From Macrotrachela quadricornifera (Eukaryota > Rotifera > Eurotatoria > Philodinida > Philodinidae), in contig JAJEKB010021002.1 in NCBI GenBank assembly GCA_022393335.1, forward strand, positions 279,108 through 343,107: a stretch of DNA of 64,000 nt, read 5' to 3'. Shown here piece after piece: positions 1 to 64,000 of this stretch (the first letter of the stretch is position 1; every line of letters begins with the position of its first letter). Under the pieces are notes generated by a model that was not told the DNA's origin, ran no database searches, and saw nothing but the letters and a program-made list of their open reading frames with translations. The position numbers and the translations under genes are program-made.

Positions 1-628
1 GATAAGACGTATTCTATTATGTCTCGTCAAGCAATCGTGCGAAACTGTGTTTGTGAAAATCGGATTCATGAGGGTGATCCAAAGTATTCAGTCGTTACTT
101 CACTGTGCTGACTTATATGACTTTTAGAAAAAAAATCATCAATCAAATATGTTAAACCATATGTAAGAATAGAGATAGTTTTTACTTTGTGGTCTTCGAC
201 TTTTTTCTTAGCCCACTTTCAGTAGTTTTAAAAACTATATGATTTTGTAACTCGTGAAAAGAGGTATCCAATGAGCTATAATAGAAGATGAACTTATAAA
301 ATTTATAAATAGGAAATTGATCTAAAAGACTATTATGTCATGAGCATTTTTTTCGCAATGAGACTGTTCAAAGTCTGCAGGAAGAAATGCTCAACTGTAT
401 TTCAAATGTATTTGAAATCTAGTATAAAAATACTCGCCAACAGAAGCTCTTTCATTCTATATATGATTGTACTGGATATAATATGAAAAAGTCTAATGGA
501 CCAAATCAGGGCCTTATGCACCCTTGTCCTTTGTGCCAAAATGTTAATTATCAAATTGTCAACAAATTTGATACCTTCACTACAGGTCGGATTTTCGTAA
601 AATAGTAACTTAATGTATCCAAATCGAT

Positions 629-650
629 ACATCCGGCCGGAAAGGGTTAA
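629..650. repeat. Possible piggyBac-type terminal repeat (right end only)
   Basis: CCGGCCGGAAAGGG is followed directly by TTAA. Read from the other strand this is TTAA then CCCTTTCC, the usual arrangement at piggyBac-type ends, and it resembles the better-supported end at 5458. No partner end is visible to the left, so the element may begin before the window. Weak call. Confidence 0.25.
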
Positions 651-1009
651 AGACACAGTCGTATAGCGATAAATATTACGCTTCAAAAGACATGAATGTT
701 TGTCTTTCCGTTTTTTTCAAACAAATCAGAGTTCAGATCAGAAAATATGACGTTCCAAACCACTGAATATGGCCAGATATCTGTATTCTACTTGATCAAA
801 CTCAATCGAAGACAAAGAACTTGAACTTGAGGTTTGCTTGCCATTTACATATGAATCTATATAGGGATATTTCTCTAAAACAATCATCGCAAGAGTGGAT
901 GTTTGTTTTGTAGCTTTCATGCAATTAAGGAGATTTAGATATAAGATAATCGAAATAAAAATTATTTTTAATGATAATCACACTAAATTTTCTTTGAGAA
1001 AAGGGTCAT

Positions 1010-1912
1010 CGAATCCGTAGGATGAGCGCTACCTTGTTGATAATAATATCTTTTACTGGATTATAGACATCATCAGTATCAAGTGTAAGAATATTTTCAT
1101 TAACTAATGTTATCACTTGTATCTCATTATGATGATATGAACCATTTGTCATGAAATAAACTGTTTTCGTTTCGTAAACAAAGGAGAACGAATTCGAAAC
1201 AAGTACTTCACAAAGATTTTTCAATATGAAATCTTCTTTGACTTTGAGTAGTGAACATGGGAAAGCCAATTGGATGATTAGATGGATTACTGAATATAAC
1301 AGTATTATTTTCTGGAATTTAATGATCAACATTATGTTGTGATTCAGTCCAACTATTATAAATGATGAGTATGGCATCAACTAATTGCACATATTCGGAA
1401 TAGTTTGGTGGTACACGAGTACGAATAATACGTTGATTGATGATGAATAACTGATTGACATAGGATAGTGATGGCAAAATAGTCCGATAAATATTGTTTC
1501 CAAGTTGTGTCCAATTGGTAATGGATATATTACCATTAATGACTGATTTCGATAATCGTTTATATGGAAGCATTTCTATTGCGTTATCTGCATAGAAGTT
1601 ACTGTGCATCATTGGCATTATCGTTAATCGTCTGTGACTATCTATTTGTGTTAAACGAATCGTATCGACAAAATAATGTGTAGAATATAAATGAATTGTA
1701 GTTGTACGTATTATATTATCATCTTTAAAATGATTAGGTACTTGTTGAATTAACGAATAAGGTCGCAATAGTGATCCATCATTGTTAATCATGGAAAATG
1801 TTGGAAAAGGAACGACATATATGTCATTGACTGATAATATCTTGTTACCTATTGAATTTTGTAGTGCATTAAAAATGTACAATAGAAAAAGATGGAAGAT
1901 GAGAACTTTCAT
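1010..1912 (-). pseudogene. Broken secreted protein, N-terminal part of a right-handed beta-helix type protein
   Basis: The minus-strand frame opens with MKVLIFHLFLLYIF, a clear signal peptide; the ATG is at 1910-1912. About 130 residues on comes NWTQLGNNIYRTILP followed by LFIINQRIIRTRVPPN. This W...iyr..lp...LFin...R.R.P pattern is what I know from the entry region of parallel beta-helix (pectin-lyase-like) carbohydrate-active proteins. The frame continues to SWTESQHNVDH and stops at a TAA (1319-1321). The same frame then carries on with IPENNTVIFSNPS, again family-like. Around 1208-1222 the family-like reading moves to another frame (EVLVSNSFSFVYETKTVYF). One nonsense codon and one frameshift make it a pseudogene. 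The remaining C-terminal beta-helix is not visible. Family assignment is from motif memory only. Confidence 0.6.
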
Positions 1913-2483
1913 TTTAATTTTCTTTGTCAATATTAAATAATTTTAAAATAAAGAGTCCTATTTCAAGATTTCCTTATGAGTTGTCTAATTTGAATATAAA
2001 TGAAGAATTGAGTAATCGATATCAATTTGAAAATAAACGAAGAAAAAAACTTGCATAGTTTCTATCCCAAACTTAAACAAATAGAAAAAGTTTAAATTTC
2101 TATAATTACATAATTATATAAACGAAAACTAAGTTTTTTTTCGGATTATCTAGAATTTTTATTTAAATATGTTGCTTTTTTTTTGAAGGAATAGTTTTAG
2201 TTTAAGTTCAGCGTTTATATTCGAAGTCAAATTAGACATCTTCTCTGTACAACAGAATCACTGCCAGATAAAAAACAGCAATAAAAATCTTCAAATAATT
2301 TCAGTCAAATATGCTCTTTTTCTTCGTGATATTTCTTCTTTCGAAAATTTATGATCTCTACATCATAGACTTATAACTATATCATTGTTCACGATATCAG
2401 CTTATAAAAATGAGAAAATCATACCTTTCATTCAAACACTCTTCAACAGAATAAAAACACGAAATAAACAATCATCACACAAC

Positions 2484-3620
2484 ATGTCTTTATCGTTGCA
2501 AACGTTACCACTAGAGCTGGTGTATCGCATACTAGATCATCTAGATGATTATCAATTACTTGTGTCGACAAACAACATATGCCAACGTCTGAATAGTGTT
2601 CTCAATTCTTATCCACGGTGCCGGGTAAACAATACAATAACCTACTAAACACAAACCCAATACTAACATTTAACAGAATTTTGCTATATTTTTCTATGTT
2701 TCATATAGAGACTGACAAACATCAGACTAAATTCCAAGGAAATTGTAGGTAAAAAGCTTTAACAGCTAAGTGAAGCATTGAAGCACAACAAAGTAGCATT
2801 CAATCTATTCCTTAATTACGACTGAACTAAGATGCAATATTTTCTTCAGACTCTTACAGGACTACAGCTCCATTACAATCGAATTGGAGCTGAAGATGCT
2901 CGACATTTGAGTGAAGCACTGAAATATAACGCGGTAACATTTAATTTGGCGCCTTTGTTGCCATCAAACTTAAATGCTTTTTACTAAACAGACACTTACG
3001 CAACTCCACTTCTATCACAATGATATTGGAGATGAAGGCGCTCAACATCTGAGCGAAGCACTCAAACACAATAAAGTAACGTTTGATTAACTTTCTCATT
3101 GCATGCACTTAGAATTTCCTATTTTGTCTAGGCTCTTACAAACCTCCACCTTTTTGACAATCAAATTGGAGAGAAAGATGTTCGATATCTCAGTCAAGCA
3201 CTACAACAAAACAAAGTAACATTTAATTGACTTAGTTTTTGCTTTGAAATTCTCGGTTTGTATTATTTCTAGACATTGACACAGCTTGACCTCTCTCTCA
3301 CAATCAAATTGGAGATGAATGTGCTCGACATCTTAGTCAATCATTGCAACAGAGAAAAGTATCATTTAATCGATATATTCATTACTTTCAAACCATCGGT
3401 TTATATTATTTCTAGATATTAACAAAGGTCTGTCTTTGTAAAAATGAAATTGGAGATGAAGGTGTTCGATATCTTCATATAGCACAGCAAGAGAATAAAG
3501 TAACATTCAATAAATTTAGTCTCTGATTTTAAACTCTTGCTTTGTATTATTTCTAGACATTGCTGCAACTCGAGTATTTTTATAATCGAACTAGTAAAGA
3601 ATATGAATATTAGGACTTTC
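2484..3620 (+). pseudogene. Decayed F-box / leucine-rich-repeat (RNI-type) gene
   Basis: Exon 1 (2484-2624, 47 codons) encodes an F-box: TLPLELVYRILDHLDDYQLL. It ends at a GTAAAC donor in phase 0. LRR exons of 28 codons follow: 2709-2792, 2850-2933, 2992-3075, 3132-3215, 3273-3358, 3416-3499 and a fragment from about 3557. The repeat consensus is LTxLxLxxNxIGDEGxxxLSxALxxNK, each exon flanked by AG and GTAA/GTAT. Exon 2 has an in-frame TAA (2760-2762). The exon at 3273 is 86 nt instead of 84 and loses frame inside the repeat. The last repeat runs into a stop after about 18 codons. In the family the F-box would bind Skp1 and the LRRs a substrate. A related intact gene lies at 56119-59023. Confidence 0.8.
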
Positions 3621-3629
3621 CATAGACGA

Positions 3630-5455
3630 TGAGAGGAAATTTACATATTATCAGTGTGCAAAATTTGTTTAGTGGTTTCGTAAGATACTTTAATAATAAA
3701 TATAAGCATGTCAGTGGTGTCAAATCTGAAGGTGAATTCATTTTTTTCAAGCTTGAGATTGTTGACTATCTACATGTAAAGCGAATGAAAATATTTTATC
3801 GAATATTTTTCAAAAATTGACAAAATTCGAATTAAATAGAATTTAATTGAAAAAGAACTAAAATTATGAAGTAACAATCGAAATTTTCTCATATATTCAA
3901 TTCGTTTGAGATTATAATACATCAGCAAAAACGAAAATATATTGACTTCGTTTTCTTTTCACATTCAATTTTCATTATTCAGTGATATGTCTCACAGAAA
4001 AATCGATATAAACACAAATTTTTAGTTTGAAAAAAAGGGCATTTTTTGAGTGTGATCTACATACTTCGAGTAATGTGTTTTGGAAATGATGTCACACAAT
4101 TAAATTTTTCTCAAGAAATACTTGTTAATTCTTCAAGTAATGTCTATATAGCCGATGACTGGTATCATCGGATGCAAGATTTTCAATTTACATTGATTCT
4201 TTTCAATAGTCTAAAAATGATGTAGATTTTCTGCAATTCCACGGAAAAAAATTTCAATGAAAATCGCTAATAACAGGGATTATCAGTGGGTTTTGAAAAC
4301 AAAATCAATCCTTCCTATTATTGTGGTATCTTATATCTGATATCTATCGCGGTTAGCTCACATTCTTAACGCGATTATTGAATACCGCTATTTGTTTTAA
4401 TTTATTTTCCTACTTGTTAAATTCGAACTAAGTACCTTCCCAGATGAGCAAAAAAATCAATAGGACGGGTGACATGTCTAGTCCAAACATTATAAAAACT
4501 ATGCTACACCAAGTCGAATACGTCTTTTACACTAGCCAAGGCAAGTCTAACTACACAAGTCGACACTAATATACGTCTAGACTAGTCTGATTTTTATAAA
4601 AAAATCAAAATATCCCAAGTGAGCAAAATAAATACTGAGGATGGGCGACATGAATCATCCAAAACGTTCTTAATATCGGTCATAACCAGTCTGAAAGGTC
4701 TTGTTTATCCGTTCAGGCTAGTTAGGTTTTCGATAAGTGCCCTACAATTACCTCTGGGCTAGTCTAAAACGTCCGAGAGTCCCGTCACGTTTAGTTTGTT
4801 CTGTCTGTTAATCACGCCCAGACCAGTTGGAAGAGTAGAAGAAAAAGTGGAAAGATGGATTCGAACATTCGATTCGACAATCATCATGACGTGATAACAG
4901 ACTAACATCAACTTAGCTAGTCTAAATATCAAAATAACACTCATTCATTGGCTAGACGATTAAAAACTAACTATGGACGAGCGACTTTACTGATCTTAAA
5001 CATTTTAATGAGTAGTTAAAATTAATCTGAATCGTCATGGGAGCAAGTTAGAATTATTCTTTTTATGAAAATGTCTTATCAATCTTGATCTGTACTAATC
5101 CAAAACTTTTGAACAATCACTTTGATTTAAGAAAATTTTCAAGCTAATTCCTTTAAGCTTGATCATTGACGAAACGAAAAAAGAATAGAATAAAAAGCAA
5201 GAGATTTTTCGATATCTGTATAACTTGTTAACCCTTTGGGAACGGAATTTTTTTTCAATTGAAAAATAGTTCTCGCGTCGATTTCTTGTATTTTGCTCAA
5301 AATGATTACGCAAAAGCCTTATGCGATGCATCAAAATAAGAGGAACAGTGATCATAACGTCAGTGTATAGGTATGTATATGACAGGAAAAAAAAAGAAAA
5401 AAAGCTGTGTCACGCTATTCCTGCGGGATTAAAATTTCAAACATGATCTAACTAT
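3630..5455. other. Non-coding stretch with a weak diverged direct repeat
   Basis: No credible gene. Three similar blocks start near 4439, 4614 and 4970; each has a form of GGACGGGTGACAT close to its start, and the first two are about 175 bp apart. They look like very old copies of one repeat. At 5228-5245 TTAA is followed by CCCTTTGGGAACGG, another possible piggyBac-type end without a visible partner. Confidence 0.35.
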
Positions 5456-5457
5456 CA

Positions 5458-6308
5458 TTAACCCTTTGACGGACGGTGGTCCATATATTAACCGCTTTTT
5501 TATTTGTTATTATAGACATATAATAAAATAGACACAATGACTCTGCTAGAAAGGAAAACATCAGTGCATGTATAATATAAAATTCATTTTTGGATACGCA
5601 AATTTTGGTTTCAATGCTTATGCTCTCCTTCTACAGTTAATTATAAAGATGTGCGTCGCTCGTTTTATTTTTAAAAAGAGATAGAAGAGGTTTGACAAAC
5701 TTGAAAGTTCGCCTTACGTTGTATTTAAGTTCGGCTATTTCTCAACAGAGGAGTGTGTTCTTGTTTCTCTTCTAAAGCCGTATCGCTTTTACTAAATAGA
5801 AACTTGTCATATCCGACTTTTATTTTACTCATAGGATAAAATCGAACGTATCGCGAAACAGAATTGATTGATTTTTTTAACTTTACTGAAATTTTACATG
5901 AAAATGCTTATCTTGATCGCAATAAATAGCCTCATCACACGTGAAATAATCCGATACTGTTGATTCCATCTTCGCGCGTTATAATGTAGATCAAGACCGA
6001 GCTAATTAAGCTATTTATATCGACATACGATGAACGTCCAAAAGTCGCCTATCAAAGAGTTAATTAACAATAATACGACCGACACTAGTTGCGATACTGT
6101 CCTATGAGGACCATGATGTGAGATCCAAATTCGTACACCTATACACTTCAACACTCTTTTTAGATCATGTTTCATAAAAGATATGCATGGAACGGCAGCC
6201 GGAACGACCTACTAACTCACAGGTGAAAACAGCTTAATGCGGAACAAACATTTTTCTTCTTGGAAAATAGATGGTACAACCCTTGTACTACCGTCCCCAA
6301 GGGATTAA
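5458..6308. mobile_element. piggyBac-like non-autonomous element (MITE)
   Basis: The left end reads TTAA then CCCTTTGACGGACGGTGGT. The right end, read inward on the minus strand, is CCCTTGGGGACGGTAGTAC, next to TTAA with one extra base (6304). The two ends align with a 2-base gap. TTAA targets and CCC-starting inverted repeats are diagnostic of the piggyBac superfamily. About 840 bp lie between them, with no transposase reading frame, so it would need a transposase supplied in trans. The imperfect ends suggest an old copy. Confidence 0.6.
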
Positions 6309-7612
6309 GGTACGCGTATCACAGTTTGAGTATTTACAGAATTCATATTTATACTTTCTATATTTGATTTTGAAATTCTGAAAATATTAAAATGTTGATC
6401 AACCATTATCTTCTTGCAGCATCAACACTTATTTTTGAAATAGTTGCTACTTCCTCAATATTTAACTTTGTAAATCTACACCTTTTATGAAGCATCTATT
6501 CAGTGAAAAGCAGATGTAGAAATGGATCATTAGCTTAACTTTTTCTCGATCTGTTTCATCTAAACTTTGCGAATTTTTTCAAGAAAGATTTATGCTTGGT
6601 ACAACTCATAATAACCGTAGATCTAATTGATGGAATATTTTCTAGTTTAATTTAAATAACAAATAAAATGAAGCATAGTTTTGAACTTGTTCAGCAATCA
6701 TTTTATTCTCAAAAAACTTTTGTTTATAAATGATAAGTTTTTATGAAACTAAAACATAGATGAATATATATTCCAATTTTCCATTTTTTAAGAAATTTAT
6801 CTTTTTCTTCATGTGATTGTTACAATCATTTAGATTGTCGAATCGTATTAAACTCTTGATCAATATGATTGACAGTTATCTTTGAATTGATCAAAATGCT
6901 GCGAAAAATAATTAATAAAAATATTATTTATTCATTGAAATTTATTAATTTTATATGTTAAAAATAAAAAATTTTCCTACGCAATTGTTTAAAAAATCGA
7001 CGAAATTAACATCTTATTTCAAGTGGAGTAGATGAAGGTTCGAACCATAGTTTAAAGATGGAATGTTTCTATGGAATTCTGACTTAATAAGAATGATTGA
7101 TATTTTTATCTGTTATCATCGGTTCATTGTTTTAGTAAGATGTTGTACAAAAAATATTTCAAATTTTATTTTATCATCTTACAAAGAAATTCTTAAAAAA
7201 TAATATTTAATAAGTAAGATTTGATGTTTTTCTCTTCTTTATTTAAAATAAAATAATCACATATTTCTGATCATTAAAATTCACATGAATAAAACATATT
7301 TTATTAATAAATGAAATCTATGGACAGTTTAATTATTAAGAATAATACGTGCATATTAATGAGCTATAAAAAAAGAAAATTAAAAAATGCGAATAATCAA
7401 TCTTATTATCATTTATTATAAATTCTAATTGAAATCAATTGAATGGTATGTAGTATGAGAAAGTAAAATTGCTGTTAGACACACACTTTCTTTTTCTTTT
7501 TACATTGATAGTATATTTTGATTTACATTTGTATATATAGGATAAAAAAGAAGATAATTATACATTAGTTAGTTTATCTAAAAACTCGGTTAGTCCTCAA
7601 TTCAGTCAAATA
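6309..7612. other. AT-rich intergenic DNA
   Basis: No gene, repeat or RNA gene recognised. The stretch 7480-7612 just before the D8C gene would hold its promoter, but no defined element stands out. Confidence 0.5.
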
Positions 7613-10181
7613 ATGAGTCAACAAAGCAATTGGAATACAAATTTATATCCTCCACAAAATTCTCCAATGACTGTTTCTCGCATTGAACCACAGCTATTTG
7701 AATCACCAACAACAGCTACAATAGTTCGATCAAATGCTTGGGTACCAACAAATCTTCCAAACAACAACGAAATGAATCAAATAACAAATACAAACTCGAA
7801 ATCTGGGTAAACGTTTTCGTCTAGAAATACTAAATATTGAAGAACATTTAATGTGTCAAACATTTTTGTGAAATATGAGTTATTTTGAGGATCGGAAGAG
7901 GCTAAATATTTAGCAGAAAGTTGAGAAAGCTTCCTTCTCGACTTTAAATTTTCAGCTTTGCCTATGCTTCTAACCGTTCTCTGTCTATCTTACACATTTT
8001 GACAATTAAAATACATTCTTAAACAGTGGCGGAGCCAGGGGGGCTCAGCCCCCCTAGATTTTTCGGGACCCTGCCAATAAAAACAAATTTTTGAAAACAC
8101 TACTGCAGATCTCCTGATTTTTCAAAAAAAAATGATGACCGGGGGGCGGGGGGGTAGCATCGCAAAGGTCTTCCGTACTCCCTCCCAGGGGTGAGCCACA
8201 TCTCAGGAAAATTTCCGTAGCCTACTACCTACAGCTTTGAGCTAGGGGGGGGCTCAAAAGTTCGTGGGGGGGGAGGCTGAGCCCCCCCCTGGCTCCGCCA
8301 CTGGTCTTAAAGCCAAAACAATTTTTTTTCTTTTAAAGTTTTGTTTTAGAAAATTTGATTTTTCTTTAAAAATCGTCAAAAATGTTCTCCTATCTTAGAT
8401 GCGACATATACGATCGAGTTGAAACTTTCTCTATAAGCACTACATAGTGTTTTAGTGTATCTACTTTATTGTTTCGCAAAATCATGTACTGTTGATTTTT
8501 GGCGATTATTACAAAAAACTAATTTAGTCAATAAAGTATGCATTTCTAGGGATGCTCGCGATATTTTTCTCTTTTTATGCAAATGAAATCAAATAAAAAG
8601 AAAACTAAAAACAGTAGGCATATTAAAAGATCTCTAGTATTTGTGCAAAAATGTTAGTCCTGCCGGACGTTAATTAGCTAAGAAAGTCGGATGATAAACG
8701 AGATCATTATCAGTACTTATGAGCTCAAGATTTCCTCAAAGAAAATATTTCGAAATTTTGAGTCTTTGACGACTTTTGCTCTAGTTATCGACATCTAACT
8801 ACTCTGATAATCTGTTCTCAAAAAGAGAAATCTAGCAGAACGAATATCTACTTTGATTTTTTTTCGACAGAAAATCTTAAATTCTGTGAGGATAAAGTTC
8901 CTTTCTATCCTCACCTAACGGAAACGTTGAACATACAAAATAAATTCACTATGTTTCACAGTTCAATCCCGGAAAAATTGGTTCGAACGTCTTTCATACA
9001 TATTTATAATCTATATAATGAGTAAAGCTTGACTCAACATTTTTGAATTGTATATTTCAACCTTTCCTCTTCTATAAGTTTTTGTATAAATTTTCTTTAG
9101 TTGTTCTAAAATATGCGCAAAAGTTACATCGACAAAAGTGCTCATTTTTCTTATTGGTTTAATTTTGTGTGGTATACCATTAGCTGTTATGACAACATTA
9201 TGGTAAAGAAGATAGTGCGAGATTTTTGAACTTATTTTCATTCGATTCTACTTTATAGGATAAATGAACGTTCAGTTACAGACACAACTTCAACAACAAC
9301 AATAACAAGTGCCACAAATAAAACCACAGGTTTTTAATATCTTTATTACTTGAAGACACCTTGAAAATCTTAGTTGGTAGATAGTAGATTTGATATGATG
9401 ACATAAATGTTTTTTTTACTCACATCAATGAATGGTAACACGGATATGGATCTTTAGAGAGATGCTTTCGTAATAATTGTTTTAGTAGTATTGATAGTGC
9501 TGATGATCACAGTGAGGAGGGAGATTAAGGTGTAAGTGAAGATCGGAGATTTTTCTTTGATAGAACTAAGGATATTCTCATAAAGAGAATCATTTTCGAA
9601 TTAGATTTCCGGATCGATCAGTCCATTAATTGAATGGAAAATTAACTTGAATTTAAATGAAGCATATCATATAGAATTTGACACTATGTTCTCTAACTAT
9701 ATCTCTGATATGAATAATAAAGAATTGATCTGATAATTTATTTCGTCTATAACTAAGTTAATATTACATTATTTCAGTAACAACTGTTTCCTCTACAACC
9801 AGTTTATTATTACAATGTTATACTTATTCAAATCTGAATGATGCATATCGAAATATTCAAAATGGTTGGACATGTTGTTCATCTCCTTATGATTCGAGTC
9901 TTACAGCTGGTTGGTATCGTATTTCGGGATCAGCAGGTACACAACTTGTTTCAACTCCTATTTACACAACTAGTACATGTGGTGCTAGTTATCCTGGTTA
10001 TTATAATGGAACATTACCATCAACAACAGGTACAGTAACAACGGGAAATGTTTGCTTTTATAGTGGAACTTCATGTAGTTATTCACTTTCACCAATAAGT
10101 GTTACCAATTGTAGTGGTTATTATATTTTTTATCTATTACCGACGTCTAGCTCAAATTATAAATATTGCACAACAAATTAA
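7613..10181 (+). CDS. D8C-domain (uromodulin-type) protein, three exons
   Basis: My exon model is 7613-7806, 9259-9329 and 9778-10181. The phases agree (2 then 1) and give 222 codons plus TAA. Residues 1-65 are a polar Asn/Gln/Pro-rich start (MSQQSNWNTNLYPP). Exon 2 is a short Thr/Ser-rich linker. Exon 3 is a cysteine-rich domain with GWYRISGSAGTQL, CGASYPGYYNG, VCFYSG, NCSGYYIFYL and YKYCTTN. These are the landmarks of the D8C domain known from uromodulin, GP2 and oncoprotein-induced-transcript-3. The family is extracellular, yet no signal peptide or membrane segment is visible. The related gene at 17839-23428 has a membrane segment in the equivalent exon. An exon may have been lost, or a further exon missed. 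Intron 1 carries a hAT MITE (8024-8303). Confidence 0.72.
8024..8303. mobile_element. hAT-type MITE in intron 1 of the D8C gene
   Basis: It starts CAGTGGCGGAGCCAGGGGGG and ends with the inverted form CCCTGGCTCCGCCACTG. The flanking 8-bp duplications are TTCTTAAA (8016-8023) and GTCTTAAA (8304-8311), 7 of 8 identical. CAGTG ends and 8-bp duplications fit the hAT superfamily. It is 280 bp, strongly G/C-runned, and non-coding. Confidence 0.85.
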
Positions 10182-11487
10182 TAATATTGTCTACAATAAT
10201 AAAACTTATTCAATTATGTGTGTTTTCAATCCATTAACAATTTTGTTTTTTATTTCTAATCAATAAATGACTCTTTGCTTTTTCTTCTTATACCTACTGG
10301 TGTGATTTCTACATTACATATGAAAGTATCCATATTCAATAAAAATAAAATGTAAAATAAAACTAATCCTACACATTTAATTCTAGAGTTAGATTTTTCA
10401 TTGTAAGGAAGAATATTTGAATGAGAAAGTCTTAGTTTAGATCAGATTATAAAACATACGATTATAATTAATGTAATGATGCCATTGTTGTTGGTCAACA
10501 TTTCATTAATTAATATAAAACTATTCGGTACTTAATCACCTAAAATTTGAAAAGAGAAAATAAATCAACTTATTATAATTGATAGATAGATATACATTTT
10601 CTTAATGCTAATGGAAAATCTGTAAGTAAGGTAATGGAGTATGAGTGATAAACACGTTCTATTAATCGAGGAACATAAATCAATGATAAGAAAGGATTGT
10701 GGTTTTATCCCTTACTTAATTTTACAAGTAAATTATATTCCGGATAGTGATATGTTCAAATAATTGTATTACTATGTTCTATTGAATCGTAAGATATTTC
10801 TTTTTTTATCCAATTGTTATATCTTATTCGTTCTCTTGTTTGTTTACTCCATACTTAACAATTTAGTCCACTAGTCGTTATGTAGGAAAGTGTGATAGAA
10901 AGATATGTCTCCTTATAAAATTCTAATTCGTTCATTTATGAAAATCATGGTGACTTATTCTTAATCAATTTTAAGAATGAAAACAACTGTTTCGAAATTA
11001 AATTTCTCATATTTGCAAACAATGTTGACAAAATTGAATGTGAAATCTGTTACTAGCATTCATTTTATGAAAGATAAAGGTGATAAGAGAATTGATGCCT
11101 CTCATTCTTATCGTAAAATGTTGTGCTGTCATCAAATGAAAATATTCTGGTTACATCATATTACATTGTTATGGCTTAAACTTATTTAATTGTAACACAT
11201 ATAAAATACTTAAACAGTTTAATATGATGATAATCGAAGACGTTTGAGCTACAAAGCTTTTGAGATTTATCAAACATGAGATAATTCGAATTTGTATTAA
11301 CCAAATTACACAAATTCAATTGATATTTTATCAATAGATTGAATATTTCTTTGAGATGGTGTCATTTCCATACATTGTAATATTGAACAAGTTCACCAAG
11401 ACTAATGTGATACATTAATCTTATACAAGAATCAATATTTTAAATTCGTATTGATTTGTTTTTTCCGCTAATTATATTTATTTTAAA
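10182..11487. other. Intergenic, nothing recognised
   Basis: AT-rich. No homology-like coding, repeats or RNA genes seen. Short open frames here lack codon structure or motifs. Confidence 0.5.
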
Positions 11488-12761
11488 TTAATTATTTGAA
11501 AATGTCTTTTGACAACAATCAATAACAAATCTATATTTAACATCTGATTTCAATGTACGTTTATAAGCTTTTGATAAGATTTCTGGTGTTGCTTCTGAAA
11601 TAAGTTCAACATGACAGGTTAGATTTTTCTCTCCACATAAATCTAACATTTCCTGTGTTTCTTTCACAAACAATTATTGGTTTCGTAAGTAACATAAATA
11701 CAGAAATTTGTAATGGTTTTGCAGGAACACTAAAAATAAAGTAAAAAAAATTTCTTTGAATAATTTTTTTTCCCTTACAATACAATAAACGCCTTAAAAT
11801 GGTAATAAACTAAGTAGAGATTGAACATGATATTCTGCTGATACAGTATCAAAAATCATATTGAATGTATTCCCAACAGATATCATTTGTTCAGAATATT
11901 TTGATATAATAAAATGTTTTGCACCCATTCGTATAGCATCTTCACGTTTCGATTCTTATGTTGATATAACAGTCACATCAGCACCTAAACCAACGGAAAA
12001 TTTAACACCCATATGACTCAAACCACCAATTCTATCAAAATAATATTCATATTAAAAAGTTGTTCGAAAAGAGAAAAATTAGACGATAGGTATAATCATT
12101 ATTTTATTTTCTTGTAAAATATTATGGAGAAATAGTTCATTTTATTCGATTTATATTCTTTTTTCATTGGTATAAGAATATAAAAATGACTTATGCTACT
12201 TTACTGTTTTTTCAATGGTAAATATGTTGTAATACCAGCACATATTAAAGGAGCTATGATAAATATCAAAGAATTTTCGTATTTATAATATATTAAATGT
12301 ATAACTTGTCAACTTGTTCTGGATTTAAATTCTTTGAAATTTTACAAATAAAATGTTCTTTAACAGTAATTAAATTTGAATAACCACCTTGTATTGGTGT
12401 AACATTATCCTGTTCAGTACTTGCATAAGTTGCACTTGATCCATTTTCACAATATTGTTCAAGAACTTTTTTACCTTGAAGAAGAAGAAAGAGGTATGAA
12501 AAAATCTAATAAATAAATAAAATCTATACATACAATGTTAACATTGTCTACAACAATCTATTTGTGTACCAACTCCGACTTTAAATTATCAAATTATAGA
12601 TGAACAAATTATTTTTCCGAGAAATTTATTTTAAAATAGATCTTACCACAATAATGTATACGAATTAATACATCATCTTCAATTGCTTCTCGACGTTGAT
12701 AATTGTAAAGAGAAAATTTTCCACCTGCTTCATTAATTGCATAAGCTATTGCTGGAATCAT
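11488..12761 (-). pseudogene. Zinc-dependent alcohol dehydrogenase (cinnamyl-alcohol-dehydrogenase type) pseudogene
   Basis: Minus-strand exon pieces follow the order of a CAD-type medium-chain dehydrogenase. The start is MIPAIAYAINEAGGKFSLYN (ATG 12759-12761), then RIHYCG; next VGVGTQIDCCRQC, EQYCENG, GGYSNLITVKEHF, APLICAGITTY, a Rossmann part IGGLSHMGVKF...GADVTVIS and a C-terminal EMLDLCGEKNLTCHVELI...YRFVID. The exon that should carry the catalytic zinc ligands (the C-H-S-D and G-H-E region) is absent between YCG and VGVG. There are in-frame stops at 11956-11958 and 11794-11796. The frame also breaks before the last block (about 11650-11690). The family oxidises or reduces aromatic and aliphatic alcohols with NADP. 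In bdelloids such genes are sometimes foreign, but this sequence alone does not show that. Confidence 0.82.
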
Positions 12762-14394
12762 CGTTCTAATTTATAATTACTACATAGAAAATAAATATCA
12801 GATATTATATAGAAATAAATCATTCGACATAACCCAATTAAACGATTAGGAGAATTTTTTAGAAATGACTGTATCGAATTTGATGATATATTAAAAAATA
12901 GAGAATTCAACCTAAGTCAAACATCGTTTTCTGCAATTGTGACTCTTGCAAAAGTATATTTAATGTATGAACTTTTACTAATAAATTGTGGATAGTTTAT
13001 CCATTCTGTTAGGATGATTCTTCTTAAAATTCTTGGTGTTAGATCTCTACTAAATGGATTTTATAATATGTTTATTAACTTAGTAAAACAAATTTGTCAA
13101 TACATACTTTCACACAGAACTAGAGAATATTTCTACCTAAGATTTAGATACGTTAAGAAAAGAAAACTAGCTTTTTATAATACATATATAACATCTGTCA
13201 TAACACTCCCAAAGATTTTCTCCCTCTCTATTATGTCCCAACCTTTCAATTCGATAATATTTTATTTTATTTTTGTTTACAATACACTTCTAATGATTGT
13301 AGATTTCTTTCTGTTGTTTTTTTACGGATAAAGTTTGACTTTGTATTACATTTTCCTTTTCTTTTTTTTATCTAATCCAGACAATGTGGAGACGTTGTTA
13401 TCAGGCATCGCCATTCGAATTTGCTGATTTTACTGTAAGTTGAACAATAAAAAAGGGTTGTCCAATTTGTTTTACTTACCTGAAAATATTCTAGTTGTTA
13501 TTTCTCTTCTTTTTGAGAGTTGATGATTTATATATTTGTTTCTTTATAGTTTCACTATGAGGTTGCTTTTTCTTTCTACACTATTCTCATTATATACAAT
13601 ATTCTAATAGAGACACTCGTCGTCGCTAACAGTAGTGTAATCTGTTTGAAAAATGTGAGAGATGGAAGTCCTGAAAAAGCAAAATAAATCTGTTCGTTTA
13701 TGTTGTTGATTCATCTGTTTATGATTTCCAAGTGAAAATTATGTTGCTCTTTTAAATAGTTATATCATATATATAATCTTTATTTATATTATTAGATTTA
13801 GAAAATTTTATCTAAAAATTTGAATAAACAAATACTTTTATTTAAAAAGTTAATCAATCATATTATTTATGCATAAAAACACGATAGACAACACAAACAA
13901 GAATACTTCTACAATATAGAATTGTTCGTAATTAAATAAGAAATGCAATCGAAAAATAAATAAAAGACAATGATCTTTTGTATAAATTCATATTATCATA
14001 TAGGTTTTATTCCAAAAATACTTAACATGTACTCACTTTTACTTATAAATTAAACATCTAAATAGACAAATAGAAATCTTTTTTCAATAACAAGCCAAGA
14101 AATGATAGAGAAAGATTCTATAAGAAGAAACTAAGGCAAGTTTTATTATCTCACATTAATCAGAGATTATCGATTCATTTACAACTTAATTCAATGTAAA
14201 TAAAAAAAGAAGTTCTAATCAGAAAACTTTAAAAATTTTCATGATCAGATCCTAATAAAATCATTTTGATACAAAAGTTTTAGAAAAATGAAAAATTGCA
14301 TTTTTTGAGAATGACATTGACAAAGGTATTTTAAACCAAAAATCTAATTTTAGAAGATAGATTTTAACTGAAACGAAGGATTCTGAAAATCACG
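12762..14394. other. Intergenic; one possible tiny exon
   Basis: Mostly AT-rich with no recognised gene. At 13384-13434 a short open piece starting MWRRCYQASPFEF lies between a polypyrimidine-AG and a GTAAGT donor, and could be an exon, but no partner exon is evident. Confidence 0.3.
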
Positions 14395-14988
14395 TAAGAT
14401 ATCTTAGGTCTAGATTCGACTATATCGAGAAAATATTCGCCCTACCACTGGCTCCAAGTAGAACTTGACGAGCTCTATCAACTTCGTTAATTACTTTCCA
14501 TCGACCCCTCCTCAAACCGGACAAAAGTCCAAAAAACCACCAAAAAATACTAAAGGAACCGATATATTGTAGAAAGTACCGTCGCGATTCGCTCCTGAAT
14601 GACTTCAACAAAAACCAAACATACCAAACGATAGATCTCGACAAGCTCTACTCAATGCACATCTTGGATGTCGATATGGAGTAAATAGTTGGTTGGAAAA
14701 GCTTAAATTAGTTCTTTGTAACTGCCTCTTGTGGATAAGGTTTTGGAAAAATCTATGGTAATTCGTTCATGCATCAATATTAGCAAAAGTGTAGGCTGCT
14801 CGAAATAAATTTTGAACAAATGGATCTATTGGACTTTTTAATTATTTTTTGTTCTTAATAGCAGGCGTTAAGCATAACTAGGGACCTTGATTGCTTAGTT
14901 TGCGAAAAGCACTGTCTTTTATGTAGGTTGATCAAGATATTTGAATTTTACTGTCTTTATTAATTATAAAGACACGGTGTTGATGGTA

Positions 14989-15145
14989 CAGTGACGAACC
15001 CAGGGGGGGGACGACGGGGATCGGTCCCCCCCCAAAAAGTTAAAATATCTGGAGGGGGGTACAGGTTAATTTTTTGCGAGCGGAAAAAAATTCTCGTTTT
15101 CCCATGGCGATCCCCCCCCAAAAAAATTTTCTGGTTGCGTCACTG
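14989..15145. mobile_element. hAT-type MITE with perfect 8-bp target duplication
   Basis: Starts CAGTGACGAACCCAGGGGGG and ends GGTTGCGTCACTG. It is flanked on both sides by TGATGGTA (14981-14988 and 15146-15153), an exact 8-bp duplication typical of hAT insertion. It is 157 bp and non-coding, related to the 8024 copy by its ends. The perfect duplication implies a fairly recent insertion. Confidence 0.9.
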
Positions 15146-15369
15146 TGATGGTATTAGTCTTTAAGAATAGATTATCGTTGAATATTTTTTAAATGTCGAT
15201 TGTCGTGTTGCCTAATTTTTTTAACCTTGATGAATATGGATGATATGTTAGAAGCTATGAGATTGATTTCGTTGTTATTTCTTTATTTTAAATAGATAAG
15301 ATTGGAAAGAAAAGAAGTTAATATAAAAAAAAATTGTTACACATCTAACGTATCTATTAGAACTGATTG

Positions 15370-16382
15370 AAACCGTTTGTTTTTTTTTTGGATTTGTACA
15401 TTTTATGATTTCTACAATATAAGCGATTATTATGAAAACTATAAAAACGATAGTGGATAATATATACTACACAAAGTCAGGCATTATCCTCTCGAAAGTT
15501 GATTTTTTTGATCTGATAACTGTTATTATGTCTTCTATTGATATGTCTGACTGTAACTGATAGGCTTTCGTGAGTGTTTGTGTCATGTTTTGTACTGGTA
15601 CTATGAATTGAAGTGGATTACAAATGTTTATAGCAAACCTAGGCGTTACAAGTACTCGTTTTGGTACACATGATGATGCAGTTAATTGAATATCCATACA
15701 TGAAATTATCTTGTCGCATGGCATATGTACAATCGTTGTTCCATTGATTGATATTGTTTCAGATAATCTGTTTGAAGTTAAATACATTTGACAATAACAT
15801 GTTCCCAAAGTATTATAGAACAGCCAAATGCCATTGACAATATTAATCACATCTCGAACTGTATTTTATGATCGACTAACTTGACAGGAACTGGTTGTTA
15901 TCTGATTCTCATCGAATAATTGAGATAGACACGATGATTTTGATAAGGAAATGACAACTAGCATTTTTTGACATTGAACAAATGGTAACAACGTACATTC
16001 ATTAACATCAAGTAATTGATAAATGAAATAAACAGTAAATGGTGAATGTTGACATACTATCGATGGATGGTCCTAAGAATAACGTTGAAACGGCTAGACA
16101 CGATTGAGAAAATAATGAATTTTGTTTATTTATTGAACAGTAACATAATATGAATACGGATTGTCCTATAATTAATTGTGCGAAATGATCCAATGATTCT
16201 CGAACATTTGAAATTGTACATAACGTATCATTATTTGAAGAAATTGCTGCTGAAAATAATTCTAAATCAGTATTCGATAAATATTCAAAATCTATTTTAT
16301 TGCTACTTACTGTGTAAGGAATTTTTCTGCTGCTGATGTTGCCAGAAGACATCGAATATTTATGTAATCGTACTGTTTTCAT
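15370..16382 (-). pseudogene. Degenerate type I membrane glycoprotein-like reading frames
   Basis: Three minus-strand blocks (16382 to about 16140, about 16050 to 15860, and 15850-15467) read as one Cys-rich, N-glycosylation-rich ectodomain broken by frameshifts and a TAA near 15870. After a TAG at about 15464-15466 the same frame continues into a strongly hydrophobic run (about 15390-15450) followed by a Lys-rich tail, as in a single-pass membrane protein. Cysteine spacing and the C-terminal anchor are reminiscent of envelope-like glycoproteins of retrovirus-like elements, but I cannot name a family. A host surface protein is equally possible. It lies wholly inside the inverted-repeat-bounded segment. 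Not functional as it stands. Confidence 0.35.
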
Positions 16383-17135
16383 GCTACATGAAATAAATGA
16401 TAGGCATTAAGTCAGGGCGATTATCAAATAGCCTTGATACGAATTGTTTCTATCTTTTCTTCGCTTACGATATGACATTACATTTCCAATACATCAACCG
16501 AAAACCGCAAAGAATATAAAGATGAATAGAAGCGATGGCAGTCACATCAGAAAACTATAAAAAGATAAACGAATAAAACCAACATGGACTCGATATCAAC
16601 ACAAATTCACATAAGTGTTCTATCAATAACCGTAAAGTATAAAAAGCTTGAGGTACTTCACCTACATGTCTGATTTGATTATACTTAATGAGTTGAACAC
16701 TCAACAGATATGTCAAAGATATAGGTGAAAACATCAAGAACTTTCCTAGAGTCGACTCTCGACTGCATGTTCAATGGTTTTCTGCACTTCATTCCATCTT
16801 CAAGTAAACAAAACATTATTACCAATTTTTTCATTAATGATTCACATAAATTTCAATACTCCCATACAGAACCGACAGAGCTCATTGGGATATATCTGAA
16901 ACAATCATTAATTTCAAGAAGCTGACCATCAGCGAATCCTTATAGCTTCTACAAACATACTACCCCTATATCGAAAAAGTATCAACTAATTAGTGATTTT
17001 CTACTTAATGCCTCACTCAATTTTATCAAGTAAGGTGTGGAGTGGATAGAACTCGTCGAGTTCTACTTGGAGTCAGTGGTAGAATGAATATTTTCACGAT
17101 ATAGTCCAATCTAGACCTAAAATATCCTATGTTAA

Positions 17136-17838
17136 TTTTCAATCATTCTTACTTAATCATTTAATGCTTGATTGATATGTTCATCCTGAATGCATCGCTC
17201 AAAAGATACAACAATTTTAATTATAAATAAGATTAGAAAATCTTTCGATGAAATCAAAAAGGAATTTATAATCTTTTTTTGTGACAGAGAAGTTTACATA
17301 ATCAAAATAAGTGCAGTCAACACTTTTTGATGTATATTTCGTGCAATTAGCTGTAAATCTTTCTCTCTTCCAGGGGCATAGTATGGGTTGCGAGCGATGC
17401 CCATATTTTATTTCCTTCTTTCCATTCAAAGACTGTTAGTATCAATGTCACGGCGAAATCTATTATATTAAATTTTGACTTTTTTTTTAGAGTGAAGCAG
17501 AATATTCCACGTTTGTTATATCAAAAAAATGTCTTTGACATTTATGAAAAATATTTATTCAAAATATTGTCAGAACTAAATAGTACAGATAAAATATTCA
17601 AAACAGGAGTGGAATATGTTAATAGACGGAACTCATTGACCTATGTTATCATATAGATACTACTGAAGCTTTATTTTTAAAAGAATGAGGGAGCGACACT
17701 ATTGTTTAATACTATTGTATACTTATTTTCATTTGTTGTCACTATGGTCATGAAATATCAAATAAATACATGAATCAAAAAAGAATAAAAAAGATATTCA
17801 AGATTCGCATACACTATTCATATAGCTAAAGTTTTTGT
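17136..17838. other. Intergenic, nothing recognised
   Basis: AT-rich spacer downstream (3') of the NHL-repeat gene. No gene or repeat seen. Confidence 0.5.
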
Positions 17839-20800
17839 TTAATAGCGCATAAATTTTTGTACCCGATTATTAGTTGTATCGGCTACATATAAGTTCCGTT
17901 GACTGTCAAGTGCTACTCCATAAGGACTACCGAGGAGGCTTGCATTCGTGCCAGATACACCAGTGACACCAGCAATTGTTGTAGCATTTAATTGACCAAC
18001 CAAAAATAATTGTATTCGATAATTCAATCCATCAGCAACATACACATTACCTGAAGAATCGACTGTCACACCTAAAGGATAAAAGAGTTCTGTCGATGAA
18101 CTGCCACCCGCTCCATTCCTGTTACCACCGACGAGTGTCCAACTGCTGGCACCTATTACCCAACGAACAACATTATTGGCACCATAATTGGCGATCACAA
18201 CACTGTTCGATGATGCATCGTAGCAAACACCGACAGGATTATACAACTGTGTACTATTCGTTCCAGGTCCATTTCCACCAGCAACCACTGTGCCTGATGA
18301 TGCACCTGATAGATACCGCATGACACGATGATTATTAAAGTCTGCTATATAAAGTGTACCCGTACTGGAATCAAGTGAAATGCTGTACGGATAGTTTAGT
18401 TGATTGTTTGCAGAGCCTAATACACCTGTGAATAAATTCATTTACAATTATTATAAAACGTTAATATAAAATGGTAGTTATACTTCCTATGTTGAAAGTA
18501 AAAGTCAACTTCTATGTAGAAATATGATTATAGAGTTTCTTTTTTAACTTTCTGTCAAATGTAACTATCTCAACCATTGCTGATTAAAAAACAGAGCGAA
18601 TCAAAATTAGAACGAAAATAAAAATGAAAAAACAAAAGCTAAAACAAACTACAGAACGTTGTTTTCATACCTAAATCTATGGTAAGTGTTTTCGTCTCTC
18701 CCATCATGCAACATATCATTTTAATTGTTAGAATCTACTCTTCAGATTGTAGTATTCTACATATAGTCAGAAAACGCTCATAATAACTGAGAAAAGAGAA
18801 AAATAGAACATTATCCTGATCTTAAGTTACTAAACGATAATCTTTGACATGATTTCTTCTATGATAACTTTCCTATAAAAGCATGGATGTCCTGAAAATG
18901 CCCATTTATTATTTAGTTCAATTACGTCCAGTTAGAATGTATCAAGTGTATATTCATACTCATAAATTATTTAATAATGTCTTCGCTCTCTTACCTGAAG
19001 TGCCAGCAACAGTGGTGCCTGAAGTTGCTCCATTCGACCAAAATTGAATTCGGGCATTTCCTATATCAGACACATATAGATTTCCACTTGAATCAACAGC
19101 AACACTGGTGGCTGCGTCAAGAAAACTTGAATTTGAGCCAGTTGCTCCATTTGATTGACCAGCCACAGTAGTTCCATTCGATGCACCATATAACCATTTC
19201 TGAACGCGACTATTTTGCCAGTCAGCAATATAGAGCGTATTAGATGAATCCACAAACAGACCAAAAGGATAGTAGAGCTGATTAGGAGCTGTACCAGGTA
19301 CACCTACAACACCAGCCACAGTTATGCCAGTTGAATTCCAACGAAGTAACGAACTAGTAGCTATAAAAGGATAATTAATAAGATTATATTATTATAGAGA
19401 TCAATATCCGATTCATTACAGTGTTATTTTTAAGTTTTAGTTATTTATCATTAAACTTGATGAGAGGTGTTCGAGATAAAAAAAAAACTCAAATTCCAAG
19501 TCAGTTTATCAAGTTTCTAGAATCAGCTTTTTCAAACTTTTTCGAAATTGATCTTGGATTGGAGTTTCACATGACCGAAAATCTTCACTGAAACCCTATG
19601 CAACAATGTGAAAACACTTAAATATCATTTTTATGACCGAAAACATCAATTCTATTCTATAACGACTCACCAATATGGAACATGGATAGATCTAGCCTTT
19701 TGCAAAGATATTTTCATATAATATTTCTCGGTGAAATCAAGCGAATGATTTTCCTGTGATTTCGTAGATCTTATAAAACCGATTATAGTTTTAGTATATA
19801 GAAAAAAACAATTTTCTCCTCATTAAGAAAGCATGTGTACAAAAAATAAAACTTTGTTTTTCGCGGAAAGTTTTCCCTCGGACGGTTTAGTGAGAAATTA
19901 TATAGCCATTTTTTGACAATTTTGAATCTCTCCATTGTTCCTCCAGATATTATGCGTATCAATCGGCCTATGCCGCTACCTTCTTTCCTTCACACTAATA
20001 AGCTGATCAGTAAAATTTATCATTCTCTTCTACTCATTAATAATACTTTTTTTAATTTTATGTTTCTAACCATGAAAATCAACATTACCATGATGATTGC
20101 AACAGTAAAAACGCTTGACATATATGGCGGAAAAAGCAATGAATAAAGTAGTAAAATAGTTATTCATCACTTTACCATTCGAATACAAGAGGGGGAAAAA
20201 AACAAATTTTTGTACTTCTAAAGTACGGAGTTCTGCTTTTTTTCCTTGGGAACTGTTCCCCCTATTCACATTTATGTTCAATGAGCATCATCTTCAATTG
20301 ATTGCTGGAACATTCTATCTTTAAGGCAATCTGAAAGAGATACATTTTTAGTGCTTCAATTTCTTCTTTGAACTAAATGAAACAAATCGATTAATGTGTA
20401 CCCTTGAAGCCTTAACCTCCCTCATGTATATATTAACTTTTAGATTAGTCGTGTGGAATAACTTTTGGAACATCCTACCTACATTTTTGAGAAATATGAG
20501 TGAACTATCACAATGCTTAATTGAATATGGGACCATCATTGATATTGTTTGAACTTTCCTCTCTCTGGATGATTACTGTTCAAAAAATTTTTTTCAAACA
20601 GTCCATTTGTTCAGAGACCGAAATCACTCGAAAGTTTTGCGAAAAATATTCAAAAGACAACAAAAAATCATGATATGCACCGAATATCCAAATGTATTTG
20701 ATCTTCACTCCTCCTCTAGTCTGTACATGTTCTTTTATTGCTAATTTATTCTTCATTCTCTTTGCGTAAACATCCTTTACGATTAGTTCTTAAAAGGAAA

Positions 20801-23428
20801 AATTGATACTCCTCAATATCAGGATGTTCCCCTCTCATCTCTTCACAATGACCACAAATAATGAAGTAGTTGTCACTGATTAAAAGTTTATGCAAAGCTA
20901 CTATTTTGTAGAAACATACTTGTCGTTATTGAGGTCGTTGTCGTAGTTGTTGTTGAAGTTGTTGTTGATGTCGTGCTTGATGATGTCGTGGTCGATGATG
21001 ATGAAGTTGTTGATGATGTTGTGGTTGATGATGATGAAGTTGTTGTTGATGAAGTTGTTGTTGATCTTGACGTTGTTGTTGATGCTGATGTTGTTGTTTG
21101 TGTTGTTGTTGTTAGTGTTGACACTGTTGTTGATGAAATTGTTGTTGATGATAATTGTGTGTTGTTAGAAGTCAAAATGATAGGTACAACAACGATTGCA
21201 GCTACGATGCATCCTCCGACAAAGCACACCACAATGATCAGCAGAACTTTTCCTGCAGTCCATCTATTCCTTAAAATAAAAAATTATCTAATACAAATTC
21301 TTATCGAAAGTAATGTGATACAAACGTTTTGGGAGTTGTTGATGGAATTGAAGCAAGATCATTCGTATCCACATTGACCACTGATGGACTCACATTGCGC
21401 TACGCATAAAATACGTAATTCAATTTTTTTTGGTTAAAAAATATGAACTTTCTATGACGCATAAAAACCTCATGTTTAAAGCGTAATGATCGTTCTTTTT
21501 AACAAACTCAATTTTATATCTACATGTAGCAACAAATATCTTTCAAGTGTTATATTCAGGTTGAGAATTGAAATGAAAAATATCTCCTCCAATGGGAACC
21601 GTGCAATAAGGATTTGTTTTAGTTACGGAGAAGTTTGCAGGGAAAGATGATGAGGTTCAATCTCACAGGTAGGATGAATAATAAAAGTTCAAACTTCACA
21701 TCTTCAAAATGAAATACGATTAATGATATGTATAGAGTTTTGTATTTAATGTATTTACAATAGTGGGCGCCAATGACTTCTATCATAGTTTAATAAGAAC
21801 TGAATACAAGTTAACCTATGGAAAATACATACTTTATATTAAAATTAATGTATAGGATCTGATATTTAACGCATCTCGGCTCAATACAATTAGAAGACGG
21901 CGCATGTACCGAATGCGTGTATCACAAAACATTGATATGAGTCATAGATTCTTGAATCCTTTATCGACTGCATTGTCATCAGAAGTTCAACAGTTTTTGT
22001 ACATGTGCTTCTCTATTTTATATGATAGATCTGATGCTGTTATTGACGTATCATCATTGTTCTACTATTTTACCATGTATACTTCGAGATTCTTTGAGAT
22101 AATATCCAAATTTCTTCAGCTGTTTAACTTTTAGTATCTCGTTATCAATTGGAGTACGTCCTACTCTATAGGAGGTTCACTAAGATATAGAAAATGACAA
22201 AATACAAATGTAAAGGAGAAGAGAGAAATAAAACCAGAAATCATGGATCTATAGAAACTGAATTGATTGATGACACTCAAGGGGGAAATAGCGGAGACTT
22301 CAGCCCTGAAGTCTCTTGAAGTCTGCTGTTTCCCTCTTGGGTTTTAGTATGTGCTTAACGTTTTACATTATTTTACTGATCGGAGCTAAAAGTTGGCAAT
22401 TTAGTAGCGTTAATAGCTAGATAGAATAAGTGTTTTTATAGGTTCCAGTCTCGATCAGTCATTCAAATCACGAAAGCTCTTAGCTGGACCATCATCCTTT
22501 TCGTACAAAGTCACTGCGGTCGGCTTGACCTAAACGGCGATTTTACTCCAAATGTTTTTTCTGTGCGTTGTTTCGATAGTACACATATTAATTTCAAAAT
22601 ATGTTCATAGAGAATCTATTGTTCAGGTGATGTATATACTATGTCAAAAAACTAATCTTCTCGTTCATATCTTTCAATCTTTATTTTTCTGTAAATTTTA
22701 GCATATTATAACAAACACGTGTCGTTATCAATGTTTATAACATGATTTCATCGACACATAGTCACTAGTATTAAATTAATAATTAGATCGAAGTCTTTTT
22801 CAATTGATATGCATTAAGTTAATCTCTCAAAATTTTATTAAATCGAAATTAAATTTTCCAACAATTACATTTTTTAACTCAGCATTAAATTTCCTGTTAA
22901 AGACGAAATATAGCTATTTATGAAAGAAAGAGGAGCAAAAACATTATTTTATGTATTTTTCTTTGTATTCTTCGATATTATTTATTGAAGAAATATTTTA
23001 TACTAACAAAAGAATTAAATAACATTTTCTAAAACAATGAATTTTCTAGAAAAGTACGTAACATATTTTATGTTTTATTCTATAACTGACTCATGGACGA
23101 CCATAATAAAAACAGCTCAGTCCATTCTGAAGTTCTATTTTTGGTATTATCAAAAGATGTCTCCTAGCTAAACTATCACTTTTTCGAACAAATGTGTTCA
23201 ATGAAGTCGTTCAAAGACGAACAAATTTCAACAGTCTTTATATAAATGATCAAGTCTATCAGGGTGACAGAGATTGATTATAAGAAATAAAGTATCTACA
23301 AAAGCAAGAATTATTTACCTGAATCGATTGAGTTGTTTCAGTGTCTTCTATATCCCATGTACTTTTCTATATAATAACGAAAATTTTTTCATTCGCATCT
23401 ACTATTAATGATGTTCACTTACATTCAT
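17839..23428 (-). CDS. Membrane-anchored extracellular NHL-repeat protein, six exons
   Basis: The minus-strand model is 23423-23428, 23319-23366, 21326-21399, 20920-21269, 18995-19360 and 17839-18425. All junctions are GT/AG and in phase, giving 476 residues. Residues 1-50 are a short cytosolic part (MNKSTWDIEDTETTQ at its start). Residues ~51-75 are one membrane helix (VLLIIVVCFVGGCIVAAIVV). Residues 76-159 are an almost pure Ser/Thr stalk, likely O-glycosylated. Residues ~160-476 contain NHL blades: LFVDSSNTLYIADWQNSRVQKW, VAVDSSGNLYVSDIGNARIQFW, SLDSSTGTLYIADFNNHRVMRY and later ones ending NLYVADTTNNRVQKF. NHL domains are beta-propellers that bind protein or RNA; the topology here suggests a surface binding or adhesion role. 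Exon 1 codes only two residues and is the least certain part. No premature stops seen. Confidence 0.82.
20930..21165. repeat. GTT-rich microsatellite coding the Ser/Thr stalk
   Basis: On the plus strand this reads as near-continuous GTTGTTGAT-type triplets; on the coding minus strand it gives ACA/ACT/TCA codons for Thr and Ser. It is in-frame triplet repeat, so length changes would alter stalk length without breaking the gene. Confidence 0.85.
22278..22343. repeat. Small imperfect hairpin in the NHL-gene intron
   Basis: CAAGGGGGAAATAGC and AGACTTCAG on the left pair with TTGAAGTCT and GCTGTTTCCCTCTTG on the right, giving an arm of about 25 bp. It could be a very short MITE or an RNA hairpin in the intron; nothing distinguishes these. 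Confidence 0.5.
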
Positions 23429-25350
23429 GATTATACTGGTTGTCTATGTAAATGTATATTTTGAAATGGAATGCAACTGTACACACTGTTTTGTCAACAC
23501 TGGCATAGACATACATTTATATAATAAATACAAAAAACATTTTCTCTTTTGTTTAATTATAAGTGCTTTTAGTTGTTAGAATAGTTTAATGTAATGCATG
23601 TTTTGAATGGACACATTCCTATACATTATTTGATGAATAATTCAAAGGTAAGTTTATTTTTAAAATTTGAACTACAGAACATGGTGACAATACAAATGTC
23701 CTCCAAAAACATTTGCACATATTCGTTTCAAAAGGCATAATTCGATAACATACATACTCCTTCATAGTGTTTAATAATAATTATGATTATGGTGAAATTG
23801 CAAGCTTTTAGGCCACGTAAATCGTACTTACGTAGAAAAAGAGAAATTCAGAAAAAAAATGAGAAGCATTCATTTCACAAAATTTACGGAGCTATTGTGC
23901 AAGTACACATTTGAAAAAACTGAGTGGTTTAGAGTGAAATTTTCTAAGATTGGTCTCATAGATGCTTATTTTTAGTCAGAAACCAAAAGGCCAAGGATCT
24001 ATTTATTTTTGTTTGTCGACTGTTTTTTTCGTTATAATAATCAAATGTCTTGTTGTGATCTCTGCATCAATCACCGCACGCCTCTTTATTCATGATGAAT
24101 TTTTATTGCAAAAACAGTGAATAAACCATTACAACACTTTCATTAACTCGCTTCGTAAGATATTTCTTTCAATTGTTTGCTTTTGTTTCATAGTAAAGAG
24201 TGTGTTTTTTACGTTGAAGCTTTTTCCTTGCTATTAATATTTATGAATAAACGATTTCTTATTGAAGAAGAGGTAGAAGTGTGTCTGCCTTCTGGTAATT
24301 GATTTTCAATAGGCGTTTGTTGTTGGAAAATTTTATTTTATACAAAATGATGAAACATAAACTATTGCTAAACTGTATTGTGATGGAATTTATAGAAATA
24401 ATTGAAACATATAAATGTGTGGTCCGAAAATCCTCGGTAGTTTCATTACTTTTCTCTTCTAATGATTGGCAAATATTACAGCTGAATTTAGTCTAACAAC
24501 GATTATTATGTATCTAAATCTGCAAAAAATTTATTTTAAAATAAAAATTTATGAATGTCAGTGTAAGCACATACATTCAATTAACATCGGTATTTTCAAC
24601 GTCTGATTAATCGGAGTATTTGACAATAGTTTTATCATAAGCAGCAATCGCAGATTGATCTAACATCATTTGTCAGTATAACAAAAAGTTTTCTTCTTAT
24701 ACTTTTGACTTGTTTCAATAGTACAGTCTTACTTTTCTCTATGGGTAGTGGACATAATCATCCATCCGCAGAATATATGCAATTGATATCTTTCTTCTTA
24801 TTCATATCGTCTATCACTTTATTTCGTTTTACATCTCTTTATAATAAAAAACAAGATTGCAGAGCAGAATACGTACGTAAACATTCCTTTTCTCTCTTAC
24901 ATATTCACATAGTTTGCAAGAAGAATAGAGAATGCATGCATTCAACATTCTCTTTCTTTTATGTCGTCCGATATAAAAAAAAAAAGTATAATTCTTTCTG
25001 CACTTAAATCCTCATTTGATTACTTATTCTCTTCTTTTTGTTTGTTTTGCTACTATATAGTTGCTTTAGAGACTTCATATTTCTCTTTCCAGTAGAGAAA
25101 TGTCTGACAAACATAAATTGTCTGCTTTGCTTACTTGCATGTCGGCAGAGGATCAAAAAAACATAAGTGTTAACTGAAACGTAATCGGGGACGAGGAATT
25201 CGAATCTGAAGTCAGTTTTTCGAAAATTTTCTGAACTAATTCTTTTTGGTATAAAGTCTGATCAAACGTGTTTTAGGTTAAGGAATTTATTGGTGTCACT
25301 AATTTTTAAAATCTTTTTTTCAGTCATACATGTAGAGCTCGAAGACTCTA
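23429..25350. other. Intergenic, nothing recognised
   Basis: Contains the presumed promoter of the NHL gene at its left edge. Otherwise AT-rich with no gene-like structure. Confidence 0.45.
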
Positions 25351-25627
25351 CTCGAGTTTTCAACTATTCAACTTTTAAAAGTTTTAATACTCGAGTATTC
25401 GAGTTTTCAACTTTTCAACTTGAGGGTGAGGACGTGAGGAGTGAGATTATAGGTATGGGTGAGGGCGTGAGGGGTGAAGTTGAGGGTGTGGATGAGGGTG
25501 AGGGTGAGGGTGTCAAAGAACCGGCAAATGCTGCAGGCAGCATCCTGAATCTATCATATAGTAATAGTTGAAAACTCGAATATTCGGGTATTAAAACTTT
25601 TAAAAGTTGAATAGTTGAAAACTCGAG
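25351..25627. repeat. Palindromic element with telomere-like repeats in its loop
   Basis: The arms 25351-25410 and 25567-25627 are near-perfect inverted copies (outer ends CTCGAGTTTTCAACTATTCA and its complement). The loop, 25420-25511, is an irregular G-rich run of GAGGGT, GAGGGC and GTGTGG units on the plus strand. It is flanked by ordinary AT-rich DNA and has no coding content. Confidence 0.85.
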
Positions 25628-25969
25628 TAAAATTTTAATACTCAAACCGAGTTAAGGAGTTCTACACTACTGTTTTCAGTAAAAAAGAGTAGTTTTTTGT
25701 AAGACATTTTTACAAAGTTTGATCAAAGCCTTTTGTGGTCTAGGCATTTCTCATTATGGTTATTACATAGGCCGGACTTTGTTCTGTTCAAGCTACTGAA
25801 CTGAATCGCCTCGATGAACTTAATAGAAATCGAAAGGGATAGTGTATTTGAATTGATTTTGAAGTTCTATAAATGAACGGTTTGGTGATAGTTTAAAAAC
25901 ACCAATTCTACGAAAAAGAGCTAAGCAAGTTGTCGGACGAGTGTTACTTGTGGTTATTAATAAGATTTA

Positions 25970-26290
25970 ATGAATACAACTACAAAATATTTTTCAAGAA
26001 AAGAATTAGTTTTGAATGAAGTAAATCAATCAAAAGATATTCAACAACAAGAACAAATTTTTAATTTGTCATCTTCTATCATTACAACGATTTCAGTTCA
26101 AGGTACTGAAACATTATCACTTACTTATGATGACTGATATTAGTTTATTTATTGGTACTAAAATTCCTGCTAAGAAAATGTATCATTTATCAATAAATCA
26201 TTTTGAATCAGATGATCGATTTGTATATCCGTCTAGTGAGAGAGAAGTGATGAGAAATGGTGAAATTGTTGTCAAAAAACACTATTTAAA
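25970..26290 (+). pseudogene. Fragment of an unidentified gene cut by a Tc1 insertion
   Basis: A frame from ATG 25970 (MNTTTKYFSRKELVLNEV) stops at 26135-26137. A second frame then continues with IPAKKMYHLSINHFESDDRF and KHYLNKS up to the C-run that marks the Tc1 end. Both parts look like genuine polar coding sequence joined by one frameshift. No family recognised and no continuation found beyond the element. Confidence 0.35.
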
Positions 26291-27613
26291 TAAATCTTCC
26301 CCCCCCCCCCCTCCCCTATTTTTTCTGTCCTGCAATATGTTATATTAAATTTATTATCAAATAGAGGTATCGTTTTAAGTGTTTTATTTTAGTATGATGT
26401 ATAATCGCCGTTTGCTTCAATTAAGCACTGTATGCGCTTTTTCATACTATCAGCTAATGTCACAGATAAATCAATTGGAAGATCATTGCATGCTGTTACT
26501 ATTTCTTGTTTGAATTGTTTTTTTACTTATTATATCCTTCATAATCGACCAGACGTTTTCAATGAGGTTTTGATCTGGTGATGCAACAGGCCATGGCAGA
26601 ACTTGAATTTGATTATCATACTTCCACTGAAGCGCTAAACGGCACCTGTGTTTCGGATCGTTGTCTTCTTGTAGAAACTAACTTGTTGGTCCTTCAGGAA
26701 ATTAATCTTCAGCAGTAGGCAAAATACCGGTTTCGTAGAGATCGCACATGAAATCACCTGTCAAGTTCTGATCGAAGACAATGAATCGACCGAAATCATT
26801 TCTTGAAAAGCAGTCCCATGCGTGTAATTTAAGGGGATGTTTAACTGTACGAACGACCTTGGTAATACCTGGAAACCGCCAGACTTTTCTTCCGCTGTTG
26901 CCAAGTTTAAAAGTCTTCTCGTGGGTAAAAATTACATTCTTCCAGTTGTAGTTCTTATACTGTTTTGTCCACAGGAGTCGTTTCTCACGATGAACTTCCG
27001 TAAGTAGTGGTTTTTTTAAAGGTGGTCCATAACTTCCACCGCTCTCCCGTAAACGACTTCTTACAGTACGTGCGCATTAACATTAACACCGTTGTTCTTT
27101 AAAATGGTGGATATTTCGTTTGACGTAATATTCTGCACATGTTTAGCAATTTTAACAATTTTTCAATCAGCTCTGACCGATGTCGCACGTGGTCGGCCAG
27201 TTCGTGTTAAATCAGACAGATCTTCATTCTTCTGCCATTGACCAAGTCAATATCGTACGGCCTTTGGAGAACAATTGATATATTTGGAGATGCCTTTGTT
27301 TGACATCTGAAGACTCAATGAGTGAAGTTTAAGAAACACGATTTCATAACGTTGTGATAAAGACAGAGGCATGATATTATCTTGCGAAGAAGTGAGACAA
27401 AAAAATGATACTTTAATATTCATCCATATTTTACCGATCAGTGTTTATTTCATATAATTGGATTATTTCAATCAGCAAATCAAACAAAAGAGAAGAAAGC
27501 GATTTTTATAAGGGACATACCTCCACTCGATAATAAATTCCATGCGAAATATGGCTGTATAAAAATAACACGATGAGCAGTGGGGGAGAGGGGGGGGGAG
27601 GAAAGATTTTTTT
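26290..27613 (-). mobile_element. Inactive Tc1-type (DD34E) transposon
   Basis: Both ends read inward as AAATCTT followed by a long C run, giving short imperfect inverted repeats (26290-26317 and about 27585-27613). The transposase pseudogene fills most of the interior on the minus strand. Confidence 0.7.
26390..27372 (-). pseudogene. Tc1-like transposase pseudogene
   Basis: Begins MPLSLSQRYEIVFLKLH (ATG 27370-27372) and ends IQCLIEANGDYTSY before TAA. Helix-turn-helix and GRPRA linker-like motifs are followed by the DDE domain. The first catalytic Asp is replaced by His (IFTHEKT). The second (QEDNDPKH) and the Glu (IENVWS) remain, 34 residues apart, so the family is DD34E. Several in-frame stops occur, the first after KAVRY, plus others near the end. 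Dead copy. Confidence 0.9.
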
Positions 27614-29192
27614 CGAGGGGTGTAGTTTAACATAGTGGTCTGATTGGTCAAAAGTCCGATGTAAAAAGTTGGCCATTATCTGAGTTTCCAGACTCAATAA
27701 TCTGTAAGCCGATGCTGTTTTGACCCGATGACAAGCAAGCTTATTTTACTTTGTCAAATCCATTTTTCGTCGAGGTAATATACCAGTCTTCGTTTCTACA
27801 CTTCTGTTACTATGCACTTAAAAAGACATCACATTTTAAAAGTCGAAGACAAAAAAAATTGTCTTTATCATTACAACAATAGAGATCAGATTCTATGTTT
27901 AAAAATTATTATTTTATAGTCAATATGTAAGAGAAGATTTGAAAATATTCACACATAACATACAATTGATATATTTCATTAAGTTCATTTTTTGCTCCCA
28001 GCTGAATCTGAATATACTATGTAAGTGAAATGATATTCTCTTCTATATTTGTTTTTTTTGGAACAAATTAATACTCACCACGACTCACATTAAGTTCCAT
28101 GTTGTCTTGTTTCTTACTTTTCATAGCTCATAATTCAGCTACAATGATTTACTTTCTATGTTCTATTCTTTGCTCATATCTAGTCTTTAAGATCTACTAA
28201 AGGCCAACTAAAAGAATTCGAATCATTATTATTAATTTCACACGATCGTCTCCTAATCAGCATTTCCATGATAACTCCCTCATTGCAAAATTATTATTTT
28301 CTTAGAGAAATCTTTTTAGCAAAAAAATTTATTTAAAAACACTCAAAAACTGTTAGTACCATTCGATTTCTCGACCCCAAAAATCTTTAGTCAAACATTA
28401 ACCATTGACTGATAAAACTGTAGTGCTTTAATAATTTTTTCTAAGAACACGTTATTTTGACTTTGGACAGCCAGCCGACAATCCAGATACAACCTTTCTC
28501 TCATATGACCCTCCTTACAGTTGTGTGAAAAAATTAAAGAAGATATCACGCGTGTCCTGTCCGCTTCACAGGACAAAGGAGTGCGAGCGGCAAGCAGGAC
28601 AGGACAGAAAAAGTTGTCCTGTGCTCATCTCTGATATATAAACAAGAACATATTAAGGATCTAACATTCAGAAACAGCATTTTTACGGGAAAGAGATGAG
28701 CAAATCCGTAGACGAGCGTTACTTGTTCATATTTTTCTTCGTAGAGATGTTTATCAATTTGTATCTGTATAATAAAAAGTTGTTGTTATCCTTGGACATA
28801 TTCATGTGTAAATAGATTTGTTTGAGAATAGTAAGCATACTTGAGTAAAGCTCTGTTGAAATTTCATTTCGTTAAAGAATTTTGCTTAGATATCATTTCG
28901 TAAGTGAAAATTTTTTGATCAAATTTGTAATATCTATTGAATATATTATTTATTTATCGAATTGAGCTTGAAAGAAGTGTTAAACTTTTATTTTTCTTAT
29001 GATATACTATAACTCTTTCTTAGGTTGTGTAAAATAGTAAAATGATAGAATCTTGCGTTTTTTATATAATTGTGTGGTTAGAGAAATTGCATCATAGATA
29101 ACAAATATTAACAATGCGGCCTTACTCTTTTACATTGAAGTTCTTATCTTAAATATCTTTCATATTACCTTTCAGTTTCGTTTGTAAAAAGA
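27614..29192. other. Intergenic with one GC-rich MITE remnant
   Basis: At 28550-28645 repeated CAGGACAGGAC/GTCCTG motifs end at TCATCTCTG, like the GC-rich hAT-type pieces at 34836-34975 and 35745-35795. Only one end is clear. The rest is featureless AT-rich DNA. Confidence 0.45.
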
Positions 29193-31960
29193 ATGAAATC
29201 AAAGCATCTACTGAGGTTTACTGGCTTTATGATTTTTGTCTTTTTTAAAGTCAATATTGGCTCCTCAAAATTAACCTTGCAATATGGATCCGAGTGGATT
29301 ATGACTGAATTAGAAGATATACACATATTGGAAAAAGATGCAGACACAAGTATGGAGTTCTTCTTATCCGAAGACAACAATGGTATTTGTGTTGATGGCA
29401 TTTACACAAATCAGTATCCACTGATAATGATAAAAAATAATCAACCAATATTTATTGTTGACAACTTCAAACAAACAATGAATGAACCCTTAGTTAGCTG
29501 TGACAACACATTTGATTATGCACACTCGAATAATGTTCCCAATGACAACACTCCTGCACAAAGTCTAACTGACGAGTAAGTTTGATGAAACTGTAAAATG
29601 ATACAGGAGTCTGTCGTAACAGCTAAGATGTTTAGCCTTTTGTGATTTTTGTGGGTGTCAATTGAAGTTTCTTAATGACATTCTTCAGTTTTCTTACTTT
29701 CTAGTATTGCGTAATGTTTTAAGAGGAACAGGACAGCACAAAACATGAATAAAGAAATGGACAAAGACTTGCGTGAAGATTAATCAAAGTGGTCAAAAAA
29801 TTTCATATTGTAATGGCCATTACTAGAGGGCGAGGGTGACTGATATTTGCAAGAATTCTTTTTATCGAAATTGGCAACTGTTAGTATAGCTCAAAAAGTC
29901 TACAGTCTACAGTGATGTCAGTGGCGCAAGTGATTGACTTAAACCTTCAGTCGCTACTTTAAATTTGTTTGATTTTTTTCAGTCTAACAACCATTACATG
30001 GACCCTGACAACTCTTCCAGCTGGTTTTACGGAAGAGGAAATCATCGAGACTATTCAAGATAGCATGGATAAATGGACTGCAGAACTTCCACTGCAGTTT
30101 GTTTATATAGGACGTCACAGAAATGCAAACGTAACAATTGGTTTCTTCGCAGCAACCTATCATACCATATGGTACCAAGGAGCAATGAAAAATTGTACGT
30201 TTCCATTTAAGCCAAATACTTTAGCTCATGCTCACGGACTTCATCATCCACCCGATGTACGAGGGCAAATTCATTTCAATGGACTTTACCGTTGGAGTCT
30301 CTAGATAGTGTGCGGTATACGATGTTAACTATATTCTTTTCCAGAACTGATAATCTCTTCAAGATGACATCTACTGAATCTAGACATAAAGAGTTAGATC
30401 ATTTTTAGGCTCTCTTATGGCTTGGCAGTCGGTATCAAGTCAGATGAAAAATAATGTAAGCACAGTTTAGTTGATAACGAAAATGAATTACCGAATAGTT
30501 CAAAGTTTCTATAACTTAATCCTGTAATACGTATCCATGTTAATGCGCACAAATATCTCAACCTATCTATGTATATAAAAGGAATGAGTCTCCCAAGGTT
30601 TAACATAGCTCAATCTGGCGCATGATCGTCGGATACATATCAAATTTTGTAGTATTTACGTGTTTCTGATACCCTGAGTGAGAGAAGTACCGTGTATTTT
30701 GTAGCACATCAACAAGGGAGTATTGTACGTATGCGCTCAAGTAACGATTATTTGGATAGATTTCCAATCACTGAATTCAACTTTCAAGTTTAATGCTACA
30801 GACTCAGGTAGATCCACCGAAAATGTTGATAGACAAGTAATATACGCAAAAATTAGAAATCATTTCATACTCGAACTTTTCATAACTCTAATAGTAGAGC
30901 TAAACGCACTCGGAAGAAGTTTGTGAAAATGTGGATATCTTCAGAAAATTTATACATGTAAAGATCAAGTTTCAATCTCTGTTTCTATGAAAGAAACTTG
31001 AGTTTTATACATTCATAAAAGTTCGAGTTTCTCAAAGACAACCTTAACGAGCGTGTGATTCACACCAGTTATATTTTTAAACTTTAGTAGTTAGTTAACG
31101 GGAATCAGCTGATTTCTATATTACAGTGATTTCTATTATTCCTTAAGATACTTTGGTTTTAATAATTTCTCATTTTTTTTAAATTTCTAAGCATTTCTAG
31201 TGATTTCTGTCGATTGATAATAAATGGATAAAAAGTAACTTCTATTGACAGACATCATCAGAAACTATAATAAATCATTAGAAATCAAGAAATCGACTTG
31301 TTTCTCTTGAGATTTTGATTGTTCATTACCATTAGCTCGAATTAGAATTTATTGGAAAATAGTCATCCTGCTACGTTAGGCAGTGTTATTGATTTTTTTC
31401 TATATATACAACTATGGTCTGATTATGTGCATAAGTCTAGGTGTATCTGCTTCATCGTAGCTACAATAGTGTCTTAATGAAATTGAGGATACGTCCCATG
31501 TTCTCGTTTTGTAAACATTTATCTAGTTGACTATTAATATTTCACATCTTTCTCTTTAGTAACAATGCGACCACCAAGAATACCGTTCCAATTTTCAACG
31601 TATCGCTCCATAAAGTAGGACATACTGAAACTTGCGGACAACAATGAGACGGATAGCGTAATGTATAAAGCACTTATTCCTGTACATCACGATATAACAA
31701 ATATCGACAGAGCTCGAGTTCAAGCAGCATGGGGTCGCTCAACAAAGAAAAGGAAAATTAGTTCAGCTGTTAACACAACTAACACAAGTTCTATCAAAGA
31801 ACATTCCTTCGATGCTTTGATAATTTGTACGACTTTGATCATTATATTACTTATTTTATTAATAATTGTTACATTTTTTGCATCGAAAACGAGTGACGAA
31901 TCTCTTGGCTCTCCAGAGAGCAATAGATTAATGCTTAGCAACAATCATTTTTGGTTATAA
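29193..31960 (+). pseudogene. Matrixin-type (M10) metalloprotease pseudogene with C-terminal membrane anchor
   Basis: Exon 1 (29193-29575) starts with a signal peptide (MKSKHLLRFTGFMIFVFF) and an unrecognised, non-standard propeptide region. Exon 2 (29983 to about 30303) joins in phase and carries matrixin landmarks: LTTITWTLTTLP, EEEIIETIQDSMDKW, ANVTIGFFA, TLAHAHGLHHPPDVRGQIHF and W, then a TAG. The zinc-site exon starts at 31560: FNVSLHKVGH at about 31594-31623 replaces the expected HExGHxxGxxH, so the catalytic Glu is Lys. A frameshift follows and removes the third His. The frame then continues SVMYKALIPVHHDI...VQAAWG, the expected Met-turn and end of the domain. A hydrophobic anchor (about 31825-31890) and a short tail end at 31960. 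Membrane-type MMPs cleave matrix proteins at the cell surface; this copy cannot. Confidence 0.78.
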
Positions 31961-32176
31961 TTACATTCATTTTGTCTATTTATTGAATATTGTAGTTCTA
32001 ATAAATACATTGCCGTAATTAATGAATTAAAGAGAATGTCACAAAGAGTATAGTATTCAGCAGATATTGTTTCTTTGATTTAATAGAACCAAAGAAACAT
32101 GTTAATCATAAAAAAGAGGACAATCAAATAATGATAAATAATAAATTAGTACTCGAAATCTTCTATGTTATTAATA

Positions 32177-32764
32177 TCAAAGTTGACAAGTGTGTTCACA
32201 AAATTCACGAGTAAGAAATGTTTTACGATTAGCAGAGCAACCGCTATACATAAATTCCTTGCACATATTATGATGCAAGTCAAAGTAAAATCGACTCGCA
32301 AAACTATACGAACAACGACCAGTTCGAACAGGTCTGTTGCATAATGTATCTAAACGAGAATAATAATGGTAATCAATAAAGAAATATGTGTAAAAATACA
32401 AAAGTTTACTATAAATTTGATGTTTCGCCTTGACTTGAATATCAGCAATCGCACATTCTATAAATGAATCGCATTGTGCATAAATTGGGAACGATTGTGT
32501 ACGGTTGAAACATAAACAAAGAGCTGGATCTTTCAACGTACAATTGCAATCAGTAAAAGAGAAATTTTTTGCTATTTCAGTTAAAACACACATATAGTTG
32601 GGAGTAACAAACGGTAAAATAGTGTATGGTATATCGATGCATGTTGTTGTTGAATCGCAACAACTGCATGTACCATGAACTCCTGGTAAACAACTACTTG
32701 TACCAACGTAAGTGACCATGAAAGCCAAAATAATCCACGTTAGTAGTTTATCATGAAAATTCAT
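32177..32764 (-). CDS. Secreted Kunitz-domain protein
   Basis: I start at ATG 32762-32764, because the signal peptide MNFHDKLLTWIILAFMVTYV begins there; an upstream in-frame start adds 17 residues in front of it. A Cys-rich N-terminal region (CSCCDSTTTCID, CNCTLKDPALCLCF) follows. The last ~52 residues are a Kunitz/BPTI domain: CNRPVRTGRCSYS, FYFD, CKEFMYSGCSANRKTF and CEHTCQL, with the six standard cysteines. A 60-nt segment (32350-32409, GTAAAC...TTTAG) is probably an intron. Removing it keeps frame and replaces an odd Tyr-rich insert, giving 175 residues rather than 195. Kunitz domains inhibit serine proteases; the residue after the second Cys is Ser, so trypsin-like specificity is not predicted. 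It lies 150 bp from a mariner. Confidence 0.85.
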   Translation of the reverse strand: MNFHDKLLTWIILAFMVTYVGTSSCLPGVHGTCSCCDSTTTCIDIPYTILPFVTPNYMCVLTEIAKNFSFTDCNCTLKDPALCLCFNRTQSFPIYAQCDSFIECAIADIQVKAKHQIYSKLLYFYTYFFIDYHYYSRLDTLCNRPVRTGRCSYSFASRFYFDLHHNMCKEFMYSGCSANRKTFLTREFCEHTCQL

Positions 32765-32918
32765 CGTCAGTGAGTTATCCAAAAGTAAGAATGAAGATAA
32801 ATTGTATAAGAACAAAAATGTTGTATTATCTTTAGAAATAAGTTGTATCTATTAATTCTGTTCTGTTTCCTATAATAGCATGTTCTTTTTCTCTATCTGT
32901 CGCAACGATTCTCCTGTA

Positions 32919-34223
32919 CAGGGTGTTCCAAAAGTCCCTTTAAAAAGTTTTCATTAATATCTCTTATACAACACAAGCAATTTAACTGTTTTTTTTTATG
33001 AAGTAGTAGTATATTCTCTGAAGTTTTATTTCATATAATTTGGTTTACAATAAGTTTTCAAAATGGCTTCCTTCCACTTCAATACATAATTTCATTCTTT
33101 TCGAGATATTTTCAAAAACATTATACAAAGTATCTTTTGACATGGATTTGATTTCGTTCTGAATTTTCATCTTTAATTCATTCAGATCCTTGATAGGACT
33201 TCGATAGGCAATGTTTTTTAAGTAACCCCATAGGAAAAAATCGAGAGGAGTCAAATCCGGTGAGCGTGGAGCCCACCGAATCGGACCACCTCTTCCAATC
33301 CATCTTTTAGGAAATTGATGATCCAAAAATTGTCGCACGTCACGAACAAAGTGGGGTGGTGCTCCATCCTGCTGAAAAATAATCGAACGAGCCTTGTGTA
33401 GTTTCTTGACTTCTGGAATAAAAAAGTTCTGAAGCATTGAAAGATAACTTTCTCCATCAACAGTATTCTCTTCGAAGAAAAAAGGTCCGATTAAGTGATC
33501 TTTTGACATGGTACACCAAACATTTAATTTAGGAGATTTCATAACTGTTTCGATTGTTACATGTGGATTACTTTCTGACCAGTATCTGACGTTGTGCTTA
33601 TTAACTAATCCACGTAAATAAAACGTAGCTTCATCCGAAAAAAATAAATTTTCTTGAATATTCTTGTCTTGTAACATCGGTATCAGTGTCTTACAGATTT
33701 CAGTTCGATCTTGTAAATCTTCTTCATAGAGTTCTTGGACGAATTGTACTTTGTATGGTTTAAGTGAAAGATATTCTGTCATAATTCTGTGTGCTGTAGT
33801 CGGTGGAATGGAACAACTTGTTGCAACAACACGAACAGTCGATTGTGGTTCATTTTCCATAAGATCACGGACTTCATCAATCTTTTCTTCCGTAATTGTC
33901 GATGGTCTTCCGGAACGTTCTCGATCTTCTACTGTACCAGTTTCACAAAATCGATCAAATGTAGCTTGAATAGAGACTACACTTGGTGTTTTATTACCAA
34001 ATTCAACCTGCAGTTTTCGTCGGACAACCGTAGATGATTCAAATTTCGCCATCAACAAAAAAATTTTTATTCTAATATCTATCGGTATCGTCATTTATCT
34101 GAAAATATATAAAACAAAACTTGGGAGAATGTACTACTACTTCATAAAAAAAAAAGTTAAATTGCTTGTGTTGTATAAGAGATATTAATGAAAACTTTTT
34201 AAAGGGACTTTTGGAACACCCTG
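32919..34223 (-). mobile_element. Complete DD41D mariner-type transposon
   Basis: Terminal inverted repeats of about 97 bp (32919-33015 and 34127-34223) begin CAGGGTGTTCCAAAAGTCCC and are nearly identical. TA duplications flank them (32917-32918, 34224-34225). It is 1305 bp with one uninterrupted transposase. Near-identical ends and an open frame indicate recent movement. A lone related end sits at 55488. Confidence 0.93.
33045..34094 (-). CDS. Mariner-type transposase, DD41D, intact
   Basis: 349 residues. It cuts and pastes the surrounding element. The N-terminal half has two helix-turn-helix regions (FLLMAKFESSTVVRRKL; STVRVVATSCSIPPTTAHRI) linked by RSGRPSTIT. Catalytic residues: Asp in FFSDEATFYL, Asp in FQQDGAPPHF, Asp in TPLDFFLWG, with 41 residues between the last two. 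The DD41D spacing matches the rosa-type clade of the IS630-Tc1-mariner group. The frame spans nearly the entire interior, with no stops. The ATG is 33 nt inside the inner edge of the right inverted repeat. Whether it is expressed cannot be judged. Confidence 0.92.
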   Translation of the reverse strand: MTIPIDIRIKIFLLMAKFESSTVVRRKLQVEFGNKTPSVVSIQATFDRFCETGTVEDRERSGRPSTITEEKIDEVRDLMENEPQSTVRVVATSCSIPPTTAHRIMTEYLSLKPYKVQFVQELYEEDLQDRTEICKTLIPMLQDKNIQENLFFSDEATFYLRGLVNKHNVRYWSESNPHVTIETVMKSPKLNVWCTMSKDHLIGPFFFEENTVDGESYLSMLQNFFIPEVKKLHKARSIIFQQDGAPPHFVRDVRQFLDHQFPKRWIGRGGPIRWAPRSPDLTPLDFFLWGYLKNIAYRSPIKDLNELKMKIQNEIKSMSKDTLYNVFENISKRMKLCIEVEGSHFENLL

Positions 34224-34820
34224 TAATTGATATTTCGGGGGTTTTGTATTGGAAAATATTTCCATAGCAATTTTGATGGTTATTGAAAACTTTTTTCTCA
34301 CATTTTTTGTGAATCAGTATATCAGATTACGAAATAATATGCTTATTTATCAGTCATTTGTTTGTTATTTAATAAATATTTGATAAATTTCTCTTGAAGA
34401 AATCAGAATTATTTTTGTTTTTCATATTGAAACAAATCAGCATAAATACACTTTCCCTGCTTAAGCAAACTGTGCTGATACACTTTGTTTGATTTTTCTA
34501 TTGGAGCCTGTGTTCTAGAGATCTTAGGGGTACTAGTAAAAGACGCGAAGATCCACGAAGACCCACGAAGACCCATCTCTTTTCACCAATGGATAGCTCG
34601 ACCTGAGTTAGCTACATATTCAAAAGATGAGACTTTTATATGCTAACCTAAGGAAAATAAGAGGATTGCATTTTCAGGTAAATAAGTAAGCAGGAAATTC
34701 GATTTTTCCTACTGAAATTTTACTTCTGCAACTAGGATGAATTTCTAATAATTAGGGGTAGATACAGAATTTGATTCTGCGTCGAGTGCTTGTGTTTGTG
34801 AGACGCTAGTCGGTCGAAAA

Positions 34821-35795
34821 CAAAGACCGTTACAGAACAGGGCTGTCCTGTTCTGTCCTGCCCTGCAGGGCGACTTTTCGTTTTTTGGTCTTGCCCTGCC
34901 TGCCCTGCAGGACGGAGAGAGCAGGGCACAAGGCAGGACAGGGCAACATTTTTCGGCCCTGCTTAGAACAACCGGTATTTTAACAAATAAATTGCACCTA
35001 ATTATGCTGATGTTGGGAATTAATGGGATAGGTGTAGTAAAAAGGTGATCTTATTTACGATTTTTTTCGCTTATGTGAAAGAGAAAATTTGAATCTTTCC
35101 ATGGATTGAATTTAGTTTCTTCGAGCCACGATAATGATATGTACGAAAACAATTATCAAAAGATGTACAATCATGACAGCACATTCAATTACTTTTCCAT
35201 ATGTGATCTGTAGACTAATTATTTTCTATTAAAGTGACTAAATTGTAGCATACATTCGAAATGATAAGAATAACGTGACCAACGAATATTAAAATGATGC
35301 TACAGTTTTAGTCTACCATAAATCTGTTATAACCAGACATTGGACGCAAGTACTTCTAAGTACTTCCTTATTTCAACTAAATTATTTTTTCCTGACGTCA
35401 TTGATATACAACTATAGAGCTCATTTTAATCGTCATCTCAGCGGCTACAAAACGGTACATTGTTTTGTCATTCAACGACTCACTCGTCACCAAACTCACA
35501 GTACTTAAGAAACTTTGGCACTTTTTCAAAATGCCCATAAAAATGTTAAGTACTGTGAGTTTACCGACGAGTGAGCTATTGAATGACAAAACAATGAAAA
35601 CCGTTTTGTAGCCGCTGAAATGACGATTAAAATTAGCTCTATGGTTATATATCCATGACGTCGCGAAAAAATAATACAGTTGAAATAAGGAAGTACTTAG
35701 AAATACTTGCGCCCAATGTCTGGTTATAACATGATTCAGTTATGAGTCCTGTAGGACAGGACAGGGCAAAAAAACACCCCCTGTGACGGTCTCTG
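34821..35795. mobile_element. hAT-type non-autonomous element inside the fold-back arm
   Basis: The ends are CAAAGACCGTTACAG and CAGAGACCGTCACAG (inverted), flanked by exact 8-bp duplications GTCGAAAA (34813-34820 and 35796-35803). GC-rich CCTGTCCTGC-type motifs line both inner ends (34836-34975, 35745-35770). It carries another fold-back element at 35326-35730. No transposase. Confidence 0.88.
35326..35730. mobile_element. Fold-back MITE, ~190-bp arms
   Basis: Starts GTTATAACCAGACATTGG and ends with the inverse. The arms pair almost throughout, with only a short central loop near 35525. This makes a nearly perfect 400-bp palindrome nested inside the hAT-type element. Confidence 0.88.
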
Positions 35796-36432
35796 GTCGA
35801 AAATCAAAGATTCAACGTATAATTATGACTTTGGGACTGTATTTTGCCAGTAATATTTGCTAGTATCTGCTAGTAGACTAGAATTCAATTTCCATTTGCT
35901 TGGATTACGTGCAAAACTCGCTGCGGTATCACATCCAAGCGACTAGACACTCAAGTCAAGTTCAGAAATAAATATCAATAAGAAATACTGTGCTTGATCA
36001 AATATATAGAACCAAATCTTGGTTCACAGCTGATGAAACCATATGGAGGAAAGACATAATTCGATGCAGAATCAGATTCTGGGTATAATCCAAGCAGATG
36101 GACATTGAATTGTAGTCTACGAGCAGATACTAGCAAAGATTACTGGTAAAATACAGTCCCAAAGTCATAATTATACATCGAATCTTTGATTTTCGACCGA
36201 CTAGCGTCTCACAAACACAAGCACTCGACGCAGAATCAAATTCTGTATCTACCCCTAATTATTAGAAATTCATCCTAGTTGCAGAAGTAAAATTTCAGTA
36301 GGAAAAATCGAATTTCCTGCTTACTTATTTACCTGAAAATGCAATCCTCTTATTTTCCTTAGGTTAGCATATAAAAGTCTCATCTTTTGAATATGTAGCT
36401 AACTCAGGTCGAGCTATCCATTGGTGAAAAGA

Positions 36433-36515
36433 GATGGATCTTCGTGGGTCTTCGTGGGTCTTCGTGGGTCTTCGTAGGTCTTCGCAGGTCGTCCCGGGTC
36501 TTCGTGGGTCTTCGT
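36433..36515. repeat. 10-bp tandem repeat (GGGTCTTCGT)
   Basis: Eight slightly varied copies of GGGTCTTCGT, with more at 36570-36600 and two or three inverted copies at 34552-34576 in the opposite arm of the fold-back element. The array has expanded in one arm only. Confidence 0.9.
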
Positions 36516-37119
36516 AGATTGAAAAAATCAATGTGTACTTAGAAATAATTTTTATTTTCAACTATTTTCGGTCTTCGTGGATCTTCGTGGGTCTTCGCGT
36601 CTTTTACTAATACCCAGATCTTAGACTTATGTTGTCGAAATAACAATCCACTTTTAGCAAAATATTCTCTCAATGAGTGATGAAGTTACAGGTAAAACTA
36701 AAACTTTTGTGCTAATTTGCTCAATGTTTCGAATTTGTATGATTGACTGATAAGAATAAAGCCATCTGAACCATCTTCATCAGTAATATAATTCAAACTT
36801 TCAACTTTGATGCGACCAAAGATATCAATTTTTGGTTTTTTTCTTTTTTTTGTTCAATGTCGGAAAAAAGACGTTTTCATTTTAACGTTGATCTAGCTGT
36901 ACGAATTCATCGGTTTCTTGATATTTATTTTCTTATTTTAATTATTAATGACAAGTGAAAAAGTTTAAAAGAAAAACAAAAATGAGCAATAAATCGAGAA
37001 CTAGAAGAAAGTAAAATGTCCTACTAATTACAACAAATAACTAACATAATATCTTGAGGATCGATTGAATCAGCGAATTCATAGGTTATATTTTTCCCTT
37101 ACTGTATCTTTATCATAGA

Positions 37120-37837
37120 TCAACCAACATGCAAAAGAGGTTTTGCACATATCGTGGTGTTAGTTCCAACAGAAACAGATACAACCGTACGAACTAAGGT
37201 CCCCTTTTTCTGATTATTCTGTTTTTGTTCAGATAAACGTAATCGAAATTCCGGGGCACATAAACATGATCGAATAATAGTCGTTAATGATGTAATGATA
37301 AGGAGAACAAACGATAATATTGCATATATTGTGGTGTTATTGTGGTCATGTTCATATTGTACTTTGCTAGTCACAATTTCAGCGCCGCGAAAAGCATCAC
37401 TAGAATATAATTTATCCGTAGATAGATAGTAACTATTCGGTAATAGTTTATTTTCATTCGTATACATGAAACTAACTGCCTTTTCTGTGTTTTGACTACG
37501 AATGGCGACTAAGTAATTCATATAAGTTCCAAGCGCTAAGACAATCATTGATACAATGACAGTGATAATTATTCCAATCACAGCGTTCTTTCGAAGAGTC
37601 CGTCTTATTCGAGGACAAATATTGTATCTGGTGAGTGGTATTCTACCTATTCCTTAAAAAACATAAAATACTAGGATTTCATTGATCCAATCATTCAAGA
37701 TAAGTAATCTTACTGCTCCCATTTCGATGATCCACAAACGGCTGACGACAGCTTGGACAATAAACTTCTGCCTGGTCTCGAATTGGTGGAATTAATTGTA
37801 ACTCTATAATGGACTCTTTGGATAGCTTGCAATTCAT
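37120..37837 (-). CDS. Two-pass membrane protein with an N-terminal CxxC motif, unknown function
   Basis: Two exons: 37714-37837 and 37120-37652. The 61-nt intron has GT/AG ends and the join is in phase, giving 218 residues. The N-terminus, MNCKLSKESIIELQL, leads to VYCPSCRQPFVDH, a CxxC pair like half of a zinc ribbon; a single CP follows in NICPRIRRTLRK. Two hydrophobic helices follow, IGIIITVIVSMIVLALGTYM (about residues 66-86) and AILSFVLLIITSLTTII (about 148-165). They are separated by a loop of about 60 residues with one NNTT glycosylation site. The tail is basic. No signal peptide, so both ends are probably cytosolic. I do not recognise the family. The short intron and clean phases argue for a real gene. 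Confidence 0.7.
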
Positions 37838-39435
37838 GATTACGCATCCATTTTATGTAATTGAAACCTTGACAAATCAAAATTAGTACATCTAAAATCA
37901 GTTAACCTCAATACAAATTACCGCTTCCTAAATTACTTGATCATAAGTTAAAATATACACAATATTAGTTAGTTATAGATGACTTGTGTTATCAATATGT
38001 TCTACTGTTGATTTACTTATTTCTTATTGTCTTGTGTGTACCATTTTGAAAGCTTAAAGTTGACTTCCATCTATTCTCGATTAAAATTGGTTCAATATAT
38101 TTAGGAGCATTTTAGTACAATATCTCCGAACTCTTTTCGTCTCATTGACGAACAGATGCTAAACAAAACCAATATAGACATACTTCGAGAAAAATACTTG
38201 TCCCCTTGGATCTTCCTATTTATTTATTTATTACCATATCAAGTTACTAATAATCTATTTATCTGTTATTCTTTCAATAGATGTCTAACAAGTGATCTTT
38301 TGAGGATCCATCTATCGACAAATTGAGTCTGCTAAATACTTTTAAGTATTTGTTTGATTATTTAAATGCTTATGTCCTAAGATAACATAAGTGAACACGA
38401 ATCAATCTAAATAAGTTTGCCATCGGAATCACAAGAATTTTTTCATATCTCATATAATTGAAGAATAATGAAAATATACAAATTTTCCCATCTTCAGTGG
38501 CTTTTTGAACATATTACATAGTAGAACAAAAGGAAAAAATAAAAAGAAACAAACATATAGATATGTTAAATATAAATACTTGTTAGACTTAAATTTGATT
38601 ATTTTCTTTTTATTTCAATAAAATGACCTTTCCACAATAAATGATGTCTTAGCCCCAACTATCTTTTTTCCTCTTTTATAATCGTACAGTATCTTTTCAT
38701 TGTTTGATCAGTAGCGTAATGTTAACTCTCTTGAAATTGCTTTATTGAAACATATCTCATTAATGTCTTATTGCTCTTATCTTTCAATAGTTATTGGATG
38801 CTACTCTGCTGGCAAGGTTGATGTAGTACTCCGTGCTTGTGTTCAATCCTTTTCAATTACTTTAGACACAAGTCAACTATAAACCAAAATAGCTGTGAAA
38901 AATGTATTATATAACACGACAAAGACAACCTAATTGTCGAACAAATAATTTCAAGGCGATTCTATCAAAATAATTAGTCTAAGATGATTGCACAACTTAC
39001 CAGTGTAAGCATTTTAAAGCAGTACGTCGGAAGTATAAGTTGAGTTTTGAAGAAAAAGAACGTAATGATTTCTTAGTCAATAGAGCACTTTTCGAAATAA
39101 AGATGAAAGTAAAAAGAACAGCATAGACGTATGTGACCGTGAAAGATAACGACAAACAAAGGACACGATATTGTCAACAGTGTAAAGGACGAATGTGACT
39201 TCTTAAAAGGTGCAGATAAACAGTAAAAAGTGTAAAAATAAAAGTAACACGCTCCTTGTATGATAATGTATTTTAATCTGATTTATCAAACTAATGTTAG
39301 AAATGACTGCTGACACTTATGTCAACATTCTGATACAAAAAAAGAATTGTGCCAAAATCCTGTTTCAGTCGTAAAATTAATATCACATCGCAGGTTTTCG
39401 TGCATGATCTATATTTTCAAAAAACATTTATATAG
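37838..39435. other. Intergenic, nothing recognised
   Basis: AT-rich with no gene-like frames, no tRNA-like boxes and no clear repeats. Confidence 0.45.
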
Positions 39436-40353
39436 CAGGGCTACCAAATTTAAATTTTCAAATGGGGTTTATGAAAGTTTGAATGGGGTACATCATTGGG
39501 GTACATCATTGGGGTACATAACTTACTACTATCGGAATTTTTAAAGAAGACCGGTGGAAGAAAGGTTTANNNNNNNNNNNNNNNNNNNNNNNNNNNNNNN
39601 NNNNNNNNNNNNNNNNNNNNNNNNNNNNNNNNNNNNNNNNNNNNNNNNNNNNNNNNNNNNNNNNNNNNNNNNNNNNNNNNNNNNNNNNNNNNNNNNNNNN
39701 NNNNNNNNNNNNNNNNNNNNNNNNNNNNNNNNNNNNNNNNNNNNNNNNNNNNNNNNNNNNNNNNNNNNNNNNNNNNNNNNNNNNNNNNNNNNNNNNNNNN
39801 NNNNNNNNNNNNNNNNNNNNNNNNNNNNNNNNNNNNNNNNNNNNNNNNNNNNNNNNNNNNNNNNNNNNNNNNNNNNNNNNNNNNNNNNNNNNNNNNNNNN
39901 NNNNNNNNNNNNNNNNNNNNNNNNNNNNNNNNNNNNNNNNNNNNNNNNNNNNNNNNNNNNNNNNNNNNNTATAAACCTTTCTTCCACCGGTCTTCTTTAA
40001 AAATTCCGATAGTAGCTAAAATAGAAAGATTTGTTTGAAAAATTGAGGAAACAGAACTTCGTTCATAAAAAAACATGTTCTAGTCGACTATTTCATAAGA
40101 AAAATAAATTTCATTGTTCATCTTCCACAAAAAGATAATTTTTTTTACAATTAATTTATAATTTTAAGAAACAATATAACCATCAATAAACAGATAAAAA
40201 GTTTTATGTTAAGATTAAGAAATGTTAAATATCGAATCAACTATGAAAAGAATTTTTTTACATGATGATACTTTTCTGAACGTCGAGCAGATTTTAATCT
40301 TATTAAAAAATCAGTGTATCGTACCCCTCAATGGGGTACGTTTGGCAGCCCTG
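39436..40353. mobile_element. hAT-like element containing the assembly gap
   Basis: The left end CAGGGCTACCAAA and the right end TTTGGCAGCCCTG are inverted. The flanks TTATATAG (39428-39435) and CTATATAG (40354-40361) match at 7 of 8 bases. GGGGTAC motifs repeat near both ends (39492-39518; 40321-40339). The run of N at 39570-39969 sits inside an inner inverted repeat (39525-39569 and 39970-40014). Confidence 0.75.
39570..39969. other. Assembly gap (400 N)
   Basis: Exactly 400 unknown bases, probably a placeholder or estimate. The two sides are inverted copies (GACCGGTGGAAGAAAGGTTTA), so the gap lies in a palindrome. Confidence 0.97.
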
Positions 40354-42626
40354 CTATATAGATTTCATGTTAAGCTCGTTAAAATTCGTACTAAGTCGTC
40401 CAGAAGTTTGCACGTAAATAGAGAGCTTTGAGTATGACCAAGAACCTTGTAAGGACAACAGGTGCATATACGTGTCTAGAACATTTTTCGTCAAAAATGG
40501 ATGCGAGGGATTTTATTGTTGACCAAAAGATATTTGGTATGCGTAAAACTAAAAATTTTCAGACAAGCTCGTATTGTTAATCAGGTTTTCGAACAGAATG
40601 TCTATACCAATAGAGATAGAGCCTAGCCAATTCTTTCAACCTGCCTCACTTCCAGTTTTTATGAAGAAAAAATTTTGTCTCGAGACATTTACCCAGTGAA
40701 AAATATTCATAGAGGGAAACTGCTAAGAACCTGCTATTTTCTTTAAAAAAGTAAATTAATAGATAGTTCTTTTTTTCAATCAAAAAATGAAATAGCAAAC
40801 AAAATTAGATATTTCTTGGAAATATTAATATAAATTTCAATCAACTTGTGGGATGTCTGTTTCAAAAATTTTGAATTTATTTAGGATCTTTTCATGCATA
40901 TTGCTTCTCACCAAATAAACTTAGGGACTCACGTCTCTTTGTCGAACGTCTGCACAATATGTTAAACTTTATCAAACACTGGAGATGAGCTTAATTTATT
41001 TGTGATAGAGTTTCAGAACAAGTTAAAACACTTCGAGTTAGATTACTTTACGTTTAGATCAAACTTTTCATAAAATATTTTAAAAAGTTATGACATCTTG
41101 ATTCAATAGAACGAATTCAGCATATAAATAAAAAAGAGAATACAAGTAATTAAATTTGAATTCGATTATATGAATAGTAAAAGAACTATGTCAACAAAAA
41201 CCTGAACAGCATTCATTTTTCTACTTTCTTCATATTTTAGAAAGATTTACTTGTGAGTAAATACAAAAACAAAACGACTGTGTTGCCTATGTCACCTTAT
41301 TACCAAGTACACTGACTTCGTTATGAAATCTTGCGCAAATACTTTTTTGTGTCATAAAGACACTGCTGTAGAGAAAAAAGGTAGTCTCTGATATAGACTA
41401 GAATAGGTCTCCAACGAGTCGGAAAAACAAGTAGGTTTTTTAAGTTGAAAAACTGTTGCCGAGATATTCGAAGAGATACTTCTGTTATTATTTCAGCATT
41501 GCTTTCTTATTGTGTAGGTTTGTTTCGCATTTTTTATTTCAAACGGAAAATTACATTCTACTAATATCATGGGAAAAACTATTTAAAACAGGTGAGTTCT
41601 TATAAAAAGTTGATCTAATCGATAAACAATTTCTCTAAAATAAGCGATATATACAGAGGAAAAAAATGGTTAAACTAACGTGATATAACATAAGTAATCG
41701 TTAGAATTAACAAAATTTGTATGGTCCATTTATAAATTCATGAGAAATCAGGCTTGAAAAGAGAATTAAGTACTATGAACCAATATTATTGTAACGTGTC
41801 TTCCATCAGTAATACCAGTTTTTTGTTTACAAGATGCAGACATATGAAGAAAAATAAACCTAGGTACGAAGCTGCTTTGAAATACACAAGAAACATTTCG
41901 TGTGCACTGAACTCTTCGAATCATAGTTCTACGTAAAAGTACATAGTAATATTAAGAATTTTGAATTCAGTCATTAAACCAGGCTGAATCATAGAATTGA
42001 GAATACAGTTACGCTAAGCGATGGTAATCCATCAGAATCGGCAACGGATTGTGAATGATACTAAATGTCAAGAAATTAAAAGTTCATCAGAGTTCTGCCG
42101 TAATAAAAACTGGAAGTATTATATTTTCTAGATACCGTGTCGTGAACGGCATTGAAATGGAATTTTTTTTTGATATGCTGGCATATCGACAATTGCCAAC
42201 CTTGTTTCTCTTTTAGATGTTTTCTCAATAGTATTATTCTAACAAACAATTCTGTTAGAATACTAAAGATAAAAGGGAACGACAAGATGAAAGAACCGGG
42301 ATTGTCAACGTAAATGATAGTCGAATAGTTGACGTATGAGAAAAGGAAGAAGTATAAGCAACAGATGACTCGTTCTTGGAGTTAAGGGCGATATACCGTA
42401 GAGTAACAAGAGATAGTATATTTCCTCTATACTGACAGAAGATATTCCTTTCGTCAGAGAGTGTATATATAAACGATGTAGTAGAAAGAGAAAACTACTA
42501 TAATCAGAAAAATAGCAATAGACATATGCAGCACATCAATCTTTAACTGGTACGTATCTTCTTATTACTGGAGCTAACGTTAACATAGACAGTTTACACA
42601 TATTGTATTTTGTAAGATAGAAAATA
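40354..42626. other. Intergenic, nothing recognised
   Basis: About 2.3 kb of AT-rich DNA. Short open frames are present but lack motifs or intron structure. Confidence 0.45.
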
Positions 42627-43583
42627 CCGAGTGAGTCCTAATGATTGCGCCAATTCGTATTTTGAGGATATCTCAATATAGATATATCTTAGAGTCCTAT
42701 TTTCTTCAGAAGATGCACTGTGAAATTCTCTACAAAAACCATGATGAAAAATTCTATTGGATAAGTTCAATGATTTTTTATAAAGCTAAAAACGAAGCAG
42801 ATTATAGTAGTGAAAAATCCCACTGTAATGAGAGTGAGAAAAATGAACACGAAGTTAATTAGTTTTTGTATTTCTCAACAATAACAAACCATGAAATTCC
42901 GAACTATTTTCATTTATTTTATGCAAACTCTACTGTTTCTACCTTAAAAGGTTGCTTGAATTGTACTGATGAGTTTTTTAGGCGATAAAGGATAAAGATC
43001 TTCGCGATATCGTTATTGCCCACCACAAATTTGGGCGAAAAGCTTCCGAAACCTTGGTTTTTTTTGGCTAACACGGTGTATTGTGCTACAATTGATCGTT
43101 CGATACAGCGGTTTAATCAAAATGGTTCGATTTATGCGCACAAACCACCGGAGAGAAGACGAAATGGTCGAATCAAAAGATTAATTAATTTAGTCAAAAA
43201 GCAACTTGTCTCTCAAAGTACAAGGAAAGTTCAAGAACCATGTCAAAAGATTTCGGAAACAGACAAACTACGTTTATGATTTACTTGTTTTTGGAAGGGA
43301 TATGACTTTATAATTAACGTTTCGTGCTTAAATTCTGAAAAAAATTATTTCGTAACGTCATTTTCATTTTTCTCACTTTCGTTACAGTGGGATTTTTCAC
43401 TACTATAATCTGCTTCGTTTTTAGCTTTATAAAAAATCATTGAACTTATCCAATAGAATTTTTCATCATGGTTTTTGTAGAGAGTTTCACAGTGCATCTT
43501 CTGAAGAAAATAGGACTCTAAGATATATCTATATTGAGATATCCTCAAAATACGAACTGGCGCAATCATTATGACTCACCTGG
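42627..43583. mobile_element. Mariner/Tc1-like element with ~230-bp inverted repeats
   Basis: The arms 42627-42860 and about 43345-43583 are nearly identical in inverted orientation, starting CCGAGTGAGTCCTAATG and CCAGGTGAGTCATAATG. Each abuts TA. Both arms are open for about 73 codons in the same frame, with shared residues such as LRISQYRYILESYF and KNHDEKFYWISS. The middle (42979-43279) encodes the N-terminal DNA-binding part of a transposase (KDLRDIVIAHHKFGRKASET; TVYCATIDRSIQRFNQNGSI; KLRL at the end) with one frameshift in a T-run near 43065. No catalytic domain, so it is non-autonomous. Confidence 0.72.
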
Positions 43584-45066
43584 TATATCAAAGAATATAA
43601 TGAGGATTATTCAAAGACTCTCTAATCAGTTAGACATGTCATTCTTAAAATGAAAGCGAAATTAACAAAAAAACTTATATAGATATTTCGTGTTCAAGAA
43701 AAGCATTTAGTTATTGTGTGCAGCTAATTGATTCATAGTCTGAATTTGTTTATACGTTAAAATAGTGCCACATCAATTATTTTTCGAAACATAAGGAAAA
43801 GATACAGATACCGAATAAAATATGATACGCGCTTATTATTAATAGGATTTTTGAGCACAGAGACATAAGTAGTATCATAATTTCCAGAATTTCTTTTCAC
43901 ACTACAATGAAGAGATAAAAATAATCTTACTAAAGGAGCCCAACCCTCTAAAAACTCGATATTAAAGATCTCAAGTATAGCTTAAAATCATTCATTGTGA
44001 CAAAAATCACTTTCATATTCTGAATTCTTTTTGTGGTTAGTAGAAGTTTGATAATGTTTGATTTTCCTTTAACTTAATTTTCTATCGTGTTATTACGTTG
44101 AAAAAAAATCAAACTAAAACTTATGGCGTATTAAAAAGTCTACTATTAATTGCATATAACTTTTATCAAATGAAAAAACATTTGATATCTGTAACCGATA
44201 ATACAAACATGCTGGCGGCTTGCGAATGCTCAACTTTTTTTAATTGTTTTAATACAATAATAGTCATTATGATAAACTTGACTGATTTGAGCGTATAGAA
44301 AATTGAGTTTGGTAGTTTTCTCATTGTTTTAGTAATTGAATTTCTTTGATGTTTTTATGAATTGTTTTATTCAACGAACATAATTAAAAATCAAGATAAT
44401 TTCAAACTATTACGCTGAGAAAACCAATGTGAAGCTACATTTCAGAGAAAAATTGTCCATTTACATCTAGTTTTGACACAGTCTCCCTAACGAAAGGTCT
44501 TTACAAATAAATTGATAGTACTATTAAACAATGCCATTTCCCTAGAAAGTCATAGTTAGTGTAAACTTTTCTGCAGTTTGTATATATTAACTAGTATTAA
44601 TATTTTGAACTTGTTTAGCATGAACCTTTGTTTTCTATATAAATAACATTAATGATAGTATTCATATTTTCTTTACTGTCTCTGCAGTGAAAAGATAGTA
44701 GAAAAACGTTTCTTTTATTCACCCTGTATGAAAAGAGATGACTAGATCGTCTACGGTATTGGAACAGGAAAATTTTTTATATACTTTCAAACATGGAGAG
44801 AGAATAAAAAAGTGATATATTCGAAATAACAATAAATTTAGTGTAAATTTAGCTGTTTTTTCTTTTCATCGTTAACTAAATACACAAACGCTCATCGCAC
44901 AATATCATTATACAAGAATCACCCTCACCCTCTTTTGAGATCTTATAGTCTCAACATAGTCGCGGATGAAGTACAAAGAACTCCGATGAAATAATTTCAC
45001 TGACATAGGAAATATGTAGACTAGCTGAAAAAAAACCTAATTTTTGCAGAATTATAGGTACGCACT
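43584..45066. other. Intergenic with one short C-rich telomere-like motif
   Basis: CACCCTCACCCTC at 44920-44932 is two telomere-like units with the C-rich strand on plus, opposite to the other tracts. No gene recognised. Confidence 0.4.
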
Positions 45067-45363
45067 ATGTTACTTCATCAAACGCAATGGTTTATGTTAA
45101 TGATGGCCATGATAATATGTTATACATTTTCTTACGCAGCAACAAAAACTATACATCGTGAGTTTACCTATGCAGGAGCAAAATACCGATTATATTTGGA
45201 ACCGTCGGGTCGCAAATGTTTTTGGAATGGAGAGGCACCATTCTGTTTTCTTTCTTCTGGCTGTCCGACACGTACCACAACTATGAAAATCGACAAGTCT
45301 GGAGATGGTGGCTATTGTTGGATTGGCTTGAAATCTTATTGTTGTTTAGAATTGTCAAACTAA
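45067..45363 (+). CDS. Small secreted cysteine-rich protein
   Basis: 98 residues in one exon. An N-terminal hydrophobic signal (FMLMMAMIICYTFSYA, residues ~9-24) predicts secretion. The mature ~74 residues have KCFWNGEAPFCF, SGCPTRTTT, GDGGYCWIGLKSYCC. The pattern C-W-x-G-x-A-P-F-C ... C-P ... G-D-G ... C-W-x-G-x-K-x-Y-C-C recalls small extracellular disulfide domains I have seen in invertebrate proteins, but I cannot give it a family name. Six cysteines could form three disulfides. It stands alone, without visible relatives in the window. Function unknown; a defence or matrix role would be a guess. Confidence 0.65.
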   Translation: MLLHQTQWFMLMMAMIICYTFSYAATKTIHREFTYAGAKYRLYLEPSGRKCFWNGEAPFCFLSSGCPTRTTTMKIDKSGDGGYCWIGLKSYCCLELSN

Positions 45364-45730
45364 GAAATCATCACTATCCAGTAGATTTTCAAATAAAATA
45401 TACATCTGTTAGGTCACAATACATTCTTTTACGATTTGATTATCATTTATATTATATTTTCATTCTGTTCTATATGTGTAATAAGTTCATCGCTTCATTT
45501 TTCGTCTCTTTCCTTTCTTTCGCTCTATGGATCATTATTTTTCTTCTATCAACTTTTTGCAATTGATTTTCTCTTTTCATACATCATTAAAAGAAAAAGT
45601 AGACAAACCACATCACATTTCAACCTTACCCAACAAGTGTGAAAAATGCAGAGAGTGAGTGAAATAGTATGTCAAATAAGAGGAGAAAACAAACAATTGA
45701 AGCTAATAAAGTGAGTATATTAATAAGGCA

Positions 45731-45785
45731 TTCTTACAATCCGGATTTCGACTTTTAATTCAAAAGGTCTTTCATCAGGTAGGAA
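45731..45785 (-). ncRNA. Probable hammerhead ribozyme (third, weakest copy)
   Basis: On the minus strand, CUGAUGA (45772-45778) and GAAA (45746-45749) are separated by a hairpin with GAC/GUC and U4/A4 pairing. Stem III is the self-complementary AUCCGGAU, then U at the cleavage position. Stem I pairs GTAGGAA with TTCTTAC, one mismatch. Two unpaired bases after CUGAUGA make it less canonical. It lies 1.3 kb downstream of the Athena-type frame ending at 47068, where the 3' end of that element would be. Confidence 0.5.
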
Positions 45786-47067
45786 AAATATATAAATTCT
45801 GCATAAAATTTCCGATTGGTATTATCTGTATCTGGAAATGCGTGGCGTCTCAGGTCGGTTCGGAAGGAGTAAGTTCCAACAATCATATGCATTGTGGTAT
45901 GGTTTCAATAGCTGATGGTATGTTTTGTGTGGTTGTCAGTCCGTTGTTCTCTTATGTCTGATGGTATGAAATGATCCGATCGTGTTGTTGAAAACAGATG
46001 TAAGTTTATTCATGGTATTGAAAGGATGTTGAGGATCTGTTTGAAAAGATATGCAATTCTCAAATTCTTTTTGATCAGTTTGAAGTGATACTTAATTAGT
46101 TAATTGTGGATTTGCAATACTCATTGAGTTTGTCCCATTCAGAGTTTAACAATTATCAGTGCACGTTATACGTATTTATGAGTATGATTGATTGTTTGAT
46201 TGATGTAATTGATGAAGTTTCTGTAGCATTTGGATAGTTGGTTCATTTATTGCTTTAGATTGATCGCTTTTTTTGTTTTACACTGCAGTTGTCGATTACC
46301 ATTATATCGTTATACTAGACTTCGTTGGCTAACTTGTAGTAGTCGTTGAGTTTGCTTGTCGACGTTTTCCATGATCTTTAGCAGTTAGTTTACAGTAATA
46401 CGACGCTTATAACTTAGGATGATGTTCATCTACAATAGAGTAAGATAGACTGTAATTGTTCAACAACAGTTTTTTGATTAGTGAGATAACGAACACAATT
46501 GGGATTTCATTTTAGATGAACGAAAAACATCAGGTGTTGAATTAAAAGTATCTACATAATAAAGAAAACAATGTCTGCAACCCAGAAAGATAAATTGAAA
46601 GAAGGCATAGATTCATCTTTCACTTCAGAAATGGTTTCTAGTTCGTAATAATGGCGGATGATTATCAATTTGTGATAGAGTGATTACAATAAACTAATTA
46701 CAGTTATCCAGAGTTCAACTGGAAACTTAACACTAATGAGTAAGTAGGGAATAAGTTGAGAACAGCAAAAGAATATATGAATTAAAAGAATAGAGTAGCC
46801 TTAACGAGAAAGATATATCCTAAACAACAGCAATGACTTACAGTGGTACATAGATATAGATGTATAAAGAAATGAAATAATAATTTGAGTTCAATATTCC
46901 ATACTGGTATGACGAGTCTCAACAACAGTATGTATCCTACGACTCAGTCCTCCCTAGCTTCTTTCAAAAATGAGTTCGTCGAGTAGTGGGAACATGTAGA
47001 AAAAAGTCAATTTTCAGTTTATAAATAGCTCGAAGACAATCGATGATATTGGTTTGACGTTGTTCGA
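45786..47067. other. Presumed 3' untranslated part of the inner Athena-type fragment
   Basis: About 1.3 kb between the stop of the minus-strand frame at 47068 and the ribozyme motif. No coding structure. Assigned to the element by position only. Confidence 0.35.
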
Positions 47068-47853
47068 TCAATCTAAGCATCGGCAATGGTTTCGTTCGTG
47101 AGCGAGTGACAGATGTTGATTTTCTTCTAATTCTTTCATCTTTTGTGTAAACTTCATTTTACAATGATTTTTCTTCACTTCAGTAACAGTAAGTAAAAGA
47201 CGTAAGAGATCGGCTTTCGTACGTCCGATAATTTGTTGATATTCATGGATGGATTGTTCTCGAAAAGATGCATTCGTAATACCGTTAATTGACATCGGTA
47301 AAGATCCTTCGAGTAACTCAAATGAAACAGGTAATTTCTTGAAAAGAATATTTGATTTTAATAAGACAAGATCTTGTATAGCTTTCTCGTTTTCAAATGT
47401 CAACGAGCAAATATCTCTTGCTAACTGCAACTACAAACAAAAAAATAATCATTGAATCAATAGTGGAGAAAAGAAAAGTATGACAAAACAGACTTGTATG
47501 TTTGTTGGTTGATGCTGTTGAACATAGTTCCATTGATAGATTCGATCCAAATAAATATAATTGAGTAAAATCATTCGACTTTGAAAATTTAATTGCATAC
47601 TAATTAAACTTTCCTGATGAATAAATTGATCTATTTTCTCATCAAATGCATCAGACAAAATAGATTGAGTATGCTGTTGTGTCTCCATTTGTAATCGACA
47701 TTGTTGAGCCTTTACTTCTAATTGTACCAGATAGTTTTTGATAAAATTAACATAGACCATCTCGTATTCATCCGTTGGTTCATGTTCATGTGCGGAAAGA
47801 ATTCTTTTCGATTTCATGATTGTAGTAACCCATGCTGGCCAAAACATTGGCAT
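47068..47853 (-). CDS. Athena/Terminon-associated helical protein, 5'-truncated element
   Basis: Two exons, 47494-47853 and 47068-47430, with a 63-nt GT/AG intron, in phase, 240 residues from ATG 47851-47853 (MPMFWPAWVTTIMKSKR). The sequence is rich in Gln, Glu, Leu and Lys with long helical runs (LVQLEVKAQQCRLQMETQQH) and looks coiled-coil-like. No catalytic motif. The first codons abut a CACCCTCAAG telomere-like tract, so the upstream part of the element, and perhaps the true start, has been lost. Structural coiled-coil proteins accompany the reverse transcriptase in bdelloid Terminons; by position this is a candidate for such a gene. Functional status unknown. Confidence 0.5.
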
Positions 47854-47860
47854 TTTCTTG

Positions 47861-47919
47861 CTTGAGGGTGAGGACAATTACCACAAATACAAAGTATTTT
47901 CTTGAGGGTGAGGGTGAGT
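47861..47919 (+). repeat. Telomere-like G-rich tracts between two Athena-type fragments
   Basis: CTTGAGGGTGAGG at 47861-47873 and CTTGAGGGTGAGGGTGAG at 47901-47918, separated by 27 bp of AT-rich DNA. G-rich strand is plus. They sit exactly at the junction of the fragment on the left and the ribozyme end of the fragment on the right. Confidence 0.8.
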
Positions 47920-47930
47920 TTTCAAGTAAA

Positions 47931-48003
47931 TTTATTCTAAGCTAATTACGACACGTTTCGATCAGGGCTTAATCTGATCATCATCAGGTAAATTTAGAAT
48001 AAA
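47931..48003 (-). ncRNA. Hammerhead ribozyme at the 3' end of the Athena element
   Basis: On the minus strand, CUGAUGA (47981-47987), stem II GAUCAG/CUGAUC with loop AUUAAGCC, GAAA (47956-47959), a short stem III ACG-UGU-CGU, then A. Stem I is formed by UUUAUUCUAA and UUAGAAUAAA (47994-48003 with 47931-47940), perfect over 10 bp. One U bulges after CUGAUGA. A short stem III is typical of ribozymes in Penelope-like elements. The telomere-like tract follows immediately. Confidence 0.72.
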
Positions 48004-48061
48004 TAGGAATCTTCATCATGAGGGATGAAATCTCAAATCAATTAGAAGCAATTAGAGATTG

Positions 48062-48614
48062 TTAACATTGAGTAAGATGACGAAGTGTACGGTTATACCA
48101 TAATTTGGATTGTTTTTGAATATCCATACAGTGTGATTGAAGCATCTCATTCACGGCATATAATTCATAGGGCATATAAGATCTCATTTGTTGTCCAATA
48201 TTACCCGCATATTTGAATAGGTTTCGATTCTTGAAAGATATTTGTAAACAACTGACGAAGTATTTATTAATATGGTGAAGATCTTTATATTCCATTTGAA
48301 TATTCAATTAAGGTTATAATTGTTCGTCTCCCTTGGATCATTTCAGTCTGTAGAAGCATATAATTGATTTGTGTTAATTGAGTCTTCACTACAATAGTAA
48401 ATCGGTTTGTTAGTTTTGCCTGATGAATAGCTTCTTCTAGAACCAATCGTGCTTGATGCTGATGAATATGAAGAATCTCATAGGGTTGTGTCGGTTGAAA
48501 ACTATTTAAATGGTTTCTCCAAATATTAAAACCGTGTTTTTGATAATAATAATACACTATTAAAGAAACAAGTAGAATTTTGAATATTAATGAAGTGAAG
48601 AAGATTAAATACAT
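48062..48614 (-). pseudogene. Athena-associated membrane/helical protein, frameshifted
   Basis: Opens MYLIFFTSLIFKILLVSLIV (membrane or signal segment), then helical Gln/His-rich sequence to 48285. One frameshift near 48300 moves the reading to the next frame (IQMEYKDLHHINKYFVSCLQ), which ends HLTQC. It lies directly downstream of the reverse transcriptase and upstream of the ribozyme at 47931-48003, so it is probably a second protein of the same element. No enzyme motif. Confidence 0.5.
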
Positions 48615-48646
48615 GTTTTATCTAAAATAAAAAGAAAAACTTGTAA

Positions 48647-50984
48647 TTATAAAGGAGAGATTAAATTAGGATGTGCAAATAGGAAAAAAAGAGAATAACG
48701 CTTGTATTTAATCAATTGATAAAGTAAACTATTTGATAAATAACAATAAATAGATTGTAATTTGATTTTCAAGCCATGCTTTTTAAAGTTTGGATCTTGT
48801 TCAAGAAATTCAGTCCATTTTCTAGTAAATTCTGAATTAAATTTCCATCTCGAGCCCCAATGATAAAGATAATTGAAGTGAATTATTTTATTATCTCTTT
48901 CCAGTTCTTGTTGCTCTTTCATATTCTGTTTTTGTGTTGAATGGTAACGAAAGAGAGAACTACGAAATACATTATATCGATATTGAGTAAGTTTTTGTTC
49001 GAAATTATTACTAATGGGTTGACTGACAGGATGCATTAATCGAAAGAATTGTCGTAGATGATATTCAGTAAAATTCAATGAATATCCATTGGCAAGATAT
49101 GTTAACTCAATATTCAGTAATTCATCATAGAAATCTTGTACATGAGTACAATAGAGACCAGCACGTAGAAGAAGAAATCGAAACCATTGCCGATAATATA
49201 AACGTGGATGGTGACTAAAATATGGTAAAAGAAATGGTTGTTTACTTGGCGCATAATAAACATTTGTATATAAAGCTCCTTCTCGATTTTCAATATAACA
49301 ATTAAGATAATAAGCATGAAAATCAATTGTAAATGTTAAATGAATAGGTGCATCAAAAGATGATTGATTAATTTCATTAAATATCTTTTGTATATCTTCC
49401 CATGATTGATTCCATGTTAGAAAACCTGTTGAATGATAAAGACCAAAGAATTCATTGGCGACACGTACTGATCGAAGCAAAGTAAATTGCCAATGATGTA
49501 ATAAATATTAAATAATAATCTGTTAAAGGAAAATTTAATGGGCAACCTTTTGTATATCGATAAATTTTGTCATCATAAATCAAAACATTATTTTGTAAAA
49601 AAAGATCTGTTAATTCTGCAATACCTTCAGCATTTAAACCTTGATGATTAGTTTCATAAACAAGTGAATTCATTAGTAAAGTACAAAGACCACTAAGACG
49701 ATTTTGATGTGAAAGATGTGTATATAAATGATGAATTTGAAAAGTAATAAAAGACGTTTTTGGTCGAAGACCATCCTGTTGAAAACAATGACATTGAAGT
49801 TTTCTTAGAAATTCACCACCATTATGAAATGTAATTGGTTGTGAAACTTTTTCAAATAATGGTCGAAGAAGTTGTTCGAGATAGTTTGCTAAGATTTGTG
49901 TTGGAGAATTGGATACTGAAGAAATTCTTGGTTGAACTGAGATATTACCATCATTATCTCGATTAATTTCTGGTAGAAAATAAAGATGTGGTAATTTAAT
50001 ATATAATTTTTGATTCATTCCAAATTTTGTCAGATGATCTTGTGTATTTAAGGGTACCCCCCCTCTTTTTCATATACAATTTCTAAAAAATTTTTTGTTT
50101 TGTTTTTGTGTACTTTGAAGAGGGTATATGTGGGTATATTAACTGATGTTTGAATTAGCTCGATCTAGTCAACCGTTAGTCTTTTACATAGTGTCCATGA
50201 GTACAGTATGGCCAAAAAGAAATTTTCTCAAAAAACTTTTTTAATCTGATTATTGGATTCTCCATGTAAAGTTGTCCATAAAACATTAATAAAAAAATAT
50301 TGGTACTTCGTGAACTTGAAAATAATTTTTCTCAAAACCGGTTTTTCATTCAATGAGCAGCATTGTGCGTCGAGCAACCACCTTTTAACTTAGTCCCATC
50401 GAGCTGAAATTTTTACCATAGATACTTCGAACTATTCTCCAGAGGTAAAATCGAGGATTTTCAATTCTGATGTTTCCATCCGGATCTATAGGGTTCCGAA
50501 GGCCAAAAACCTGGTTCTGACAAAAACCTTTACGTATATTTTTTATAAAAAAAAATAAAATGAGATTTTCGAAAACCCAGAAAATTACCTCTGAGATATG
50601 GTCGTAGGTATGTCAAAAAAAATTTTCAGCCAAATCGGACAAGTTTTGATATATATGTCTCGACGCAGAATGAGAACCTATGGAAAACCAGTAAGTTCCA
50701 TAGGAAACCATGAAAACCGCCGTAGAAAATGTTTTCCTCAAACACGTGTCTCATCATTTTAGGTAGTCTATCTACCATAAAAATTTCAGCTCAATCGGAC
50801 TTACCGTCTTTGATATCTGAAAATCATCAAAAAAAGAGGGGGGTACCCTTAATTTTCTTTTGAATAAAGCTTTCAAAGTTGTATCCATAGATTGAAGTAC
50901 TCGCTTCCAATGATATTGTTCAGTATGTTCTCCGTCGATCCTTCCAATCACTTCGAAACAATTGGAAGTTTGTATATACAGCAT
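48647..50984 (-). pseudogene. Athena-type Penelope-like reverse transcriptase, inactive
   Basis: Minus-strand frames 50984-50849, 50051-49452 and 49480-48647 form one reverse transcriptase. Landmarks in order: SFITFQIHHLYTHL, GIAELTDLFLQNN, PLNFPLTDYYL, WQFTLLRSVRVANEF, LYHSTGFLTWN, YLNCYIENREGALYTNVYY, PFLLPYFSHHPRLYYRQWFR, LRAGLYCTHVQDFYDE and LANGYSLNFTEYHLRQFF. These match the Athena group of Penelope-like elements; no GIY-YIG nuclease is seen. It is dead three times over: the YxDD catalytic pair reads Y-H-S-T, there is a frameshift near 49500, and a piggyBac-type insertion splits it at 50052-50848. Athena elements extend chromosome ends using telomeric G-overhangs as primers. Confidence 0.85.
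50052..50848. mobile_element. piggyBac-type MITE inserted in the Athena reverse transcriptase
   Basis: Ends are GGGTACCCCCCC and its inverse GGGGGGTACCC, flanked on both sides by TTAA (50048-50051, 50849-50852). It is 797 bp and non-coding. The host frame reads straight across if one TTAA and the insert are removed, which confirms the boundaries. Confidence 0.88.
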
Positions 50985-52680
50985 GATTACGTTATTATTA
51001 ATAGTTTTGTTTAGTTTGCTGTATTAAAGTAGTACATTGGAAGTTTCTTATTTTAACACAGTAAGATAGAGCATCGACTACTCTATCGAACCATATAATT
51101 TGCATTCTATTTTTCCTGGTCCTACACGAAAAGATTGATAAATCTCAAACGAGTATGAAAAAAAATTTTTGCAGTTAGCTCACGTTATTTTTAAAAGCTT
51201 TATTCTACATATATATGAACAGAAAGGTAGTACAATTATAGACGATGTTCGACATGAGAGCCACGAGCATTATATATTTTCAAAATTCTTTTTGACCATG
51301 AAGCTAATACTTTATCAATATAGGTTTGATTCATTTTTCTCCATTCAACCAAAAGCTTTTTTTTAAAGTTCATCAAGAGATTTAGTATCTGTTCTATTCA
51401 GTCGTTGTTTTAAATACCCCCATATAGCATAATCCATTGGTGCAGCGTCAGGACTAGCCGACATCCATTCTTCTGATTTGATATAATTAATTTTATTTTC
51501 ATTCAAATATTGAATTGTCTCTTTGGAAGTATGACTTGGTGCTGAATCCTGATGAAAATACCATTTTCGTTTTTGTTTTTTTGAAAACAAACGTGGTACA
51601 TCTCGAGTTAAAAATAGTTTCAAAACCTTGTTAATATAATAATTCGTATTAATTTTTGTACCAGGCGCAACAAAACGAAGTGCTGTTTTACCTCGAGTTG
51701 ATACACCTCCCCATACCATAAAACCTTTTGGTCGAGAAGTGTTTTGTTCGATAATCATTCGATTGTAGTCCGGATCAGTTTTTTTAATATAGCACACTTT
51801 CCGTTTACCACTACTTGCATCTAAATGAAACCAAGCTTCATCTGTTGTAATAAATCTTTTGTATCGTTGATGTGCTAATCGACGATCAAGTTCCCGTGAT
51901 CGTTTTCGACGTTTCATAATATTTGATGAAGTTAACTTGTGAACTTTTCTTTTTTTTTCGAAGGATAAATCCTGAATTTTTGATGATGTTCGAAACGGTA
52001 GATTGACTAATATGAAGAGATTTAGCAATAGCACGTTGGGTTGATGGATCTTCAACATCAATTTTCTTAATGACTTTGTTAACAATAGAAGTTGTTTGTG
52101 ATGGTTTTTTTCGATAAATTTTAATTTTCGATTCAGAATTTCTTTGACGATCGATCTTTCGTTTGATGTTTGACACAGTAGGTTGAGATACATGTATTCC
52201 ATCAACTTTCAGAGTGTTCACAATTCGAGGCTGGGAGTATCCTTGGTATAAAAGTTGCAGAATACGTCCTTCGACAATATCAGAAATTTTATTGCGTGGC
52301 ATTTGTTTGAAATGAATTTTAACGAATTGAACGAAAGAGAAAGAGGAACACCATATTCGTCATTCAACAGGAAAGAAAAAAACCGCTCAATATACGATGT
52401 GCACGTGTTATCGCGAATGCTGTGAAGCATAACACGAGCAGTCTGTATATGAAAAATAAAGCTTTTAAAAATAACGTGAACTATCTGCAAAAATTGTTTT
52501 TCATACTCGTTTGAGATTTATCAATCTTTTCGTGTAGGACCAGGAAAAATAGAATGCAAATTATATGGTTCGATAGAGTAGTCGATGGTCTATCCTACTG
52601 TGTTAAAATAAGAAACTTCCAATGATCTACTTTAATACAGCAAACCAAACAAAACTATTAATAATAACGTAATCATGCTG
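50979..52680 (-). mobile_element. maT-like (DD37D) mariner with ~230-bp inverted repeats
   Basis: Inverted repeats 50979 to about 51208 and about 52451-52680 start CAGCATGATTACGTTATT and are about 95% identical. TA flanks both ends (50977-50978, 52681-52682). It contains one transposase gene on the minus strand. The left end lies just upstream of the first codons of the Athena frame. Confidence 0.9.
51363..52302 (-). pseudogene. maT-like DD37D transposase with one frameshift
   Basis: Starts MPRNKISDIVEGRILQLLYQ (ATG 52300-52302) with two helix-turn-helix regions (GYSQPRIVNTLKVDGIHVSQ; AIAKSLHISQSTVSNIIKNS). A frameshift near 51950, in a T-run, moves to the frame with TTDEAWFHLDA, YFHQDSAPSH and SPDAAPMDYAIWGYLK, ending KSLDEL at 51363. 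All three catalytic Asp are present, 37 residues between the second and third. Apart from the frameshift the protein is complete. A homopolymer sequencing error would look the same. Confidence 0.88.
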
Positions 52681-52682
52681 TA

Positions 52683-54019
52683 TGCATTCAGTATTGAGAT
52701 ACGTCTGAATACCACTTTTTCCAAGATCGACCTCAGCAGGTAATTGTTTCATAGTTGACATCAGAGTACTCCATGTAGCAAACCCACACAACATCAACCT
52801 TCAACTCGGGTCATCACCTCGGGACGTTCCCTTGTTAGCTTATTACATATTCCAGTTGTTTTCGAAGCCTTCTCTGTCTTTGATCATCGACCTAGAGTGA
52901 CCTTTTCTTATGCCCGGTGACGCCCAAAATCTTTAATGACCACTAATTATCTTGATCGATCGTTAACCCACTGAATATAAAATGACTTTACATCTCACAC
53001 TAGAGTCTCTCTCTCTCTCTAATAGTGAAAAGATCAGCTCCCTAGCAGCCTTTGTTCAGGAGATATTCTTCGTAGGGTTTTCTTCATTTACTCTGGGTAC
53101 CGATAATAGTGAATCGTGTGCTAATGATTTCTTTGCTCGAAGTCATTGACAAATCAATATGTATCGTAGTTTTTAACAAGTCCTAAATTATTATATGTTA
53201 ACATTGATGTAGTAAGTGTTCAATCAAGTCAACATATATAGATGATCAAAAAAGACAGTTCGACGAAGTCAAAGATAGGAGGAAGCATAGGCGGCGGAGC
53301 CATCAAGCTTGGGGAGGCTCGACCCTCCACTGATTTGAAGGAGCAAAGACTTGGGGAGGCTGAAAATGGTCGATGTTTTCGAGATAGCCTCAAAGGCTTC
53401 ATGAGAAACTGAATAAATAATTGTTTCACAGAAAACATTCAAAACTTACCCACCTTCGACGGTTATTCCTATCAGAGATCGTAAAGTAGGCTGCAGTTAC
53501 TTCAAACAACACCCTCAAGTATGAGTAAGCGAAGAGAATTCATTGATTTTTATTCGCCTATTCAGAGAGAAAAGAGCCAATAAGATGAAATGCTACATGA
53601 CGTAGAAGCAATCATTTTACCATAATAAAAAAATTCTCTCAAGATAAACAGATTCAGACGCTTTCGTTCTGATGGCTTTACCTTTTTTCAGTCAAGAAAA
53701 ATATTTTTACCCTTCAGACGCACAGCTCCCATGAAAAAAACACTTTTCGCTTCGTGTAGGACTCAATAATTTTTGTTGAGCATTAGACAGTTTGGTAGTG
53801 TTGCAATAATAAGTAGTAGAAGAAATCTTCTTTCAGGCCTTTTGATATATAATTTTTCGCTAAACATTTTGATGCACAACTTGCCAGTTTACTGTATGTA
53901 ATTTTAGCAGCGTAGTCAAGATTTTCACAGAGGTGGGGCATGAGTAGGACTCAACTACCAAAACTCCTCTCGATGAGAGGGCCACAGTATGATTTAACTG
54001 GAAAATCTTTTCAGTGATA
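52683..54019. other. Intergenic with a hAT-like MITE remnant
   Basis: GGCGGCGGAGCCATCAAG followed by GGGGAGGCTCGACCCTCC at 53289-53326 resembles one end of the GC-rich hAT MITE at 8024; a second GGGGAGGCT occurs at 53352. No opposite end found. Otherwise nothing recognised. Confidence 0.4.
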
Positions 54020-54632
54020 CCGCTGACGAGGGCAGGTCATCAACTGCCTCCTCGCTTTTGAGCTGAAACTCAGTGGACAATAGGTAATCGAATGTGCTGA
54101 TTCTAAATATCACAATGGTTTTTGCCGGCTTTCGCTTTATCCACCAGCTTTTTACAGATTCTCCGTTTTCCAAAGAAAAATCACTTTCATTATAAAACTT
54201 CTTTGACTTTCTCAAATGAAAGAGCTTGTCATGAAACTCATGAAGAACAATTTCTTTAGGTTTTGAGCTAGTTTTTTACGTCTAAACCTTAAAAGAGGAA
54301 AAAGAAGAAAAACAGTTGTTTTTCTTTCATAATTTTGTAAGACTATTAGCTATTTTTCCTTTTTTGAAGTTTCAGACACAGAAAGCTCGCTCGAAAAATT
54401 AAAATCTTTTTGTGGGTTTGATGATGAGTTTTTTCAGTGGGACAGGTTAAAAAAATTATAGTGAAATTGATTTTTGTCTTGAAAAAGCGGAGAGTTCAAA
54501 AAGCTGATCAATCACACAAAAGTGGGCAAAAACCGTTGTGGTAGTTAGAATCAGCACATTCGATTATCTATTGTCGACAAAGTTTCAGCTCAACAGTGAG
54601 ATGGCATTTGGTAACCTGCCCTCATCAACCCT
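54020..54632. mobile_element. Diverged fold-back element
   Basis: 54024-54160 and about 54490-54632 are inverted copies (shared TTGAGCTGAAACT, ATCGAATGTGCTGATTCTAA, GGTTTTTGCC), roughly 80% identical. Ends begin GAGGGCAGGT. Non-coding, no target duplication identified. Confidence 0.75.
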
Positions 54633-56118
54633 ACCTACCCCATCCCGCCTTTCTTTCATTCTCTGATGACTATTTTCACTTTTTAAGCCACCTCTACACC
54701 GAAAGTGCTCTGTCGCCTAATGGAAGGAAGATGACAATGTGAGCCTTCTGGTATTGCATGGAGTCATCATAGAAAGCTGATCTTTTGCATTTCAGTATGT
54801 CAGTTTATGCGCTTCCTTTTGACTTATCTAAATCATGAATCGAATTGAAAATGATTGCTTCTCTTATTTGAGTGAAATGAGTGATCATTATCACAACATA
54901 TGGGTTTTTGGGTATAAAACTACAGTCTTATGACCTTTCCCACAAGTTACGCCCAACCTAGTTTCTAGATGTTTTTACATGGATCGGTGCGGTTTTGATG
55001 GGGTTTTCCCATTTTGATATATTTTTTCTAAATATACTTGAAAAAATTACCTTGATGTTTAACATATTTTTTTAGTGCAAAACTTTTTATGAATATTTGA
55101 TAATTGATGAAAATGTTTCTAATATGTGGTTTTATAGGGTATCATTTTCTCTATCGTTTGAGACCAACCGCGCCTCTGACGAACGTATGGTTGCTGAGAA
55201 AACTCAAAAACAAGAAAAAACATGAAAAACACGAAAGAAAGCGGTTTTTATGAGAGACCTTGTCAGTATTTCGATTGTAACTCCTCAAAGATTCAACCAA
55301 AAGTTCTCAAATTTTTACCACAAAAGTTTTAGACTATGGTCTATCGAATGGTGATAAAAAATCGAAATTCTAAAAATTTGAGAGGAGCTATGTTTTCGAA
55401 AAGGGTGGTGGTCTCAAGGACTCTCTCTTACCTAATAAATACCCTCAAAAAGTTTATTTCGTTCTATTCACATTGTTATGCATACTACAGGGTGTTCCAA
55501 AAGTCGCACTATACACTCTGAAGGCCTTGAATTTTTCTCACCATAGTTTGATCAAATAGAATGATTATTTTACCAGTGATGTAGGACTACTCATACTTTA
55601 TTCTTATTAGAAAAAGATCGAAAAGTACATCTTCACAACATTAACTAGAATAGAGCAAGATATAGAAGTGTTGGAAGATTGTCAGGCTCGCATGTCGAAT
55701 TCATTACTTTGTGATTAAAAATAACAGTATTTACTGAAGAACAGTTATGACGATATTTCTCGGTCTCTTCTTCCAATGCTTGCTTATTAAGGAATATGTC
55801 TTTGAATGTTTTACACGTAAGAAACCAAACATCTAGAATAGTCAAATTGATGGTAAGTGACGAAGTTTTACGCTGTATAAATGAGCAATGAAAATGCCTT
55901 AGTCGTAGAATGAATCATATTGAAGCAATATTCAGAATTAGACATTTTGTTCTTTCTTTCTGCCACTTCAACGTAGACTGCCATTTGTTGTTGTTTTTGA
56001 AGAGGCAGATTGAATGGGATTGGAGTAACTTATGGATGATTCATTGTATTCTTTTGACAAACATTCAACTCCATTTATTTCATTTTAGCAACAAAAACTG
56101 CTGAGTAAAAAATCAACA
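54633..56118. other. Intergenic with one lone mariner end
   Basis: At 55488-55511 CAGGGTGTTCCAAAAGTCGC, preceded by TA, matches the start of the DD41D element for 18 bases and then diverges. No second end seen. No gene recognised; the promoter of the F-box gene should be near 55900-56118. Confidence 0.5.
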
Positions 56119-59023
56119 ATGACATCATTTCTTACACTGCCCGTGGAAATTGTCTATCGTATTCTGGACAAGCTCGATGAACTGACTTTGGTCATATCTG
56201 CTCGAAATGTGTGTCAACGACTCAATTTAATCCTCGATTCATACCATCGATACACGGTAAATACCTTCATTTTTATATGCAAATAACATGTTCTTCGCTT
56301 TCATAACGTCATTTACTTCACCGATAAAATAAGTTTTTTTCATTGTTTCGCAATGACATGTCTTAAAGGTAAAAAAATCAGCTTTAACAGCTGAATATAT
56401 GTGTCGGGGAATGAGAAACTGAGTTCTCAAAGTTTACAAAGTTAGGAATGGTATTCGAACGTTAATAATGGCTCACTCTCTTTTGTATAATCATAATATA
56501 GCATTCTAGAAATGATTCACATTATCGCCTGACAATAAAATCCAAACAAAAGGATAGATCAATCTTCGATGATATTATTTGCTTCCTTTCTGTTTTGTCA
56601 GTCTTTAGCTTTCTTAAAGTACGGCAATGTTATCAGACTTAAGTTGAAAGAAGAGAGCTTCTTGATTTTTTCAACGGCTACCGAATCGAAGAAAAACTGT
56701 CTTACTCGTTCATAGACTCATTAATAAAACAGAATTCGAGATGCTTACGATACCAAGAAAGAATTGTTACCACAGAAATATTTATATTTAAACATTCATA
56801 CACATCTATCTAGTTGTCTACACTTGAGCAGAGCTCAAAGTTCGTAAAAAAAATTGAGTTTTAGCTAGAAAAATCTATTCGCTGCTTTTCAAGTTTTTCC
56901 CTAGAATTCAACAAACAAGAATGGGTTCCAGACAAACAGTTGCTTTCATTCACGATTCAATCCAAAGATGTTATTTTCTAAGAGTTCACAGGTATTCAAA
57001 CACTTCGTCTAGTCTTGTTTGATTATCAAGTGAAGCGGATTCATATAAGTGTACATCATTGATTATGAATGAAAAAGGATAGTACAGTTTTGTTAAGCTG
57101 TAAATTATGCACCTTGATGAACCAAACAATTTATATCAGTGACAAAAAACGATAGTAAACTTTTGGTATAACGATGACCGCCTAGTCCGCATCTGAAACT
57201 TCACCAAAAACTATCCTAGTAGTTGATATTCTAAATAACTGCGAAAAACACTTGAAGAGATAAGATTTGTCCATACTTTCGTTTTTCTACTGTTCACATA
57301 CACATACTATTATTTGGACATCCACGAGAAAATCTTTCTAGGTGATCAAGTCCATTATGTTTCACCTTTTGACCGTAGATAGATCTCAGGGAGATATGAA
57401 AAGTCACAAGAGAACTATCGTCATAGGTCTTCTATCGAGAGCTAAAGGTGTTTTATTAAGAGTTTTGCCTATCTCAAGATATCAATCAACAAAGTGAATG
57501 CCGATATTTCGAGCTCAGATATGATCCATAGATAGTTCTATTATTAGATAGAAAGCGCTGAAAATAATACTTTTTTTCCTGAGATATCAAAGAAAACAAC
57601 CTTTTGAGCTAAAACTTTTAGGACGTTCTAATTAACAAAAAACCTTTTTTGTAGGAAAGTCTCCGCTTGAAATATCGACATTCAATGTCTTGGTAGGCAC
57701 CTTGTTATAGGTAAAATACCTGCAACTCGAGATAGAAGGCCTATGAAGATGAATCCTTTTGAGGCGTTTCATACCGTATTGAGATCTATCTACTATCAAA
57801 AAATTAGTGGACGTGATGCATTAATTTTTTGCAAGAAATCTACCTTACTTGGTGATCCCATGCGTAATGAAGCTGATCTTATGTTGCTGCATTCAGAAAT
57901 TTTAAAATTTCTGATATCATAAGTCACAAAATATTCCCACTTGTAATTCGTCTCTATCAAACCGATCGGAACTTACCCATTTGCATCCGATACACTGAAT
58001 CCCTCTCCCTACTTATTCAACCATTATCGACATTTACCGTTTCGTCATTCAACACAGACACTCACAATACTACGCCTTCAAATGAGTAGTATCGGTACTA
58101 GAGGAGCGAAGCATCTCGGAAGTGCACTACAATCCAATACGGTGAGAGAGAAAGGACTATTACATTCACACTCTGCATATTGACTTTCTTCGTTCAACAC
58201 AGACACTTACAACACTGTATCTTTTTTACAACGAAATCAACGCTGAAGGAGCAAAGTATCTCGGAATTGCACTGCACACCAATACGGTAAGCGAGAGGTA
58301 ACTATGACACTCACATTCTGCATATCCGATTTCTTCATTCAACACAGACACTCACATTATTGGAGCTTGAAGGGAATAATATCCGTGATGAAGGAGCGAA
58401 GTATCTTGGAGATGCATTGCAAACCAATAAGGTGAGAGATAGATGACTATTCCACTGATATTCTGCATACTCGATTTCTTCATTCAACACAGACACTCAC
58501 AACATTGGATCTTTATGACAACAATATCGGTGATGAAGGAGCGAAGTATCTCGGAAGTGCATTACAAACCAATATGGTGAGAGAGGGTTAACTGACACTC
58601 ACATTCTGCATATCCCATTTCTTCATTCATCACAGACACTCACAGAACTGATTCTTGAAAGCAACAATATCGGTGATGAAGGAGCGAAGTATTTCGGAAG
58701 TGCATTACAAACCAATATGGTGAGAGAGGGTTAACTGACACTCACATTCTGCATATCCGATTTCTTCATTCGTCACAGACACTCACAACACTGAATCTTA
58801 AATGTAACAAGATCAGTGCTGACGGAACAACGTATCTCAGAAGTGCATTGCAAACCAATACGGTGAGAAAGAGAATTATTGCAGGCACATTCGTTATATC
58901 TAGTTGGTTAATTCATCACAGACACTTTCAACAACGTATCTTCAATCGACCAATGCCGGGGATGAAATAGATCGGCATTTGGAAACTGTGGCTCTAAGCA
59001 GGGAAAGAGAGATTCTTTGGTGA
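56119..59023 (+). CDS. F-box / leucine-rich-repeat (RNI-type) protein, eight exons
   Basis: Exons: 56119-56256, 58058-58141, 58203-58286, 58348-58431, 58493-58576, 58636-58719, 58779-58862 and 58922-59023. All are phase 0 with AG/GT borders, 247 residues. Exon 1 is the F-box (LTLPVEIVYRILDKLDELTL). Exons 2-7 each encode one 28-residue repeat, TLTxLxLxxNNIGDEGAKYLGSALQTN. The last exon is a degraded repeat ending EILW. In the family, the F-box recruits an SCF ubiquitin ligase and the ribonuclease-inhibitor-type repeats bind a target. Introns between repeats are 60-72 nt and alike, pointing to duplication of an exon plus intron unit. The 1.8-kb first intron contains a MITE (57375-57793). No inactivating change seen. 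Confidence 0.83.
57375..57793. mobile_element. Fold-back MITE in intron 1 of the F-box gene
   Basis: Starts GTAGATAGATCTCAGGGAGA and ends with the inverse GAGATCTATCTAC. The arms pair over about 75 bp with mismatches (shared TCATAGG and CTTCTATC motifs). Non-coding. Confidence 0.8.
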
Positions 59024-61900
59024 ATAATGATGTTGTTGCGTTAGAAGGAACTCATGTTCGGTTTTGAAAAGAATGTTATACTTTTGGTTTCTTGTATCCA
59101 TAGTTGTGGCCTTGTTTTTCTTAATTTTCTGCATATGTACGGGTTGCAGTTTTACAGATCGATCTTTTCTTTGGTTTTGTATTAAAATTCATGTTTCTTT
59201 AGCTGATAAGGAAGTCTCCTCGTCTTTTACGACTTACTTCGTGATTTATTGCGAACGGATGAGACTATTATATTGTTAAGATAGATAGAAACAATTGGGA
59301 CCCATAAGCTCATTTTTGGCCCAGTTTAATGGTTGATGAGTTATTTGAAGGAAAATATTGGAATAAAGTTGGGTACATAATTGTCTACTTTAGAAATGTG
59401 TTGAACAACGTTATGCAAGTCAATAGACCTTGTTGGGTTCAAATGGATGTTGTAAGATTATATCGGTTTCCTGGTAGGATCTCGCGGGTTCGGATATCCG
59501 GATTGGTCGCCCAGGGTATGCTAGACTTAGTCAAAAATGGTCGCCTGAAAATGAATTTAGCATAACTTTGAAGCTTTTGACTCAACTTATACGAGCTTGT
59601 CGAAGTTTGCTCTATAACTCTTACTCAAAATAGCAAACATCAGTATTGTTTGTATGTGAACACGTGAGAACATTCCGATGGACAAAAGAAAATGAAAGAA
59701 GAAGTCACATGTGCAAAACAAGAGAAAACCAGATGTGAATATATGTGAAGTAAGATACAAAAACTAGAGAGCGTAACGGACAGAAGAGGAGAGAATGATA
59801 TGCATCTCCTTCAAACACTGGTATCTAATTAAAATATATTTTTCAGTTTGATTCTTATCTACAGGTAAATTAAGACTGCTCTAATATTATAAGCAAGATT
59901 GTTTAGATGAAAAAAGAATGTTGGAGAGAAAGCAAGGTACACATACGTAGAAAATTTCAAGAAATGTGTTTGTATCAAACCGTAATGAAAATATTCTCTT
60001 ACTTAAGAAACGTTTCACGAAAAAATGAAACATTGAAAAAGTATGAAAAAATTTAGATCTTGGTTTAAGTCCTCTAGGATAATTGCCCATCTAATACCAT
60101 GTACGAATCTAAAATATTAGGTTTCCGCGCCGTGTCCCTGCTCGACTAGAGCTGATTAATTGATTATCAATCAATTTCACCCTAAAAAAATTATAAAACA
60201 TGAAATAGTCTATGTTCGATACGATTCCAACACCTCTGTTTTGGCTTTTAACGACTTCCAAAACTTTATTAGTATCAGATTGTATCCCGTTCAATTCTGC
60301 ATCGACCGCTACATGACACTTTTTAAAAAAATGGTTTAGGATCCGAGATAACCGAAAGCAAAACTTGACCGCTATTATCATTTTTCTCATGTATATGTGA
60401 CAATGTGCCATCGTATTGCTGCGTGTCAACTGTTCGTTTGTCTCTAATTCGACTCGAAACTGAAATCTAACATCATCGTCGTGATCTGCGAGCGAAATTG
60501 CGTTTTATAGATCAAATCAGCTAGAAAAAAATCAAGATTACAAGACGCAACCAGATGATGATCTCGAAAAACAATTTTAATACTACTTGAAAAATCAATA
60601 ATGTCTTTTTAAATCTCTGCAAGAAACAATAATATTGAAAATTTACATGCGATTGGTTGTTGTTCGCGATGTCCTGTCTCATTTCATCTAATAAAACGTA
60701 TTTTTCTAACGTTTTAGTACTCAAACTTCTCACTTTCAAAGTAGAATAGTCTTTGAAAAATATAATATGTTTACAATCTAATAAATCTTACAGCGAATAT
60801 GGCTAATGTATGCCTTGCTCATAAAGTCTATATGAGTTTTTATCAGTCATTGCTCGAAACACGACCAGTTGCAGATCTAATGTTGGAAAAAGTTATCCTC
60901 ATACATTTACTAACATTAGCAAGAAAGCTTACCTGATGCGCATTACTATGACATCATAATATTGTTATGTACCGAACAAAGGCCTTCTCATTTCTTCATA
61001 GTAAGACATTTGTAGTGAAAATAATTGTCAGTTACAGGTATCGATAAGTTATTTCACAAAAATATTGATATAGTGACAATGCAACGCTTCTTCCAAGATG
61101 GGGAACGAGACATTTTCTTACATTTATTGGATCGTAGGAATTCACAGTTAACATAATTCAGAACAACAGGTGGCATTTCAAGGATTGTATTTGTCATATA
61201 GCTTTTGGTCACTTACACGTAATAAACATCGATTGTACTCTGCTCAGTAAAAATAATATTGTTATTTCGACCGATATACTTTAGTCAGTTATAAGCATGC
61301 GCTGATGATCTTTTGACAATGGCAAAAATCATTCTCTTTGAAGTATCACAAAAAATCTGCCTTTTTTCTATAAAACTGGGAACAGAATCGAGCGGAAATA
61401 TGAAATGAACAATGCAGTTAATCTATCTTTTTCCTACAACTTCCATATTCGTTTTTTTCTCTTTATACAAACCACCAATTACAACTGAAGATAGTACGGA
61501 AAATATGACATATCACCTTACAATGTGGAAGAAGATAATGTATGTGCCAATCATTCGGTCGATCAAAATCGAGCGCTAGTGGACTTCGAATAATAACCAA
61601 ACAACAGATATGTGGAGTATAGAAGATCAGCGATGCATGCTCAATGCCGAATTGAACTCAGTAGATGTTTCTCAAAGGAAGACTTTATACACGAATTTGA
61701 TGCACTTTTTCAATGGTTATACTACGTCAATATTGTACATACACCATCAACTATGCCAGTTCATATTCTCATAATACATTATCACAGTCATTTCAAGGTC
61801 TCACGATGAAAGAAGAACACAAAAGAATTTGAAACAGTTTTTGCATCGTAAATATAGATTTGCCACTTAAAAAATCATTCTTTCATGTCAACAGATATTA
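59024..61900. other. Intergenic, nothing recognised
   Basis: About 2.9 kb. Several short open frames but none with recognisable motifs, good splice partners or coding-like composition. No tRNA or rRNA. Confidence 0.4.
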
Positions 61901-61902
61901 GA

Positions 61903-62542
61903 TATTTCGATACAGTATCAAACACAACATTATTCGAACGAAGTGTTGAAGTGTGCTCTACATATAATGACACGGAATGATGATACTGAAGTTGTCTGGT
62001 TCTGGCAATCATGTATGGAAAGTTCAAGAAGAAAAAGTGAATACAATATTGATATGGAAAACAACTTGCGTGTAGTCATGAATAATCTTGCAGAAGCTTA
62101 GGGGAATGCATTTATATGAGACGACTATATTGGTTCAAGCCTGACAACGTCGAATGAAGGATGCAATAGGCATTTTATTATAGGCATCGTAGATGCCAGT
62201 CACATCACTGTGTTTGGTATGTGCTACAGGTATGATAATTTTCATACTGATATTGGTCAGAATATATTCCGAGATAGAAATTTCCATCAAGTATGTACTA
62301 CATACTCTACTACTAATTCACAGCTATGCATTTATATTGATTTACTTACCCCGATCTGGCTTATTGGAACAAATCCTATTGATGCAACAGGTTCAGGTGA
62401 TGTGCGTGTGGGTTGGTGGCCAGATCTAAATCGCGATTATGTATCATTGGGAGGTGCAACAATTAAACAAGCAGCATTATTTAATTATGTGATTAATCAA
62501 AGTTGTATTAATTATCTATATCAAATCAATAACATTGGATAA
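61903..62542 (+). pseudogene. Unidentified coding region with two in-frame stops
   Basis: One frame runs from an AG at about 61902 to TAA at 62542 and reads like protein throughout (TEVVWFWQSCMESSRRKSEY; FHTDIGQNIFRDRNFH; DATGSGDVRVGWWPDLNRDY). It is interrupted by TAG (about 62099) and TGA (about 62117). Balanced amino-acid use and lack of low complexity argue for former coding. I do not recognise the family. Confidence 0.4.
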
Positions 62543-62748
62543 ACAACATGTTTCTAGATGCCGATGAATATTGATATGATTTATCTAAATACTAAACCAT
62601 TTATCATTTATATATTAATGTCTTTATTATTCTTTATATCCCCTTCATTTGTTATTCTTTTTGCATGAAGAATAAACCGAATCTAAAATTCACATCTCGC
62701 TATATAAAAGACTAATAGAAATGCTGATCTTGTTTTTTTTTATTGAAC

Positions 62749-62768
62749 TTGAGGGTGAGGGTGAGGAT
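62749..62768 (+). repeat. Telomere-like tract next to a hammerhead ribozyme
   Basis: TTGAGGGTGAGGGTGAGGAT, about three GAGGGT units, G-rich strand on plus. It lies 14 bp from the 3' end of the ribozyme-bearing fragment to its right. Confidence 0.8.
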
Positions 62769-62781
62769 GAGTATAAATAAA

Positions 62782-62833
62782 AGAACACCACGACCGGTTT
62801 CGACTGAATTTCACAGTCTCATCAGGTGGTTCT
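62782..62833 (-). ncRNA. Hammerhead ribozyme, canonical core
   Basis: On the minus strand, stem I AGAACCAC / GTGGTGTTCT (one bulge), CUGAUGA (62819-62825), stem II GACUG/CAGUC with loop UGAAAUU (62802-62818), GAAA (62798-62801), a minimal stem III ACCGGU, and the cleavage triplet GUC before GUGG. Every conserved core base is present. The tiny self-complementary stem III is the form reported to act as dimers in Penelope-like elements. Confidence 0.88.
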
Positions 62834-63814
62834 ATAATTCTCTGCATAAATCAAAGAATATTCGGGTTAAATTAGGAGTAAAAATGACTTTCAATATTAA
62901 CACAAATATTTCTCAGTAAGAAGGATATTGTTGTGTGGATTAACAATCAAAGAGGGAATTGTAACTTACTCCCCATGTTGTACAAACCGCTCCAAAACCG
63001 TCAGTTAACCGCGGTTAACGGTATTCTATTGACGGTTATATTCATGAATCTACTAGAGTATCAGGACTGGATCTGACTTCCAACAAAAATTTTGATTTCA
63101 GTTTTAACTTTCAGTAAGAATGTATTTAAATCTAATTAAGATCAACTTGAAATATAACAATCAAAGAATATTAAAAATCATTTACGCACGCAAAATTACC
63201 TATCATTATTTTACATAATAAATGTTCAACCAAGTCAATTTGAACTGATATAAAGCGAAAACACCACACTAACATTAAATATGTTCACGTAAGAACACGC
63301 CTAGAAGAACGGGTGACCGATCAATTCGTCGCCGATCAATTCGTCGCATATATATGATAGCAAGAGAGACAAGTATAGAGAGAATCAATAATTGAATTAC
63401 ACGATTTAAACTAAGTTGTGATTGACTATACTGCTCACCAAAGTGTTCTTAAGTAGATTTACCAGTCAAACTTGACTGAATGAAATAAAATCTGAAAAAA
63501 AATTTGAAACAAGCTTTTGAAAACTAATGGAATGAGACATAAAATTTAATTTAACTTTCTTGATAAGGATAACTAAGATTTGGTACGCAATTAAAAATAA
63601 ATGATTCAGCAAAACTTAAACATACAATGAGAGCAAGACTTGCTTCCATTATTATTCTTAAGATTTTCAATACTCTTTCTCAGCATCAACTAAGAGGCAG
63701 TCCACTTAAATCAATTCAGTTATTCGATCTTGACAAATGCGTTATCAAAACTTTTCCTGTGTTTCAAAATGAAAGTTTGACGCTTTGGACGCTTTTCCTC
63801 AAACTAATAGTAAT
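62834..63814 (-). mobile_element. 5'-truncated fragment of an Athena-type element
   Basis: The 980 bp between the ribozyme and the next telomere-like tract would be the 3' part of an element on the minus strand. No reverse transcriptase or other frame is recognisable. A 14-bp direct repeat GATCAATTCGTCGC occurs twice near 63319-63348. Assigned by the flanking ribozyme and telomere-like repeats only. Confidence 0.4.
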
Positions 63815-63869
63815 TTGAGGGGTGTGAGGGTGAGGGGTGAGGGGTGTGGGTGTGGGGTGTGAGGGTGAA
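63815..63869 (+). repeat. Telomere-like tract, ~55 bp
   Basis: Irregular GAGGGG, GTGTGAGGGT and GTGGGTGTGGGG units, G-rich on plus. This is the longest such tract in the window and mixes GAGGG and GTGGGG types. The bdelloid Adineta vaga telomere unit is TGTGGG, which fits part of it. Confidence 0.8.
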
Positions 63870-63889
63870 GAATAAATAAAGCGAATTAA

Positions 63890-64000
63890 CAATAGATAAA
63901 TAAATATGATAAATAACTAGTGAATGAATGAATATATGTTTTAATGTTTTAAGGAATAAATGAATGAATGAATAAAGGAATGAATAGATAAATGAATAAA
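63890..64000. repeat. AATG/AATA-type simple repeat
   Basis: GAATGAATGAATAAA-type tetranucleotide runs to the end of the window. Confidence 0.75.

Follow-up and report, generated by a model that had tools for sequence, protein, structure and literature searches.

The transposition of Penelope-like elements that lack an endonuclease is largely limited to chromosome ends (PMC3846280). The anatomy described for Athena and Terminon elements in PMC6431247 includes a ribozyme that adjoins (ACACCC)n or (TCACCC)n, 5' truncations bordered in most copies by telomeric repeats, and head-to-tail arrays. The 64-kb window (the whole stretch of DNA analysed here) resembles these systems in pairing a ribozyme with a C-rich, telomere-complementary tail, in its 5'-truncated copies and head-to-tail arrangement, and in carrying reverse transcriptase (RT) and coiled-coil ORFs (PMC6431247). 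It differs from them in that only truncated 3' parts are present, with no working RT found, in that its inner fragment (E1) is without a full tail, and in that its outer fragment (E2) ends at a mariner. In their very short stem III the ribozymes resemble the minimal type I hammerheads known from Terminons and Penelope-like elements, for which forms lacking helix III are described in PMC7761336. Unlike these, two of the window's ribozymes (HHR1 and HHR2) carry extra bases before stem II, and no Rfam match reaches the gathering score.

We interpret the locus as probably a head-to-tail pile formed by Penelope-like elements of the Athena/Terminon type, which lack an endonuclease and are present here as 5'-truncated copies. 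Three ribozyme-headed fragments lie in the window in a single orientation, with the following parts and neighbours:

45714..47860, minus strand: E1, inner fragment, 5'-truncated at about 47859; left limit 45714 read from the sequence
45726..45790, minus strand: HHR1, descriptor match, predicted cleavage at plus-strand position 45738
46970..47859, minus strand: E1 coding remnant, from protein matches; N-terminal coiled-coil-like region of relatives
47861-47873, plus strand: G-rich tract CTTGAGGGTGAGG, from sequence, opening a 40-nt piece (47861..47900)
47901-47918, plus strand: G-rich tract CTTGAGGGTGAGGGTGAG, 31 nt from the predicted HHR2 cleavage site
47901..50976, minus strand: E2, outer fragment, with tail, HHR2, small ORF and RT-derived ORF; a TTAA element lies inside
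47938..47999, minus strand: HHR2, descriptor match, predicted cleavage at plus-strand position 47950
48062..48617, minus strand: E2 small ORF with a frameshift (second frame from about 48286 downwards) and a hydrophobic segment at the N terminus
48647..50976, minus strand: decayed RT-derived ORF, 5'-cut, starting at P0001 residue 154
50048..50852, no strand assigned: insertion in the RT-derived ORF, flanked by TTAA and with GGGTACCCCCCC... as its inverted ends
50977..52682, minus strand: putative mariner-type element, TA-flanked, 238-nt inverted repeats, 96% complementary
62748-63815, minus strand (from the ribozyme): E3, with G-rich tract and HHR3, followed on the outer side by the 53-nt mixed tract
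62748..62766, plus strand: G-rich tract by E3, 26 nt from the predicted HHR3 cleavage site
62780..62837, minus strand: HHR3, descriptor match, predicted cleavage at plus-strand position 62792
63816..63868, plus strand: mixed TGAGGG/TGTGGG tract, 53 nt, from sequence, outer side of E3

These features bear out the Athena/Terminon-type fragments in one orientation that an earlier note on this DNA had proposed, and they include a (TCACCC)-type tail next to a ribozyme as described in PMC6431247. The layered order that it had drawn is also present, with minus-strand ribozyme cores, antisense coding in both E1 and E2, and plus-strand G-rich tracts.

A descriptor requiring stems I and II matched exactly three ribozymes in the 64-kb window, all on the minus strand, against a mean of 0.11 and a maximum of 1 in 100 control windows; this contrast is somewhat fitted, because the descriptor was composed once the candidates were known and tolerates 0-2 extra bases before stem II. 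The bare hammerhead core pattern has 7 sites (4 plus, 3 minus) compared with 1.0 expected in base-shuffled windows. Both ribozymes of the earlier note are there (minus-strand cores at 45746-45778 and 47956-47987), but its count was incomplete, as the descriptor adds a third at 62.75-62.84 kb. HHR3 is the most canonical of the three (fold z -1.77), and HHR2, with fold z values of -2.03 and -3.07, has a single extra base ahead of stem II. HHR1 is the weakest, at fold z +0.83 and -0.51, and has two extra bases there and a UU cleavage site. At the gathering score, Rfam found zero families in the whole window. With lax settings, hammerhead families appeared in the window only at 62.79-62.87 kb, as Hammerhead_1 in the HHR3 region (17.4 bits, E 0.11) and RAGATH-1-hammerhead (15.6 bits), both far under gathering; no hammerhead was found in 44500-53000, nor in the HHR2 region (47880-48050). 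Thus, a hammerhead motif lies near the 3' end of 3/3 fragments by the descriptor, with HHR1 weak and the Rfam scores sub-gathering.

The G-rich repeats reported at the cut end of the inner fragment are also present, as two tracts 27 nt apart and not as one. Runs of at least 13 nt in the GGGTGA phase number 4 on the plus strand and 1 on the minus strand, versus 0 in 60 Markov controls scored on both strands. Among 670 hexamer classes, the GGGTGA class alone has at least two such runs on the plus strand. A C-rich tail follows the ribozyme directly in two of the three fragments, E2 (31 nt past the predicted cleavage) and E3 (26 nt past it), and the two share an identical 18-nt C-rich end, CTCACCCTCACCCTCAAG. 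CTTGAGGG occurs four times on the plus strand of the window, each time as the left edge of a G-rich tract. Because the same 18-nt end recurs near the cleavage site in two elements, the tract at 47901-47918 reads on its sequence as more likely the 3' tail of E2 itself than a telomerase cap. The tract at 62748..62766 is likely the tail of E3, in sense, and the 40-nt piece at 47861..47900 may be all that is left of another truncated copy, its 3' tip.

The earlier note had instead read the tract as telomeric: after truncation, telomerase would have capped the inner copy with GAGGGT repeats, and the cap would have received the next element. We consider this less likely, but a serious rival. Telomeric repeats are described as added to truncated 5' ends (PMC3846280) and the fixed CTTGAGGG start could be a telomerase default on a non-telomeric end, but the tract on the HHR2 side shares its 18-nt end with that of E3. 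As the sequence on the inner side of E3 is unrelated, the shared end suggests that the incoming element supplied it. The identical ends and the CTTGAGGG borders thus fit an element-encoded tail better. The short lengths of the tracts at 47.9 kb, 13 and 18 nt, also speak against a cap. The mixed tract on the outer side of E3, 53 nt and a possible cap, speaks in favour of the telomerase reading. The bdelloid telomeric repeat is taken in PMC7943196 as TGTGGG, not TGAGGG. The window has two TGTGGG-phase runs of at least 9 nt (29650 and 63842), which makes the identity of its telomeric repeat uncertain and counts against the pile favoured below.

The cut in E1 is documented at the protein level. 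Its coding remnant matched 13 of the 104 proteins searched, and 10 of the 13 extend 164-235 residues upstream, as the earlier note had anticipated for a fragment cut at about 47.86 kb. Judged by these relatives, which read through the site, E1 is truly truncated inside its coding region. The remnant is 70-80% identical to P0039 at 46970-47403 and matches P0040 at 47113-47868 (BLASTP E 5e-25). It has a frameshift near 47090, and in its sequence the 63 nt at 47431-47493 read as a putative GT-AG intron. The E1-matching region is N-terminal to the RT-derived part in 12 of the 13 proteins, P0039 standing alone. In the window, the order is reversed, with the E1 remnant downstream (in sense) of the RT-derived part and a ribozyme and tract between them.

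The RT-derived ORF of E2 is 71% identical to P0001 over two main segments and has a frameshift near 49500. The small ORF next to it reaches a Kyte-Doolittle maximum of 2.4 over 19 residues and has no relative among the 104 proteins (BLASTP best E 0.56). Its homology to the E1 remnant was considered and dropped (BLASTP between them, E 2 at best). E2 was previously drawn to 50984, a position that falls within the element at 50977..52682, which we read as mariner-type from its ORFs; E2 ends at about 50976. The ORF at 51363-52208 of this element had no Pfam match, and the sequence to the right of the E2 edge matched none of the 104 proteins. The three 5' edges differ: E1 has a cut followed by a tract, E3 has a tract and no coding match to the 104 proteins, and E2 has the mariner border and no tract, which leaves terminal addition at the E2 edge unsupported. 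The 132 nt after the 53-nt tract hold no descriptor ribozyme. The E3 ribozyme and its tract (62.75-62.84 kb) lie outside 45731..50984.

In the pile of truncated copies that we favour, an exposed 3' DNA end would have primed the copying of each RNA, starting at its tail. Copying would have halted early, and the next copy would have joined the new end. The 47901 tract would then be the tail of E2 and the piece at 47861 the tip of a very short further copy. At the junction itself, the E1 cut joins CTTGAGGG tracts and then the ribozyme end of another element. The 3' ends of all copies are to the left, so growth would have run left to right, and the locus may once have been a chromosome end. Several features speak against the pile. 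In addition to the tractless mariner border of E2, E1 has the weakest ribozyme and, downstream of it in sense, only ACTCAC in place of a full C-rich tail, ORFs of presumed host genes lie to the left of both E1 and E3, and a (TCACCC)2 tract at 44919 is on the opposite strand.

Those ORFs, whose ends are 0.35 kb from E1 and 0.2 kb from E3, would suit an internal origin without a chromosome end here: either internal double-strand breaks received the copies, or recombination or break-induced replication carried the pile inward. The sequence that borders the tracts on the left is non-telomeric, break sites are named as possible primers in PMC3846280, and break-induced replication is suggested for an Athena-bearing telomere in PMC2861651. 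However, 10 of the 11 GGGTGA-phase runs of at least 9 nt are on the strand expected if the chromosome end was to the right, and the outer tract of E3 looks telomeric, making an internal origin unlikely. An assembly error joining separate repeats is very unlikely: a gap of 400 N at 39570-39969 and the transposon end at the E2 edge, a repeat that assemblers can misjoin, would allow it, but the inner junction fits the published anatomy and a similar tail junction occurs again at 62.75 kb. A single element normally carrying both ribozymes and the G-rich tract is hardly credible given the gene order, reversed relative to 12 of the 13 matching proteins among the 104 searched, and we read the fragments as separate elements, as the earlier note had done. 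A pile of separate copies would make the locus a readable record of successive additions, with the ribozyme and C-rich tail end in TCACCC form. It also makes testable, at this locus, whether short telomere-like tracts between copies are tails copied from a template or were made by telomerase.

The p51 subunit of HIV RT retains the RT fold without the polymerase residues. The core of Prp8 likewise derives from an RT that lost its catalytic residues (PMC5718144). A similar loss marks the outer fragment, which the earlier note had described as carrying the reverse transcriptase: the ORF is RT-derived, but the residues of a working RT, including the catalytic aspartates, are absent. Its family aligned to P0038 (hhalign probability 98.2) and to five RTs (99.9). 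The motif-A aspartate is present in 0/83 family rows with a letter there compared with 5/5 outgroup RTs, and the motif-C DD in 0/85 family rows compared with 6/6 outgroup RTs, P0079 among these. In motif C, family rows keep the first D in 27/85 cases and the second in 1/85. By homology and predicted fold, the E2 protein is thus RT-like but a member of a non-catalytic family. Like Prp8 (PMC5718144), this family keeps the RT fold without polymerase residues; Prp8 is a spliceosome protein, whereas the family looks like an element gene akin to the element's own RT. Nor is it a cleaved form of an active chain, unlike p51.

No working RT was seen in the window, where the copies are truncated. In P0079, one predicted Rotaria sordida protein, an RT lies upstream of where the window copies are cut, and its RT part matches the dead ORF in the window. 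This suggests that a working RT would be found further upstream in the full-length element. Tentatively, and at somewhat less than even confidence, we propose that bdelloid chromosome-end retroelements combine a working RT with a second protein of RT origin, which lost its catalytic ability a single time, ahead of the split between Rotaria and Adineta, and was kept as a long ORF, often fused to a coiled-coil-like region, as a possible non-catalytic partner. Such a protein may act as a p51-like scaffold for the working RT, hold the tail RNA and the chromosome end, or compete with telomerase. If telomere-targeting elements do carry a conserved dead RT, this would be a new component in need of explanation. 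In the literature covered, to which the original Terminon and Athena papers did not belong, a dead RT is not described for these elements, and its novelty is unproven. Because the gene that would be annotated as the element RT is from a family that lacks polymerase residues, RT similarity could give wrong counts of active elements.

Pfam gave no family above cut-off, endonuclease domain included, in five window ORFs, though the copies are truncated, and only scattered matches in 36 members of A2 (best E 0.015). RVT_1 was above cut-off for the outgroup P0101 and was not listed for P0079 or P0040, and PF26215 is precomputed for many family members yet absent from the Pfam scans run here. An IMG/VR scan found no relative (46 stretches fit the pattern, 0 confirmed). 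The structure model of the RT-derived protein (pLDDT 82.9) matches RTs and telomerase; a control RT matches telomerase equally, and the idea of a telomerase mimic from fold alone was dropped. The named members of the RT-derived non-catalytic family are all bdelloid.

The layered fragments of Penelope-like elements (PLEs) in the window form a pile of the known Athena/Terminon type, in which an inner and an outer fragment lie in the same orientation, each headed by a predicted hammerhead ribozyme. A third such fragment lies further right. Each ribozyme is listed with its fold z-scores, a measure of folding energy rather than of the hammerhead fold as such:

45714-47860, minus strand: inner fragment E1; its ORF is frameshifted near 47090 and contains a putative intron of 63 nt
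45726-45790, minus strand: E1 ribozyme, from the descriptor (z +0.8 and -0.5)
47901-50976, minus strand: outer fragment E2
47938-47999, minus strand: E2 ribozyme, from the descriptor (z -2.0 and -3.1)
62748-63815: third fragment E3
62780-62837, minus strand: E3 ribozyme, from the descriptor, canonical (z -1.8)

The bare pattern CTGATGA...GAAA occurs at seven places in the window (four plus, three minus), where base shuffling of the window would give 1.0. With stems I and II as a further requirement, exactly three ribozymes remained, all on the minus strand: both ribozymes of the earlier note and that of E3. The descriptor averaged 0.11 matches (maximum 1) in 100 Markov controls, a somewhat flattering contrast because it was devised after the candidates were known and tolerates 0-2 extra bases ahead of stem II. 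Rfam listed hammerhead families at the E3 ribozyme with scores far under gathering; no family exceeded its gathering score in the whole window, and hammerhead families were absent from lax searches of 44500-53000 and 47880-48050. PLE and Terminon hammerheads are described, in a passage of PMC7761336, as minimal type I variants without helix III.

The E1 ORF matches the N-terminal region of larger proteins. Among 104 fetched proteins, 13 matched the remnant (E 1e-3 or better); 12 are fusions, with the match N-terminal to an RT-derived part in each, and P0039 stands alone. In eight of 1056-1145 aa (P0040, P0051, P0052, P0056, P0057, P0060, P0081 and P0087) this region is fused to an RT-derived protein without catalytic aspartates (dead RT). 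As the earlier note anticipated, relatives extend past the inner cut at the protein level: 10 of the 13 continue 164-235 residues further upstream than the first residue encoded in the window, lengths extrapolated for several because the local matches begin inside the remnant, and counted for P0079 inside its own ORF (from residue 292). The exceptions are P0086 (26 upstream residues), P0075, which stops short of that residue, and P0039, which begins inside. Hence a true truncation has occurred at about 47.86 kb, a position through which relatives continue. No RT-derived match to the 104 proteins was found in 45.7-46.97 kb (tblastn); therefore, E1 represents another family or is internally deleted.

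GGGTGA-phase runs of at least 9 nt number 10 on the plus strand and 1 on the minus (mean of 60 controls, strands pooled, 0.35), and those of at least 13 nt number 4 and 1 (control mean 0). GGGTGA is the sole class of 670 hexamer classes with at least two plus-strand runs of at least 13 nt. CTTGAGGG occurs on the plus strand at 25419, 47861, 47901 and 62748, each of the four copies bounding a G-rich tract on its left, and once on the minus strand (53512; control mean 0.43, maximum 2, both strands). A serious rival reading, that of the earlier note, takes the tract as a telomerase cap. Against it, E2 and E3 share, in element sense, the end ...CTCACCCTCACCCTCAAG, 31 and 26 nt past the predicted cleavage site; in E1 nothing more than ACTCAC stands there. 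These ends agree with a passage of PMC6431247, according to which folding of the ribozyme leaves neighbouring (ACACCC)n or (TCACCC)n exposed, and suggest that the tract is part of the incoming element. A passage of PMC7943196 takes the bdelloid telomeric repeat as TGTGGG, not TGAGGG, which calls for caution in reading the tract. Most likely, copies would have been added successively onto exposed 3' ends, the copying of each stopping early. The order and orientation of the fragments, the inner truncation and two tails are observed directly; we infer the priming, the chromosomal nature of the end and the order in time.

A degenerate G-rich stretch at 25419-25512 shares its initial CTTGAGGGTGAGGAC with the 47861 tract; by our reading it appears to be part of an inverted repeat and may be unrelated. 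The plus strand also carries a lone TCACCCTCACCCTC tract (44919-44932), reverse in orientation to the remaining ten runs and unaccompanied by a descriptor ribozyme.

E2 is a decayed copy. Its ORF (48647-50976, minus strand) is broken by a TTAA-flanked element and a frameshift, and is 71% identical to P0001 over two main segments from residue 154 on (tblastn). Right of 50978 none of the 104 proteins matched (tblastn), nor is there a tract at the E2 edge. The ORF lacks its first 153 residues, and this loss falls at the end of a mariner-type element (50977-52682), perhaps by chance, perhaps through a deletion or misassembly.

The reverse transcriptase noted earlier in E2 held up as homology to PLE-type RTs (hhalign probability 98.2 with P0038, 99.9 with five RTs) and not as an enzyme with catalytic aspartates. 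A first search gave 38 proteins, including the outgroup RT P0038; a profile search, scoring the 7994 candidates with most shared words, gave 95, including four outgroup RTs (P0101-P0104) and P0079, itself partly RT. The profile is matched by 97 family proteins, 54 over at least 550 residues and the remainder shorter or partial; members with organism names come from Rotaria and Adineta. Counting rows with letters at the columns, window copy included, the motif A aspartate is present in 0/83 family rows (K 34, E 24, Q 17, T 3, R 3, H 2) and both motif C aspartates in 0/85 (first kept in 27, second in 1), versus 5/5 and 6/6 outgroup RTs.

In a tree of 31 sequences of our choosing (25 of the family; about 205 columns, motif B onward), the dead proteins form one clade (UFBoot 100), sister to the RT part of P0079 (99), which also best matches dead proteins among the best 40 phmmer matches listed (P0046, 144 bits). 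If the genes were vertically inherited, the catalytic residues would have been lost once, before the Rotaria/Adineta split. P0079, a single incomplete Rotaria sordida gene prediction that lacks the motif A stretch, combines an RT carrying DD with the N-terminal region and the beginning of a dead RT. The putative linkage of these three parts in one element rests mainly on this protein. Our favoured guess is that the dead RT protein partners a working RT.

Passages of PMC6431247, PMC5408684 and PMC5718144 mention Terminon coiled-coil ORFs, which may be identical with the dead RT proteins. Dead RTs in Terminons go unmentioned in passages of these three papers and of PMC3846280, PMC7761336, PMC7943196, PMC2861651, PMC5537684, PMC10088271 and PMC7658794; PMC12440569 was also consulted, at abstract level. 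They may already be known from the original Terminon description.

The third ribozyme-headed fragment, with its tract (62748-63868), is bounded inward by a C-rich tail and outward by a mixed TGAGGG/TGTGGG tract of 53 nt, and is a cleaner layer than that at 45.7-51 kb. By eye, an uninterrupted 349-aa ORF at 33045-34094 (minus strand) is mariner transposase-like, and a 145-bp tandem repeat at 58040-58942 is leucine-rich-repeat-like.
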